Positions 1 to 64,000 of a stretch of 64,000 nucleotides of DNA are shown here, piece by piece. This stretch comes from Undaria pinnatifida (lineage: Eukaryota > Sar > Phaeophyceae > Laminariales > Alariaceae), in NCBI GenBank assembly GCA_012845835.1, contig JABAKD010000106.1:141141-205140 (forward strand), read 5' to 3'. The notes below the pieces were generated by a model that worked only from the letters and a program-made list of their open reading frames with translations, made no database searches and was not told the origin of the DNA. Made by a program: the position numbers and the translations under genes. Position 1 is the stretch's first letter, and each line of letters opens with the position of its first letter.

Positions 1-110
1 CGTCAGGGTATTCCTCAGCGCCAGAGTGACTGGAGCCTGTCCTGTGACCACGGACTTGATCATGCGAGTTAATGTGCGAACAACAACAACAACAACAACA
101 GCAACAACAA
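1..110 (-). mobile_element. 5' end fragment of an A-tailed dispersed repeat (family R)
   Basis: The stretch from the window start to the CAA tract closely matches 21955-22050, and the reverse complement of 5520-5610 and 52270-52378. All four share a GTT-rich start, then CTCACATTAA, then a short stem around CCAGTCACTCTGGAG. The two longer copies (5.5 and 21.5 kb) end in purine/A-rich tails, so the family looks retroposed (SINE- or LINE-like). This copy is cut by the window edge. Family assignment rests only on the internal comparison. Confidence 0.45.
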
Positions 111-128
111 CAACAACAACAACAACAA
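81..128 (+). repeat. (CAA)n microsatellite
   Basis: Near-perfect run of CAA with one GCA interruption. It could be read as polyglutamine, but the surrounding frame shows no protein features, so it is treated as a simple repeat at the start of the family R fragment. Confidence 0.85.
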
Positions 129-129
129 C

Positions 130-1030
130 GTGTTCAATATTCTCTTCGATTATTGTCGGGGTTTCCCTCCTTGGGGTGTCTAGACACTAAGTATAAACTG
201 TTAATTGGAATAGTCGTCGCCGCGTTTGGTTCCTTCAACAAAATAATTCTGCGTCGATTAGAATGAGGTTGGTGTTACATGTACGTACGGATTTTCTTGC
301 ATTGATGGTTGGGGGTGTTTCCTTCCTTGGGGTGACTAGACAATGCGTCTTAAGCTCAAACATCGAACGGTCTGCCCCAGCTTTTCCTTTTTTTGGGTAT
401 CTTTGACACGGTATGTAAGCTCCTCAATTGGACGTCCGTTCCGCGTTTTTCTTGCTTCATCCGTGAATTGCCGTAGGTTCTGCTTTGGTTGGCATGATGT
501 TTGCGTGTTTTTTTGAGTGATTGTCGCGTGCTTCTCTTCCTTCGAGTATCCAAAATCTGAGTGTAACGTGTACAATATTCAAAATCGAACAGCCGTTTCC
601 GCGTTTGATTCCCTTCACAAGAATATGCCCAGAGATTTTCTTCGATTGGAATTAGGTTGGTGTTCCATGTTGTTTGCGAATCGAACAGTCGTTCCCGCGC
701 TTGAATGTCGAGATATCGGCTTCGGTTGGAATAACGGTGGTGTTACATGTTTCGAATTTTCTTAGATTAATTGTTGGGGGTGTTTTCTTCCTTGGGGCTT
801 CTTAGCCGTATGGGGCTGGTGTAACGTTTTGTAGAATTGGTTGTCGGGGGCTTCCCTTCCTTTGGGTGTCCGACATCTAAGTTTACTGAGTATAAGGTCT
901 TACATCTAACAGTCGTTTCCGCGTTTGGATTCCTTCACAAGAGTTTGTCCAGAGTTCTGCTCGGTTGGTGTAACATTGAGTGTAAGCTCTTAAATCAAAT
1001 AACATTTCCCGTTTTTTACTCAGCAGCGTG
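130..1030 (+). repeat. Diverged tandem repeat block
   Basis: A unit recurs at about 155, 305, 530, 670, 770 and 835. It contains a TTGGGGTGTCTAG-like segment, a 'taagct/taaactcttaaatcgaacagtcgtt' type segment and a 'cgcgtttgattccttcacaag' type segment. Spacing varies between 100 and 230 bp and copies are well diverged, so this is an old satellite-like block. Short frames inside it (for example 517-765) simply follow the repeat and are not called as genes. Confidence 0.5.
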
Positions 1031-1555
1031 ATTTCTGCTTCTGGCGGCTTGCCGTCGGTTTATCACGTTTATTATACCTTTTGTTTTGTGTACGGGTCTT
1101 TTTCTTCGTTGGGGCAGTTATTCCTACACTCTGTGTAATATATGCTCGAGGAACGAATGTTCGTTATTGGGGTTATTCTCAGTTCTGGGGCAAGGGCGCC
1201 TTGATACTCATCCGGGGATAATAATAATATATAACGATGTCCATCAGCCAGCCCCCCGGTCACCAGGCATCGATACAGCTCATCATTCATCGTTCCGACT
1301 ACTACTCTTTGCCGTCGGGGATTTGCCCAACATTTGGCACGGGCCCTGGGCATCAAAAACTGTCGGTTACTGTCGTATGTCACCTGCGGGCATTAGCTTC
1401 GTCGGCGTCCCTCACTAGGCCGCCGGCGGAGCCCCCTTGAATTTTTACAAATATCCCCAGGAACGTCAGCTGTGAGTTCGACGAATTTAGGGTCGATACT
1501 CATCTTTGCAAGCTGCGTTGTTGGTACTAGTACATTTATTGGTGTTGAGGTATTA

Positions 1556-1912
1556 GTGGGGTATTAGTCCGTTTGACCACTTGCAAAAGGTTAACCAAAG
1601 CTTACCCAAACTAAGCCTCATAACACTCTCCCCCCCTGAAACGGCGGGATACCAGGTCGGCCGGATATACGGGCGGACCTGTCAATTATCCAAGCCGTTT
1701 CATTCCCTGGGGATACCAGGAAGAGTATTTTTCAAGTTCGACATGGGAAAATCTGAAAAGTTTATTATTGTGGATGGTGGGCATCGAACCCACGACCCAA
1801 AAAACCCATGGTCTTTCGACGACGCCATTTGTTAAGGACTTTGTGGGGTATTAGTCCGTTTGACCACTTGCAAAAGGTTAACCAAAGCTTACCCAAACTA
1901 AGCCTCATAACA
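1556..1912 (+). repeat. Exact 70-bp direct repeat flanking a 217-bp spacer
   Basis: Positions 1556-1625 and 1843-1912 are identical over 70 bases, starting GTGGGGTATTAGTCCG and ending CCTCATAACA. This is striking among otherwise decayed repeats and implies a recent duplication or gene-conversion event. The spacer contains the tRNA-like segment at 1765-1875. Confidence 0.85.
1765..1875 (-). other. tRNA-like pol III A-box/B-box segment
   Basis: On the minus strand a TGGTCAAACGG segment fits the A-box consensus. About 75 nt further a GTGGG-TTCGATG-CCCAC T-arm holds a perfect B box (GGTTCGATGCC). A 3-bp D stem (AGT/ACT) brackets the A box. The expected 7-bp acceptor pairing and a clear anticodon arm were not found by eye, so this is more likely a tRNA pseudogene or SINE head than a functional tRNA. 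Confidence 0.35.
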
Positions 1913-2271
1913 TTGGGCAGTGGTTTGACGAAAACAAAGAGGCATTGATAGCTGTAATTACAGGAAAAAAAAAAATCATCTGCATGTGTGTGGTTCACGT
2001 ACTAAATAAAACAAAGTTGGAGACTCCGGGAAGAGTAGACCGCCGAAAATACATGATATCGTTAGATTTGCGAAATATGTACCAAACCGTCAGACTTTAA
2101 AACCAACAGAAATTCGTCGAACTCACGGCTGACGTCCGTGAAAATATTTTTATAAAATAATAACGCAGCTTGCGAATATGAATATTGACCTGAAATTCGT
2201 CGAACTCACGGCTGACATCCTTGAAATATTTTGTATAAAATATGTATAGTCTGTTATAGTCTACCCGTATA

Positions 2272-3021
2272 CAGTCGTCCCCGCGTTAAAGACACTCTTC
2301 TTAAGGAAACTCCTCGCTATAAAGACAATTTTTTTCCCAGAACATATGACATGGTGCCCCGCAGATGTACAATAATAAGGGGGGGGTACCTTTTCCACTT
2401 TGCGGCCCCCCCAAATTTTTTTTTTGCTGGGGCAGCACACTGCTGTATAACATCGACAGCGGTCTGCTGCAGCCCGCACTACCGCGTGTGGGTATGGGGA
2501 GATTAACCCTAACCCTAACCTAGGTAACTTGCGTGTATCGTATCAAAGCTAGTTCCAACGAACTGATGTGTCTCAGGTGTGTTCGCGATATCTCGGGCAT
2601 GATGTTCACCATGAGGATAACGCGTTGACAATAAGAAAAGCCTGCATCAACACCAGCGCACTGCCGTACACATTACAGCAAGAGCCTGCATCAACAACAG
2701 CGCACTGCCGTACACATTACAATAGGTCGTGCTGCACTCCTTCCCGCGTTTCGGTGGTAGAGGGAAATTCAAAATGTGTAAAGTATTGGAGTGTACTACA
2801 GCAGTAGTGTTGCGGCCTTTCAAATCACGTGCTGTAGTTTCTAAGCAACACAGTTTCGTGGTCGCCTTCCTGCTTCAAATGCTCGTATTTTGACATATGT
2901 TACACCTCCATTGGCCCCGGGGACGGTGAGTTAGTGGCCCCGGAATCCTAAAGACACTTCCCCGGGTTAAAGGCACTCCCCAAAAAAAAAACGCGGTGTG
3001 TCTTTAAAGCGGGGTCGACTG
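2272..3021. mobile_element. TA-flanked TIR element, pogo/mariner-like, non-autonomous
   Basis: The left end CAGTCGTCCCCGCGTTAAAG and the right end read inverted (CAGTCGACCCCGCTTTAAAG) match over about 24 bp with two differences. Both ends abut TA (2270-2271 and 3022-3023), the target used by Tc1/mariner/pogo elements. The GCTNTAAAGACA motif is repeated subterminally (about 2318, 2950 and 3000), as is common for transposase-binding arrays. No transposase frame is present over 750 bp. A short TAACCCTAACCC tract lies inside at 2504-2520. Confidence 0.65.
2504..2520 (-). repeat. Interstitial telomere-like tract
   Basis: Almost three copies of CCCTAA, the complement of the TTAGGG array at the right end of the window, inside the TIR element. 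Similar short tracts recur at 10725, 25245, 25772-25797, 28087-28100, 29936-29955, 43208 and 50700. Confidence 0.7.
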
Positions 3022-3030
3022 TAATATATT

Positions 3031-3206
3031 TGTTTGTTTTTTGTTTTTTTACCAGAACAAAATGACCCCTCCCAGTATGAAAAAACTCACCCACATGGTA
3101 TATTACAAGTACCAACAACGCAGCTTGCAAAGATGAGTATTGACCCGAAATTCGTCAATTTCACGGCTGACGTCCTCGAAATATTCTCTATAAAATACAA
3201 GAGCTC
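3031..3206 (+). repeat. Family Q arm, copy near 3.1 kb
   Basis: About 170 bp aligns with 7962-8120 at high identity. It covers a T-rich start, ACCAGAACAAAATGACCCCT, the CCAACAACGCAGCTTGCAAA segment and the CACGGCTGACGTCCT end. It is a single arm of the palindromic family whose two-armed form lies at 1441-2245. Confidence 0.6.
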
Positions 3207-3209
3207 CGC

Positions 3210-4035
3210 ATGGGCGCCGGCATCCGCTGGCGCCCATGCTTCGGGTAGGGCAGGGCAGCACTTCGACAACTTAAGGTGTAGCTGTCCGATTTGGCATGCA
3301 TTGAACTTTAAAGTAATGCCAAGAGTTTAATACGAACATGGGATTATGAAAGTCATGATTTGACAGAAAAAAACGTAATATTATACAATAAAGAAGGCAA
3401 GGATAGGCGAAACACACTATGTTCAATGCGCCGTCAAGTAAAAGTTGGCGTCTATCAAAACAAAAATACCGAAAAGAGTATTATTGAGAACCTGCGTCGC
3501 CTCTAGGCGAAACGAAAGAGGCCTTGGCATTAATGAAGAGACTGCACTGCTGTCCCCGTGGCAATGGAGGTTCGAAGTCGACAAGATGCACAGTCGGTTT
3601 GCATCAAATGTCGACATGGGGCCATGTCAGCCGGCGAGGTTTCGGAAGAAGATTGTTTTGTTTGTTGCGTGAAGGCTGTCGCATTGATTGGTCTGCGTGG
3701 TTGCGGGCGAGGAGAAAAACGAAGAAGAGGAGGGCGATCTCTCGTTGCGTCGGCGTTGTCTACGATAGGTGCGGGGGTGGCTTCTCTCGTACGGGAGGTT
3801 GGCGTAGCGCTTCTTCTCTGTTTTTTCTCGAGAAGGTGGGATATGTGTGTCTGCTATCTTTGCTTCGTGGGTGCTTTCACGTTGTCGAAATCGGACGCGT
3901 CCCCTCAATACAAAATATCCGGAGTGTCCCTACCATGACGACTGCTGATGGTGCCGTGCGTATTTCCTAGAGACTGACATATTATTTACTGGAAGAAATA
4001 ATCATATACCTTTCTTTGCAACATTTTTTTTTCTT
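3210..4035. other. No supported gene
   Basis: Several overlapping short frames of 75-148 codons exist on both strands (for example 3524-3970 plus), but none shows a recognisable domain, a consistent codon pattern or a repeat match. The overlap of open frames on both strands points to composition rather than coding. Confidence 0.4.
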
Positions 4036-4039
4036 CATC

Positions 4040-4200
4040 CAATTTTCATCCCCGCACCATTCTCGCGCTCCCTCCCAGTAGTAACTCAGATCCGGGGTCA
4101 CATAGCGGGTCCTCCTCCTCCCTCCCCACTTCGGCACGTGCCTTCATTTTTACCGCGAGGAGAATCGAGCATTTTCTTCCCTCGTCGACTCGCGTCGAAT
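4040..4200. repeat. Dispersed repeat, inverted copy of about 42585-42745
   Basis: The segment containing CTCGCGCTCCCTCCCAGTAG and CAGATCCGGGGTCACAT reappears reverse-complemented near 42.6-42.75 kb with moderate divergence. No coding content or termini were identified. The adjoining 4200-4850 stretch holds a GC-rich CGCTGCGCT-type degenerate repeat (4540-4660) and nothing else that I recognise. Confidence 0.45.
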
Positions 4201-4849
4201 TGTACCTAGCAGGCGCTCTCAGCAGTTGATCTCTTCTTTTGATTGCATTTTTGCAAATATAGTCAAATTTCATCGTGGTGGGTGTAGAACTCAAGGACAA
4301 CCAAACGTTTGTAGTATTCGAGGGTAAAACCACCAGACCACCGGGGCGGCCGCATGACAATTGATTGAAACAAAAACAGGATCTCTGCATAGAGATTACA
4401 TTCCCTCCACCATATTGTATGGTATTACGATGGTTGACGCGATATAGAATAAAGCGCCGAATACCTAAATATCAGCCTACGCGGAGTTTTATTTATCATG
4501 AACAACGAACGATCGCGACGGCAGAGCACGGCAAAGCATAGCGCTTCGCTCTGCTGAGCTAGCGCTGCGCTGCGGTGCGCTGTTGAGCTGAGCCGCAGGG
4601 CACTGCACGGCGCTTCGTTGCTGTAAGCTATAGCGCTGCGATGGGGTGCTGGGCGGTGTGGCGCTGATGACCTAAGCCCAGATCTCAGCCGATGAAGCTT
4701 CGTCAACTACAAAACAAATGGTGGTAATCAAAGAAAAGCTAAAGCTGGACCGTTCCGCAACTAATGCACAGGCGGCTAATTAGCGGAAAATGGTAGGAAG
4801 TTTAACTTACTAGACAAAAAGAAGAAAAAATCGCGAAAAGGTTCAAAAT

Positions 4850-5457
4850 CGTGCCATAGTACCTTTTCTGTGGTTGGTTTACCGTAGAGCCTTTCCTGCC
4901 CCCCCCGCCACACCGGCGGCATGCGGCAGGTTCTAGAGCCTTTTCTGCCCCCCCCGCCACACCGGCGGCATGCGGCAGGTTTTTGATGGGTGACTATTGC
5001 CTTGCTGTAGGGTCTGCTTTTCTTTCTACTGCTTCTCTTCGCGTATTCCTGGCTCCATAGCCAGACGGTTAGAGGTGTGGGAGTGGGGTTTGAGGAGCCG
5101 CATCTTCGACTCATGGTCTAGTTCGTAGAACCGGAGTTTCCCCGAATCTCCCATATTTCTGCATATGCGACTCATCAGGGTGGGCTAGTGTTAAGATACG
5201 GCCTCGAAAGGCCTGTAGGTATCTGAATTTGAGATCATTTGGATGGGTTTCGTATGATAAGGGTGGCGGTTTATATTCGGGGAAGTTAGGAATTAGATCG
5301 GAGGCACGCGCCTCCGATCTCAGAAGCTATCCCGGGCTCTGGTGGAAACGAATAAAGCTACATCTCTACGAAGGAACGAAAGTGAGTACTCTTCGAGGAC
5401 CTGCTCAATTGGCAGACCTGCAGGGGGCACTCTGTGTCCCCCACCTTTAATTTCACA
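4850..5457 (-). mobile_element. Truncated copy of the non-autonomous LTR element
   Basis: On the minus strand this begins with an LTR (5457 down to 5189) matching the LTRs at 23439-23708 and 24587-24855, then continues with the same internal sequence to about 4855. That internal part includes two tandem 45-50 bp blocks around GCATGCCGCCGGTGTGGCGG. Similarity to the 23.4-kb element stops after the segment equivalent to 24020, and no second LTR is found, so the copy is 3'-truncated. The start base pattern is TGTGAAA instead of TGTTAAA. Confidence 0.65.
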
Positions 5458-5514
5458 TTGACAGAAAAACCAAATTTTCGGGAAGCAGCTGAAAGGTCAA
5501 GAAACAGGCAATAT

Positions 5515-5945
5515 TTCAGTTGTTGTTGTTGTTCTCACATTAACTCTCACAATCCAGTCTGTGGTCACAGGACTGGTTCCAGTCACTCTGGAGCAGAGGA
5601 ATACCCTAGGGAAAAACACAAACAACCCAAGGTGGTACACGCATAAATCACAGCTGACGCAATTCATGCCTCCATCAGAAACATATAAAAGTGAAATCGG
5701 CAGTCAGTATACGACGTGCCAGGTCCATACCGGTGCATACGTCTCATTACTCGCGCCTGGGAAAACCGACTACACCGCTTGCCACCCAAGAAAGACTACC
5801 ACGTATATATCACACGTAGTATCCATCACTACGCATACGCACAACAGACGCAAGTCAATTGTAAAAAGGAAACAAAGAACAAAGAAGAAAAAGGAAAGGA
5901 AATGGGTGCATGGGGCAAAGAAAAAGAAAAGAAAAAAAAAAAATT
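5515..5945 (+). mobile_element. Family R repeat with purine/A-rich 3' tail
   Basis: It starts with TTGTTGTTGTTGTTCTCACA and ends in about 70 bp of A/G-rich sequence closing with a long A run at 5932-5942. It aligns in reverse with 21500-22050, including a stretch whose translation is conserved between the copies (SEIGSQ-TCQVH-GAYVSLL). The A-tail and one shared 5' end suggest retroposition. The translated similarity could be a remnant of a coding region or simply DNA identity. Confidence 0.5.
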
Positions 5946-6283
5946 GGGGGGTCTACTGGCGAGGCTGCCACCAGAACGGGATGTCACATGTCACGTGGTC
6001 TTTCGACGGTCTACAGCTAGCTGTAGTACTACGAACGACTTCCGACACGCCCACCGAAGCACGGACTACCGGCCAATTACGCGATCGACAGCTGGCCGTG
6101 GTTGTGACGTGTCTCTGTGTTGGGGGGCCCTGCCCTCCCTCTTGTTGGCTCTTGTTTGGGTAAAACATGCGGTGTGCTCTATGGCCTCCCGGCAGCAGCA
6201 CACCAGAACGTCGGCTCGTCCAACGTATCATTCTTACAGGAAATGTAATTTTTTTTTCTTCATCAATATGGACATAAACGGTT

Positions 6284-7254
6284 GTTATATATTGGACAGA
6301 GTGATGCGTGTACGACTAAACTTGCCAACGGCACTCGCACTGCACTTTGAGCTATCTGCTGTAGTTCTGGTTGCTACTAGTTGCTGCATTATGTTCTAGA
6401 AGTTTCGCCCTTCGGCTACTGCTGCTACACCTGCTGTTGTGTGTTTGCCAATGTCGTCAGTTGGCGTTCATGCTCGTCGTACATACTGCTGTTCTCACCG
6501 AGTACGTACGGGTTTCCTCGTACCTCAACCGTACGATGACGAGCTCAAAACAGAAAGAAGGTGACATGAAATGGCATGGACAATGGCCACATAGAAGCGA
6601 GCACAGCGGGATAGTTCGCTGCGAATCAACCGCACTCGTTCATGCCTACAGCAGAGGCTGCCTGGAGTGTCAGCGGCCGTGCTGAAGCCAGGGCCAAAGG
6701 CCGAAGAGATGGCTCTTCTACCTGCTTGGTTTTGTCTCGAAATTCTGTTATATATTGGACAGAATGATGCGTGTACGACTAAAGTTGCCAACGGCACTCG
6801 CACTGCACTTTGAGCTATCTGCTGTAGTTCTGGTCGCTACTAGTTGCTGCATTATGTGCTAGAAGTTTCGCCCTTCGGCTACTGCTGCTACACCTGCTGT
6901 TGTGTGCTTGCCAATGTCGTGAATTGGCGTTAATGCTCGTCGTACATACTGCTGTTCTCACCGAGCACGTACGGGTTTCCTCGTACCTCAACCGTACGAC
7001 GACGACCGAGTACGTACGGGTTTCCTCGTACCTCAACCGTACGACGACGAGCTCAAAACAGAATGGAGGTGACATGAAATGGCATGGACAATGGCCACAT
7101 ATAAACGAGCACAGCGGGATAGTTCGCTGCGAATCAACCGCACTCGTTCATGCCTACAGCAGAGGCTGCCTGGAGTGTCAGCGGCCGTGCTAAAGCCAGG
7201 GTCAAAGGCCGAAGAGACGGCTCTACCTGCTTGGTTTCGTCTCGAAATTCTGTT
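6284..7254 (+). repeat. Tandem duplication of a roughly 463-bp unit
   Basis: Unit 1 (6284-6746) and unit 2 (6747-about 7254) both start GTTATATATTGGACAGA and are more than 90% identical by eye. Unit 2 carries an extra internal tandem copy of a 44-bp segment (ACGTACGGGTTTCCTCGTAC and flank). A frame of about 70 codons beginning near the segment encoding MLVVHTAVLTE is open in both units and ends in LECQRPC. It could be a small duplicated ORF, but no family is recognised. No 463-bp unit is seen elsewhere in the window. Confidence 0.8.
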
Positions 7255-7844
7255 ACGTGAAAGTATCATGATTTGGGAGTTATTTTGTCACGAAAAGTCT
7301 TGCCGTCGGTAATTTGTGTCACGAAGTTGTTGGATATCGTCGGGAAGTTGTGTCACGTTTTAGGTGAACCCACACTAAAAAATTGAATTTCCAGATGGCA
7401 AAACGAGCAGAAACAAAAGCAATAAAATGCCGAGCAAGAAACCAAACGAACTAGTAAAAAAGTGCAGCAAAGAAACTAAGGCTCGAGAGTATGTCAACGC
7501 AAAATTCCAAACATTATCACGTACCGTTTGGAAATGATGCCAATTTTGTAAATCATTCAGGCGTTGCAGCCATTAAGATTCAACAATTTTTCCAAAATTC
7601 CTCCTCGACACTCGCTCGTCTCGCTCGGCACCCGTCCGCGTTCACGTCGATGTGCGGAACGGACACGGCAGGGCGAGGGCGTTGGAGCCGCCCCCCGAAG
7701 GCGGCGCTCGAACTAAGCTATATTCGACCGAGAATTCCAGTTCCGCGAATCGCATACTTAGGCCGAGACAAAAAACTCCTGACCAAAGTCCATGACACCA
7801 AGGAATGATTTGATATATATTCATGTATAAACCCGTATATTATA

Positions 7845-7925
7845 TATTATAAAAAATGAAGATACACTCCAGCTGTGAGATCGAAGATTTCGTCGAAACT
7901 CATCTTTGCAAGCTGTGTGTGATAC
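7845..7925 (-). repeat. Family P single arm
   Basis: The segment around ACTCCAGCTGTGAGATCGAA and TTTGCAAGCTGTGTGTGATA is the reverse complement of the terminal arm repeated at 9860-9935, 32240-32312, 46100-46165 and 49440-49530. Only the outermost 75 bp is present, ending in a TATA-rich boundary. Confidence 0.6.
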
Positions 7926-7961
7926 TCCGACATATATATTTAGACTACGATGTGTTTGTTT

Positions 7962-8120
7962 TTTATTTTTTCACCAGAACAATATGACCCCTCCCATTAT
8001 CATTATGAAAAAACTCACCCACATAGTGTATTACAAGTACCAACAACGCAGATTGCAAATATGAGGTTTGACCCCAAATTCGTCGAACTCACGGCTGACG
8101 TCCTTGAAATATATTTATAA
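7962..8120 (+). repeat. Family Q arm, copy near 8.0 kb
   Basis: It aligns with 3031-3206, from the T-rich start through ATGACCCCTCCCA to GGCTGACGTCCTTGAAATAT. It lies immediately downstream of a family P arm; the two families share the CAGCTTGCAAANATGAG core and are probably related. Confidence 0.6.
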
Positions 8121-8291
8121 AACATTCTGCACGGCTTCTGTGAGCAGCAACGTTGCTATGTTTTAGCGTAGCGCAGTATTTTCGACTGGAAAGAAGGATA
8201 GGCTGGGACATGAGGACGGTCGGTCCGCAGGAATTAAAATGGCTCTCCAGGTATTTAAAAGGAATCAACATTATTTGAAACATACTCGTTT

Positions 8292-8943
8292 TGCATGAGA
8301 GACCACCACCGCTACTGTTCGGCGCCGGCGCGTCGGCAGGCTTCGACCGTTTCGCAGGGGAGAAGTCGAGCACGGTAGAGAATTTAACCCATCCCAACCA
8401 TTTAAAACCGATTTCAGGGAGGGTATGATATGCCCAAGCGACTTTTGCATGACAGACCACCACCGCTATTATTCGGCGCCGACGTGTCGGCAAGCTACCA
8501 TTTCGCAGGGGAAAAGTCGAGCGCTTCACCCATAGCAAGATGTATTGGTGGTAGTGAGATTAGAGGGGAGTGAGAGGTGAGGGGTGGTAAAGACATAAAC
8601 CTGTGGTATGACGACGCAACCTTGAGTTCGGCAACTGTCGTCGAATTTTTGCCGTGAAAAAGAAGTTAGGAAGATTACGTATTTATGCGGGAATCTGTTC
8701 ATGAGGTTGCAAAGATATTATCACATTTAAATTAGTTTTTGCCCCGTAACGCGACGAAATCAAGCCGGGTCTTATCGGAATGAACCTCGGGCAGTGTATG
8801 ACGTTGATGCTCTCAGTATCTGTCGACAAACTTTAACCACAAATAGCAGTTACAAGCCACAGGAAGACTACGTATTTATGCACATGACGTTGCAATCGAG
8901 CCGGGTCTTCTAGGAATGAACCAGGGGCAGTGTATGATGTTGT
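8292..8943 (+). repeat. Two local duplications upstream of a SINE
   Basis: A roughly 78-bp segment (GACCACCACCGCTACTGTTC and following) occurs at 8292-8370 and 8448-8525. A second segment, containing TACGTATTTATGC and AGCCGGGTCTT, occurs at about 8668-8810 and again, shortened, at 8860-8943. The second copy abuts the SINE start at 8945. No gene is recognised. Confidence 0.5.
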
Positions 8944-8944
8944 G

Positions 8945-9240
8945 CCGGTCGCCCCGGTGGTTCATCAGGTTATCCTCGAGCCTGGTATAGGTCAGTTTTG
9001 TTAGTTCGAATCTCCTCAAGTGCATACTCCTATGTACTCGTGGGGACTTTTTCTTGTGCACAAATTGACTTGCGGAAAACGCGAGAGCGAGTTAGCAACA
9101 CTCGATGAACAATCGACGAGCAGTGGGATTGCTGAACCCTATTCGCGAAAAAAAATGAAGGAAAAAACCAGGGGGGAGGAGGGACGACACCTGTGACCAT
9201 GGCTAGTCCAAAAATTGCAAGGAAGCGGTGTGTGAAAAAA
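8945..9240 (+). mobile_element. tRNA-derived SINE-like element (family S), copy 1
   Basis: The head GGTCGCCCCGGTGG runs into an A-box-like TGGYGTATCAGG region (here TTCATCAGG) and a B-box-like AGTTCGA segment. A conserved tRNA-unrelated body follows (GACTTTTTCTTGTGCACAAA, GCGAGAGCG, GACGACACCTGTGACCA). Full copies elsewhere end in poly-A. About ten copies or fragments lie in this window on both strands. Confidence 0.7.
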
Positions 9241-9406
9241 CACACCGGTATATATTCGACCAACTATTATGGGAAATAATCTGAGCGATAATTTCTCTCT
9301 ATAACAGGGATCTCCGACACCAAAAATAAAACCATCCGCTATGGGACCAGAAATCATCCATGATACGCTCACTCTACAGTTCGTCTCGTACAATGCTATG
9401 TCGACT

Positions 9407-9940
9407 AGTTATTCAGTTTGTTGTCCTGCGGCGGATAGGAGAAACTAACGCCCGCCACACTGCCGCATATTAATACCGAGCCCTTTCCCCCCCTCCCCCA
9501 CAAGAAGGATTTATAGTTTCCACGCACAAACTGAGCTGCCCCACCTGTCCCTCCTCCCCTCATCCCACTCCCGCCCCGCTTTCGATCAAACTCAGGCCCC
9601 CACGTCCTTAAAAACTCCGCCCTCCCCTCACCGGTTATTCGACTAACAGTATTCACTTGATAAACTGATGCATTTCCTTCCACAGCTGTTACATTTTGTC
9701 CCCCTCAGAAACAGGTCTTACAGTTTCCGCGCACAGACTGCCTAACAACACCCTGTTGACCCTGATAGCTACACTGTAGTTGCAAGGGGAATCGCCGACC
9801 TATATCCTTCATGAGGACACACAACACCCGTAATACGCGCGATCGGAGAATCACACACAGCTTGCAAAGATGAGTCTCGACAAAATATTCGATCTCACAG
9901 CTGGGGTGTATTTGAATTTTTATAGTAATACCGGTATGTA
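9407..9940 (+). mobile_element. Family P palindromic repeat, one long arm
   Basis: C-rich stretches (about 9486-9500 and 9555-9580) are followed by a conserved block: ACAGCTGT, CTCAGAAACAGGTCTTA, TTTCCGCGCACAGACTG, CCTGTTGACCCTGATAGCTA, GGAATCGCCGACCTATATCC and a terminal arm ending CACAGCTGGGGTGTATTT. This repeat has no coding capacity; frames such as 9405-9683 are shadows of C/G-rich DNA. Confidence 0.65.
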
Positions 9941-10079
9941 ATTTCATATGCTTTGTGCAATTTAGCTCAATTGTACTTATTTGCAAAACAGCACTACCTA
10001 GCGTACCCTTTGGTTCCGGTGGCAATGGCAGCGGGAGCTGTCCCTACCGCCGGTCATCATAGCTCATAGCAACGAAAGC

Positions 10080-10695
10080 TGCTGTCGTATGCGGATGTGT
10101 GGATATGTCGACCCGACACGCCTAACTAGTATAGGGTGTCGTGGAGATAGCTACCAGGAAAGTCATCCCGCCGGGTAGTGCAGGACTTGTGCAACCTCGC
10201 TACTCGCAAAAGCCCCGGTCATGACAAATCAAGCTTCCACGAGACATGGCCCACTAATGTTCAAAGCTAACCGTTCGGGCGTTGGTCCTTGGCGGCATTG
10301 TTATGGTGGCACGCGGTTCGGGATTATAAATCGACCTTGATCCTTCTCACTTTTCATATTAAACAATCAAGAGTATTTTCAGCAATCCGACGAGCAGCAG
10401 CACACCAGAGGGCACTACCGACAACAACAACAACTGCGCTTCGGAACACGACCACAGTGGATGCAAACGGCGCATTTACAACGATATGTCAAATGCCATG
10501 GAAAAGGTGTAGAGTGGTGCACCTCTATGGTGCCGGTTGCATAGTTCCAGTTGCCCAAAAAGCGCAGGTGTGTTGGCTTGGCCAGCTGGGAATAACCAGC
10601 CATGGTAGTTAACAAATTAGTAGTGCTAGGTGCCGTTTTAGGGCCGGTATGCCGTTATAGGGCCGGTATTTCCGGTGGACACATTCCAGCACTAC
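10080..10695 (+). repeat. Diverged 0.6-kb direct repeat (family D), copy 1
   Basis: It aligns with 25070-25660 in the same orientation with many substitutions and small indels. Shared blocks include CATCCCGCCGGGTAGTG, CCCCGGTCATGACAAATCAA, the CAACAACAACTGCGCTTCG region and GCCAGCTGGGAA. Both copies keep a frame of 65-70 codons across the second half on each strand, without recognisable domains. It may be a decayed gene or transposon piece. Confidence 0.55.
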
Positions 10696-10720
10696 CTACT
10701 TTCATTTGGGGTAGGGTTAG

Positions 10721-11280
10721 GGTTAGCATTGGGTTCCCTCCTACCTCCAGAGCTTGAGGCTGAATTGCCCCTGAATGTGGTGGTGCCGTCGATCATGACG
10801 GACGATTCATACGCAACAATGGCACCTGTTTAAAGTGGCGGAAATGGGAGGGCATTACTCAGTCTCTCGTTCACATCCCAAAATATTCTGGATCGTTCTC
10901 GTTCGTTTGGACCCAGAGGCATTTGTTGGCAGAGAGAGGCAGTCCTTGGGGGAAACTATCGCTACAAGAACATTTTAATTATCCTTTGATTCATGAAACT
11001 TCTCGAGAAGGAACGCGAGGCAATATACATTGCCATATGCGGGCTTGTAATTGTCACTATTCACCACGGCGTACACTTGAACACATGCTCAAGACATGCA
11101 GGCAAACCCTCTGCCGACGACTAATCAAACGGCGTGTAAGTGAAACCAGCTACCGAACGCTGTGTGCTGTCCCTCCGCGAATATCATCTAGAATCCGGTG
11201 ACAAAGGGGTTCGATCTGCCAACACCAGGACGCCAGAAATATCTGGTAGATACATCGATGGGGTAGTCATCCGCAAACAA
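10721..11280. other. No supported gene apart from telomere-like tract
   Basis: GTAGGGTTAGGGTTAG lies at 10722-10737. A plus frame at 10923-11201 contains a Cys/His-rich stretch (CHMRACNCHY, then HMLKTC) that loosely recalls the C-terminal Cys/His motif of non-LTR retrotransposons. Without RT motifs the resemblance is not enough for a call. Confidence 0.3.
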
Positions 11281-11286
11281 TCCCAC

Positions 11287-11367
11287 CTCCAGCGCGTGAC
11301 TCGAAGTTGCTGGTGAAGGACGTGTTACCATCGATGATAAGCACAGATGCGCTGGAGAAAATAGCAC
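11287..11367 (-). CDS. Isolated 81-nt beta-helix repeat exon
   Basis: On the minus strand an acceptor (pyrimidine-rich tract ending TGCCTGCAG) precedes exactly 81 nt, followed by the donor GTGGGA. Read in phase 1 it encodes GAIFSSASVLIIDGNTSF and continues to a terminal GG. It matches in length, phase and pattern the second exon of the beta-helix gene at 29348-29428 (GAIYSKNSTVNIDGTSIL). Such repeats form right-handed parallel beta-helices in secreted proteins. No other exon of this gene is recognised nearby, so it is either a fragment or the rest is too diverged for reading by eye. Confidence 0.5.
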
Positions 11368-11746
11368 CTGCAGGCAGGCAAACAGCGTATCGAGAGGAAG
11401 CTTTGAGAAGGAAGGTATCGAAATGGCACTCCCCGATCGTCGATTAGTCTCTCGAACCGAGGTAGGGAGTAACGCCAAGAGTTTGCATAATCTGCAACGT
11501 TTAATTCCACCGACGAGACGACAAAGAGATAGTCAGGCCTTTAGAGCAAGCAACATTATTTCAACGATATAGAACACATACTTGTACAATGGGTTCAAAG
11601 GTGTGCATATATATATAGTAAAGTAAACCCTTTGCATCTCCATAGTCCCGCCAGGAGTTACATCGTACAGCCGCACATATTGTTGCCCGTACAACAGTAC
11701 ATCCCCGAATACTATCAAGACGTATATATGAGCATCGAGTTCAAAC

Positions 11747-12179
11747 TGTTGAGAGTATAAATCTTGGATTCAAAAATAAGTTAATGCGCAGTCTATTCGA
11801 GCAGTCTATTCGCACGAATAAGATATGCAGTTGAATCTTACGGTGAATCTTACGTTGAATCTTCGGTGGAACGTGAATGTAAAGGAATATTCGAGTATGT
11901 TAAGGTTGTCCCGTTGTCCCGGTGTTCTACCGGACTACGGCCATTGTTCCGTGATGATCAAGTGGTGATGCAACTCGCCATGATCATTCTCCCTATTCCC
12001 CCTTCTCTCTTTTTTCCCCTCCCTCTTCCTCTCTTTTTGGCCTCAAGCGCCCTTCCCACACGATCCCCTTTTCTTTCCTGAAACAAGTGATCTTAACGGA
12101 CACTTCGGTGCCACTTCTGCATCTCTTCGCATAGAAGACAAAGCCTCCATACAACCAGTGTGTCCACAGGCTATTCACA
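11747..12179 (+). repeat. Left LTR of the copia element
   Basis: 433 bp, TG...CA ends. It is clearly the same sequence as 15063-15487, with scattered substitutions and a few indels (for example a longer GAATCTTACGGTGAATC duplication near 11830). A 5-bp target duplication lies just outside. Confidence 0.9.
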
Positions 12180-12190
12180 GGTTATAAGCC
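12180..12190 (+). promoter_or_regulatory. Putative primer-binding site, initiator tRNA-Met half type
   Basis: GGTTATAAGCC directly follows the left LTR. It matches, with one difference, the complement of the anticodon stem-loop of initiator tRNA-Met, the site used by Drosophila copia and yeast Ty5, which prime with a half-tRNA. Assignment is by resemblance; the tRNA of this organism is not in the window. Confidence 0.5.
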
Positions 12191-12322
12191 TTCGACCTTC
12201 GATATAAACATCGATCGGCACCAAGCGACATCTCATTAAAGATTGACGTATATTACCGGTACGTTAGAGAGGAAACCTTCAATACGCCGGCTACAGCATC
12301 AGCATCAGCGATCAGAATCACC

Positions 12323-13969
12323 ATGGAAGAGTCCACAAAAGCAGGTGATGCGGTAGACAAGCTCGTTAGAGCTCTCAACGGCAAACGTAATGGGCTCATG
12401 TTCGACATGGAAACGCACGGCTCAGTCCGTCATAAGTATGCGTCATGCCGGGATTTCTGATATCCTGGAAGGACGCCCTTGCCCCGAGCCCAAACAAACT
12501 AATTAGTCCTCGTCCATCTTCTATAAGACGTAGGCCTTCACGAGCTGTAACTCGCAGCATGGCCGCTGACGAAACGGACACGCAGTCCGGGGAAACACCC
12601 CCGGCTGAAACAGCAGAGAGGGTTCAGCCGGACGCAACGAGTACTCCCGTGGACACGGCGAATCTTCTACCATCATCTTCAAAACATTCTACACTCCCAG
12701 CGGCAACATCAGTTGTATAGGCCACGGACGACAACATCTCGAATTTGGAACACAACAAGCACTGGCGCTGCGACAACGGTCATCTGTTCGACTTCTTGTT
12801 TCTGAGCACATCGGGAGCTGCGGCCAGCTTTCTTGCACAATTCAAGCCGAAACGGGGTGAACTTGCGAATGGGAAGGTTGCTTGGGATGGTATCGTTAGA
12901 AAATATAAAAATGGGAGAGGTATTCAAACAACAACTAACTCATACGGTCATGACGGATGGGCAAGACCCAGACGTATTTGGCATTGAAGTATACTACTTA
13001 CGGGGTGAATTGGTGGACATTGGAGAGGTATTCAACCATAGCAGCATTTTGGACATAGTGCTGGAAGGACTCAAGGATGAATAACTGAAATTAAAATAAA
13101 GCGCCGAAGCAGATGATGACTTCACGCTCGACCGAGCTGTGATAACAGCACGTAATGTGAATGCCAATAGAGCTATGCGAAACGGACTCTCGCGAAAAGC
13201 AAAGGGGCGTTAGTCTGCTATGGTAGTCACGTCAACACCCTCAGCAGTAGTGATATTTTCTCACTGCAAAAAGCCAGGCCATCGATTCCAAAATTGCTTT
13301 AAACGCAATAGAACGATGTCGGGGAAAACATCTCCCCCAACACCTCGAAAAAAATCGTCGTGTAACCTTCATAGTATCGATCGCCACGATAATAGCGTCT
13401 GTCGGTCTCAAATGCGGGACGACAACATAACCCGTCGCCCTCATCCTGGTCAACAAAATGGTCCGCATAATAACCTCAGGGCTCACGCCAACACCACCAC
13501 AACTTCAACTTCAACAACGCAAATGGAAGCTTACGTGCCAGGGATACATGCTCCATTCATTACAGCGGCTGCGACTACAGCAGCTCCTTTTACGTCCATC
13601 GCGACTCCTCTCTGTCCAACCTCACCTCCAGTTGGTATACATTATTCTTCCATCGCCGCACCTCCTATCAACATCGCCGCGCAGCCCGTCAACCTCTGCA
13701 TGACTGCGGACAGCGGGGCTTCTAGCCACTTAATCGACAAGCAGCTTCTACCAGGCATCTTTTGGGGGGCACGCTACAACCACCTCAAAGACATCAAAGT
13801 TCCGGATCAAACACGCCTGGAACGGAAAGACATGGCAGCAAAGCTTGAATGGCATGGGCTCCTAGCCAGGAGTGAGTACGCAACTATAAAAATGTTTTAT
13901 AGCCGCTCAGGTCCTTATATAAGCGAGATGACTTGCTGTTTTATCGAAAACAGAGCTTACAGCTTTTAG
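12323..13969 (+). pseudogene. Copia gag and protease remnant
   Basis: An ATG at 12323 opens MEESTKAGDAVDKLVRALNG and stops after about 46 codons. Gag resumes at 12745-13084 in two frames, with the copia-type Gag (UBN2-like) ending LDIVLEGLKDE. After further stops, 13220-13969 holds a zinc knuckle written FSHCKKPGHRFQNC, in which the first Cys of CX2CX4HX4C is replaced by Phe. It also holds the protease motif ADSGASSHLID near 13700-13735. The frame ends at 13969 without integrase. Multiple stops and frameshifts make this a pseudogene. Confidence 0.75.
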
Positions 13970-15062
13970 TGCGAGCTGGGATCGGTGACTCGGTCGCTGG
14001 CCCTTTTGACTTTCTCCTCGCCAGTCGCATGTACAACGACGTAGGCGAACGGCTGTCAAGTATCTCGTACGTATTCCAACCCCAAAGGATGCGTAAATAT
14101 GGACGAGACTTGACCGTGTCCCTGTTCAGTGGGTAATTCTACCGCAGTTGTAATACTTCGCACAGGCACGGGCGTATTGTTATACCGGTACTATTTTTTT
14201 GCGAGACGTACTTGTAGGTACAGTTGAAATTGATGCTTAAGTAGAGAATATTACTTAATGCAGCAGTTCTTTTTTTTCAACTATAAGTTACAACTGCTCG
14301 CCAGTTACGTATGAGTAAAGGTGGAACTGTTTGTCGTACGAATTTGAGTCAACGATCGTACAGCAACAAGCTATGTTCTACCGAAAATGCGTACGAGTAT
14401 ATATTCCAGCATTAAGGAGTAAACGCTCACAAAGATTACCTATCTTATGCTCTTCAGCGTACGATTAGTATCAGACAGTTTATCGTTATATGGGTATCCT
14501 AGGATCATATTGAAGTGGCGTGGTTAACTTACAGCAATTACCTTTGTTTGTTTGTTTGTGTCTTCTTTTTTCGGGATATAGTTCGACGATGGACTATGAC
14601 TACACCCATTATAGTCTATTATAGTACTATCAGTACTCGTAACTCTATCTGTTTATTATTTTTCAACTACGGAAATGCCCAAGTACATAAAACTAAAACT
14701 GAAGAATGAGAGTGTTTCATTTTGTCGTGATGGACACTTGTCCACAATTCTCTTTTTTTGTTTAGTATGGTTTATCTATTTGGTACAATTTAGGAAGAAG
14801 CGTGTTTAAAACCCAGAAGACGTAATTTTACGACTATTTTTCTAGGGTATTTTTAGGTGGTAATTACACCAAGAGTAGTTTTTGTGCGTATATATCCTTG
14901 TAAGGTTTTACTTTTTTTAAATGTGTGAACAACATGGATACATCTATAATGCCGCGGTCATTACACCGGACTGAATATATGACCCATTTGTTTTTGATGA
15001 TTAATAACTAAATTTGTAAGTATGACGCTTCTCTAGCAATATGACTTTGCACTATGAGGGCG
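13970..15062. other. Interior of the copia element without recognisable coding
   Basis: AT-rich sequence with stops in all frames. No integrase HHCC/DDE or RT YVDD motif was seen. A weak purine stretch, ATGAGGGCG, lies just before the right LTR where a polypurine tract would be expected. Confidence 0.45.
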
Positions 15063-15487
15063 TGTTGAGAGTATGAATCTTGGATTCAAATATAAGTTAA
15101 TGCCCAGTCTATTCGAGCAGTTTATTTCCACGAATGAGATATGCAGTCGAATCTTACGTTGAATCTTCGGTGGAACGTAAATGTAAAGGAATATTCGAGT
15201 ATGTTAAGGTTGTGCCCGTTGTCCCGGTATTCTACCGGACTACGGCTGGCCATTGTTCCGTGATGATCAAATGGTGATGCAACCCGCCATGATCACTCTT
15301 CTTACCCCCCCTTCTCTCCTTTTTCTCCTTCCTCTTCTTCTTTCTTTGGCCTCAAGCGCCCTTTCCACACGATCCCCTTTTCTTTCTATCACAGGTGATC
15401 TTAACAGACACTTCGGTGCCACCTCTGCATCTCTTCGCGTAGAAGACAGATCTTCCACACAACCATGGTGTCCACAGGCTATTCACA
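15063..15487 (+). repeat. Right LTR of the copia element
   Basis: 425 bp, starting TGTTGAGAGTAT and ending CTATTCACA, followed by the CAAAC target duplicate at 15488-15492. Confidence 0.9.
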
Positions 15488-15899
15488 CAAACTACGTCTG
15501 GGTAGTTGGGTATCCATGTGAAAATATCATGAAAGCTAACAGAGTAGGCGAACACCTATCGTCACGCATAGGACACTAGAGTGGTACATCTTCAAGAACA
15601 AATCCGGGTACTCGTGGGTAAAACGTTTAGTTGTCAATGCTCGTCACGGATACATAGTACTCTTACACTCAGGGTCGTTTGCAGCTCGGATTCCGCCAAC
15701 TCGCGAGTACCGAGTACCCGGGTACTCCCTGTTTCATGCCTGGTAATCCCGGGGGTGGTTAGGTTTGTCCCTTAAACCACGTTTAATGTGCAGTGCATCG
15801 TGCAAGTTCTGCAGGGAACCATTTGTTCGGATTTATTTTAAAGCAGTTGATTTTTTGCAAATATGCCAACGACACGAAACAGCACGAGGAATGGCAGTA

Positions 15900-16290
15900 C
15901 GACAGCCGGGGCTGCTGAGGTTCCGCCGCATCGCTGCGCTCGAGTATCCTGCGAACCCCTTCACCAGGTGGATGGGGCACCGTGAATAGTTTCCTATTCT
16001 CAAAGAGCTGGCATCGCGCGTGCTATGCATTTCGGCTTCTTCAGCATCGGTAAAGCACCTTTTCTCCAACATAGGGCTGACCTTGACGAAGACGCGGTGG
16101 AGGCCCAAGATAACCAGAGTGGGTCAGCTTGCTACGGTGCGTAGCGCAGTCACCAGCGCTCTTCTAGACAACTATATTGTTTTCGTGGAGAAGTTGGTTA
16201 GGACGCCGATGTCGTTCGCCAGCCGTTGTTGTATGCGCCGTAGCTTCAAGCCGAGTTCTTCGAAGGTCGTACTTCGCACGCCTTGAACGG
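15900..16290 (+). pseudogene. hAT transposase C-terminal dimerisation region, decayed
   Basis: In one frame the sequence reads YPANPFTRWMGHRE, a stop at about 15987, then FPILKELASRVL, CISASSASVKHLFSNIGL and TLTKTRWRPKITRVGQL. This is the hallmark hAT dimerisation pattern (P-L-WW, then YPxLxxLARxxLxIPASSAxSERxFS, then R-L). The expected SER in the ERLFS box is altered to VKHLFS, and the stop confirms decay. No terminal inverted repeats or upstream transposase domains were recognised between the copia element and this fragment. Confidence 0.7.
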
Positions 16291-16299
16291 TAACTTGCA

Positions 16300-17175
16300 C
16301 TAGAGATTTTGAGGGGCAGGGCGGTGGTTTTCATTGCTGGCGTTGTTCAAAGCTTGCCGCCCCTACTTTTTGCGTGGATTTTTCTTGTTTCTTCTACCAA
16401 TCGTGTCATGTGCTCCCACCTTCAACCTAGCGTGAGGTTACAGTAGATACAAAGAAGTGTTTTCGAGTCGTTCTCACCGGATTTTCCTCCGCTTCATTTC
16501 TTATTGTCGAGGTGTACCTGTTGGTTTTGCCTTGGGTCTTGGCATATTTGACTTTTGGCCATGTTAATGTGTAGATGGCTTTCGGAACGCTCCCCCTGGC
16601 AGGAGCGTCCACCTTTTGGCTTTTTCTCTGGTAAATGTAAATCTTACGCTGTATTTTGGCATGCTTGAGTTTTGCATGATTTATGTCGATCGCTTTCGGA
16701 AATCCCCCGGCAGAAGGTTTCGCCCTCTTTATCTTTCTCTGGTACGCGCTGTATGTACTACTCTGTCATATTTGCATACTTGATTTTTTCCTGACATGTG
16801 TAGATCGATTTCCGAACGTTCCTCCCGATAGGAGGTTCCATCCACCCTTTTTGTTGTCCTCTGGCACGTAGAGCGCAAGTATCACACAGCTTGCGAAAAT
16901 GAGTATCGACGAAATCCAGGATGTCACAGCTGATATAATGCTGTTTCCCTTTTATTTGCTGTCTTTTGGGCATGCATGTTTTTTCTGATGCAGGTCCAAC
17001 ATATTTTGATTCAAGAACGTCCCGCCCGGTAGGAATTGCCACGTTTTCGTCACTTCCTTGGCATGTAGTACGCCCTAACCTAGCAATCTTATGGGTGTTC
17101 TTACATTTAGCCTGGTTTTTGTGCGGTAAATCGTTTTAGGGACGTTCTTCTCTGGTACATGTCATACGCGTACAT
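16300..17175. other. No supported gene; faint short repeats
   Basis: A motif of the type TTCGGAANNCNCCCCxGGCAGGAG / TTGGCATGTAG recurs loosely near 16570, 16690, 16810, 17020 and 17130, suggesting a very diverged tandem repeat of about 110-200 bp. A family P-like arm fragment lies at 16875-16935 (CACACAGCTTGCGAAAATGA). No coding signal was seen. Confidence 0.35.
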
Positions 17176-17179
17176 ATAA

Positions 17180-17645
17180 CACTGATGCGTTCTTTTCACG
17201 ACCGTCCGATTTATCCCCGTAAGGGATTTTAAGTTTCCGCACACAGACTGAGTAACCCCCCACCCCGCCCCCCGCTCCCCGCTCCTTTTCAAACTCCCCG
17301 GCCCCCCGCCTCGGCCCCCACGCCCATAATAACGCCGCCTTCCCCTCACCGGTTATACGACTTACAGGATACACTTGACAAACGGATGCATTCCTTCGAC
17401 AGCTGTCAGATTGTGTGCCCCTCAAAAACGGGTTATATAGTTTCCGCGCACAGATTGGTGAACATCACCCTGTTGACCCTGGTACAAGCTACGCTGTAGG
17501 TCCAAAGGAAGTGGCCGATCTGCATCTTTAATGAGGACACGCATCCAGTAGTACGCGCGATCGGAGTATCACACACAGCTGACAAATATGAGGTTCGACG
17601 AAATCTTCGATATCACAGCTGGGGTGTTATTGTTTTTAAAATACA
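17180..17645 (+). mobile_element. Family P palindromic repeat, one long arm
   Basis: Same order as the copy at 9407-9940: CCGTCCGATTTATCCCC, C-rich core, TACACTTGACAAACGGATGC, TTTCCGCGCACAGATTG, CCTGTTGACCCTGG and the terminal arm ending CACAGCTGGGGTGT. Divergence is greater than in the copies at 45-49 kb. Confidence 0.6.
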
Positions 17646-18496
17646 TTACGAGTACGCTGGGTTTTATGGTGGTACGGAAAGTGTAACATACAACATATCA
17701 AGACGCACTGTAGTTTATTTAGTTTTACCTTTCGTGACGAGACAACATAGCTAGTAGAGGCGGGAGCAGCCGTTTTAGTTAGTGTTGTATTTTGGGTGTT
17801 TTTCGCAGGGTTTCCCACCCTTGCGTAACATCTGCGCGCATAAGGGAGTCGTTTTACGTACGGTTGCCCCCCCACTGTTCTTGAACGAAATCGCCGGTTG
17901 TGAAACCAGCTCCCTCCATAAATATCTCCTGAAATAAGGTGCCCATTGCCACCCCAACGTCATGGTTCGATAGCCTTCGCGCAAACAAGAACATATGTGA
18001 AGACAGTTTTCTTATAGCATCCTTTGTGTGGAGCAGCCATATATGGCGGGGGCTATCGTAGAATCAGTCAAGAGTATTGCTCAAAGCCACGAATTGATAT
18101 CGTGCCAATGAGAACGAGGATTGCTTATTTCACTCGAATCACGTCTGACTTGCGCGGCCTGAGCAATGAAACGGAATGGTGCGCAAGGTCAACGACACGC
18201 TAAAAAATCGCTTGGTCTTAATATCTACTGTAGTTTAAATGGTTGGTCCACCTGCTTTGAACACACGAATACGTATGGTATTTGTGTATATACATTGCAA
18301 GGTTACCCTTCGGGATGTGGGTAACTCGAAATCCCGGGGGCGTCGCAAGGCGAAATGGGAGACAGACACCGGTAACACACGTATGCATATTTTTCCACCT
18401 ATAATATAATGGTGTCACGCGTACTCACATGGGTAAATCCCACTGCCCTTCTTAGAGGAAGCGCGTGGCATGAGCTAGTGCATTGCTCCAACGAAA

Positions 18497-18497
<1 letters not shown>
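17646..18497. other. No supported gene
   Basis: A minus-strand frame at 17636-17875 overlaps another at 17775-17984; neither carries a recognisable motif. No repeat match was found within the window. Confidence 0.3.

Positions 18498-18532
<35 letters not shown>
18498..18532 (+). repeat. (AGT)n microsatellite
   Basis: About 11 perfect AGT/GTA triplets. Overlapping open frames on both strands (poly-Val and poly-Leu) are artefacts of this array. Confidence 0.9.
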
Positions 18533-19026
18533 CGTTAGTGTTAGTGAGCGGGAAGAGTGTGATAGCGGTGGGTGCACGTTGTACTGATGCTGATGTATGA
18601 CGAATTGTTGGTGGTCAGGGTATGCTGTATACGGTACGTGGAATAGTGCTCGTTGCTGTAGTCTATAGTACGTCACATGTGTTTGCACTTGGTGGTAAGG
18701 GATGGGGTTGACCAGCCAATGTCAGTTGCTCTTGGATGTTGTACAATGATTAAGTCGTTGGCAGCAACATTTTCTGTATGTGTGGCATATGTACGTTTTA
18801 GGGTTTTCCATGAGTTGGAGATAGTGTTCGACGCTTTGGTACTGTGTTTGAGGGAAACCGAAACCTTGTTGTACTCCTCGTTTGTCCCGGTAGAAAGTAG
18901 AGCTAGATGATAGAGTTCCCGCCTGAACCTGCCACTACTTGATGCATGTGATGAAAAAGGTATGCGTATGCGATATGCGTGTGCGGTAATAGCAACAGAC
19001 CTAGAACCGATTCACCCAGCCAATTC

Positions 19027-19335
19027 GGTCGCCCCGGTGGCGTATAAGGTTATCTTCGAGCCTGTATAGGTACGGTTCGTGAGTTCGAGCCCCGCCGAGT
19101 GCATGCTGGTATAAGTTCGCTGACTTTTTCTTGTGTACAAATTGACGTCCGGAAAACGCGAGAGCGTGAGTTAGCAACACTCGATGAAAAATCGACGAGC
19201 AGTGGGATTGCTGAACCCTATGTGCGATAAAAACTGAAGGAAAGAACCAGGGGGGAAAAGGGACGACACCTGTGACCACGACTTGTCCAGAAGCTGGACA
19301 GTAGAAGTGTTACAAAAAAAAACAAAAACAAGTAG
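19027..19335 (+). mobile_element. Family S SINE-like element, copy 2
   Basis: Complete from GGTCGCCCCGGTGGCGTATA to an A-rich tail at about 19314-19332. A-box-like TGGCGTATAAGG and B-box-like GAGTTCGAGCCCC are well preserved, as is the body GACGACACCTGTGACCACGA. The long minus-strand frame across it is a shadow. Confidence 0.75.
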
Positions 19336-20089
19336 AATGGCGTCATAGGCACGTCGCGAACGCTGAAATAGAACTGTACCCGATTTTGGCAACAGCAGCA
19401 CCGTGTATATACCTGAGTTTGGCTATCGCTAATAAGGAGTTATATATCCGCCACAGAGCTCGGCCGAGATCCAGCCATGCTTCATAGTGTACCCATGGAA
19501 GGTTCGCTTGCCCCGTGGCCGAAAGTGCGAGAAGAAACACTCGGCCGCCGGAGAGCAGCGAGCCAACAAGAAAAGATGAAGATCATATTTTACATATATG
19601 GGTGCGTAAGTACATCTGTACACTTCGTGGCCTGTTTTGGCCTACGAAAACCATAATGGCAAGTGTCCCGTCGAATTCTGTACCCGCTGCATTATCAACC
19701 CTCTGTTGATTGAAATGTTAGGGACCAACCAACTTGAAGGAGGTCACGACTACCCTTGGACTCGTCTCTCGACGAGTACCCGGTTACGCGCCTAAAACAA
19801 TGCCAAAACGTCGCGAGTGCCCGAGGGGTTTCCCCAGACCTTTGTGCTCGTCGGCCGCGAGTACTCGGAAGGTTACAACTCGACAGGGCACAGACAATGT
19901 ACTCGATACTTAGATAACACAAAGATCGGGCGTGGCCGTCTATCGGCGACCCCATTTTATAATAGTTGCACATTAAGGATGTGCCTAAGAGAAAGGGAAT
20001 GTAAGACCGTACCAAGACGGGGACCGCCCGTAAGGACAGCTGCTCTATCGCTATAGCGGGAACACAGGGACGCATAAGAAAGCGCACGA

Positions 20090-20195
20090 TTACGAATGCA
20101 CTTGAGTTAAATCGACACACGACGCGTCTGAAAATACGTGGAAGTGTGGTGAACTTAACCTTTAGTTTCCCCCATGCGCCGGGGGACAAAATAGA
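20090..20195 (+). repeat. Half copy of foldback element (family M)
   Basis: TTAAATCGACACACGACGCG, AATACGTGGAAGTGTGGTGA and a degraded CCCCCATGCGCCGGGGG end match one arm of the full palindromic copy at 51641-51980. Confidence 0.6.
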
Positions 20196-20699
20196 GAAAA
20201 GGTCGAGGTGCTACATGTATTTGAAACATATAGACTATGTCATTGAAAAATGTGGGTTTTGTCGGGCGTGGTTTTAGGCACAGGCATATGCGAAGGTAGG
20301 TGTTGATGCGCTGCATAGAGGAATTGAAAAGACGAAACAAAAAGCAAATAAGATGGTTGTATATTTTGTATACTTGTAGTAGGGGGGACTGTGGAGTTGT
20401 GGATAGGCGAGAAGTAGACGGGAATAGAATGGAAAGAAAACTACTGTTGAAAAAAATAAACCGTGGATGAAACGTAATACAATGTAATAGAAGGTCAATT
20501 GGCAAGTTGGTAGCCAGACCTTAGCTGATTCCGGAGAAGGATTCGGGCGGCATGGCATGCGCCGCGAGCGCTGGAAGGTAGGATACGAATTCCGTTAAAA
20601 AATTAGGTGGAAAAGTCTTATCACAAATGCATGAAAAAAACACATCAATTAGAGCCGTCAGACCAAGTCCTTAGTCTACAACTGTGTACGCGCAAAATG

Positions 20700-22420
20700 C
20701 AAAACTCACGCTGGAAGTAAGACCATATCTGATTCGGTGATGGAAAGCTGGTGGAACTCTTGAGGCGTGCCAGCGTCGGCCGGTACGGAAGAGAAAAATA
20801 AGTTGCCGTTACTGCTGTTTGTATTGGAAACAAAATAACAGGGCCACCTCCAACAGGTACGAAAACACACCATCGATGAAAAGCTACGGGTACTCCTGAA
20901 GTATGCCAGCGCCGGCCGGTATAGCGAAGAAAAAACAAGTTGCTGCTGCTGTTTGTATTAAAAACACAATAACAGGGCATTCTCCAACAGGCACGAAACA
21001 CACCCACGAATAATTCCACACATTACCCACGGACTAAATCATCCGCCCGAACCAAACAGCAGTACAGCAGTGAATTAGTGTGGGGACTACCAGGTATCAA
21101 ACTAGTGTGGTACGCATAAAAAAACAAAATACCCGGTCCGTCTCCCACAGGCGCGAAAACACACCCACGAACTACACCACACGTTCTACTCACCCACGTG
21201 AAAACCCACCGACAAAGCCACTACAGCAGTACAGCAGTACAGCAGTACAACAGTACAGCAATGCAGCAGCATGTACGGCAGTATACCGGTACGCGAGGAG
21301 CCTTTGGTTAGTTGTGGAGGCTTGAGGACCCGAAGCCCGGTAAAGATCGAATTAAAAGTTGTGGGCCTTCTAATGGCGGTCACAAGATAGCGTAAGACCG
21401 CCCTGACTTCTTCGCCTTGTTGCGTTCTCTCCCAGGTGCCATTGATGATGGACGTGATACCCTCTGTTAGACCAATGCCATCCTTAGCCAGTTCTTAGGG
21501 TCTGCTAGTATGACATTTTTCTTTTCTTTTTTTTTTTCGTTTTTCTCTTCTTTTTTCTTTGCCTTGCTTCCTCTTGTCTTTTCTTTTCTTGCTTTTCTTG
21601 TCTTTCTCTTCTCTTTTCTTGCCTTCTTCGTTTTGTTTCGTTTTCTTCTCTTTTCTTTCCTTTCCTTTATCTTCTTTTTCTTTTCTTTGTTTCTTTTCGC
21701 CCATGGACCTACGCCTGTCGTGCGTATGCGTAGTGATATATACTACGTGTAATATATATACGTGGTAGTCTTCATTGGGTGGCAATCGGAATAGATAGTT
21801 GGTTTCTCCAGGCGTGAGTAATGAGACGTATGCACCGGCATGGACCTGGCACATCGTAGACTGACTCCCGATTTCACTTCTATAGTTTGTGGTGGAGGCA
21901 TGAATTGCGTCAGCTCTGATATATGCGTGTACCACCTTGGGTTATGTGTGTGTTTTCCCCTGGGGTATTCCTTAGCTCCAGAGTGACTGGAGCTTGTCCT
22001 GTGACCACGGACTTGATTATGCGAGTTAATGTGAGAATAACAACAACAAAAAAATACGGGAAAACAGCAGCACAGCAGTGAAATTAGTGTGGGAAGTTAT
22101 ATATTCAAATTAATGTAGTACGTACATAAAAACAAAACAGGGCTCTCTCCTACAGGAACAATCCATACCCACTATACTACACGTTCTACCCACCAACGTG
22201 CACCCCCACCACCTACCGATCAAGCCACTACAGCAGCACAGCAGTGCAGCAGTATGTACGGCGGTAACCGGTACGCGGGGAACATTTTGTTGGTGTCGGA
22301 GTCTTGCGATCAAGCCACTACAGCAGCACAGCAGTGCAGTGCAGTATGTACGGCGGTAACCGGTACGCGGGGAACATTTTGTTGGTGTCGGAGTCTTGAG
22401 GACCCGTAGCACGGTAAGAA
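20700..22420 (+). repeat. Block of diverged and tandem duplications
   Basis: A unit of about 150 bp containing AACAGGGCNACCTCCAACAG and ACGAAAACACACC repeats at about 20790, 20945 and 21130, and again at 22140. A segment made of CAGCAGTACAGCAGT-type triplets plus GTACGGCGGTAACCGGTACG occurs at 21225-21310 and as an 89-bp tandem pair at 22222-22311 and 22312-22400. The block is split by a family R element at about 21500-22050, and the two sides look like duplicates of one another. Confidence 0.55.
21500..22050 (-). mobile_element. Family R repeat with T/C-rich (A/G-rich on minus) tail
   Basis: Reverse orientation relative to 5515-5945. On the minus strand it runs from the CTCACATTAACTCGCATAAT head to a long purine tail (plus positions 21505-21690 are T/C-rich). 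The purine tail explains the Lys/Glu-rich frame on the minus strand and the Phe/Leu-rich frames on plus. Confidence 0.5.
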
Positions 22421-22895
22421 ACGTGGGGAGGTTCGTAGTTTTAGGACCCCCTCCATTTCGTGCAGTATGGCAGTACGCACCACCGCGTACACCAACACCA
22501 GGAGCTGGGTGGGATTTGCACTTTCTTACTTTTCTCCATGTTACAGGAGACACCGCGAGTCGTCCCCGGGAAAGTTGTTACACACCCCGTTCGCGGAGTT
22601 GGGATTCGACGGCCGTTGTCTCCCTGGGGACACCGAGGGCTGATGTGTGGGGCGGGCGGGGCACGTTAGTACGGTCGCTAAGGGCCGGGCGGCGAGCGGT
22701 ATAGCGGAGAGTTGTAAGTGCACTGTTTAATGCAGAGCTATCCCTTAGATATGTCAAGTATGTTCATTTAGGAAGAAAAGCATGGAGCTTCTGCTATTGT
22801 TTGGCCTCGACTGAACCGAAGCCAAGGAACGGGGACCGTTGTGTTCAGACACATGCCACAGCATTTTAGAGACGCACCAATGTTGTTCTGAGGCT

Positions 22896-23436
<541 letters not shown>

Positions 23437-23438
23437 CT

Positions 23439-23708
23439 TGTTAAATTAATAGGTGGGGGGCACAGAGTGCCCCCTGCAGGTCTGCCAATTGAGCAGGTCC
23501 TCGGAGAGTACTCACTTTCGTTCCTTCGTAGAGATGTAGCTTTATTCGTTTCCACCAGAGCCCGGGATAGCTTCTGAGATCGGAGGCGCGTGCCTCCGAT
23601 CTAATTCCTAACTTCCCCGAATATAAACCGCCAACCTTATCATACGAAACCCATCCAAATGATCTCAAATTCGGATATCTACAGGCCTTTCGAGGCCGTA
23701 TCTTAACA
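23439..23708 (+). repeat. Left LTR of the non-autonomous element
   Basis: 270 bp. It contains a strong hairpin: AGATCGGAGGC, a 4-base loop, then GCCTCCGATCT (about 23577-23602), and a second hairpin GGCCT-TTCG-AGGCC near 23684-23697. Both hairpins are kept in all three LTR copies in the window. Confidence 0.8.
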
Positions 23709-24586
23709 CTAGCCCACCCTGATGAGTCGCATATGCAGAAATATGGGAGATTCGGGGAAACTCCGGTTCTACGAACTAGACCATGAGTCGAAGATGCGGC
23801 TCCTCAAACCCCACTCCCACACCTCTAACCGTCTGGCTATGGAGCCAGGAACATGCGAAGAGAAGCAGTAGAAAGAAAAACAGCAATAGTCACCCATCAA
23901 AAACCTGCCGTATGCCGCCGGTGTGGCGGGGGGGCAGAAAAGGCTCTAGAATCTGCCGCATGCCGCCGGTGTGGCGGGGGGGGCAGGAAAAGGCTCTGCG
24001 GTAAACCAACCACAGAAAAAGTACTAAAAAAAAAGTACGAGTCGATGGCCGATCTTGGGGCTTGTGCTGGCAACTCGCGGATGTGCTGTGCAACATGCTG
24101 GCAGAGCGCGGAGCAAACAAGTCTGATGGGTGGGGCTCGGGCAGTTCCACTGCTGAGTGGTCTATGACCAGCTGGCGGTGAACTGATGCGGCCAAAGGCC
24201 GGGACGAGGGGTGTGCTCCGAAGAGCAGTGTCGTCCGCCCGTACTCGGAAAGTGTCCTCTGTGTGGTGCGTGCCCAGCAACCAACAGGAGGGACCAAAAT
24301 TCGAGACGAGGAATGTGCTCCGCAGAGCAGTGTCGTCCGCACGTACTTGGAAGGTGTCGTCCGTGTGGTACGTGCGCGGCGACCAACAGGAGGGGCCCCT
24401 GCCATCTCACTGCTGTTGTGGTCGCCGTTGTAGGAGGAAGGGCGCTCCCTCCATTGAGAAGCCACCCGAGAAGGAACAGGGGTTGTGGGCTCGATGGAAA
24501 GCAAAAGCAAAATCGCTACGAAAAAAAAAATCGGAGAAACCGGAAGAACGCTGCCACAATAGCACATCAAGCTCGACGACGCCACT
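23709..24586 (+). other. Interior of the non-autonomous LTR element
   Basis: It contains two internal tandem duplications: a roughly 47-bp block around GCCGCCGGTGTGGCGGGG (about 23905-23995) and a roughly 106-bp block at 24195-24395. One plus frame (24211-24597) runs through the second duplication with repeated Cys patterns (CPLCGACP, then CRPCGTCA) suggesting a zinc-ribbon-like peptide. Frames are also open on the opposite strand, so coding is uncertain. An A-rich stretch lies at 24520-24532. Confidence 0.4.
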
Positions 24587-24855
24587 TGTTAAATTAATAG
24601 GTGGGGACACAGAGTGCCCCCTGCAGGTCTGCCAATTGAGCAGGTCTTCGGAGAGTACTCACTTTCGTTCCTTCGTAGAGATGTAGCTTTATTCGTTTCC
24701 ACCAGAGCCCGGGATAGCTTCTGAGATCGGAGGCGCGTGCCTCCGATCTAATTCCTAACTTCCCCGAATATAAACCGCCAACCTTATCATACGAAACCCA
24801 TCCAAATGATCTCAAATTCGGATATCTACAGGCCTTTCGAGGCCGTATCTTAACA
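24587..24855 (+). repeat. Right LTR of the non-autonomous element
   Basis: 269 bp, differing from the left LTR by about one small indel/substitution cluster near the start (GGTGGGGAC versus GGTGGGGGGC). The near-identity implies recent insertion compared with the copia element in this window. Confidence 0.8.
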
Positions 24856-24859
24856 TCCT

Positions 24860-25012
24860 CCTCCTCCTCCTTTAACTACCACTACTTCTACTACTATTAG
24901 TCTGGACTACTTCTACTACTTTTACTACCACTACTGTTTCATACTCTTACTTTCACCAGAACTATTACCACTACTTCTTCTACTACTAAAACTTCTACTA
25001 CCCTTCTCTATT
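24860..25012 (+). repeat. Right remainder of the trinucleotide array
   Basis: TCC triplets followed by imperfect CTA/CTT triplets. It is probably the continuation of the 22896-23436 array displaced by the LTR element. Confidence 0.7.
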
Positions 25013-25069
25013 CAGCAGCAATGGCAACGTACGCTAGGTCACCGTAGAGACTACGGCAACGCGTGCTTC

Positions 25070-25660
25070 CATGATAGACGCATGCGTGAATATGTAAACC
25101 GCCATACCTAACTAGGATGCGGTACGGTGGAGATATCCACCCGGAAAGCCATCCCGCCGGGTAGTGTGGGACTTGCGCAACCTCGCCCTCTCGCAAAACC
25201 CCCGGTCATGACAAATCAAGCTTCCACGAGACTTGGCCCAGTAACCCTAACCCAGCCCTACTTATTTGTGATTATTTATTTACCGCCAGTGTTACAATCG
25301 CATGCGGCTCGAGATTACACTCCGACTATGATTATTGTCGCTTCTCATTGTAACCATGTTCAAGAAATTTCAGTAATACGACGGGCAGCACACAAGGGAT
25401 CACCACCGACGACAACAACATGTGCGCTTCGAAAGACGATGGCAGTAGATGGCAATGGTGCATTTTATCCGATACAACGAATGCCGTGGAATAGTTGTGT
25501 AATGGTCCCACCTCAATGGTGTCGGTTGAGTAGTTCCGGCTGCCCGAAGAGCGCAGGTGTATTGACGTGGCCAGCTGGGAACAACCAGCAGTGGCAGTAC
25601 ATGAAGTAGCAGTACTAGGTGCCGTCATAGGGCCTGTTTTTCCGGTTGGCATGTGACAGC
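25070..25660 (+). repeat. Family D repeat, copy 2
   Basis: Diverged partner of 10080-10695. This copy carries TAACCCTAACCCAGCC at 25243-25258, where copy 1 has unrelated sequence, so a telomere-like tract lies at a point of divergence. Confidence 0.55.
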
Positions 25661-25771
25661 ACTTCGCCTAGGCTACGTACGTTCACAAATATTAAACTTC
25701 ACGGCTAACTGTATTTCAAGTCTTCTTTCTATAGGTGGGCCGATACTGTACGTCGGACGGAGAATACGCCC

Positions 25772-25885
25772 CAACCCTAACCCTAACCCTAACCCTAACG
25801 ACGCGTATGAAAATACGTGGAAGTGTGGTGAGCTAAAGCTTTATTTTTCCCCATCCGCCGGAGGATGAAGAAAAAAAAAAAAAAA
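25772..25885 (+). repeat. Interstitial CCCTAA tract joined to a half family M element
   Basis: Four and a half CCCTAA units (25772-25797) run directly into the ACGACGCGTATGAAAATACG arm of family M, which ends at GCCGGAGGATGAAG and an A tract (25868-25885). The truncation point of the M arm coincides with the telomeric tract. Confidence 0.7.
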
Positions 25886-26339
25886 ACATTCAGAGCGCTG
25901 CTGCAGAATGAGTGTCAGCGTCGCATTCCGTTTAAGTTTGCGTTCGGGCGCCACCCGCAAGCCCTGTCGCGTACGCACGTAGGAATCAGGTGTCGCTTAG
26001 GTCTAATATCACGATCAAACGACAACTTGGCTTCGACCGATCATCCACTGCTATCCGATGGTCTAGGAATCGCGTTGATTTAGCGTTGCTAGACGGTAGA
26101 CGGTAGACGGTAGACGGCCATGAAACTAAGCGTTGCAGCATTCATCCATGTGTCAAACCCGTCAATGAAAGCCGTTCCGAGTTATAGGGGGGGGGGGAAT
26201 CGCAGGACAATTGCCCATAACGGTCGATAACCAGACTGATTGAATAGTTTCGAATTATTGGAGCGATATATTTTGTTCACCTGACTTTTTTTATAAGTAT
26301 AAGTTACAGCCACGTTCAATCGACGTCACAGTAAAATAC

Positions 26340-26630
26340 ATAGACCTTTAGTCTAGGGTGTGAATGTGTCCATGTTGACGTCAATGCCATGAGTTCAAGT
26401 CTCATTGAGTGTCATACTTGGGGACGTTTGCTTCCGTGAGAAATTACGAGCGGAAAGCAATAGAAGGTGAGTTGGCAAATTCGATGGAAATCGACGAGCG
26501 TAGACCGATGAAATGGGCGAGTGCTGACCCCCAACCCTAGAAACGAGGTCATGCACATTGAGGGAGAAGCGAGGACGCCTATGACCACGGTTTTTACGGA
26601 AAGTCGCTGAGGGGAACACCTCGCACAGAT
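26340..26630 (+). mobile_element. Diverged family S-like SINE
   Basis: The same layout is recognisable with substitutions: GAGTTCAAGTCTCATTGAGTG (B-box region), TACTTGGGGACG, AAATCGACGAGCG, GGACGCCTATGACCACGG. The head is poorly preserved. It represents an older copy or a related subfamily. Confidence 0.45.
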
Positions 26631-26663
26631 TGAGCTGGAGGTTATACGTGATTGTTTAACTAA

Positions 26664-27440
26664 GGCCATTTCTTAAACAGTTGGATATGTCAGTCGAGAA
26701 CGGCCCTTTTCGACTGAAGTCCAAATCGAGCTTTCTTACCCAGTCCAAAAAGGACAGGACTTTTTCGATTCAACTTTGTTCGACTGAGAATTCCGACTGG
26801 CGGATCCTGTCGAAAAACTCAACTATTTCGACTGGATCCTCCAGTCGGAAAACTCAGTCACGTTTTTTGAGCCGATCGCATCGTTCATCCCACCACCAAA
26901 CACACATCCACACGGCCACACGGCCACACACCCATACCAGGTACCACACTGCAGCATCATGCAAGGCGCTGACGCTGGCGTGGCTATCACTGCTGTTGCT
27001 TCTGGCAGCAAGTCAGCGTGGCGCGTTCCTAGTTTCGTTCGCCAGCAGCGTGTATCACACGACGGCAGCAGCGCGCGGTATCGATCCCATGCGGCCAACA
27101 ACGGCTGCGCCTGCTGTAGCTTTGGCGGCTCTCGGCTGAGTGCAACTCCACGAACGTAGCTTTGGCGGCTTTCGGCTAAGCCCACAGCCACCAACTCGCT
27201 GGGACAAGGGTTCGTTGAGCCGTTGCTCGCGGAGAAAGCGCAAAGCACAGAGCTGTAAACCGATTTCGACTGCTGCACAGCAGTACTCCCTCACACCAAC
27301 CGCCTCTAGGAAGAGCACATTAAACATAAAATCGACTCGATTGACGATAAGAAAATAGATCAGAAGATTCCAGTCGAAAAAACGTCCAGTCGAAAACGGC
27401 CGTTTTCGACTTGCGGAATCCGACTGTATAAGAAATGGCC
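26664..27440. mobile_element. TIR element, PIF/Harbinger-like, non-autonomous
   Basis: Inverted ends GGCCATTTCTTAAACAGT (left) and GGCCATTTCTTATACAGT (right, read inverted) continue inward as matching TTTTCGACTG-rich sequence for about 60 bp. The trinucleotide outside is TAA on the left and CAA on the right, close to the 3-bp TWA target of PIF/Harbinger elements, whose ends often start GGCC/GGGC. TTTTCGACTG recurs subterminally many times (26697-26860, 27370-27425). No transposase is present. The interior (26950-27140) has a frame with a hydrophobic LALTLAWLSLLLLLAAS-type stretch resembling a signal peptide. Confidence 0.65.
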
Positions 27441-27689
27441 CAAGTAACCAAACGTCCGGGACCAAAATTGCAAGTTCCACCTAGACCATGTCGATGCACG
27501 GACAAAATAAGTCAGCGGAGAATCATCTCTAGTCCTACACCCTTCTCCACTGCTGCTGCCGCCATCGACAGCCCCATCCTATACTGCGGGTATGGCTCTC
27601 TGCTGTCTCCGCGGCCACATGGTCGACCCTCTCCGCCACTACGTACTCCCAGTCGGCTGCTTGGTCGGCTTCAGATCGTTCAAAGCTAT

Positions 27690-27905
27690 GGCTGTGCACA
27701 TCAACAGCACTCCAGCACACGAGCTCACACACAGTGCTTGATAGTACACAGCAACGTTGTCACACCTGCACCAACCATGCACTCCAATGAAAATACTCAC
27801 TTGCGGTCACGCTCTCACATCAGCACACGAGCTCACACACGGCCATACAAGTTCACAGAGCATCAGCACTCCCACACGCGAGCTCACACACGGCAGCAAC
27901 CAAAT
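27690..27905 (+). repeat. Short tandem/interspersed repeats of GAGCTCACACACGG
   Basis: CACGAGCTCACACAC-type segments recur at about 27718, 27826 and 27877 with spacers containing CAGCACTC/CATCAGCAC. No gene is supported; Ser/Thr/His-rich frames result from the repeat. Confidence 0.5.
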
Positions 27906-27949
27906 AGCGACCCGACCATCATTTTCTTCACCGGCGTTCATCTCGCGTC

Positions 27950-29225
27950 TTAGTAGTTTTGTCGTCTTGAATCAAGCTCTTTGTATCGAGATGATTCTCA
28001 CAAACTTGAAGCCCTCCGAACGTCATCCGTACATATTGTCCCCGTGCTCATTGCGGTTGGCATTGCATGGCCAAATCAGATGTATTAACCCTAACCCTAA
28101 GAAGTTTGTGACCACAGTGAGTGTTCGTCTTTCTATGAGGCGTCAGCACCGGCACTTGTGGTGCTGCATGCAGAAAAGCGGAAAAAAAAGTTTGATGTGA
28201 CGAAGACGCACACATATTTTCCACTTCTAGTTTCAAAACGACAAATAGGTACAGTACCCTGTGCTGAAGAGCGTATGCTCCGATTTCGTTCTCTTTTACC
28301 ATGTTCCATGAAATCTCTACTTAGATATTCGTGACTGCTGCTGGTGGTACTAAACTACTGCTGCTGCTGAGATTTTCTGCTCTCTCCGAGGCCACACAGT
28401 CGTTAAAAGCACTGACTGTCATGCCATTCATTCTGTGAAAGATCTCAACGTATTGCCATGAAATGACGCGTGGGAGGTATCACGTTGTTACTGCCATTGT
28501 ACTGATATTGCCGTCTTATGTCACTCTTAACGCTAAGTATCACGCTAACCCAAACCTTCACCCACGCTTATAGCACTGTACTCTCGCGATATGGCGGTAC
28601 AGTCGCTTTCTTTTCAAATGATCTTATCATGGCACGTTCTATGGCAGTGCCGCGGCAATGCTATGACAGGTCGTAACGCCAGAAAATATATTCAGTACAA
28701 CTCTGCCAAGGCATCATATGAACATCAACATCTCACCGTAGCTTCGTAAGTCCGAACAGACTTTGATTGGTACCTAGGAAGGCCGCAATTGGTACGTGTG
28801 TAGGCTAGAGATACAAATTTCTTGGCGGGGTATCCAACAGACGGCAATAGTTCAACACGTGCAGGAAGTATTACGCCGGAGACTGATTAAAGACATGGGG
28901 GTTTGTTGAGGTCGGGACACTAGATGTCGACGAAAGGGCACCTCTCTCCAAGTTTCAGGGACCCTCTCTACATATTTATATAATTCTGCCGTTCATCAAC
29001 GTGTATCGTATTGACCGAAGCACCAGTTTGAGCAGACAGGTAGCATACAGTGGGTGTTACGTAGGGTTGGCTAAGGCCGTTTGCACCTCAGAGATGGCAT
29101 TCCGAGTTTGGTGTCCTCTTCGCTGACTGCGTCCTATTCCGCACAACAATGCCCGATATTGAACCCCATTTTTCTAATGGATCGGCAACGTAGAGCTCAT
29201 ATAATGTAACGTGCTAAGCTTTCTT
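27950..29225. other. No recognisable gene
   Basis: Apart from TAACCCTAACCCTAAG at 28086-28101 and short CTG triplets near 28340-28370, nothing is recognised. If the beta-helix gene on the minus strand continues beyond 29348, further small exons could lie here, but none was identified by eye. Confidence 0.35.
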
Positions 29226-29347
29226 TCGCTATACGGGCGTTAGAGACGACAGCGTCGATGTTTCCATACTAAGCATTATGGCATCCCGCCAACGACAATA
29301 GCAGTAGTCAACGACGATTTTAAAGCCAAAGCACTTGGCCGGCGTAC

Positions 29348-31160
29348 CTCCAAATGATGTTGCCGAGTTATTCCTTAGAATTGAAGTCCCGTCGATGTTG
29401 ACCGTGGAATTCTTGGAATAGATTGCACCTGTGGAACATGCGGCGGTAACCATTCTACGACGTCTTAGCAAAATGCGAAATAGTTTTTGTTTCCCAATAT
29501 ATATGCCTTCATGCCCAATCCCGTGTTGCCATGCATACTATATGGCATCGAGGTCCCTCGGTGGTTAGTCCAGCAGACCTGACATATTCCCAAACGGAGA
29601 CGGTCAGGGTTTGGTTGGAGCGAGCACGGCAAACATACATCACAACGGAGGCGAGCTGCGTCAACTCCGAAAGAAAACTTGTCACACATAGAGAAACGGC
29701 GTCATTAAGCCAACGGTGACAGGTTAGAAAACCGGAAACACACGACGTCGTCAACTGGAAGTAACGGCTGCTGCTGGCATATGGAGGGGAGACCACGGAG
29801 GTCGTGGGGACGTGAGCTCTACCATTACCCTTGGATTATCCGACAGTAATACAGGCTGTTTTCGCCTATCGATTCCCAGACAACTTCCGCACAGGTCGGC
29901 CAAGGTTGGGGTTGGGGTTGGGGAGAGGCTTAAGCTTAGAGTTCAGGTTAGGGTTCTTAGGGTTGGGGGTTATGGCAAAACCTTACCTCCATTACCATGG
30001 AACGTGAACCACATGCAACACAAAAATGGCATGTCTTCCATAGTTAACCAACCTCCACTATCATGGAACAGGAGCTACATGCCGTACTATAACGAAGCAC
30101 TTTTTCCTTATCCTCTGCCGAATATTAAAATAGCCTGCATAGGCGCCTAACAATGTGCAGTATCAAGAAGAAATGCATCATATGTTGCAAATGTACCTTC
30201 GCCAAACAATTTATACGTGATTATCACGAGCGCGAAGTATACATCGTCGCTCTCGGTCAATGGCTGTCCCAAGGCGGAGCCAGTCTCACGTGTTTGTGCA
30301 CACGGGATTCTTTCCTTTTTGTTCATATATATTTTGAGTTCCCTCGGCCGACGTGATATTTTCCTCAAGCTCGCCGTCAACATTCTGGGAATGGTGCGCA
30401 ACAAAAAATTCAGTAATGAGGTGACATGTCCACACCGTGACAACATGGCTGTGCTGTCGATGTGCAGAAGTGTAATCACGACGACAGCTTGGCTGATACT
30501 TGTATATACAAGAAGGTGTTCTGCGGTACAGGTTGCTGCGGTACGAGCATCAGTGTACAGCCTTACATACGGTTACAACATCCAATCGCTACAACCCCGA
30601 GTTAAGCACAAGAAGGGTAGTCGCTCACCGCCGTTAGTAGCGTTGTTGGCGGTGAAGACACAGTCTATCACGTTAACTATGTTGGTGTCGACGTCCCGGA
30701 AGCTTGAAGAAATTGCGGCCACTGCCCCTCCCTGATGCGAATTCCCTCCTTTGAGCTCTAGCTTGACAAGGGTCAACGTGGACCTATCTGACACATGAAA
30801 TATGCCATTCGAGTTTCCTCCGTCAATAACAGCCACTTCGTCGATGTCGAACTCGGCGGCGTCTGAAGAATCTCTTGAAGCCTGAGCAACAATCAAGTGG
30901 CTTCCACCTGTCACCTCGATTGTTTTCGCAACAGGTACGGTTCCAAACCAGGTGACACTGAACATTCCTCCTCCAGTGCAGTTGAGTGCTTCTACCAGAT
31001 CTTGCACGCCGGCAGCATTTGTCACGTCCATCTCCGTAACTAACGGCGAGCACGGGGCCGACTCGACTCCTTCGATGAATATACGACTTGTAAGAGCTGC
31101 GATAAAGGCCACTCCGACGCGCATCCTGGTTTGGTTTAGGGCACACGCGATCACGATCAA
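29348..31160 (-). CDS. Secreted right-handed beta-helix repeat protein, 5' part of a spliced gene
   Basis: Exon 1 (31160-30629) starts at ATG 31160; a second Met at 31124 would begin a typical signal peptide (MRVGVAFIAALTS). It encodes beta-helix-type text: FSVTWFGTVPVAKTIEVTGG, AVIDGGNSNGIFHVSD, LKGGNSHQGGAVAAISSS and CVFTANNATNGG. It ends in phase 1 at donor GTGAGCG. Exon 2 (29428-29348, 81 nt, phase 1-1) follows acceptor TTCCACAG and encodes GAIYSKNSTVNIDGTSIL...GG, continuing the repeat in register to donor GTACGC. The intervening 1.2 kb may hold one intron or further exons. Downstream exons and the stop were not found. Related proteins are extracellular; substrate and function are unknown. 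Confidence 0.6.
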
Positions 31161-31539
31161 ACAACCAAGCAGTTAAAGGAGGTAGTACTCGAGCAGACGG
31201 GTATGATGCATCTGAGCGAGGAGCCTTTACAAGGGTGGGAGGGGGTGTGCAAGGATTTAGGCTGTGCACAGCATATCCAGCCGGCCGGATGTCGGTGTGA
31301 TATCTGTGGTAGTTGGAGATAGGGTGGCGGCAAACGTCTGTCATACGGAAGGTTTTACAGCTTTAGCATACGTGCGGCTCCTCTGTGCAGGGTCCGAATG
31401 ATGAATTGTACAAGATGCAATTGAACCAAAGCGAAAATACCAAAAGTCAAGCATGTCTCTTGATACCCAGGTATGCTTACAAGTTTTTGACGATGAGTTG
31501 AAGATTCGTCTTGCCTGTCTTTTGGCATATATATTTCGA

Positions 31540-32312
31540 GAGCCATCCATGCCGCTGTGTCCCCCCCCCCCCCTCCCCGCCTCGAACGCCCCCTTCTTCC
31601 CCATCACCCGCACCATCGCCTAGACCTAGCACCACACGTATAGCAAACCCCTCACCTAAAGCCCTCCCCCCCCCCCCCCCCCCCCCCCCGCCCCCCCCCC
31701 GCCCCAACCCCCCACCTTCCCCCCCAACCCATCCCAACCCCACCCCCTCGAACACTCCACCCTCTCTTTACTCACTGATTGTACGACTTACCCCAGGATA
31801 TATATGATAAACTGATGTATTATTTCCAAAACCGTCACATTTATCCCCTCGAAATAATGTATAGTTTCCAGGCACATATTGAGCTGCCCCACACGCCCCC
31901 CCCCCCAACCCCCCCCCCCGCCCCGAATAATATACTGGTGCCAAAACCGTCAGATTTATCCCCTCGAAAGGATTTATAGCTTACATGCACAAATTGCCCT
32001 TCCCCCCCCCCCCCCCCCCCCCCCTCCAAACCCGCTCGCTTTTGATCAAAACCAGGCCCCCTTTCCCTTCACAGCTGTCAGATTTTGTCCCCCTCAGAAA
32101 CGGGTTTTATAGTTTCCGCGCACAGTTTGACTAAAATCATCCTGTTGACCCTGATAGCTGCACTGTAGTTGTAAGGGGAGTCGCCGACCTATATCCTTAA
32201 TGAGGACACACAACTCGTAATGCGCGCGATCGGAGTATCACACACAGCTTGCAAAGATGAGTTTCGACGAAATCTTCGATCTCACAGCTGGAGTGTATTT
32301 TCATTTTTTATA
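31540..32312 (+). mobile_element. Family P palindromic repeat, C-rich arm
   Basis: It begins at TTTCGAGAGCCATCCATGCC and contains several C runs of 10-20 bases (31561-31572, 31667-31700, 31900-31920, 31997-32022), then CACAGCTGTCAGATTTTGTC, TTTCCGCGCACAGTTTGACT and the terminal arm ending CACAGCTGGAGTGTATTTTC. It is very similar to 45405-46165 and 48760-49530. Homopolymer lengths are likely unreliable. Confidence 0.75.
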
Positions 32313-32651
32313 ATATTGCTATGCTTACCTTCAACTGAATATAGTATAGTCTACTGGTATCAATTATGACCCTGAGAACGCAGCCACACACATTCCTCGG
32401 GAACCTTGTAGACGTGGATACGTCAGAAAGCGTGGAACGAATATGGCCAACGGACATGCTTGCCTCACGATCAATATTCATCCCAAATCCGGAACGGAGA
32501 TGGAAGCGTTACAAGCACGATGTGAAGATTTTGACCCTGAGAAAGCGACACGGTGGGGAGTCTTCAAAATACCAGCGCCCTCATTATTAATAGTTCCACA
32601 CATGCTGTATGCGCACGTATAAAGATTATCATCAGTGAAAGTATGCGTTTT

Positions 32652-33062
32652 TCAGGCACGCCATAAGTCCGATATTTCTAAAACTGAAACTATGAGCTTC
32701 GGAAGGTCGATGTGTCTGTCTGCGGGATCATAAAATCCACAGCTCGCCCCGCATCGGGACACACACGGCAATTGATTAACGAAAAAGTCAGGCAGCACGT
32801 AGTCCCACCATAGTAAGGAAAAGCCGCACCGAGAGGTCATCGAAATAACATTGCCAAAATAGGGAGCCGTTAACTCCAAGGCATTGCGGCCAAAACAAAA
32901 TACAAGCTTTGCCGAGGAGACGACCCGGTATTTCCAGTTTTCATCTCTCCACACGGCACAGTATTTTTGTACACAACTCCAAAGCAAACTCAGTTCTATA
33001 TTTGGTACAACAATGAGGGAGTACGAGGCAACGAGACGACTGAGGCCGTTTTGATGAGTCAA
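32652..33062 (-). CDS. Unrecognised open frame, 136 codons
   Basis: A minus-strand frame, rich in Cys and aromatic residues, with no domain recognised. No repeat partner occurs in the window, which makes it slightly more interesting than other short frames, but there is no independent sign of coding. It could be an exon or chance. Confidence 0.15.
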   Translation of the reverse strand: MTHQNGLSRLVASYSLIVVPNIELSLLWSCVQKYCAVWRDENWKYRVVSSAKLVFCFGRNALELTAPYFGNVISMTSRCGFSLLWWDYVLPDFFVNQLPCVSRCGASCGFYDPADRHIDLPKLIVSVLEISDLWRA

Positions 33063-33199
33063 GTACGAGGAAGCAAAGCGTCTGCGAATGTTTTTTTACA
33101 TTGCGAGGTAAACAGATCTCTTCATTGCAAGAGGGCGAACAAACTGCCATTGTTTGTTTTGTATATATGGTCGTCTATCTGTCGGTTGTGGACAGCTGT

Positions 33200-36100
33200 C
33201 TGTTAGAGGATTAAACTTATGCTTGAGAGAGAGCCACACGTATCAGAGAACTCGGAACGTACAGGAGCCGATGAGCCAGGGCTTACGGGTGGTCCTTGTT
33301 TCATTGCCCTCTGCCTCGAATTGACCACAGTCGTCGTGATATTGTGTTGGTGGTGGAGATATGACGGGGAGGTTTTAGCTGATTTGTTTTTTCCAACGCA
33401 CACGCATGTACGCCGCGCTCTAAGGTTGCCTTATTTACGCCGAGACCTAGTAAAGAGAAAAGGACGTGAGACGAAGCGACTAAGTTCGTCCTTTGCCCTG
33501 CATGGAAGCAAAGCTTGCTCGTTGCAGGTTGCGTACAGGCTTCCATTATTGAAATATTCTGGGTGTCTGCCGGTCTGCTGTGTAAGGGGTGCCGTCCGTC
33601 TGCTGTGTAAGGGGCAACAACTGCGATAGTGTCTTCAATTACGAGAGCTTCATGTAACGAATTTTCGCAAAGCCTCACACATCAATTGCAGCCGGCAGGC
33701 TGGGCAGACTCGTGATTCGTTGCACGCCGCCTAGAGTTTGCAAACATCGCCGAGGGTGCTGTAAGGTTCGGGGGCTTTGGCTGCTGTTCTGTGGTTGCCT
33801 GAATTGCGGCGGGATTTTCGGTTCCATTTCCCAGAGATGCAACGGGCTTACGTAATGCACGAGGCGAGTTCGCCGTCTTTGCAGATGTACCAGAAACAAG
33901 GCAAGGCCGAGAAACACAACTGACCAAAGTCGTTCGTTTCCTTGCGAGGCGAAATAGCCTCTTCATTGCGACATGCGTACAGGCCTTTATTATGTACTTA
34001 GTCTGTGCCTGTCTGTTTGTGTGTCTGTCTGTGTGTCTGTCTGTCTACCTGCCTGCCTCCCTGTCTGTCTGCTTATCTGTCTGTCTGTTTTGTTTGCCTG
34101 TTTGTCTTCCTGTCTGCCTGTATGCTGTGTGGTGTGTGCAGTGTGCTCTGTCTTGTAGAAAACAACTGAATATTTGACTGAGAAGGCTGAACGTTATCGG
34201 CTTCGGCAAGCACGGTATCGGCAGAAGTTATCTCGTGAGCCTTGTTTCGTTGCACGTGGGCTTTGGTTGGCCGTGGTCGCCGAGCCACTGTGGTTTCGGC
34301 GGCTTGGGCTGCTGTAATGTTTGACGGCATGTTGTGCGTTGTAAGGCTAACGACCATGTTTACTACGGGTCGAATACGACCATTCATTGTTTCATCGTTT
34401 TGCTCGTTACATTATGTATGTCTGTCCGTCTGTCTGCCTACCTGCCTGCCCTCCTGTCTCTCTCCCTCTCTCTGTGGTCGCGGCATACCGGGGTGTGTCG
34501 TCATTTCGTGTTTCAGATCTTTGGTTGGGACAGCTGCACGTGACCAAAAACGAGAACCACAAAACTGGGGCCTACACAAGCGGAGGTGCGTGCGCTACTG
34601 GTGAAACTCGTTTCGTCACAAGCAGTCGCCAGATGGGTGCAGCTGCCGTGATCATGTCGTATGCGTGGTCCCGTGCTGCGAGACAGGATTTTATTTTCGT
34701 ATTTTGTTTTTCCCCAACACACTACGACGTATGCGTACTGCATGTACCAGGCACTCTTGCCTCGTCCACCTCTCTACTAGCATAACACCTCAAAGAAAAG
34801 CCCATAATTGTGTTATAGCCCTACCGGGTTAACCACGGCACGGGACCACAGGACGGAGCTCGGATGTGTATTACCCAACTCTAAGGATTTTATTCGAGGG
34901 TGCAGACGGAGTCTAATTTGCGGCGCGCCGTACTCCCCGGTATGCTCGCAAACGCAAGATTGATTTTAGGAGTACCAATGCCTCGGGGCCCGAGGTTTCT
35001 GTTTGCAAGTGTTTCATTACCGTGGCCACAGCTGGTGCCTAAGTGGTTCAGAAGTCGTGGGTGTTGAACCAGGGGGCTTGGGGTATTTGCCAGCGGGCAA
35101 TTGTCTAACACAATGTCCAGGATCGGTTCGCTACGCTCATATCTTAGTTAAGGTTATATACAAGTTGAATGAAGGCGCCAAGTTGGACCACCGTGTTTGG
35201 CGCAACTCGTTTTACTGCCTTGAAACACGAAAATATTGCTCAAGAACGAAGGATGCTCTAATAGAGCACCTAGTACCTACAATGAGACTGGGTTTGTGCC
35301 GTGTTGCACCAAACCTCGTTCCTTGCTGGGTGCGTACAGGCTTCCAGCGTATTGTATTTGTGTATCTGTCTGTATGTCTGTCTGTCTGTCTGTGTGTCCG
35401 AGCTAAATTGCACATGGAATGACGCACGCTCAACCGATCGTGACGAACCCGGGGCCAAATGGAAGATGAAAATACGGAGAAGATGTTCTTGTCGGCTTCG
35501 TTTGAAGTCGTCGACAGTTTGTAGACGGATCTCGATGTGGGTATGTCTAGCAAATATGAGAGTGCTTGTAACATCACCATCCTTGTTTTTCAACATACAA
35601 TTACCCCTCCCCGTTGAAGGGTTTCCAAACTCTTCGAAAGCCTGAAAATGATTGCATCCAAACAAATCAGTACCACACGACGAGCGCGGGTGTGTCTGGT
35701 CTTCATACGCTTACAGCCAATAGGGCACTCAATCGGCCAACCAACAGGGTCGACGAAGCCACCTACTCCAGCTGCTCAGTGTTTCCATTGGACAACGTTT
35801 TCCCTTTGCTTTATATCGAGAGAGATCAGGTTGACGCTTCTGGATATAATAGATTATCCTTTCTGAAGCGTGAAAGTTTTCGACGTCACGGTGCGTGGTG
35901 GGCAGAATGCAGAATCTGAGGGATAGATAGGGCAGAGAGCTAGCCGCCATCTCACTGCCGTGGACCAAGGATGTGATGTTCCGAGTATTCTTGCCCCTTG
36001 TCGCATCTGCTCTATTCAGCTGGTGAAGCACTGTCGTGCTTCCATGAATCGGTGTACAACACAGATGTAGGATGTACTTTTCCCGACAGAATTTCCACTT

Positions 36101-36350
36101 GTCGATTCGTGTGCCAAAGAAGACATCCTCGACTCGCTTGTTTGTTTTTTGGGTGAATAAAAAATAGATCCGGTGCGGGTGACGTTTGTCAGGTGACAGA
36201 GCTCTACCCTTTGCATATATTATCCCCCCGAATACGAGGAACTGCGGCTCCCCTAAAGCTCGCCGGACACAAGGATGCATGGGTGGTGTGTGTAATGCGT
36301 GATGGGTTGGGGACACATGCTACAGTAGAGGTGCACGGTTTTCTCTTAAT
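33200..36350. repeat. Region of imperfect (CTGT)n tracts with recurrent flanks
   Basis: CTGT/CTGC tetranucleotide tracts lie at about 34004-34130, 34412-34475 and 35360-35400. Each is preceded by a similar segment containing GCGTACAGGC and TTNNATTAT/GTATTG; a fourth flank without a tract lies at 33525-33560. The pattern suggests a diverged dispersed repeat with an expandable tail. Short frames across it (Leu-Ser-Val-Cys repeats) are artefacts. No gene is supported in 33.2-36.35 kb. Confidence 0.5.
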
Positions 36351-36394
36351 ACTACTCACTTAAGAAGTTTCAATATTAATATTTATATTATTTA

Positions 36395-36814
36395 CTACTA
36401 TGATCACTACAATTAGTACTATCAACAAAGCTATTACTACCACAGTAGTAAATATTTTTATAAATACTATTATTACTACCATTAACTACTACTGCTACTG
36501 CTACTCCTACTACCACTACCACCACCACTACCACTACCACTATCACTACCACTACCACTACCACTGCTACTCCTACTATCACTACCACTACCACTACAGC
36601 TACCACTACCACTACTACCACTTTCACTACCACTACCACTACCACTACCACTACCACTACCACTACCACTACCACTACCACTACCACTACCACTACAGCT
36701 ACAGCTACTGCTACTGCTACTGCTACTGTTACTGCGACTGCGACACTGCTACTGCTGCTGCTACTGCTGCTGCTACTACCACTACGACTACAACTACAAC
36801 TACTACTACTACTA

Positions 36815-36878
<64 letters not shown>

Positions 36879-37006
36879 AACTACTACTACTACAACTACT
36901 ACAACTACTGCAACTACTACTACTACTACTACAACTAATACTACTACTTTCACTACTACTACTACTACTACTACTGCTACTACTACTACTACTACTACTT
37001 ACGGTT
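36395..37006 (+). repeat. Long (ACT/CTA/CCA)n trinucleotide array
   Basis: About 600 bp of CTA/CCA triplets with CTG interruptions near 36710-36775 and purer CTA afterwards. Homopolymeric Thr, Val, Tyr-His and Ser frames are artefacts. Confidence 0.95.
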
Positions 37007-37007
37007 A

Positions 37008-37075
37008 AGACGACGGGACGGGAGAGAAGCGAAGACACCCGTGACCACGGCTTGTCCAGAACTGAGGAGGTCGCT
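37008..37075 (+). mobile_element. 3' end fragment of family S SINE
   Basis: GACACCCGTGACCACGGCTTGTCCAGAA matches the 3' body of the full SINE copies. It abuts the trinucleotide array, so the array may have expanded within or next to a SINE. Confidence 0.5.
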
Positions 37076-37604
37076 GGGGCCAAACCTCTGACGAATTTAG
37101 CTAGATAGAAAGGGAACATGATCACTTCAGTAAGATGTGACCCCAGACGTTTGCATCTCTCTCTGCTCTAGGATGAAGAATCGAGGTAAACACTACTCCT
37201 GACTGGGTTCTACTGATATTGATGCTGGTGACGTTGAGTGGAAATATCCGATGTATTGTGAAGACAATACGCATTGCCTGGCAATATCTCTGTCTTATAC
37301 GAAGAACGTATTTCGTCTGCTTGATTGTCGCCACACTAATGCCCCTAGTGTTCTAGGTTGGGCAAGGAGCAGTGGTAAAAAACAAGTGCGCTGCTTGGTC
37401 ATCTAACCCAGACCGTTGGCATACAGAGCAATCTCCGGGCCGCGTTTCCTCTTCATGAGGCGTTTGAGGAAAAATTCATTTGTCACCTTCATGAAAGCTG
37501 TTGCGTTGACATATGCTACCTTGTGTGATATCAGATTTAGAGGAAAGGAACATCACCCAGGGAGGATGTACTGTAACTCCACTGTAACTCCACTGTAACT
37601 CGAC

Positions 37605-37823
37605 ACTAGGGCATGCTTTGTGGGCACCACTAACACGAGCATCAGACCTGGACGCAATATCTACAGGACGACATCGTCAACGACACTGCAATATACAGAA
37701 GGTATAATCGTATGTTATCTAATGTCAAAAGGAATTGCAGGCAGATATGTTAAAATTGTGGCAGACCACACCAACCTAGTTTTTGGGGTACTTGGTACGT
37801 GCCGTCTGCTTGATCGCTTTTAA
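37605..37823 (+). CDS. Possible lectin-like (F-type/discoidin-like) exon fragment
   Basis: The frame reads ACFVGTTNTSI ... GIIVCYLMSKGIAGRYVKIV and then NLVFGVLGTCRLL. A Cys-Gly-Thr start, an internal Cys, GRYVxI and a final C-x-V/L segment resemble the end of F-type (fucolectin) and F5/8C-like domains, where GRYVxIxxxxxxLxLCEVxVY is common. The final 'EVEVY' part is not clear and no upstream part of the domain was found. This is tentative; it may be a gene fragment. Confidence 0.25.
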   Translation, partial: TRACFVGTTNTSIRPGRNIYRTTSSTTLQYTEGIIVCYLMSKGIAGRYVKIVADHTNLVFGVLGTCRLLDRF

Positions 37824-38060
37824 CTTTTTTTTTTTTTTTGATCCTCCGGCGGATGGATGGGGAAAAATAAAGCTTTAGCTCACCACACTTCCACGTATTT
37901 TCATACGCGTCGTGTGTCGATTTAACTCAGTTGCTTTCGCAGCCCAACGCTAGCTGGCGCACCCTTCGGGTCCCATTGTAGGTATAGCGTAAGCTGTTCC
38001 TATCAGTGGTCTTCGTTACAACCCTCAGTGGTCTTCGTTACAAACCTTTCTAACCTAATG
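37815..38060 (+). repeat. Half copy of foldback element (family M)
   Basis: Starts with a T run (37825-37840), GATCCTCCGGCGGATGG, then CTCACCACACTTCCACGTAT, TCGCAGCCCAACGCTAGCTG and CAGTGGTCTTCGTTACAA repeated twice. It is the left arm plus centre of the palindrome seen complete at 51641-51980; the right arm is missing. Confidence 0.65.
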
Positions 38061-38944
38061 CGAACGAAGTAACGTCGTTGAGCGCGCACGCGTTAAGCGC
38101 GCCATCAAACATTTACGCTGTGTGCTACTTTCCCTCGTGTCCGTTGTCGGTGGCATTGCATGACCAACTCACCTTGCTGAATGTTTTCAATGTGCACCTC
38201 TGTCTCAAATGTTAATGTTATGAACACAGAGAGAGGTTGGCTTCATGTAGATGGGTGGACATAACAGTTTGGCGCCAGGAACACACACTTATTGATTATT
38301 AATCGTAGCTATAACATCTGATACGCACTTTTAGTCATAATGGTATCATATGCTGCAGCAGCGGCAGTAGCAGTATTTCGAAAGCTTCGTACACAAGTCA
38401 CTGAAAAATAGTCATGGTGGTAGTACATGTGTGCACATGTCGAATGTTTCTTCTTGCGGATATGTCGAATTATTATTATAATCTATGTTATGGTTATGTC
38501 CAACTACCCGATCCCCGTATAGTAACACGCAATGTGGAGCTGAGATGTAGGTCAAGTGCTATCGAGAAAGAATCGATGCTGTACAACGCAGCACCGCAGT
38601 TGACAGGGCGGAAGTCTAACCATGAAATAGGTGCTTCGTTAAACCAGGGCGCGCAAGTCCCCCCCACGGCGGCAACGTTAACACACACAAAGCAACGGCT
38701 CGCAGTGTTCGATTGCTGTAAGTAGTAGCTGCGGGAAGCGTCACTGCTGCTGTTGTAGTGCCAAGATTTCAAGATTCGCCTTTCTTTGCGAGCAAGGATT
38801 GTGCCGCAACTCGGCCGCAAGGCAAGGCACAAACGATACTATCTGTGGTGGTAACGTCCCCGTGGTATCATATGGTACCCACCGCAGGAACCCGAGGTAC
38901 GAACTTGATACCGGATACCAGTTACCACGTAGGATATGTGTATC

Positions 38945-39405
38945 CCGTCACCGGTTATTCGAGTTACAGGATTCACTCGATAAACTGATGCATTTCCTTC
39001 CATAGCTGTCAGATTCTGTCCACCTCAGAAACGGGTTTATAGTTTCCGCGCACAGACTGACTAACATCACCCTGTTGACCCTGATAGCTACACAAGCTGT
39101 AGTTGCAAGGGGAGTGGCCGACCTATATCCTTGATGAGGACACACAACCCGTAATACGCGCGATCGGAGTATCACACACTGCTTGCAAATATGAGTTTCG
39201 ACAAAATAGTCGACCTCACAGCTGGAGTGGATTTTCAATTTTTATAACAGATATTGCAAGGGGAGTCGCCGACCTATATTCTTAACGAGGACACACAACC
39301 CGTAATACGCGCGATGCGAGTATCACTCACAGCTTGCGAAGATGACTTTTGACAAAATATTCGATCTCACAGCTGGAGTGTATTTCAATTTTTTTTAATA
39401 TACCA
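38945..39405 (+). mobile_element. Family P, two successive terminal arms
   Basis: The first arm (38945-39245) carries CACCGGTTATTCGAGTTACA, CTGTTGACCCTGATAGCTAC and ends CACAGCTGGAGTGGATTTTC. The second (39246-39405) repeats only the last 150 bp (GGGGAGTCGCCGACCTATAT to CAGCTGGAGTGTATTTC). This is a tail-to-tail-like direct repetition of the element end, seen also near 48.7 kb. Confidence 0.6.
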
Positions 39406-41035
39406 GGTATAGACTATATATATTTTACTAGACAGCTTCAGCAAACCGTTGTCCCCGCGCTATGCGATTAAACCTGCCAATCACAAGGCTCTTCAGGGCC
39501 TCCTGCTTCCCCCAGGATCGAACGTATAGCTTCTTTTTTGTGCGCCACTCTCTATGGCTGAAATCGCCGTCACTATACGCAGCAGCTACGGCCTATCTAT
39601 GGTCGCCTCCCTATAGTATGGAAGGCCTTGTATCTAGCAGGGCCAGGGGGGGCGGATGTGTACCGTCCGCTGTGCATTCGGGTTTACATAGGATTTAGCA
39701 TGACGTGTATGCACTATATGGCCTCGCATATCTAGCAGGTAAGGGGAGGCGGCTCTCTATCGCCCCCTGTGTTCAGTTAATGTAGGATATTGCATCGTGG
39801 TTTGGGGAGGGGGCGGTGTCAGGTACCCCCCCCCTGTCGGGAGGCTCGAAGTTGAAAAAGTTGAGGTAAGGCGTCGGAAAATAATATCCGGGCCCTCTCG
39901 CAAATCTCTAATTATTTGAAATGAAACGCCATTATCAGCGACAATCCGGGGAACCGGGTTCAATGTCCCCGGTGACAGGGAACAACACTTGCTTGGACAC
40001 GCGAAAAAAGAAGGTTCGGAAGGAAAAGGTCGGAGTCATCGATTCAACTGCTGCTCTCGCTTTGTTTCCACAGCTCGTTGTGGTCGTATCGATCCTTTTA
40101 TGGAGACTTACGCTGCGTCTGGCATGACATATGACGGGTGTAAAACGTGCCAAGACGCGATATAGCGAGTAAGACGCGCCTCACACCGTCAGTCGGATTA
40201 AGACATCATTATTTAATGACATGTCTCAGACGATTGCGCTTACCCCCCCTCCCCCCAACCCCCCCTCCGCCCCCCGCTATTGAACTCCCGCCCCCCCACC
40301 CGCCCCGCCCCCGCCCCACCTCACCGGTTGTACCACTTCCAGGATATGGATAATAAACTGATACATTCCTTCTACATCCGTCAGATTTTGTTCTCCTCCA
40401 AACTTATTATATCGTTTTCATTGTTTCAATCTTTCCGCGCACAGAATGATTCGTCCCCCCCCCCCTCCCCGGCGTTGGTTGACAACGACGCTGTGAAACA
40501 TGTCGATCACTGCGTGAGCTAGACAGCAATATGGTCCTGGTTTTCTATATTTTTTTTTGGCCGTCATCGAGATGGTTATGGATTTGGATCAATGTTGTGG
40601 GTGGAGAACCCGAACCCTGTAAAAGGGGAATGATCGCATCACGTTGCTGGTGAAAATGTGGCAAGGCACCAATGGGGCAGTTACATAGCTATACGCATTG
40701 CTGTCTCTGGAGTGGCCACACCAGAACCCAAAGCAACTCATTGGCACTGCAAGAAACTAGGCGCAAGGTGCCGAAGTCCATCTCACGAGCGGTTCTTGGA
40801 AGGATGGAGTTCATCCTTCATGCCATTCATTCGCCGAACACCTTGCGGCGCTTCGCTCTTGGTGCGTGCAAGCAATGTTTGCCTGGTTGGTGAAAACCCG
40901 ACGTGCTCCGTCTCGGCATAGTAGGGTGCAAGGGTCTATGGCCATACGACTACGGCCATGCACAAGCTGAGTACCCGCCCCCCCCCCCCCCCCCCCCGCC
41001 CCCTAGAAAACTCCGCTCTCCCTTCACCGATCATA
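39406..41035. other. No supported gene
   Basis: A short direct repeat (CTATANNATGG..CCTNGNATCTAGCAGG) occurs at 39612-39650 and 39715-39750. C runs at 40245-40330, 40456-40470 and 40978-40998 belong to degraded family P-like material (TTCCAGGATATGGATAATAAACTGATAC at 40338-40365). No coding feature is recognised. Confidence 0.35.
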
Positions 41036-41039
41036 CTAC

Positions 41040-42095
41040 TCACAGAGTGTATTATAAAAATAAAAATTCACTTCACCAGCTGTGAGATCAAATATTTTGT
41101 CGAAAAGCATCTTTGCAAGCTGTGTGTGATACTCCGATCGCGCGCATTACGGGTTGTGTGTCCTCATTATTAAGGATATAGGTCGGCGACTCCCGTTGCA
41201 ACTACAGTGTAGCTATCAGGGTCAACAGGGTGATGTTAGGCAGTCTGTGCGCGGAAACTATAAAACCCGTTTTTGAGGGGGACAAGACCTGACAGCTATG
41301 GAAGAAAATGCATCAGTTTATCAAGTGAATACTGTAAGTCGAAAAATCGGTAAGGGGAGGGCGGATGTTTTAAGGACGTGGGGGCCTGATTTTGATCAAA
41401 AGAAGGGCGAGAGGGAGGGAAGGGGGGGGACGGGACGGGTGGGGCAAGTCAATTTGTGCGTGGAAACTATAAATCCTTCTTGTGGGGGAGGGGGGGGGAA
41501 ATGTGCCGGGGGGGGGGGCGGGGGGCGGGGGGGAAGGGCTTTAGGTCGCATAGATGTAGGGGTTTGCTATACGCGTGGTGCTAGGTCAAGGCGATGGTGC
41601 GGGTGGTGGGGAAGGAGGGGGCGTTGGTGGCGGGGGTGGGTAGGAATTGCAGCCGCGGCATGGACGGCTCTAAAGCGATAACGAGGCGATACTCAGCGCG
41701 TGCAAGTGTTTATTACTCTGCCGGATTTTGATATTAGGTGGGGTGTGTAAGGTGGAGAAAGCGAGGAAAAAAAAAAAGGAAAAAAAAGGGGGGGGGGGGG
41801 GGCGGGCGGCGCCGGCAAGAGTTTTCAAGAGCTTTAGGTCTATATGATAAACCGATGCCTTTCTTTCCCAAGCTGTCAGATGTTGCCCCCCTCAAGAACT
41901 TGTTTTGGAGTTTCCGCGCACAGATTGATTAACGTCATCCTGTTGACCCTGGTCCAAGCTACACGGTAGTTCTTGAGTGGTTCTAGGGGGAGTCGCCAAA
42001 CTATACGTATCCTTAATGACGACACTCAGTAATACGCGCGATCGGAATATCACACGCAGCTTGTGCACAGATGAGTGTCGACGAAACCCTCCACG
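41040..42095. mobile_element. Family P element with both inverted arms
   Basis: The left arm starts TTCACCAGCTGTGAGATCAA and runs through TGTGTGTGATACTCCGATCG, GGTCGGCGACTCCC and GTCAACAGGGTGAT. The right arm (41830-42095) is its inverted partner, ending TCGACGAAACC. Between them lies a G-rich core with runs of 8-14 G on the plus strand (41490-41530, 41786-41802) and ACGCGTGGTGCTAGGTC. No transposase is present. Total about 1.05 kb with arms of about 260-400 bp. Confidence 0.7.
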
Positions 42096-42480
42096 AGGTT
42101 GTGTTCTGTAGGGTACGTACAAACCACACCCGGGGTATATATCCCGGGTAATACCTTACAAAGAACTTCTGTAAGTTATGTACGACATTCATACCCGTAC
42201 CCGGAAATATTGGAAGTTCTGTACAACACTCATACTCGTCCGGAACTTCTGGAAGGTCTGTACAACAATGCCACAAATACCCGGGGTACGAGTATACCAT
42301 TTCTAAAACTTTACGTCCGTGCTGGCACAATACCCGGAACTTCTGTGAGTTCTGTGACACTCCCCTACCGTACCCGGAATTTCTGAAAGTTCTGTACGAT
42401 CTCTGTACCCTTATCAGGAACTTCTGTGGCTTTTATGAAACTGTGGCACAGGACCCGGGGTACGGGTAAAACTTTCTTTG
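42095..42480. repeat. Palindrome-rich short repeats of the TACCCGGGGTA type, block 1
   Basis: A unit of 45-60 bp containing ATACCCGG(G)AACTTCTGTGAGTTCTGTAC recurs about seven times in both orientations, interspersed with CCCGGGGTATATATCCCGGG palindromes. It matches block 2 at 43330-43760. No genes are present; short frames encoding Tyr-Pro-Glu-Leu-Leu follow the unit. Confidence 0.65.
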
Positions 42481-42584
42481 TTGCAATACCCGGAGAGCCC
42501 ATGTATTCAATCACTTTTACCAGCCAAAGTATGAGCTATCATGTATTTTTACCCACCGAGTGTCGTACAATTCGACGCGAGTCG

Positions 42585-42745
42585 ACGAGAGCATTTTTCC
42601 CGCGATAAAAATGTCATCATGGAGGGACGTACGACCGCCGTAGCGAGAGGGGAGGCGGGCCCGCGATGTGACCCCGGATCTGAGCTATACTACTGGGAGG
42701 GAGCGCGAGAGTAATGTTAGGAAAATAATGGGATGGAAAAAAAGG
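42585..42745. repeat. Dispersed repeat, inverted copy of 4040-4200
   Basis: CCCCGGATCTGAGC and GGGAGGGAGCGCGAGAG are the reverse complement of the segment near 4.08 kb. The stretch 42745-43240 after it shows nothing recognisable. Confidence 0.45.
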
Positions 42746-43240
42746 AGAAATGTGTACTATTAATATGTACCACATTAAAATATACTACATTATAATGTAA
42801 TGTTTCTTCAGTGACACAATTTGAACACCGAAGAGCAGTAGTAAGTGTGATTTATAACTAGAACCAAACAGCGAAATATGGTAGGTCCTGTTCATGTCAC
42901 TTTCGTTTCTAAGGGCTTTTATGAATCGATAATATTTATATTCAGTAATGAATCGAATTGAGTTTGATTCGATTTGGTGGAAACACAGCAATATTGGCTC
43001 CTGTCGGGAGACCACGCATTGCGAATTGTCAATATTTTATTTTTCCGATCGGAATGAGAGTGGCGACGATGCAGCTACATATCATCGACGTCTTAAACTG
43101 TCATCGTTTGTTTTCAGTACTCGTTCAGTAGCTTCGCTCCTTTGTCGAGGCACTTGACTTATCGGTCTGGTGTGGAAAAATGGGGCTTTCAGCCGTATTT
43201 TTGGTTGATGCGCGACAGCCGGGGTACCCTAACCCTTGCC

Positions 43241-43325
43241 GGTCGCCCCGGTGGCGTATCAGGTTATCCTCGAGCCCGATATTTTGGGTCAGTTCCGCGA
43301 GTTTGGCGCCCCCCGAATGCATAAT
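43241..43325 (+). mobile_element. 5' fragment of family S SINE
   Basis: GGTCGCCCCGGTGGCGTATC through the A- and B-box region is present, then the sequence breaks into TACCCGGG-type repeats. TACCCTAACCCT lies 8 bases upstream of the head, as also at the copy starting 50719. Confidence 0.6.
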
Positions 43326-43329
43326 TGCA

Positions 43330-43760
43330 AGGTTAGGTTCTGTAGGGTATGCACAAACCATACCCGGGGTATATATCCCGGGTAATACCTTACAAAGAAC
43401 TTCTGTGAGTTCTGTAGGACATTCATACCCGCACCCGAAACGGCTGGAGTTCTGTAGGACATTCATACCCATACCCGGAACCTCTGGAAGTTCTGTACGG
43501 CAGTGCCACAAATACCCGGGGTACGGGTATAATACCCGAGGTACGGGTGCATATCATTTTTATTTCGTGTGTGAGTTCCGTACGCCCGTGCCACAATACC
43601 CGGAACTTCTGTGAGATACGTAACACTGCCGTTACGTACCCGGAATTTATGTAAGTTCTGTAAGATCCCCATACCCTAGTAACCCGGAACTTCTGTGACT
43701 TCTGTGAGACCGTGGCACAAACAATACCCGAGGTACGGGTACACCCGTGTTACACTTTTT
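43330..43760. repeat. TACCCGGGGTA-type repeats, block 2
   Basis: Duplicate of block 1: TGTAGGGTATGCACAAACCA, CCCGGGGTATATATCCCGGG and repeated GGAACTTCTGTGA units. The SINE fragment just upstream ends at the same segment where block 1 joins the family P arm, suggesting that the block itself is mobile or was copied. Confidence 0.65.
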
Positions 43761-43959
43761 TTTTTTATCGTCCCAGAGATCCAGGAAAAAAACGCTCGAG
43801 CTCCATACACTTTCGTTTGTGTACCAGTGTTACAATACCCGGGGAGCCAACATGCACTAATTCAGGGTTCATATCCCGAAGAGTGATGTCATGTCTTGTC
43901 GTCAGTGAAACCAACCGAACACCGAATGTAGAGCAGTGGCAGTACGTGTCGTATATTAT

Positions 43960-46165
43960 AAAAATTAACATACACTCCAGCTGTGAGATCGGAGATTTCG
44001 TCGAAACTCATTACATTATTATATAGTTGCACGTACTGCAGGTCCTGTCGATGTTACTTTACTTTCGTTTCTAGCCCGTGGGCACGTATTATAAAATTTC
44101 AAATACACTTCACCAGCTGTGGATCGAATATTTTGTCGAACTCATCTTTGCAAGCTGTGTGTGATACTCTCATCGCGCGTATTACGGATTGTGTGTCCTC
44201 ATTGAGGATTTTTTTTTTTTTTCGCACACATCTACTTTCCAGCTTCTGAACAAGCCGCGGTCACAGGTGTCGTCCCTTCTCCCCCCCGGTTCTTGCCTTC
44301 AACTTTTATCGCGCATAGGGTTCAGCAATCCCCCTGCTCGTCGATTTTTCATCGAGTGTTGCTAACTCACGCTCTCGCGCTTTCCGCAAGTCAATTTGTG
44401 CACAAGAACAAGTCCCAACGAATTCATACGAGTATGCACTCGGCGGGGCTCGAACTCACGAAACTGACCTATACCAGGCTTGAGGATAACCTGATACGCC
44501 ACCGGGGCGATATAGGTTGCAACTACAGTGTAGCTATCAGGGTCAACAGGGTGATGATCGGCAGTCTGTGCGCGGAAACTATAAGACCCGTTTCTGAGGA
44601 GGACAAAACCTGACAGCTGTGGAAAGAAATGCATCAGGTTATCAAGTGAATACTGTAAGTCGATTAATCGCTAAGGAAGGGGAGGGCGGAGGTTTTAAGG
44701 ACGTGGGGGCCTGATTTTGATCAAGAGAGGGGCGGGAGGGGGGGAAGGGGGGGGAGGGGACGGGTGGGGCAGGTCAATTTGCGCGTGGAAACTATAAAAC
44801 CTTGTTGTGGGGGAGGGGGGGGGGAAATGTGCCGGGGGGGGGGCGGGGGGCGGGGGGGGATCGCTTTAGGTCGCATAGATGTAGGGGTTTGCTATACGCG
44901 TGGTGCTAGGTCTAGGCGATGGTACGGGTGGTGGGGAATGAGGGGGCATTGTTGGGGGCGGGGGAATTGCAGCAGCGGCATGGACGGCTCTAAAACGATA
45001 ACGAGGCGATACCCAGCGCGTGGAAGTGTTTATTACTCTGGCGGGTTTCGATATTAGGTGGGGCGTTTAAGCAAGAGAAAGCGAGGAAAAACAAAAAAAA
45101 AAGGGGAGGGGGGGGGGGCGGGAAGGGTTTTCACGAGGTTTAGGTAACATATAATATGCTCCCCCCCCCCCCCCCCCTCCAACGCCCCCTCTTTCCCGAC
45201 CACCTGCACGATCACGTAGACCTAGCACCACGCGTATAACAAGCTGATACATATATTATTTGTGACCTAAACCTCCTCAAAAACCTCTTCCCCCCCCCCC
45301 CCCCCCCCCTCTTGCTCTCCCTTACTCAAACGCCCCACCAAATATCGAAATCCGCCACATTAATAAACACTTCACGCACAGGATATCACCTCATTATCTT
45401 TCGAGAGCCATCCATGCCGCTGTGTCCCCCCCCCCCCCGCCTCGAACGCCCCTTTCTTCCCCATCACCCGCACCTTCGCCTAGACCTAGCACCACACGTA
45501 TAACAAACCTCTCACCTAAAACCCTTCCCCCCCCCCCCCCCCCCCCCCGCCCCCCGCCCCCGCCCCCACCCCCCACCCTCCCCCCCCCCAACCCATCCCA
45601 ACCCCACCCCCTCGAACACTCCACCCTCTCTTTACTCACTGATTGTACGACTTACCCCAGAATATACACGATAAACTGATGTATTATTTCCAAAAATGTC
45701 ACATTTGTCCCCTCGAAATAATGTATAGTTTCCAGGCACATATCGACCTGCCCCCCCCCCCCCCCCCCCCCCCCCCGCCCCCAACAATATACTGGTGCCA
45801 AAACCGTCAGATTTATCCCCTCGAAAGGATTTATAGCTTACATGCACAAATTGCCCCTTTCCCCCCCCCCCCCCCCCCCGCCCCCCTCCAAACCCGCTCG
45901 CTTTTGATCAAAACCAGGCCCCCCCTTTGCCTTCACAGCTGTCAGATTTTGTCCCCCTCAGAAACGGGTTTTATAGTTTCCGCGCACAGACTGACTAAAA
46001 TCATCCTGTTGACCCTGATAGCTACACTGTAGCTGTAAGGGGAGTCGCCGACCTATATCCTTAATGAGGACACACAACTCGTAATGCGCGCGATCGGAGT
46101 ATCACACACAGCTTGCAAAGATGAGTTTCGACGAAATCTTCGATCTCACAGCTGGAGTGTATTTT
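43960..46165. mobile_element. Large family P palindrome with nested SINE
   Basis: The left half (43960-45135, minus orientation, G-rich core) and right half (45155-46165, plus orientation, C-rich core) are inverted copies: G runs at 44733-44760, 44810-44850 and 45100-45125 face C runs at 45161-45178, 45290-45310, 45427-45440, 45527-45550, 45752-45776 and 45860-45880. The right end is the standard arm ending CACAGCTGGAGTGTATTTTA. A minus-strand SINE interrupts the left arm at 44209-44510. It may be one foldback element or two elements inserted head to head. Confidence 0.65.
44209..44510 (-). mobile_element. Family S SINE nested in family P
   Basis: Complete on the minus strand with a T run at 44209-44222 (poly-A tail) and the head GCCACCGGGGCGA at 44498-44510. 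On either side the family P arm sequence continues (TGTGTGTCCTCATTGAGGAT, then TTGCAACTACAGTGTAGCTA), with about 13 bases of arm missing, so this SINE inserted after the P element. Confidence 0.75.
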
Positions 46166-46435
46166 AATTTTTATAATAATATTAAAATACACTCCAGCTA
46201 TGAGATCAAGCATTCGGTCGACACTGATGTTCGCAACATTGTGTGTGATCCTCCGATCGCGCGTATTAACCATATATATATGGGCTTACTATACGCGGGG
46301 TGCTGGGTCTAGGCGATCGTGCGGAGTGGGGTTTTGCAGGGGAGGAGGGGGGATGAATGAATGCTACGTCATGGATGTAGAGCGGGGGAAAAAATGGGGG
46401 CGGGGGGGGGGGGGGGGGGGGGAGTTTTTTCCAGC
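46166..46435 (-). repeat. Family P left arm, truncated
   Basis: AATACACTCCAGCTATGAGA through TCCGATCGCGCGTATTA follows head-to-head after the preceding arm, then jumps to the core segment TACGCGGGGTGCTGGGTCTA and a G run (46402-46423). Internal arm sequence is deleted. Confidence 0.55.
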
Positions 46436-46439
46436 GGTT

Positions 46440-47170
46440 AGGTCACATATCAGGGTACTCCGCGGGAATTTTCCCGTCACGGTTTTCCCGTCGTAATAGG
46501 CGGATACGGGACGGTAGCGGAATACCGTCAAAATTCGCGATACCGTATACCGCCAAAGTCGGTACCGTCAAAGAACGAGAATCCGCTTCCCGTTTAAAAA
46601 GTACCGTATTTTTCAAAACCGCCAAAAAAATACCGTCATGATGCAGTACCGTCAAAAAAGTACCGCCATGTGCCAATACCGTCAAAACAGTTCCGGCAAG
46701 ACAAGTATGTCTGTGAATTGCCGGTAGTCCAGTAGGTAGCGGGCACGACGGTGAGTTTTTGAACCCTCACTGATGTCCTCTTTTTTTTTTCATAACTTCG
46801 AGTAATTTTTTTTTTTGTTGTAGGATTTTTGGTTCAGTTGGTTGCGTTTCGGAAGAACCAGAACCTCCTCTGCGGCGAATTTCACCTGATCACATGTATC
46901 GTATGTTCGGTACCGGGTATAGGCGATACCGTCATTTTTCAGTACCGTGCAAAAGGTACCGTCAAAAAACGAGAAACCGTTTCCCGTTTTAAAAGTACCG
47001 TCATTTTCAGAACCGTACAAAAAAACCCGTCATAATTCGCCGTACCGTATACCGCCAAAATCGGTACCGTCAAAAAATGAGAATCCGTTTCCCGTTTAAA
47101 AAGTACCGTATATTTCAGAACCGTCAAACTTCGTACCGTCATCGAAAACCGGTACCGAGGGGTACCCTGC
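46440..47170. repeat. Cluster of TACCGTCAAA-type motifs
   Basis: TACCGTCA or TACCGCCA/TACCGTATACCGCC occurs more than 20 times with spacing of 10-40 bp. A longer unit (TACCGTCAAAAAACGAGAA, TCCGTTTCCCGTTTAAAAAG, TACCGTATTTTTCA) recurs at 46560-46620, 46965-47010 and 47065-47115. T runs at 46775-46815 split the cluster. No termini or gene were found. Confidence 0.65.
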
Positions 47171-47880
47171 ATAATATAAAAAAAAATGCGACAAAAAGCG
47201 TTACAGTTCGAGTCAGGAAACGGTGACGGCCGAGCTGAGAAGCGACGGTACGATGTACGGCATGGAGTTGGTGTCAAAAACCGGTACGAGGCTGAGTTGA
47301 CTAATCAGCGTCGCGGATCGGGGTGTATTCTGCTGTACCGCACAGTGCACGTAATGGTTGCGGTATACCGTTTTCTGGCGTCTGACTTGAAAAAACAACA
47401 TGTCATTTGACGGAGGAAATACCGCATCTCTTTTTTACGCACAAACTCCAAATAAATGTTCACGTCGTTCATAGAGATAGACGCTGAAATTTTGCCGACG
47501 ACGTGTTTTACATGCTGCCCATCCCGAGGCCAGCCCCTTTTTTGTTCCACCAAAACTAATTGGGCTGCTATAACATGGTCCCCATTTTCCGAAAAATCTT
47601 ATTTCACGAAAAATCAGGCAAAACAACTACCACGTAAATAATACGAAGTAATAAATAAAATGAATGAATAGTCCATATAATTTCAACCCATGGGATTAGG
47701 TCTTCGCACGGGCACAGAGTAGATAAAAGACATGTCGTGTGCAAACATTTACGGTCTGAGTCAAATAAACGCCGTGGACATCCATTCGCCGGCGGATCAC
47801 TCACTTGGGGGTTATCACACGTCAACCAGCCTGTAGAGGCCATGCAAGGTACGTCGTACAAAGTGCCGAGCAGTAGTAGG
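47171..47880. other. No supported gene
   Basis: Short overlapping frames exist on both strands (for example minus 47305-47553) without recognisable motifs. ACGTCGTACAAAG/TACGTCG segments near 47850 reappear after the SINE at 48210-48230. Confidence 0.3.
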
Positions 47881-47884
47881 TCAC

Positions 47885-48193
47885 GGTCGCCCCGGTGGCG
47901 TATCAGGTTATCCTCGAGCCTGGTATAGGTCAGTTTCGTGAGTTCGAGCCCCGCCGAGTGCATACTCGTATAAACTCGTTGGGACTTTTTCTTGTGCACA
48001 AATTGACTTGCGGAAAGCGCGAGAGCGTGAGTTAGCAACACTTGATGAAAAATTGACGAGCAGGGGGATTGCTGAACCCTATGCGCGATAAAAATTGAAG
48101 GCAAGAACCGGGGGGGAGAAGGGACGACACCTGTGACCACGGCTTGTCCAGAAACTGGAAAGTAAAAGTGTGCAAAAAAAAAAAAAAAAAAAA
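47885..48193 (+). mobile_element. Family S SINE, complete copy with poly-A and target duplication
   Basis: Head GGTCGCCCCGGTGGCGTATC, A-box-like TGGCGTATCAGG, B-box-like GAGTTCGAGCCCCGCC, the body, and a 20-base A tail. GGTCA precedes the head (47879-47883) and follows the tail (48194-48198), a likely 5-bp target duplication. This is the reference copy for the family: about 310 bp, tRNA-related head plus unrelated body. Confidence 0.8.
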
Positions 48194-48639
48194 GGTCAAG
48201 CAAGATACGTCGTTTAAGGTACGTCGCAAAATGAACCAGGAGTGAAATTAATGCAAAGTTTCTTAGCTGACACGTATCGACTAATGACTACTGTGACGAA
48301 CCGCGGCCATCAGCCGTGAGGTCTAGAGTCATTTGGCGAGGAAATCATGCATGAGTCTACAGGCGATACAGGCTCGGACTATGGAAGAACACAGATGCAT
48401 AACTCATATTGACTGACCTCCAGCGGTCCGCCCGAGGACCGACAAGCGCTTGCCAGAGAAGCCTTCGTGTGCAGAGGTATACAGGACTGGTGTCTCTCAG
48501 GGACGAAAGGATAGATGGTAGGTGATTGCTTATCTCCAGGACCGAAGGGTTGTGGTCTGGAGAAGTGTAAGGGGCTTGGTTGGTGTGGAAGTTGTGGGCC
48601 AAAGCGTACCACAAAAACACCAAGAGGGGGTCGCATCAA

Positions 48640-48735
48640 ACGCGTCCCCTGCACACACAGCTTGCCAAGATGAGTTTCGACAAAATATTCGATCTCACAG
48701 CTGCAGTGAATTTTAATTCTTATACTATAGACTAT
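48640..48735 (+). repeat. Family P terminal arm only
   Basis: CACACACAGCTTGCCAAGAT through CTCACAGCTGCAGTGAATTT. A further family P copy begins directly after at about 48760. Confidence 0.6.
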
Positions 48736-48759
48736 ATAATATAAAAAATTATGAAAATA

Positions 48760-49540
48760 TACTAGACCTAGCACCACACGTATAAAAAACCCCTCACCTA
48801 AAACCCTTCCTTTCCTCCCCCCCCCCCCCCCCCCGCTCCCTCCGCCCCCACCCCCCACCTTCCCCCCCCCCAACCCATCCCAACCCCACCCCCTCGAACA
48901 CTCCACCCTCTCTCTACTCACTGATTGTACGACTTACCCCAGGATATACATGATAAACTGATGCATCATTTCCAAAACCGTCACATGTATCCCCTCAAAA
49001 TATTGTATAGTTTCCACGCACATACTGAGCTGCCCCACACGCCCCCCCCCGGCCCCACCCCCCCCCCCCGCCCCAACCCCCCCCCCGCCCAATAATAAAC
49101 TGGTGCCAAAACCGTCAGATTTATCCCCGTGAAAGGATTATAACTTACATGCACAAATTCCCCCGCCCTCCAAACCCGCTCGCTTTTGATCAAAACCAGG
49201 CCCCCACGTCCTTCAAAACTCCGCCCCTCCTCCTCACCGGTTATTCCACTTACAAGATTCACTCGATAAAATGATACGTTTCCCTCCACAGCTGTCAGAT
49301 TTTGTCCCCCTCAAAAACGGGTTTTATAGTTTCAGCGCACAGACTGACGAAATTCACCCTGTTGACCCTGATAGCTACACTGTAGTTGTAAGGGGAGTCG
49401 CCGACCTATATCCTTAATGAGGACACACAACTCGTAATGCGCGCGATCGGAGTATCACACACAGCTTGCAATGATGAGTTTCGACGAAATCTTCGATCTC
49501 ACAGCTGGAGTGTATTTTCATTATTTATAATATATATATA
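48760..49540 (+). mobile_element. Family P palindromic repeat, C-rich arm
   Basis: Near-copy of 31620-32312 and 45480-46165: CTAGCACCACACGTATAAAA, several C runs (48818-48834, 49041-49085), CCGCGCACAGACTG-like CAGCGCACAGACTGACG, and the terminal arm ending CAGCTGGAGTGTATTTTCAT. An AT-rich TATATATA boundary follows, into which a minus-strand SINE is inserted. Confidence 0.7.
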
Positions 49541-49551
49541 TATTTTTTGCA

Positions 49552-49846
49552 CTTTCTATACTTCCCAACTTCTGGACAAGCCGTAGTCACGGGTGTCGTC
49601 CCTTCTTCCCCCCGGTTCTTACCTTCAATTGTAATCCCGCTTAGGGTTCTGCAATTCCACTGCTCGTCGAGTTTTCGTTGAGTGTTGCTAACTCACGCTC
49701 GCGTGTTTTCCGCAAGTCAATTTGTGCGCAAGGAAAAGTCCCCACGAATTTATACGAGTACGTATTGTATGCACTCGTGGGGGTTCGAACTCACGAAACT
49801 GACCTATACCAGGCTCGAGGATATTCTGATGTGCCACCAGGGCGAC
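49552..49846 (-). mobile_element. Family S SINE
   Basis: T run at 49552-49557, body in reverse, head GCCACCAGGGCGACT at about 49834-49846. It lies immediately outside the AT-rich end of the family P copy. Confidence 0.75.
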
Positions 49847-49849
49847 TGG

Positions 49850-50700
49850 CTTTACGAAACGCCCGTATACTGCTTGAAATTGTGAAACTTGTAACTATCA
49901 CACACGGTTCGTAACACTACTGCAACAACAACGATTGCAAAAAAATCTGAACAGCAATGAATGGTGTACTACTGTTTTTTCAGCTTGCTGTATGGATCAG
50001 GTTGAGCACGAGAAAACGCATGCACGACATTAGTTCAAGAACCGCCAACAACGCAGTAGTGTTGAACGCAGTCAGTCAGGAGTTTGACAAGTTAGTTGTT
50101 GGTAAAGGCGTGTGCCAAGCTCCTCATTCCCGTCCTTGTTATATGCCATGCCGTTTAGCTCATCGATCAAAAACTAACTGCGCCAGGTACCGCACTGCTG
50201 CTTGCTGCTGTTGTTGCACCACTATTACTGCTGCTGTAAGTCCTTGTGGCAACCGTTTCCTGTTGGTCGTGATACGCATTTTTAAAGCATTCAATTCATT
50301 TGCGGAATGGTTCGAACGCAGCATCAAATGTCAGCATTCATTCGTTTACACTATTCGCTCTTCATCGCATTCGCTAAACTTGTACGCTGACATTCGCTAT
50401 ACTTGTACGCTGACATCGGTTAGCCCGAGGTTTCCGTGTGTGTCCCGTCGTCTTTTCCATGTATATCGACGGCGCATGGGTGTGAACAACGCGTGTCGTT
50501 CACTCACCTACTTACAAAAAAAACATGTGTTACCGTGGCGGTCCCGTTGTCTTGTCCATGTAGGCTATGTCTATGATGGCTAGATGTGAGCCGCAAGAAG
50601 CGATGTCACTAGGTATCGAGCTGTCCGTCACACACGCCGATAAGTTCTTTATTTATTGTCTGCTGCGTCCTACGGTCGGCCCCGACACACCCCAGTTGCT
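49850..50700 (+). other. Open frame of unknown nature within unannotated stretch
   Basis: A plus frame of 208 codons (49957-50583) is open, Cys/Arg/Ser-rich, with the C-terminal half containing a short internal duplication (CATTCGCTATACTTGTACGC twice, 50385-50415). No domain is recognised, and composition-driven openness is possible. No repeat partner was found in the window. Confidence 0.2.
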
Positions 50701-50718
50701 AACCCTAACCCCTATGCC

Positions 50719-51030
50719 GGTCGCCCCGGTGGCGTATCAGGTTATCCTCGAGCCTGGAATAGATCAGGTCGTTAGTTTGATACCCGCCGAGTGCATATTC
50801 GTATAAACTCGTTGGGACTTTTTCTTGTGCACAAATTGAACAAGTTGACTTGCGGAAAGCGCGAGAGCGTGAGTTAGCAACACTCGATGAAAAATCGACG
50901 AGCAGTGGGAGTGCTGAACCCTGTGCGCGATCAAAACTGGAGGCAAGAATCGGGGGGGCGAAGAGACGGCACCTGTGACTACGGCTTGTCCAGAAGCTGG
51001 AAAGAAGAAGTGTAAAAAAAAAATGAAAAA
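50719..51030 (+). mobile_element. Family S SINE
   Basis: Complete copy. TAACCCTAACCCC lies 8 bases upstream of the head. The body has a small insertion (TTGAACAAGTTGACTTGCGG, a local duplication of TTGACTTG). It ends in an A-rich tail interrupted by TG (51013-51045). Confidence 0.75.
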
Positions 51031-51243
51031 ATGAGAAGAAAAAAGCTAAGGAGTCGAATACGTCAGGATGTCCACTCGTAGTCGAATGAAGATCGTTCAA
51101 TGCCGCATGAAGTTCATCCCATGCCATACATCCGCGTATTACCCCGATTACCCGATTCTATTTTTTTTGTCCCCGTCGTTGAATGGGTCAAGTACCTCGA
51201 GCCCTGCAGGCCGCAGCGTGTTCACTGCGTAGCGGGAGTACCG

Positions 51244-51529
51244 CTATCCAATACCCACGAGACAGTAGTCTTGTCTAAAATGTCCAGAGTCACATCCTGA
51301 CCCCTTTAAAAAAGATACCTGGTACCTGGTATCAACAAATTGTCTGTCACCGGTACGTGTCACATTCAATGTCAACTGAATGTCCTGCGACGATGTAGTT
51401 ACTGGACACACATCTCTTGCTTTTCCCCCGATTATAGTCACAGAGCCTGACACAGACATGTTGAGTATTGAATCCACCTGTACCCAGTTTACACTTTTTA
51501 GGCTTGTAGTAATGATCAAACAACAACAC
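51244..51529 (-). CDS. Unrecognised minus-strand frame
   Basis: Ninety codons containing a possible acceptor-like GGGTACAG and an extracellular-looking composition (SVSGSVTIIGGKARDVCP). No domain was identified; it could be an exon of a secreted protein or chance. Confidence 0.15.
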
Positions 51530-51554
51530 TAAACCTCTGGGGTAATGTAATGGC

Positions 51555-52206
51555 GGTCGCCCCGTTGGCGTAGCAGGTTATCCTCGAACCTGTTGTAGGT
51601 CAGTTTCGTGAGTTCCAACCCCCCCCGAGTGCAAACTCGTTTTTTTTTTTTTCATCCTCCGGCGGATGGGGAAAAAGAAAGCTTCAGCTCACCACACTTC
51701 CACGTATTTTCATACGCGTCGTGTGTCGATTAAACTCGGTTGCTTTCGCAGCCCAACGCTAGTTGGCGCACCCTTCGGGTCCCATTGTAGGTATAGCGTA
51801 AGCTGTCCCTGTCAGTGGTCTTCGTTACAACCAGCTATACCTACAATGGGATCCGAAGGTTGCGCCAGCTAGCGTTGGGCTGCGAAAGCAACTGAGTTAA
51901 ATCGACACACGACGCGTATAAAAATACGTGGAAGTGTGGTGAGTTTATTTTTCCCCATCCGCCGGAGGATGGAAAAAAAAAAACTCGTAAAAATTCGTGG
52001 GGACTCCTTCTTTCGCAAAAATTGACTTGCTGAAAACGCGAGAGCGTGAGTTAGTAGCACTCTATCATAAATCGATGAGCAGTGGGATTGCTGAACCCTA
52101 TGCCCGATAAAAAATGATGGCAAGAACCGGGGGAAAGTAGGGACGACACCTGTGACCCCGGCAAGTCCAGATTCTAGAAGCTGGAAAGTAGAAGTGTGCG
52201 CAAAAA
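51555..52206 (+). mobile_element. Family S SINE interrupted by a foldback element
   Basis: The head and A/B-box region (51555-51640) and the body (51981-52206, ACTCCTTCTTTCGCAAAAAT to GACGACACCTGTGACC) together make one SINE. The 341-bp insert between them is bounded by AAACTCGT on both sides (51633-51640 and 51981-51988). Confidence 0.75.
51641..51981. mobile_element. Complete foldback element (family M) with target duplication
   Basis: The left arm (T run, CATCCTCCGGCGGATGGGGA, CTCACCACACTTCCACGTAT, CGACACACGACGCG-type segment, CCCAACGCTAG) and the right arm are near-perfect inverted copies that meet around CAGTGGTCTTCGTTACAACC near 51815. The A/T runs form the outer ends. The 5-8 bp direct repeat outside (AAACTCGT) marks a true insertion into the SINE. 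Half copies occur at 20.1, 25.8 and 37.8 kb. Confidence 0.75.
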
Positions 52207-52269
52207 ACAGGAGAGTGTTTGTCGCGCTTGCGTTGCGGGTACATGATGACCATTATTAGCTACAGTAAC

Positions 52270-52378
52270 TACTTGTAATGTTGTTGTTCTCACATTAACC
52301 CAGCATGAACTCGAATAATCAAGTACATGATCACACGACAGGCTCCGGTCACTCTGGAGATGAGGAATACCCCAGGGA
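52270..52378 (+). repeat. 5' fragment of family R, truncated at the YR element
   Basis: TGTTGTTGTTCTCACATTAA through CGGTCACTCTGGAG to ACCCCAGGGA matches the head of 5515-5945 and stops exactly where the A1 repeat of the YR retrotransposon begins. Confidence 0.5.
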
Positions 52379-52601
52379 AATTAATATATTCAAATTCATT
52401 TCGAATATGGAGTTTGTGCAATTTGAGGAGGCAAGAATGTGGAAGGGGAGAGGGGTTATATTATAGTGGAAGGCTTTCGGTGAAAGTGCCGTGGGAGCTT
52501 GACACTTCCATGCGAGCAGCGAAACGAACTGCGAAGCAACACGCAGACGCAAGGGGAGCTGCAGCGAGCATCGGTTTCGTATTTCGGGTTTGATCGTTTT
52601 T
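52379..52601 (+). repeat. A1 split direct repeat
   Basis: Starts AAATTAATATATTCAAATTC and ends GGGTTTGATCGTTTTT. It differs from A2 by a few substitutions and a 2-base insertion (TTTGTGCAATTT versus TTTGCAATTT). It precedes the gag ATG by about 10 bases, so it presumably contains the promoter and leader. Confidence 0.9.
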
Positions 52602-52611
52602 CGCGGGCAAG

Positions 52612-55266
52612 ATGAGCAACGCAGGCAAGCGACGGGCTCGCTTATTTGCGGCGAATGAGGACGACACAGGCCGCAACCGCGAAGAAGCAATGGCCAGCAA
52701 CAGCGAGGGAAGGGGAGGCGAAGAGGAGATAGACGGAGAGGGCACCGTCAGCACCGAGGGAGAGGATCTCGGAGCAGGCTCGGGCACGGGCTCCGGCAGC
52801 GGCGTAGCTTGAGTCGACGAGCCGCTAGGAAGCAGCGGCAGCAGGCAGACGCCAGCTGAGCAGCTGCTGGAAGCCGTTTTGCTGCTCACAAAAGTCTTGC
52901 AACAACAGCCAGCGCAGCAGCAACCAGCACAATAGCCGCAACAGAAGCAGCAGGCACCTCTCGTTCAGCAACAGCAACAACACCTAGCAGCACCCCCGGG
53001 TGGGCCCGCAGTACAGTAGCAACTCCAGCAGCAGCAACACCTCCAACCAGCACCCCCGGCTAAGCCCGCAGCACAGCAGCAGCCCGCAGCACAGCAGCCT
53101 CAGCAGATCGAGCCGCAGTTGCCACAACAGCCACCGCAGCTGGCAGGACAACACCCCCAGCAGGTAGTCGCCGGGCAGCAGCAGCACGTCATGCAACAAC
53201 CGCCTTACGCACAAGCTCCACACCTTCTGGGCGTGCAGTTCCCAGGATGGTGGCAGGGGGGAGGGCATCCGTTGCAGCCACTGTGGGGTGGCGTGGGCGG
53301 CCAATTTGGGAGCATGGAGCACGCCAGCAGTGTAAAAGCCCGTACCATCTCGGCGGACTCCACCAAGCGAAAAATCAGGATGTGGCAGGAAGCAGGAGCA
53401 GCGGAGATGTTTGTGCTCCGAGGTGGTCTGTTTGTGCTGCCATTGTCGTCTAGCGATTTGTCACATGTGCTCAGGTTCATCGTCGACCCTAACAAGCGGC
53501 TCATCGACATGATTACTCCCCCGATAGCAAACATCGACATAGACGCGTTTTTACCTCTGGTCGAGCCGGGAACCGCGGCAGTGCCCCGAGCCGCAGAGGT
53601 GCACTTCCAAACGTTCGTCGAAGTTCTGGTGAAAGTGACCCAACAGGGAGCAGCGGAGTCCGCAGGGGGCGTGTCGCAGGGCAGGCGGGACTTGCTGATC
53701 GAGGAATGGCAGAAAATGTCCAAGACTCTCACCGCGTACATGAACACGCATTACAACACACTACTGCCAAGGCAGCAGCAAGTTCACGAGCGAGTGGTTT
53801 TCGCGGCCAACAGAGACATCAACGACTTTTTCGGACTGGTTTTAGACGCCGCGGTTCCGGTGAAGACTGCCTTTCCCAACTCCGCCCCGCCGGAAGGGAA
53901 GTGCGCCGGGATAAATGCCCCAGCCTTCACGATGCTCCGCGAACTGACATCGCGGGGAAGTTGCAGTTTGCTGCTTCGGATGGACACATCGCTGGAAGTG
54001 CCCAGGCTGGGCGGCTCGACGGCGGCAGCAAAACCGGTCAAGAGAAAGGCAACCACAGGAGGGATTCTCCCACCAGCCACGCGGCCGCGTACGGACGGGG
54101 AACCGCGGGCGGGTTGGCCTTTTGTTTCGGGCCTGCAGCAGATGCGGACGCCGGAAGGGACTTGCCATTTCGCGTGGCGGAGGCAACAGTGCAACAGAAC
54201 CAACTGTCAATACTCGCATGGCCCGTTCGTTCAGGACGGTACGGGGGCCCGGGGATTGCCCTGCCCGCCACCGCCGCCGCCGCCGCCGAGGTACCAGCAC
54301 CAGGAGCACCAGCAGCAGCCACAGCAGCTGCAGCAGCAACAGCAGCTGCAGCAGCAACAGCAACAGCAACAGCAGCAGTAGCAGCAGCAACAGCAGCAGC
54401 CTCAGCAACAGCAGCAGCCTCCGGCCGCCGTCGCGAGGTTCAGCTTCTCGCACGGGCAGAACCAGGGGAGAAGTGGCGGAGCTCAGGGCAGGCAGGGACC
54501 CGGAGCGGGGAGAGGTGGTGGTAATTGACAGGGCGGGCCTCGCCTGATGGCGGGGCCGGACGGCAAGTGGCGCAATGCGGAGGGTGGAGTTTCGCCGTTC
54601 GTGGACACCAGTAAGTCGGTGGGACTGACTGGCGCGCCCCAACCGGGATCGGTGTCGCAAGCGGTGTTCGTGGGTGAGTCGTGTGACCGTAAATGTGCCG
54701 AGTGGGTTCTTGACAGTAGGACAACTTTTACTGACCAGCATAGCGGTAAGAAACGTAGCAACGCTAGAAATGATGGTTGTCAGTTGCCGGACTCGGTTGG
54801 TAACGAGCCGGAACAGAGTGGCGGTAGGGTCACACAGCGTTGCCAGGAGAAAGGTGAGTTGCCGAACCCTGGTAGTTTCGAAAAAAAAATCAATCACACG
54901 GTGCATAATTACTGTGGGCATGGCCAGTCACCTGTCCGTGATGGTCCCCAGTTGGGACTGTCTAAAACCAATAACGCAAGACAGGTTTACTGTGGGCATG
55001 GCCAGTTGCCTGCCTTTGATCGTTCCGAGTCGGAACAGGATAGCAGTAAATCTAGACAGCGTTACCAAGGTCATGGCCAGTTGCCTGGCCTTGGTCGTGC
55101 CCAGTCGGCGCAAGGCTTGCGAGAGTACTCAAAAGCACCGCAGGGGCGGCATGGTCACGACCAGTTGCCGGATCATGAGTCCCGGGCGGAAAATAAATTC
55201 CAGAGTCATGGCCAGTTGCCTGACGTTGGTCGTGTCCAGTCGGCGCAAGGCTGGCGAGAGTCCTGA
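52612..55266 (+). pseudogene. gag of the YR retrotransposon, in-frame stops
   Basis: One continuous frame of 885 codons from ATG 52612 to TGA 55264, broken by TGA 52810, TAG 52933, TAG 53017, TAG 54379 and TGA 54526. Layout: acidic Gly/Ser N-terminus; Gln-rich 52890-53220; a central folded-looking region about 53300-53990 with few repeats; a CX8CX4CX3H zinc finger (Cys codons at 54163, 54190, 54205; His at 54217); a Pro run; a long poly-Gln tract; and a C-terminal region with about seven 25-residue repeats built on GHGQLP (54770-55260). Gag would package the element RNA. All stops are one C-to-T change from CAG or CGA. Confidence 0.75.
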
Positions 55267-55455
55267 TAGGCAACCAACTTAGGCGAGTACGCAAAATAAA
55301 AATATGTACCCGAGTCGGGGTGACAAGTAGCCCCTTTAGATGGAAAAGAATCGTACTATACTCAAGTTCAGACATGCAATGTAACCAACAATGGCAACAG
55401 CAAAAAAGCAAAAATCGCTGAGCTGAACGGAAGATGGAATCAAACAAAGGTGTCG

Positions 55456-57573
55456 ATGGCCGCCGAAAACCGCGACCTTGCTAGAACGAAACGAGTCATT
55501 CGAGAGATGGCAGAAATAGGCACAGAGCTGTTTCATGTACGCGATGGTAGTGTGGGAGACGTGGCTGTTGGAATCGGAGGCACCTTGGTGTCACCTCCTT
55601 TCTCTCTCAGCCAAGTGGAACACTATTTTGGGCTTATTAAGGGCTTCCCAGCAATAACGGAGCTCGTAGGCATTATCAAGAATGGCGTCCCGCTAAAAAC
55701 ATTGGTCACGGACCTCGACCCAACCAGAGCAATGCAGTATGGAAATCACAGCACCGTGGCAGAACACATGGACCTAGTTTGGAAAAAACTGTATAAAAAT
55801 ATTAGACGAAATCGAGTGCTCGTGTTTGAAAGAGAATCCGCTGCCTCTTTAAAAGGGCGGCGGGTGGCACCTCTGGGGGCGGTGGTCACACACAAGGTCA
55901 GAATCATTAACGACTACTCGTTTGAGGCCGGAGCGGCCAGGGGGGAGAAGGGGGGACTGAACAGAGACACACAAACTGAAGAGGTACCAAAATGTCTCTG
56001 TGGTGACGCCCTCCCCGCACTTCTAAAGGCTCTAACAGACCTTCGATTAAGGTTCCCTAACCGTCGTATACTGTTGGCAAAGGCAGACGTAACTGACGCT
56101 TTCAGGAATGTTAGAATTGCACCGCACCAGGCACAGAACGTTTGTCACGTGGTAGACGATGTGTTGGTATCGGATTTCAGACTCACCTTTGGATGGGCAG
56201 CCTCGCCAGGGTACTGGGGCCTCATGTCCGCAGCGGCCGAACACGCCCACTGTAACACTACGGTAAATAGCGCCGTTATCCTACCAGAAGGAAAGGCCAT
56301 GATGTCGCACGTCAAAATCGTGAGGCCGTGGGAGAACGGAAGTCCAACCCGGATTCCGACCGGAGTAAGAGTTAACTCCCCGAAAAGGGGCGGGCCAAGC
56401 GAACCGTTTTTAACGTCCGTGTACGTTGATGATTTTATTATGGCCAGCGTGCAGCTCAACGCTTCAGATCAGAGAGCCCTCATAGCGTCGGCTTCTCTCG
56501 CATCAGATAACGTAAGATTCTTTGGACCAGGCGAAAAAAGTGAAACTCCAATTCTTGCCCCGAAGAAGAGCACGAATTTGAATTCAACTGTAGATGCTCT
56601 CGGTTTTACCATCAACACCCACACCATGCGAATCTCTGTCACTAAGGAAAGGATAGAAGCGATTAGACTACTCCTAGAACTTGAGTGGCCGAGTAGCAAA
56701 ACGCATGCAGGCGCGCAGGCCGTTCTCAGCATGGCCGGGAAATTATGGAACCTCACGTATGGAGTCAGAGCGGGAAGATATTTTGTCTGGCACCTTTTAC
56801 GTTTGACCGATCTTCACAAAATAGCTAAGTCGAAAGAACGGACGTGGAGAGTAGTTAAACTGGGCTGGGAGTTCCACAATGATATTGCCTTCTGGAAGTG
56901 GGCAATCGACCACAACTTGGTTAACGCTGGGGAGTCGCTTGGAGCACTTTTTTACGCACACGTACAACGAACTGCCTTACGACGATACTACTCAGACGCA
57001 AGCTTTACTGCAGTCGGGGGGTTTTGCCCAGAGCTCCAGGTGTATTGGAGATACGATCTGAACCACCGGCTGTACGAGTTTCTGCGAAAACAGGTGGTGA
57101 CAAAGGGCGAGGACGCAATAACGATCAACTTGCTCGAACTGTGTGGCATGGTAATGACAGCGTACGTGACACAAGTCCTTTTGAAAGATAGGCCGAAAAC
57201 GCCAGGAGATCCAGTACTGTTGAGAGGAGACAACGTGGCAGCAGTGTCGTGGATTAACAGATGTGGAGGATCACGTAACAGACGTGCGGCCCTAGCCATG
57301 AGATTACTGGGTAGACTGGAAATCACGAGCGGTTGGACCCATGACGCAAAAAATATTTCCGGTGTGCAGAATGTGGTGGCTGACGGCATTTCAAGGTGGC
57401 CAAAAGAACAGATCGCGCGCAACCTGCAGCCCCTCGTACACGGGGAATGGAGAGAACAAAGTATAGGTCAGAGCGGGTGCGGATTTTTCGAGACAATTCT
57501 ACAGCCCAATTTTCCCACAGAGTACATGGATGACGATGTATGGGATGCGATGACACGAACAGCAGAATCATGA
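55456..57573 (+). CDS. Reverse transcriptase - RNase H of the YR retrotransposon
   Basis: Intact frame of 705 codons from ATG 55456 (an in-frame GTG lies two codons earlier). RT copies the element RNA and RNase H removes the template. RT motifs of the DIRS/Ngaro type are visible: KVRIINDYSFE, AKADVTDAFRNVRI with the first catalytic Asp, FGWAASPGYWGLMS, and YVDDF at 56422-56436 (about residue 323) with the two active-site Asp. RNase H follows with SDASF (57000), the INLLELCG Glu, RGDNVAAVSWINR, and VADGISRWP. No methyltransferase or other domain follows. The stop overlaps the region from which the recombinase frame opens. Codon use and intactness contrast with the decayed gag. Confidence 0.9.
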   Translation: MAAENRDLARTKRVIREMAEIGTELFHVRDGSVGDVAVGIGGTLVSPPFSLSQVEHYFGLIKGFPAITELVGIIKNGVPLKTLVTDLDPTRAMQYGNHSTVAEHMDLVWKKLYKNIRRNRVLVFERESAASLKGRRVAPLGAVVTHKVRIINDYSFEAGAARGEKGGLNRDTQTEEVPKCLCGDALPALLKALTDLRLRFPNRRILLAKADVTDAFRNVRIAPHQAQNVCHVVDDVLVSDFRLTFGWAASPGYWGLMSAAAEHAHCNTTVNSAVILPEGKAMMSHVKIVRPWENGSPTRIPTGVRVNSPKRGGPSEPFLTSVYVDDFIMASVQLNASDQRALIASASLASDNVRFFGPGEKSETPILAPKKSTNLNSTVDALGFTINTHTMRISVTKERIEAIRLLLELEWPSSKTHAGAQAVLSMAGKLWNLTYGVRAGRYFVWHLLRLTDLHKIAKSKERTWRVVKLGWEFHNDIAFWKWAIDHNLVNAGESLGALFYAHVQRTALRRYYSDASFTAVGGFCPELQVYWRYDLNHRLYEFLRKQVVTKGEDAITINLLELCGMVMTAYVTQVLLKDRPKTPGDPVLLRGDNVAAVSWINRCGGSRNRRAALAMRLLGRLEITSGWTHDAKNISGVQNVVADGISRWPKEQIARNLQPLVHGEWREQSIGQSGCGFFETILQPNFPTEYMDDDVWDAMTRTAES

Positions 57574-58686
57574 ACACTTGCTCAAACCCCTCCGAGCAGG
57601 ATCATACGCGGGAGAGGGAGGGAATGAGGAAGAGGCGAAAAGACTGGTGGAGACCCTAGCGTTGGCCTCGGTGGGGGGAAGCACGCAAAAGGTGTACTGG
57701 AATCAATGGAAAACGTGGTGCCGTCTCAGGGCGATAGAAGGAAAGGGGGCGTGGCTGTTAGAAAGAGACGGAGTCGATGCGGCAGTTACAGAGCTGATGA
57801 AATTCATGGCGTTGCGATGCTTTAGCTTCAAAAACCAGAGTCAGACGGTTCGGGGTTACCTAGCAGCGATCAAGTATTTCCACAGAATGTTTGTGGGTTG
57901 GGAATTGCGCACTTCACACTGCATGGTGACAGCAGTAGGGAAAGAAATCGACAGAGCACACCGTAAGTCGGAGGTACGCCCCAAGGTAAGGAAACCTCTG
58001 TCGTGGGAACTGCTAACCAAGGGGAGGGGGTGCGTGGCCGGTGTAGAGACCGAAGGGTGGGTAGTGTGGTGCGGTCTCGCTTTGTCGTTTCATCTATTGT
58101 GCAGAGCCTCGGAAATTTGGGCGTTTGGTAATGGCCTGGTACACCCGGACTTTTGTCTGACGAGAAGGGACTTGTTTTTTTTTTGCGGGAGCGTCGCAAC
58201 TGGCGTGGGATGACAGGCGCATAGCGGACAGAGTAGAAGTGACGTTCCGCGCGTCCAAGTCAGACAACAAGACAACAGGTTGGGAGCAACGGTACCAGGA
58301 CGAGCGTAACGGTAGGGAAGGATCAAGCGACGAGGGGTGTGAGTGGTTACGGGGCCCTGGAAATAATTCTGGACCTGCTAGACCTTCACCCCGAATTGAG
58401 CGGGTCAGCACCACTCATGCCGACACGCACGGCAAGCGGGTGGAAGATTATCTCGCGTGCGGTAGCGACGAAGGCCTTGAGGCGGATGGTCAGTAGTTTG
58501 GGGAGAGACCCGACGCAGTACGCCTTACACTCAGGTAGGATTGGTGGGGCTACGCAGTTGGCGGCACAAGGTGCTTCGGACATTCAGATCCAAAGAGCGG
58601 GGAGGTGGATGTCTCTGGCGTTCATGGTTTACGTAAGAGCGGGAGGGGAGGGGGCAGACTTTGTGTCAGAAGCTCTAACAAGGTAA
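57554..58686 (+). pseudogene. Tyrosine recombinase of the YR retrotransposon, two frameshifts
   Basis: YR integrates the circular DNA. The N-terminal part (to about 58174) reads GSTQKVYWNQWKTWCRL ... VRGYLAAIKYFHRMFVGWEL and LCRASEIWAFG with the first catalytic Arg. A run of ten T (58175-58184) shifts the frame. Homology continues in another frame as RRIADRVEVTFRASKSDN, then shifts again near 58300-58340 to VSGYGALEIILDLLDLHPEL, LHSGRIGGATQLA (HxxR), QRAGRWMSLAFMVYVRAG (W and nucleophile Tyr) and ends at TAA 58684. All R-HxxR-W-Y residues survive. No ATG opens the frame near its start; it begins just after a stop at 57551, overlapping RT, so expression may have used frameshifting or reinitiation. 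Confidence 0.85.
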
Positions 58687-58741
58687 GGCGGGAAGAGAAG
58701 TAACAAGATAAGTTTCAGAGATATTCGGGCTTGCCCAATGG

Positions 58742-58936
58742 AGAAAAGTGGGGCCAGGGTTTCCGTTTTTCTCGGCGGTACGGGGCCGAAACGTAAACGT
58801 AGCGGGTTAGCCCGAAGGGTGTTTTTCCATGTTTAGTTCTGGGAGTAGGTTATCCCATTGTACCATGTGGGTGCCTTACAGGCATCATTTTACTGCGTAA
58901 ATTAATTCCACAATCCTTGAGCCAAAATATAACAAA
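58742..58936 (+). repeat. B1 split direct repeat
   Basis: Starts AGAAAAGTGGGGCCAGGGTT, ends GAGCCAAAATATAACAAA. Almost identical to B2. It joins A2 directly. Confidence 0.9.
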
Positions 58937-59155
58937 TTAATATATTCAAATTCATTTCGAATATGGAGTTTGCAATTTGAGGAGGCAAGAATGTGGAAGG
59001 GGAGAGGGGTTGTATTATAGCGGAAGGCTTTCGGTGAAAATGCCGTGGGAGCTTGACACTTCCATGCGAGCAGCGAAACGAACTGCAGAGCAACACGCAG
59101 ACGCAAGGGGAGGTGCAGCGAGCATCGGTTTCGTATTTCGGGTTTGATCGTTTTT
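58934..59155 (+). repeat. A2 split direct repeat
   Basis: Second copy of A1, lying between B1 and B2. The B1-A2 junction regenerates the sequence expected at the junction of a circular intermediate. Confidence 0.9.
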
Positions 59156-59242
59156 TCCCCACCGTCCCACCCTAACGCTCAAGAGAGGGGGGGGGGGGGG
59201 GGCAGTAAGGTTTTTAGTATAATATAAGTGTAACATAGTAGC

Positions 59243-59437
59243 AGAAAAGTGGGGCCAGGGTTTCCGTTTTTCTCGGCGGTACGGGGCCGAAACGTAAACG
59301 CAGCGGGTTAGCCCGAAGGGTGTTTTTCCATGTTTAGTTCTGGGAGTAGGTTATCCCATTGTACCATGTGGGTGCCTTACAGGCATCATTTTACTGCGTA
59401 AATTAATTCCACAATTGCTGAGCCAAAATATAACAAA
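59243..59437 (+). repeat. B2 split direct repeat, right end of the element
   Basis: Second copy of B1. It is separated from A2 by about 87 bp containing a run of about 17 G (59187-59203). Similarity to B1 stops at 59437, which sets the right end of the element. Confidence 0.9.
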
Positions 59438-59659
59438 AGCAGAATATTATCGAAGTATGAGAAAATATGGGTTTTGTACGTACGTAAGAAGTTCGACCAA
59501 TCAACTCAATGCGGTAATTCGTAGTCGTATGAGCGATAGCCTTGGGTACACCTGGCCCAGCTGTGTAGGCGACGACCTGAACGCGGAGCGCGTAGGGGGG
59601 GAGAGTCACAGCTACAGGTCCAAGGTGTGATACAGACTAGTTTATGTTCGTGCACTTCC

Positions 59660-61130
59660 CGACGATGGAAAAGTGCAAATCACCGTAGGCCGAAGCTTTC
59701 GTGGCTGCTGCTGTGCGCGGCCCTAATGTGGCTGCCTCGGATGCTACGCGAATCGAGGCAGAGGCTTATGATGCTGTCGCTGCTGTGTAAGCTGGGGCTG
59801 ACGCTCGCCGTGATGATGCTCTGGCCGCTGTGCAAGCTGAGTCCGAAGGTCGCCGTGCCGCAGCCGCTTCGGTTGCTGCTACTGCTGCGTCTGCCACCGC
59901 GGCACCATCTTTGTTCAGCCCCAATCCCACTGTGTCCGAGGCAGCAGGGGTCACATCGGCTGAAGTGCTGCTTTGGCAAAGGCAGGTGTCTGGCGAGTTC
60001 GCTCGGATAGACGGAGACGTGATTCGCCTCAAGTCCACGATGGATCGGCTGCTCGCATCCTTCGAAACCTTGCAGGATGCGGTGGCTGGTGGTGCGTCAA
60101 GAGTCGAGAACGTCGAGGCCATGTAGCAGCAGTTCATGGACAACGTTGGCGATCGGCAGCCGGCCCCACGGGACAGTGGGGACGTGAGGGAGCGCCAACT
60201 CTAAAAGTCGCAATTAACCGACGATACGGCGCTCTGGAAAACGATGGCGTCAAGAAAACATTGGGTGCTCCGCGGGCGCATACCTCCCAACATTGGCGAC
60301 TCGGCGGCGGATATCCAGTCCTTCGTAGGCGAGGCCGTCAACGTCACAACGTCAGTGGCTACCCAGCTCCTCGCGATCAGTGACTTTGACGTTCGTGCGT
60401 ACGGGCCGCGGGCGGAAGGGATGGTCGACCACCTGTTGATGGTCGCTGACCGCCTTGGTTTCTTGCGCCAGGATCTTGTGGCGGTCCTGTCTGTTGGATA
60501 TTCCCTCGACAGCGACGGCGACCGTCACTGACGGGAGAGGGTGGCAACGATCTATGCCGCCTTCACGTCAGCGTCGGCCGACCTACGCCGGCATACTCTG
60601 AGCAATATTATCCTACTCTCTGGCCCCGCGGCGCGGGCCGTCATGAGCGACATGGTAAACGACGATCTTTGCCTGTGGGTGAACGACCTCATGCGATTTG
60701 CGCAGCAATCCGTCCGCCGATCGTGCCCCCTCCGTCCCACTTCACGTTCTCGATGCCGCCCGTGCCTTCGTTCAAGCGCACGAGCGCCTTTTGCTCTAGC
60801 GGGGGAGACGTGCTCAAGCTCGTCGAAGGATTGCATGTCCCCCGCGACAGCCACAACGGGTCGTCCCAGAGAAAAAGCAACCCGGCCAGGCCCGGTACAC
60901 CAAAGAAAGAAATCGCTGCCCAGTGCCGGCAGTTAGCTTCTCTGGGCCGATGCCGGTTCTTCAACTTCAAATTCTTGCACTCGACTCCCCCGGCCGACGC
61001 CACTTCACCCGATGCCCTTCGCGATAGTGGCAGTTCGGCGGCGCCGGCTGTTGGGTCGCGAGCGTTGGTGCTGCGCTCAGAGCCCCGCGGTGGCTCCGGG
61101 AGTGGTAGTGGCGGCGGGGGTTCTGGATGA
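59660..61130 (+). pseudogene. Second gag-like frame, decayed, next to the telomere
   Basis: One frame runs from about 59660 to 60720 with stops TAG 60124, TAA 60202 and TGA 60529. It has an Ala-rich N-terminus, a predicted coiled coil (VSGEFARIDGDVIRLKSTMD and onward), then LLAISDFDVRAYGPRAEGMV and LGFLRQDLVAVLSVGYSLD. Reading then shifts to another frame (60669-61130) with CRQLASLGRCRFFNFKFLHS, a CX8CX4[F]X3H motif matching the CX8CX4CX3H finger of the YR element gag except that the third Cys is Phe. A Gly-rich tail follows. I infer a gag of a related but distinct retroelement; RT and recombinase are absent. Confidence 0.5.
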
Positions 61131-61730
61131 GGACACGGGCCCTTCCTGTCGGTTGGGCCAACGCCTAGGGGGGCGGCTGCTGAGCGTGCCGTTGGTAGAG
61201 CGTCGACGGCGCCGGGGGGCAGCGGGGGAGCGGGGAACCGGCCGGCCACCCAAGGCGTAGGGGGGGCCTGCGTGGGCGTGCGTTGGGAGCTTTGGCTGGC
61301 GATGGGGGTGTGGGGCGTGCTCGCGTGGCGGTGCCTCCAGACTCGGTCCCCTTCGAAGAGAAATGTACGGTTTCTTGTGTGCGTGTGCGTGATTTACCGG
61401 CTGACTGACTGCGTGTACAAAGGGCGGTTGCTGGCGTACGATCGGGTGCTTTGTGACTCGTGGCGGTCGACGCTTGGTTGGATGCTTGGGCGGTTGTGGT
61501 GCAATCGATGGCCGAGCAAGGCTCCGCGAGCCTCGGTCATCTCGCATCGGTAAGCTCCTCCCTCTTGAGACAGTGTCAGGGCAGCGTTGCCCGACTTACA
61601 TCCACCATCGACCCCTCACTGTTTTTGCCGCATATTAACGTGGCTACCGTACGGCACTGGTTTGGATCCGTCAAGAAATTTCCCTCTACCTCCTTACGAC
61701 TTCGCGTGTTGGCGCCGGGCGCACCAGTGG
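61131..61730 (+). other. Unrecognised subtelomeric stretch with a short frame
   Basis: A plus frame at 61460-61735 (SLGHLASVSSSLLRQCQGSV...RHWFGSVKKF) runs directly into the first TTAGGG tract. It may be the cut end of a coding region joined to telomeric DNA; no family is recognised. Confidence 0.25.
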
Positions 61731-61756
61731 GTTAGGGTTAGGGTTAGGGTTAGGGT
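61731..61756 (+). repeat. Interstitial telomeric tract 1
   Basis: Four TTAGGG units between unrecognised sequence and subtelomeric unit 1. Confidence 0.9.
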
Positions 61757-62244
61757 TATAGTGCCGCTCGGGGCGATGTGGGAATCGGGTGACGTCATGC
61801 CTAGCATAAAAAAAAAATTCAGCTCCTTAGCTAAGTCTGGGTCACCGTCAGTGGTTAGGATTTTGATTCTTTCGCGAGTTAGGGTTAGATGAAAAGAGAC
61901 TATATTTGCGCTAGCGGAATTTGGGCCAATGTTGGGAATCCACACTAAAACCAAGTCAAATTTTTCATGGAAAACAATTCTTGAGGAATGGCTTATTTTT
62001 ACGTGTTATGCTTAGATCCAAGTTTTTGTGTTCTACACTAATTTCAAGTAATTTGGATTCTAGACTAAAACCAAGTAAAAATTTTGGTGAGGAAATTTTT
62101 AGTGAAAACCTTAGTTTTGAATGATTTGCTTAGATTTCAATTTTGAGGTTTCACACTAATTGTAAGTAATTTGGGAACCACAATAAAACCAAGTCAAAAT
62201 GTAGATGAAATTGCTGTGTGGACGTATTATTGTTGAGTGTTATG
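61757..62244 (+). repeat. Subtelomeric repeat unit 1
   Basis: Begins TATAGTGCCGCTCGGGGCGA and contains TGACGTCA (61790-61797), an A run, CTCCTTAGCTAAGTCTGGGT, GCGAGTTAGGGTTAGATGAA, and repeated 'CCACACTAAAACCAAGTCAAA' type segments (about 61940, 62055, 62180), i.e. an internal 110-120 bp subrepeat. A minus frame of about 60 codons (IPNIGPNSASANIVSFHLT...) is open in this and the other two units. Confidence 0.85.
61790..61797. promoter_or_regulatory. CRE-like palindrome TGACGTCA conserved in subtelomeric units
   Basis: The perfect bZIP (CREB/ATF-type) palindrome occurs at the same place in all three units (61790, 62397, 62911), about 35 bp inside the unit, facing the telomeric tract on its left and with an A run on its right. 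A role in transcription of subtelomere or telomere repeats is a guess from position and conservation. Confidence 0.35.
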
Positions 62245-62280
62245 GGTTAGGGTTGGGGTTAGGGTTAGGGTTAGGGTTAG
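62245..62280 (+). repeat. Interstitial telomeric tract 2
   Basis: Six units including one TTGGGG variant, followed by 80 bp of unique sequence (AAAAAGGCTGACTGTCTTGT onward) before unit 2. Confidence 0.85.
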
Positions 62281-62363
62281 AAAAAGGCTGACTGTCTTGT
62301 TCGGGGCACGCGCAAACACAATTCCGCAGTTTTTGGCGTATTTTCTTACTTGGATCGACGGTT

Positions 62364-62792
62364 TATAGTGCCGCTCGGGGCGATGTGGGAATCGGGTGAC
62401 GTCATGCCTAGCACCAAAAAAAAATTCAGCTCCTTAGCTAAGTCTGGGTCACCGTCAGTGGTTAGGATTTTGATTCTTTCGCGAGTTAGGGTTGGATGAA
62501 AAGAGACTATACTTGCGCTAGCGGAATTTGGGCCAATGTTGGGAATCCACACTAAAACCGAGTCAAATTTTTCATGAAAAAAATTCTCAGGGAATGGCTT
62601 ATTTTACGTGTTATGCTTAGATCCGAGTTTTTGTGTTCCACACTAATTTCAAGTAATTTGGATTCCACACTAAAACCAAGTCAAACTTTTAGTGAGGAAA
62701 TTTTTATTGAAAACTTTCATTTTGAATGATTTGCTTAGATTTCAATTTTGAAGTTTCACACTAACTTAAATAATTTGCGAATTTTGACTTGT
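62364..62792 (+). repeat. Subtelomeric repeat unit 2
   Basis: More than 95% identical to unit 1 over its first 400 bp by eye, including TGACGTCA at 62397-62404 and the internal CCACACTAAAACC subrepeats. It ends near CGAATTTTGACTTGTTTAGG, where telomeric tract 3 starts. Confidence 0.85.
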
Positions 62793-62877
62793 TTAGGGTT
62801 AGGGTTAGGGTTAGGGTTAGGGTTAGGGTTAGGGTTAGGGTTAGGGTTAGGGTTAGGGTTAGGGTTAGGGTTAGGGT
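62793..62877 (+). repeat. Interstitial telomeric tract 3
   Basis: About 14 perfect TTAGGG units between subtelomeric units 2 and 3. Confidence 0.95.
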
Positions 62878-63068
62878 TATAGTGCCGCTCCGGGCGATGT
62901 GGGAATCGGGTGACGTCAGGCCTAGCACCAAAAAAAAATTCAGCTCCTTAGCTAAGTCTGGGTCACCGGCAGTGGTTAGGATTTTGATTCTTTCGCGAGT
63001 TAGGGTTAGATGAAAAGAGACTATATTTGCGCTAGGGGAATTTGGGCCAATGTTGGGAATCCACACTA
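62878..63068 (+). repeat. Subtelomeric repeat unit 3, truncated by the terminal array
   Basis: Matches the first 190 bp of units 1 and 2 (TGACGTCA at 62911-62918) and stops at CCACACTA, directly followed by GGGTTAGGG. Units 1 and 2 continue AAACC at this point. The break lies at a TA dinucleotide compatible with telomere addition. Confidence 0.9.
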
Positions 63069-63845
63069 GGGTTAGGGTTAGGGTTAGGGTTAGGGTTAGG
63101 GTTAGGGTTAGGGTTAGGGTTAGGGTTAGGGTTAGGGTTAGGGTTAGGGTTAGGGTTAGGGTTAGGGTTAGGGTTAGGGTTAGGGTTAGGGTTAGGGTTA
63201 GGGTTAGGGTTAGGGTTAGGGTTAGGGTTAGGGTTAGGGTTAGGGTTAGGGTTAGGGTTAGGGTTAGGGTTAGGGTTAGGGTTAGGGTTAGGGTTAGGGT
63301 TAGGGTTAGGGTTAGGGTTAGGGTTAGGGTTAGGGTTAGGTTAGGGTTAGGGTTAGGGTTAGGGTTAGGGTTAGGTTAGGGTTAGGGTTAGGGTTAGGGT
63401 TAGGGTTAGGGTTAGGGTTAGGGTTAGGGTTAGGGTTAGGGTTAGGGTTAGGGTTAGGGTTAGGGTTAGGGTTAGGGTTAGGGTTAGGGTTAGGGTTAGG
63501 GTTAGGGTTAGGGTTAGGGTTAGGGTTAGGGTTAGGGTTAGGGTTAGGGTTAGGGTTAGGGTTAGGGTTAGGGTTAGGGTTAGGGTTAGGGTTAGGGTTA
63601 GGGTTAGGGTTAGGGTTAGGGTTAGGGTTAGGGTTAGGGTTAGGGTTAGGGTTAGGGTTAGGGTTAGGGTTAGGGTTAGGGTTAGGGTTAGGGTTAGGGT
63701 TAGGGTTAGGGTTAGGGTTAGGGTTAGGGTTAGGGTAGGTTAGGGTTAGGGTTAGGGTTAGGGTTAGGGGTTAGGGTTAGGGTTAGGGTTAGGGTTAGGG
63801 TTAGGGTTAGGGTTAGGGTTAGGGTTAGGGTTAGGGTTAGGGTTC

Positions 63846-63877
<32 letters not shown>

Positions 63878-64000
63878 GGTTAGGTTAGGGTTAGGGTTAG
63901 GGTTTGGGTTAGGGTTAGGGTTAGGGTTAGGGTTAGGGTTAGGGTTAGGGTTAGGGTTAGGGTTAGGGTTAGGGTTAGGGTTAGGGTTAGGGTTGGGTTA
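63069..64000 (+). repeat. Telomere (TTAGGG)n, chromosome end
   Basis: About 155 units in the G-rich orientation toward the window end, as for a right chromosome terminus. The proximal 270 bp is perfect; scattered variants appear later (TTAGG at 63340 and 63371, TAGG at 63736, GGGG at 63769, TTCGGG at 63843, TTTAGGG at 63855, TTTGGG at 63903, TTGGG at 63993). Confidence 0.95.

Follow-up and report, generated by a model that had tools for sequence, protein, structure and literature searches.

Among retrotransposons that carry a tyrosine recombinase (YR), split direct repeats without a methyltransferase mark Ngaro and VIPER (PMC4157794), and the absence of target duplications is listed as a mark of the group (PMC8969392). 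Ngaro open reading frames (ORFs) are usually non-overlapping (PMC3266345), and 15 Ngaro and 5 PAT-like families are reported from the brown alga Ectocarpus (PMC12477816). In the parts of this literature on which we draw, integration by YR retrotransposons is stated as a model from repeat structure.

Here we describe an element at positions 52378-59437 of the window, by which we mean the whole 64,000-nucleotide stretch of DNA analyzed (G000:C9:141141-205140, the terminal part of a contig 205 kb long; the genome comprises 511 Mb in 68 contigs). It is very probably a decayed Ngaro-like YR retrotransposon from a family that would integrate by YR recombination of a B-A junction core. The element is an additional member of an already known kind, not a new kind.

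Structure and coding capacity of the window element

The ORFs of the element are framed by two pairs of direct repeats in the order A1-ORFs-B1A2B2 (Table 1). A1 and A2 differ by 6 substitutions over 222 aligned sites, with 2 gap positions, and B1 and B2 by 4 substitutions over 195 sites. Among the 20 other loci with a matched G run, the length of the run in the spacer is 14-18. DIRS1-type inverted terminal repeats are absent, the sole inverted pair between the end regions (I17) being of 21 nt and 76%.

Table 1. Features of the element, numbered by position in the window
Feature	Position	Strand	Remarks
Repeat A1	52378-52601	+	left end of element; first three bases AAA, the crossover core
Gag-like frame	52612-54525	+	from ATG, 4 in-frame stops; Q-rich
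Cys/His motif in gag, CCCH-like	54157-54222	+	weak Pfam zf-CCCH_12 match, E 0.19, below cut-off
Pol start	54529-55263	+	degenerate internal repeats; closed by stops in the window copy, open in a sibling copy
RT/RNase H frame	55324-57573	+	open, 749 codons
RT-type motifs	56074-56103, 56188-56223; YVDD 56422-56436	+	
RNase H-type motifs	within 56989-57399	+	
Tyrosine recombinase	57554-58686	+	split over two frames
YR motifs	R 58100-58117; HSGR 58522-58548; W 58597-58608; Y 58624-58638	+	
Repeat B1	58742-58936	+	
Repeat A2	58934-59155	+	AAA at 58934-58936 common with B1 end, the internal B-A junction
Spacer A2-B2	59156-59242	+	87 bp, run of 16 G
Repeat B2	59243-59437	+	right end; final three bases AAA

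The reverse transcriptase (RT) frame contains LAKADVTDAF, SPGYW, and YVDD, which we take to be RT-type motifs, and further acidic motifs in the RT/RNase H frame are presumably of the RNase H type. No RT or RNase H match was obtained for this frame in Pfam, NCBIfam, or PDB, and PF00078 matched neither the window frame (E up to 1) nor a sibling pol or its RT part alone (E up to 10). A structure prediction for the RT frame from the single sequence had a mean pLDDT of 35. Because of this value and the lack of a family match, the identity of RT and RNase H rests on motifs. A tblastn search of the RT frame against phage records, together with a scan of viral contigs, gave no matches, and the best Pfam row of the sibling pol was DUF6303 (E 0.0034, below cut-off and unrelated-looking).

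The recombinase lies on the same strand as RT and carries R, HxxR, and Y. Weak Phage_integrase matches were found for the C-terminal YR frame of the window (E 0.26) and for the C-terminal 200 residues of a sibling YR (E 0.11), whereas with the whole sibling YR (375 residues) a search at E up to 10 gave none. The sibling YR also matched a PHROG integrase (E 0.0031), and in PDB Cre came third (E 0.97), after two eIF4E rows (E 0.29 and 0.41). The motifs plus these weak family matches are the evidence that the protein is a YR.

Four stops at 55264-55321 lie directly upstream of the open RT/RNase H frame and in the same frame, so that pol is open in its RT/RNase H section but not over its full length; the intact RT/RNase H reported in the initial annotation stands for these 749 codons. 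In one sibling, pol is a single open frame of 1180 codons stop to stop, and a sibling gag is open for 682 codons. Small indels break the YR of the window copy, and at least two of these indels are absent from every aligned sibling. With gag, the pol start, and YR all broken, the window element is a dead copy.

Measured between stops, the pol and YR frames overlap by 20 nt (57554-57573), leaving no interval between RNase H and YR. The same overlap is found in 7 of 10 listed siblings, and the remaining 3 are broken at that place. No methyltransferase match was found in Pfam for the sibling pol or YR. The initial annotation had described a YR retrotransposon with split direct repeats in the A1-ORFs-B1A2B2 arrangement, no methyltransferase after RNase H, a recombinase with R, HxxR, W, and Y, and damage in gag and YR. 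The alignment of both repeat pairs and the RT-type and YR motifs bear out this description: all four recombinase motifs were located, the overlapping frames leave no room for a methyltransferase, and the damage consists of the gag stops and the split YR listed in Table 1. The subtelomeric site claimed for the element is likewise confirmed by the TTAGGG array that closes the window at 63067-64000.

Short TTAGGG runs start near 61731, ∼2.3 kb from the element, and from there to 64000 they are joined by longer arrays (62793-62879 and the closing one) with repeated subtelomeric units between. To the right of the element, 59680-61130 is GC-rich with broken, perhaps gag-like frames that give the impression of possibly another retroelement. 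A MITE-like inverted repeat at 51641-51983 has arms of 110 and 40 nt that are 95% complementary, and sequences related to it are present at other places in the window and next to further copies of the element. Elsewhere in the window, the open frame at 13214-13969, with a CCHC-like motif and DSGASSH, is presumably a Copia-type gag/protease piece, and an open frame on the reverse strand at 30573-31172 gives the impression of a repeat-rich, β-helix type protein.

The family in the genome and the joints of complete insertions

A tblastn search of the RT frame against its own genome gave at least 70 match rows, of which one copy may give several. At least 14 of these rows, that of the window included, span all 749 residues at 95-100% identity, and other groups of rows lie near 67, 57, and 50% identity. 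A search with 34 bases from the beginning of A gave 76 genome sites and 0 in the reversed control, a result beyond chance. Grouped by hand, these 76 sites make up 42 insertions, 33 with A1 and A2 and 9 with a single A, and all 67 sites of an end-of-B pattern were assigned by hand to the same 42 insertions. Both patterns were matched with up to 3 mismatches, so that more decayed copies would escape. Other copies with A1/B1A2B2 ends, by whose presence the initial annotation had proposed to judge its reading, were thereby found.

Both ends could be read in 34 complete insertions (29 with A1 and A2 and 5 solo A-spacer-B copies), 7 insertions are right-truncated, and 1 is rearranged. The solo copies may be either a product of recombination or self-moving. 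In the rearranged insertion (L043, C28:8.685M), which was left out of the complete and truncated counts, A2-spacer-partial B2 is followed by an inverted YR piece, YR-B1, and the first bases of A2, with the two outer ends close to base 10 of A2. One of the 33 insertions with A1 and A2, at C30:25991668-25992862, is a tandem B-A-spacer-B-A-spacer-B with an extra A-spacer-B unit. L044 was dropped as a truncated candidate when its B end was located 3.8 kb further on, which makes it complete with a nested insertion.

The initial annotation had taken the close similarity of the repeats as a sign of fairly recent insertion, a claim that finds no support relative to the family. In other copies A1 and A2 show 0-6 differences (n = 10), 8 copies lying below the 6 of the window element and 2 equal to it, and B1 and B2 show 0-9 (n = 16), with 13 copies below its 4 differences, 3 above, and 6 having identical repeats. 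Where A and B differences could be summed, in 6 siblings, three totals (3, 3, and 7) fall below the 10 of the window element and three (11, 11, and 15) above. In a FastTree phylogeny of pol plus YR from 25 copies, its terminal branch is the longest (1.29%), two others measuring 1.20%. The window copy is among the more diverged members of a family that also includes little-diverged copies. A +1 in the A-run of pol that is shared by 4 copies was considered as the mark of a lineage moved in trans, an idea dropped because the carriers stand at two places in the tree.

At 27 of the 42 left ends the core reads AAA, compared with 2.7% AAA in the window outside the element; the remaining left cores are CAA, GAA, TAA, ATG, CTA, TAT, AAT, and GAG. 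Among the 34 complete insertions, the left and right cores are AAA/AAA in 21, a left triplet other than AAA with AAA at the right in 11, and TAA/TAA in 1. One further copy, C33, was scored AAA/AAC, which we take for AAA preceded by a small deletion in B2. The asymmetry, a target-like triplet at the left joint and AAA at the right, is 11 versus 0 (p = 0.001), or 11 versus 1 with C33 counted against it (p = 0.006). The target origin of the left core is directly visible only in insertions with a target repeat, L081 and L037. On the tentative one-ended reading given below, the left-right bias would further suggest single-strand exchange.

At the paralogous empty sites of L033 and of the L030/L056 copy, AAA is present once at the crossover and nothing is duplicated. 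In complete copies, exact repeats of left-flank sequence that end at the core reach at most 8 nt, and both repeats of that length lie in low-complexity flanks. In complete L033, a repeat of left-flank sequence (224 bp, 89%) also starts 63 bases into the right flank; as this repeat also supplies the empty site, we consider it an older tandem repeat in the target. The complete insertions have no convincing target duplication within the right flank tested (250 bases in 22 copies), long duplications being possible in the 12 copies for which only ∼60 bases were read. These findings support crossover at the 3-base core, the AAA of which matches the B-A junction. The pattern at complete joints agrees with the DIRS1 integration model (PMC3266345), and the insertions without duplication agree with the group mark listed in PMC8969392.

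From these joints and the repeat layout, we infer the RNA ends, template switches, circle, and enzyme activity of the family as follows. An RNA covering most of A1 to B2 would be reverse transcribed, and, as this RNA would be without the outer ends, the internal B1-A2 block would act as the template that rebuilds the B-A junction. The predicted product is a DNA circle with a B2-A1 junction, whose AAA core YR would recombine with a similar target triplet, leaving complete insertions without target duplication. With 42 readable insertions in one genome, this circle model can be tested base by base.

Right-truncated insertions

The truncated insertions are a feature that the circle model does not predict, and simple circle integration does not account for those that carry target repeats. 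All 7 of the 42 are truncated on the right and none on the left (p = 0.016), and in 7 of 7 the left joint is at the normal base. The right flank was searched over 250 bases (115 for L081) for exact copies of left-flank sequence that end at the core. L046 has a 171-bp perfect repeat by BLAST, including AAAT, and 63 of 63 tested bases ending at the core match. L047, truncated inside A2, has a repeat of 29 bp, or 34 with microhomology, and L081 (solo A) one of 21 bp. In L045 BLAST found a 14-bp repeat that ends before the core (6 bases by the core-ending test), and filler at the right joint resembles nearby target sequence. L049 (solo A) has 8 bp, or 9 counting a base common to the element, and L037, truncated in B2, has 6 bp. 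C35, truncated in B1, has no target repeat (5 bases, within the range of complete copies).

Repeats of at least 20 bases were thus present in 3 of 7 truncated copies, as against none of the 22 complete copies read over the same flank length (p = 0.0096); the two classes were defined after inspecting the ends, and the p values given here are descriptive. A mismatched-flank control yielded one repeat of 27 in 287 truncated-flank pairs and one of 12 in 1394 complete-flank pairs. Barring later local duplication or assembly error, the long duplications should date from insertion, because a later deletion would not copy the left flank rightwards. LINE-type retroposition was set aside on account of the right-sided truncation, the exact left joint, and the lack of poly(A) at the right joints inspected. 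In the literature covered, which did not extend to the reviews by Poulter and colleagues, we saw no description of YR insertions that are truncated on the right and carry target duplications.

A possible reading, to which we give somewhat less than an even chance, is that these copies arose by one-ended integration, in which a linear cDNA that carries the B-A junction would be joined by YR, at its A-start, to the target. The far end would then be closed by host end joining after a distant second cut, leaving the target duplicated, and the T-run at the end of repeat A may be where cDNA synthesis begins or switches. One-sided truncation with a normal left joint is consistent with this proposal, as are the repeats of at least 20 bases and the 4 of 7 copies (L045, L046, L049, and L081) that end a few bases from the end of repeat A. 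The events number just seven, however, in classes chosen after the ends had been seen. Their 5-, 6-, and 8-base repeats are within the range of complete copies (up to 8), C35 has none, and repeats of 27 and 12 arose in mismatched controls. Long duplications are possible in the 12 complete copies read for ∼60 bases, and complete L033 has its own flank repeat. The reading adds to the circle explanation and does not replace it.

An unlikely alternative is that host break repair captured cDNA without the recombinase. End joining typically gives variable duplications and filler, both of which are seen here, but against break repair stands the left joint, which in all seven copies is at the same base as in complete insertions. 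As a general proposition, that a YR retrotransposon can integrate linear cDNA at one end, with the end of A as the site of cDNA start or template switch, we would put forward only tentatively, as rather more doubtful than probable. If one-ended integration were true, target duplications would arise in a group that is noted for being without them. If other YR families share the truncated class, the intermediate and the order of joining could be tested from genome sequence alone.

Classification and comparison with known systems

The initial annotation had placed the element in a joint Ngaro/PAT type. By the structural criteria published in PMC4157794, on which the assignment as Ngaro-like rather than PAT-like rests, the lack of a methyltransferase favors the Ngaro part of that placement over the PAT part. 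The window element has the split direct repeats, with the internal repeats downstream of YR, of Ngaro; PAT-like elements share the split direct repeats and have a methyltransferase, which is absent here. Descent from a PAT-like element through loss of the methyltransferase is quite improbable. Such a loss is suggested for one nematode lineage in PMC4157794, which also cautions against classing on structure alone, and the motif in gag is weakly zinc-finger-like, but no gap for a methyltransferase exists between RNase H and YR in the window copy or in the siblings with intact overlap. An LTR retrotransposon or other element misread as a YR element, to which the failure of family models to detect RT might point, is extremely improbable given split repeats that are not LTRs, the HxxR...Y motifs, and complete copies without convincing duplication.

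As a Ngaro-like element, the window copy has a pol/YR overlap where Ngaro ORFs are usually non-overlapping (PMC3266345), its 20 nt being counted between stops and not start codons. DIRS1-like elements resemble the family in their integration model, in which a 3-bp junction recombines with the same triplet in the target and no target duplication results, and differ in having inverted terminal repeats and a methyltransferase, neither of which was found in the window element (PMC3266345). The Ectocarpus families and the window family, compared by description, are both YR retrotransposons (PMC12477816).

The Ngaro elements of Cafeteria burkhardae share with the window family the A1-[ORFs]-B1A2B2 layout, the order gag, RT-RNase H, YR, and solo AB repeats (PMC8547959). 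Many of them sit in virophage elements, and their RT is reported to match PF00078 and their YR PF00589 (PMC8547959), whereas in the window family RT has no match and YR only weak ones. The PF00078 match is reported for the Cafeteria RT (PMC8547959) and is no defining Ngaro feature in the part of PMC4157794 that we used. VIPER/SIRE of trypanosomes, a kinetoplastid lineage that we liken to the window family by structure, has split direct repeats as well, and the short left end-spacer-right end arrangement of SIRE resembles the solo A-spacer-B copies (PMC6681497).
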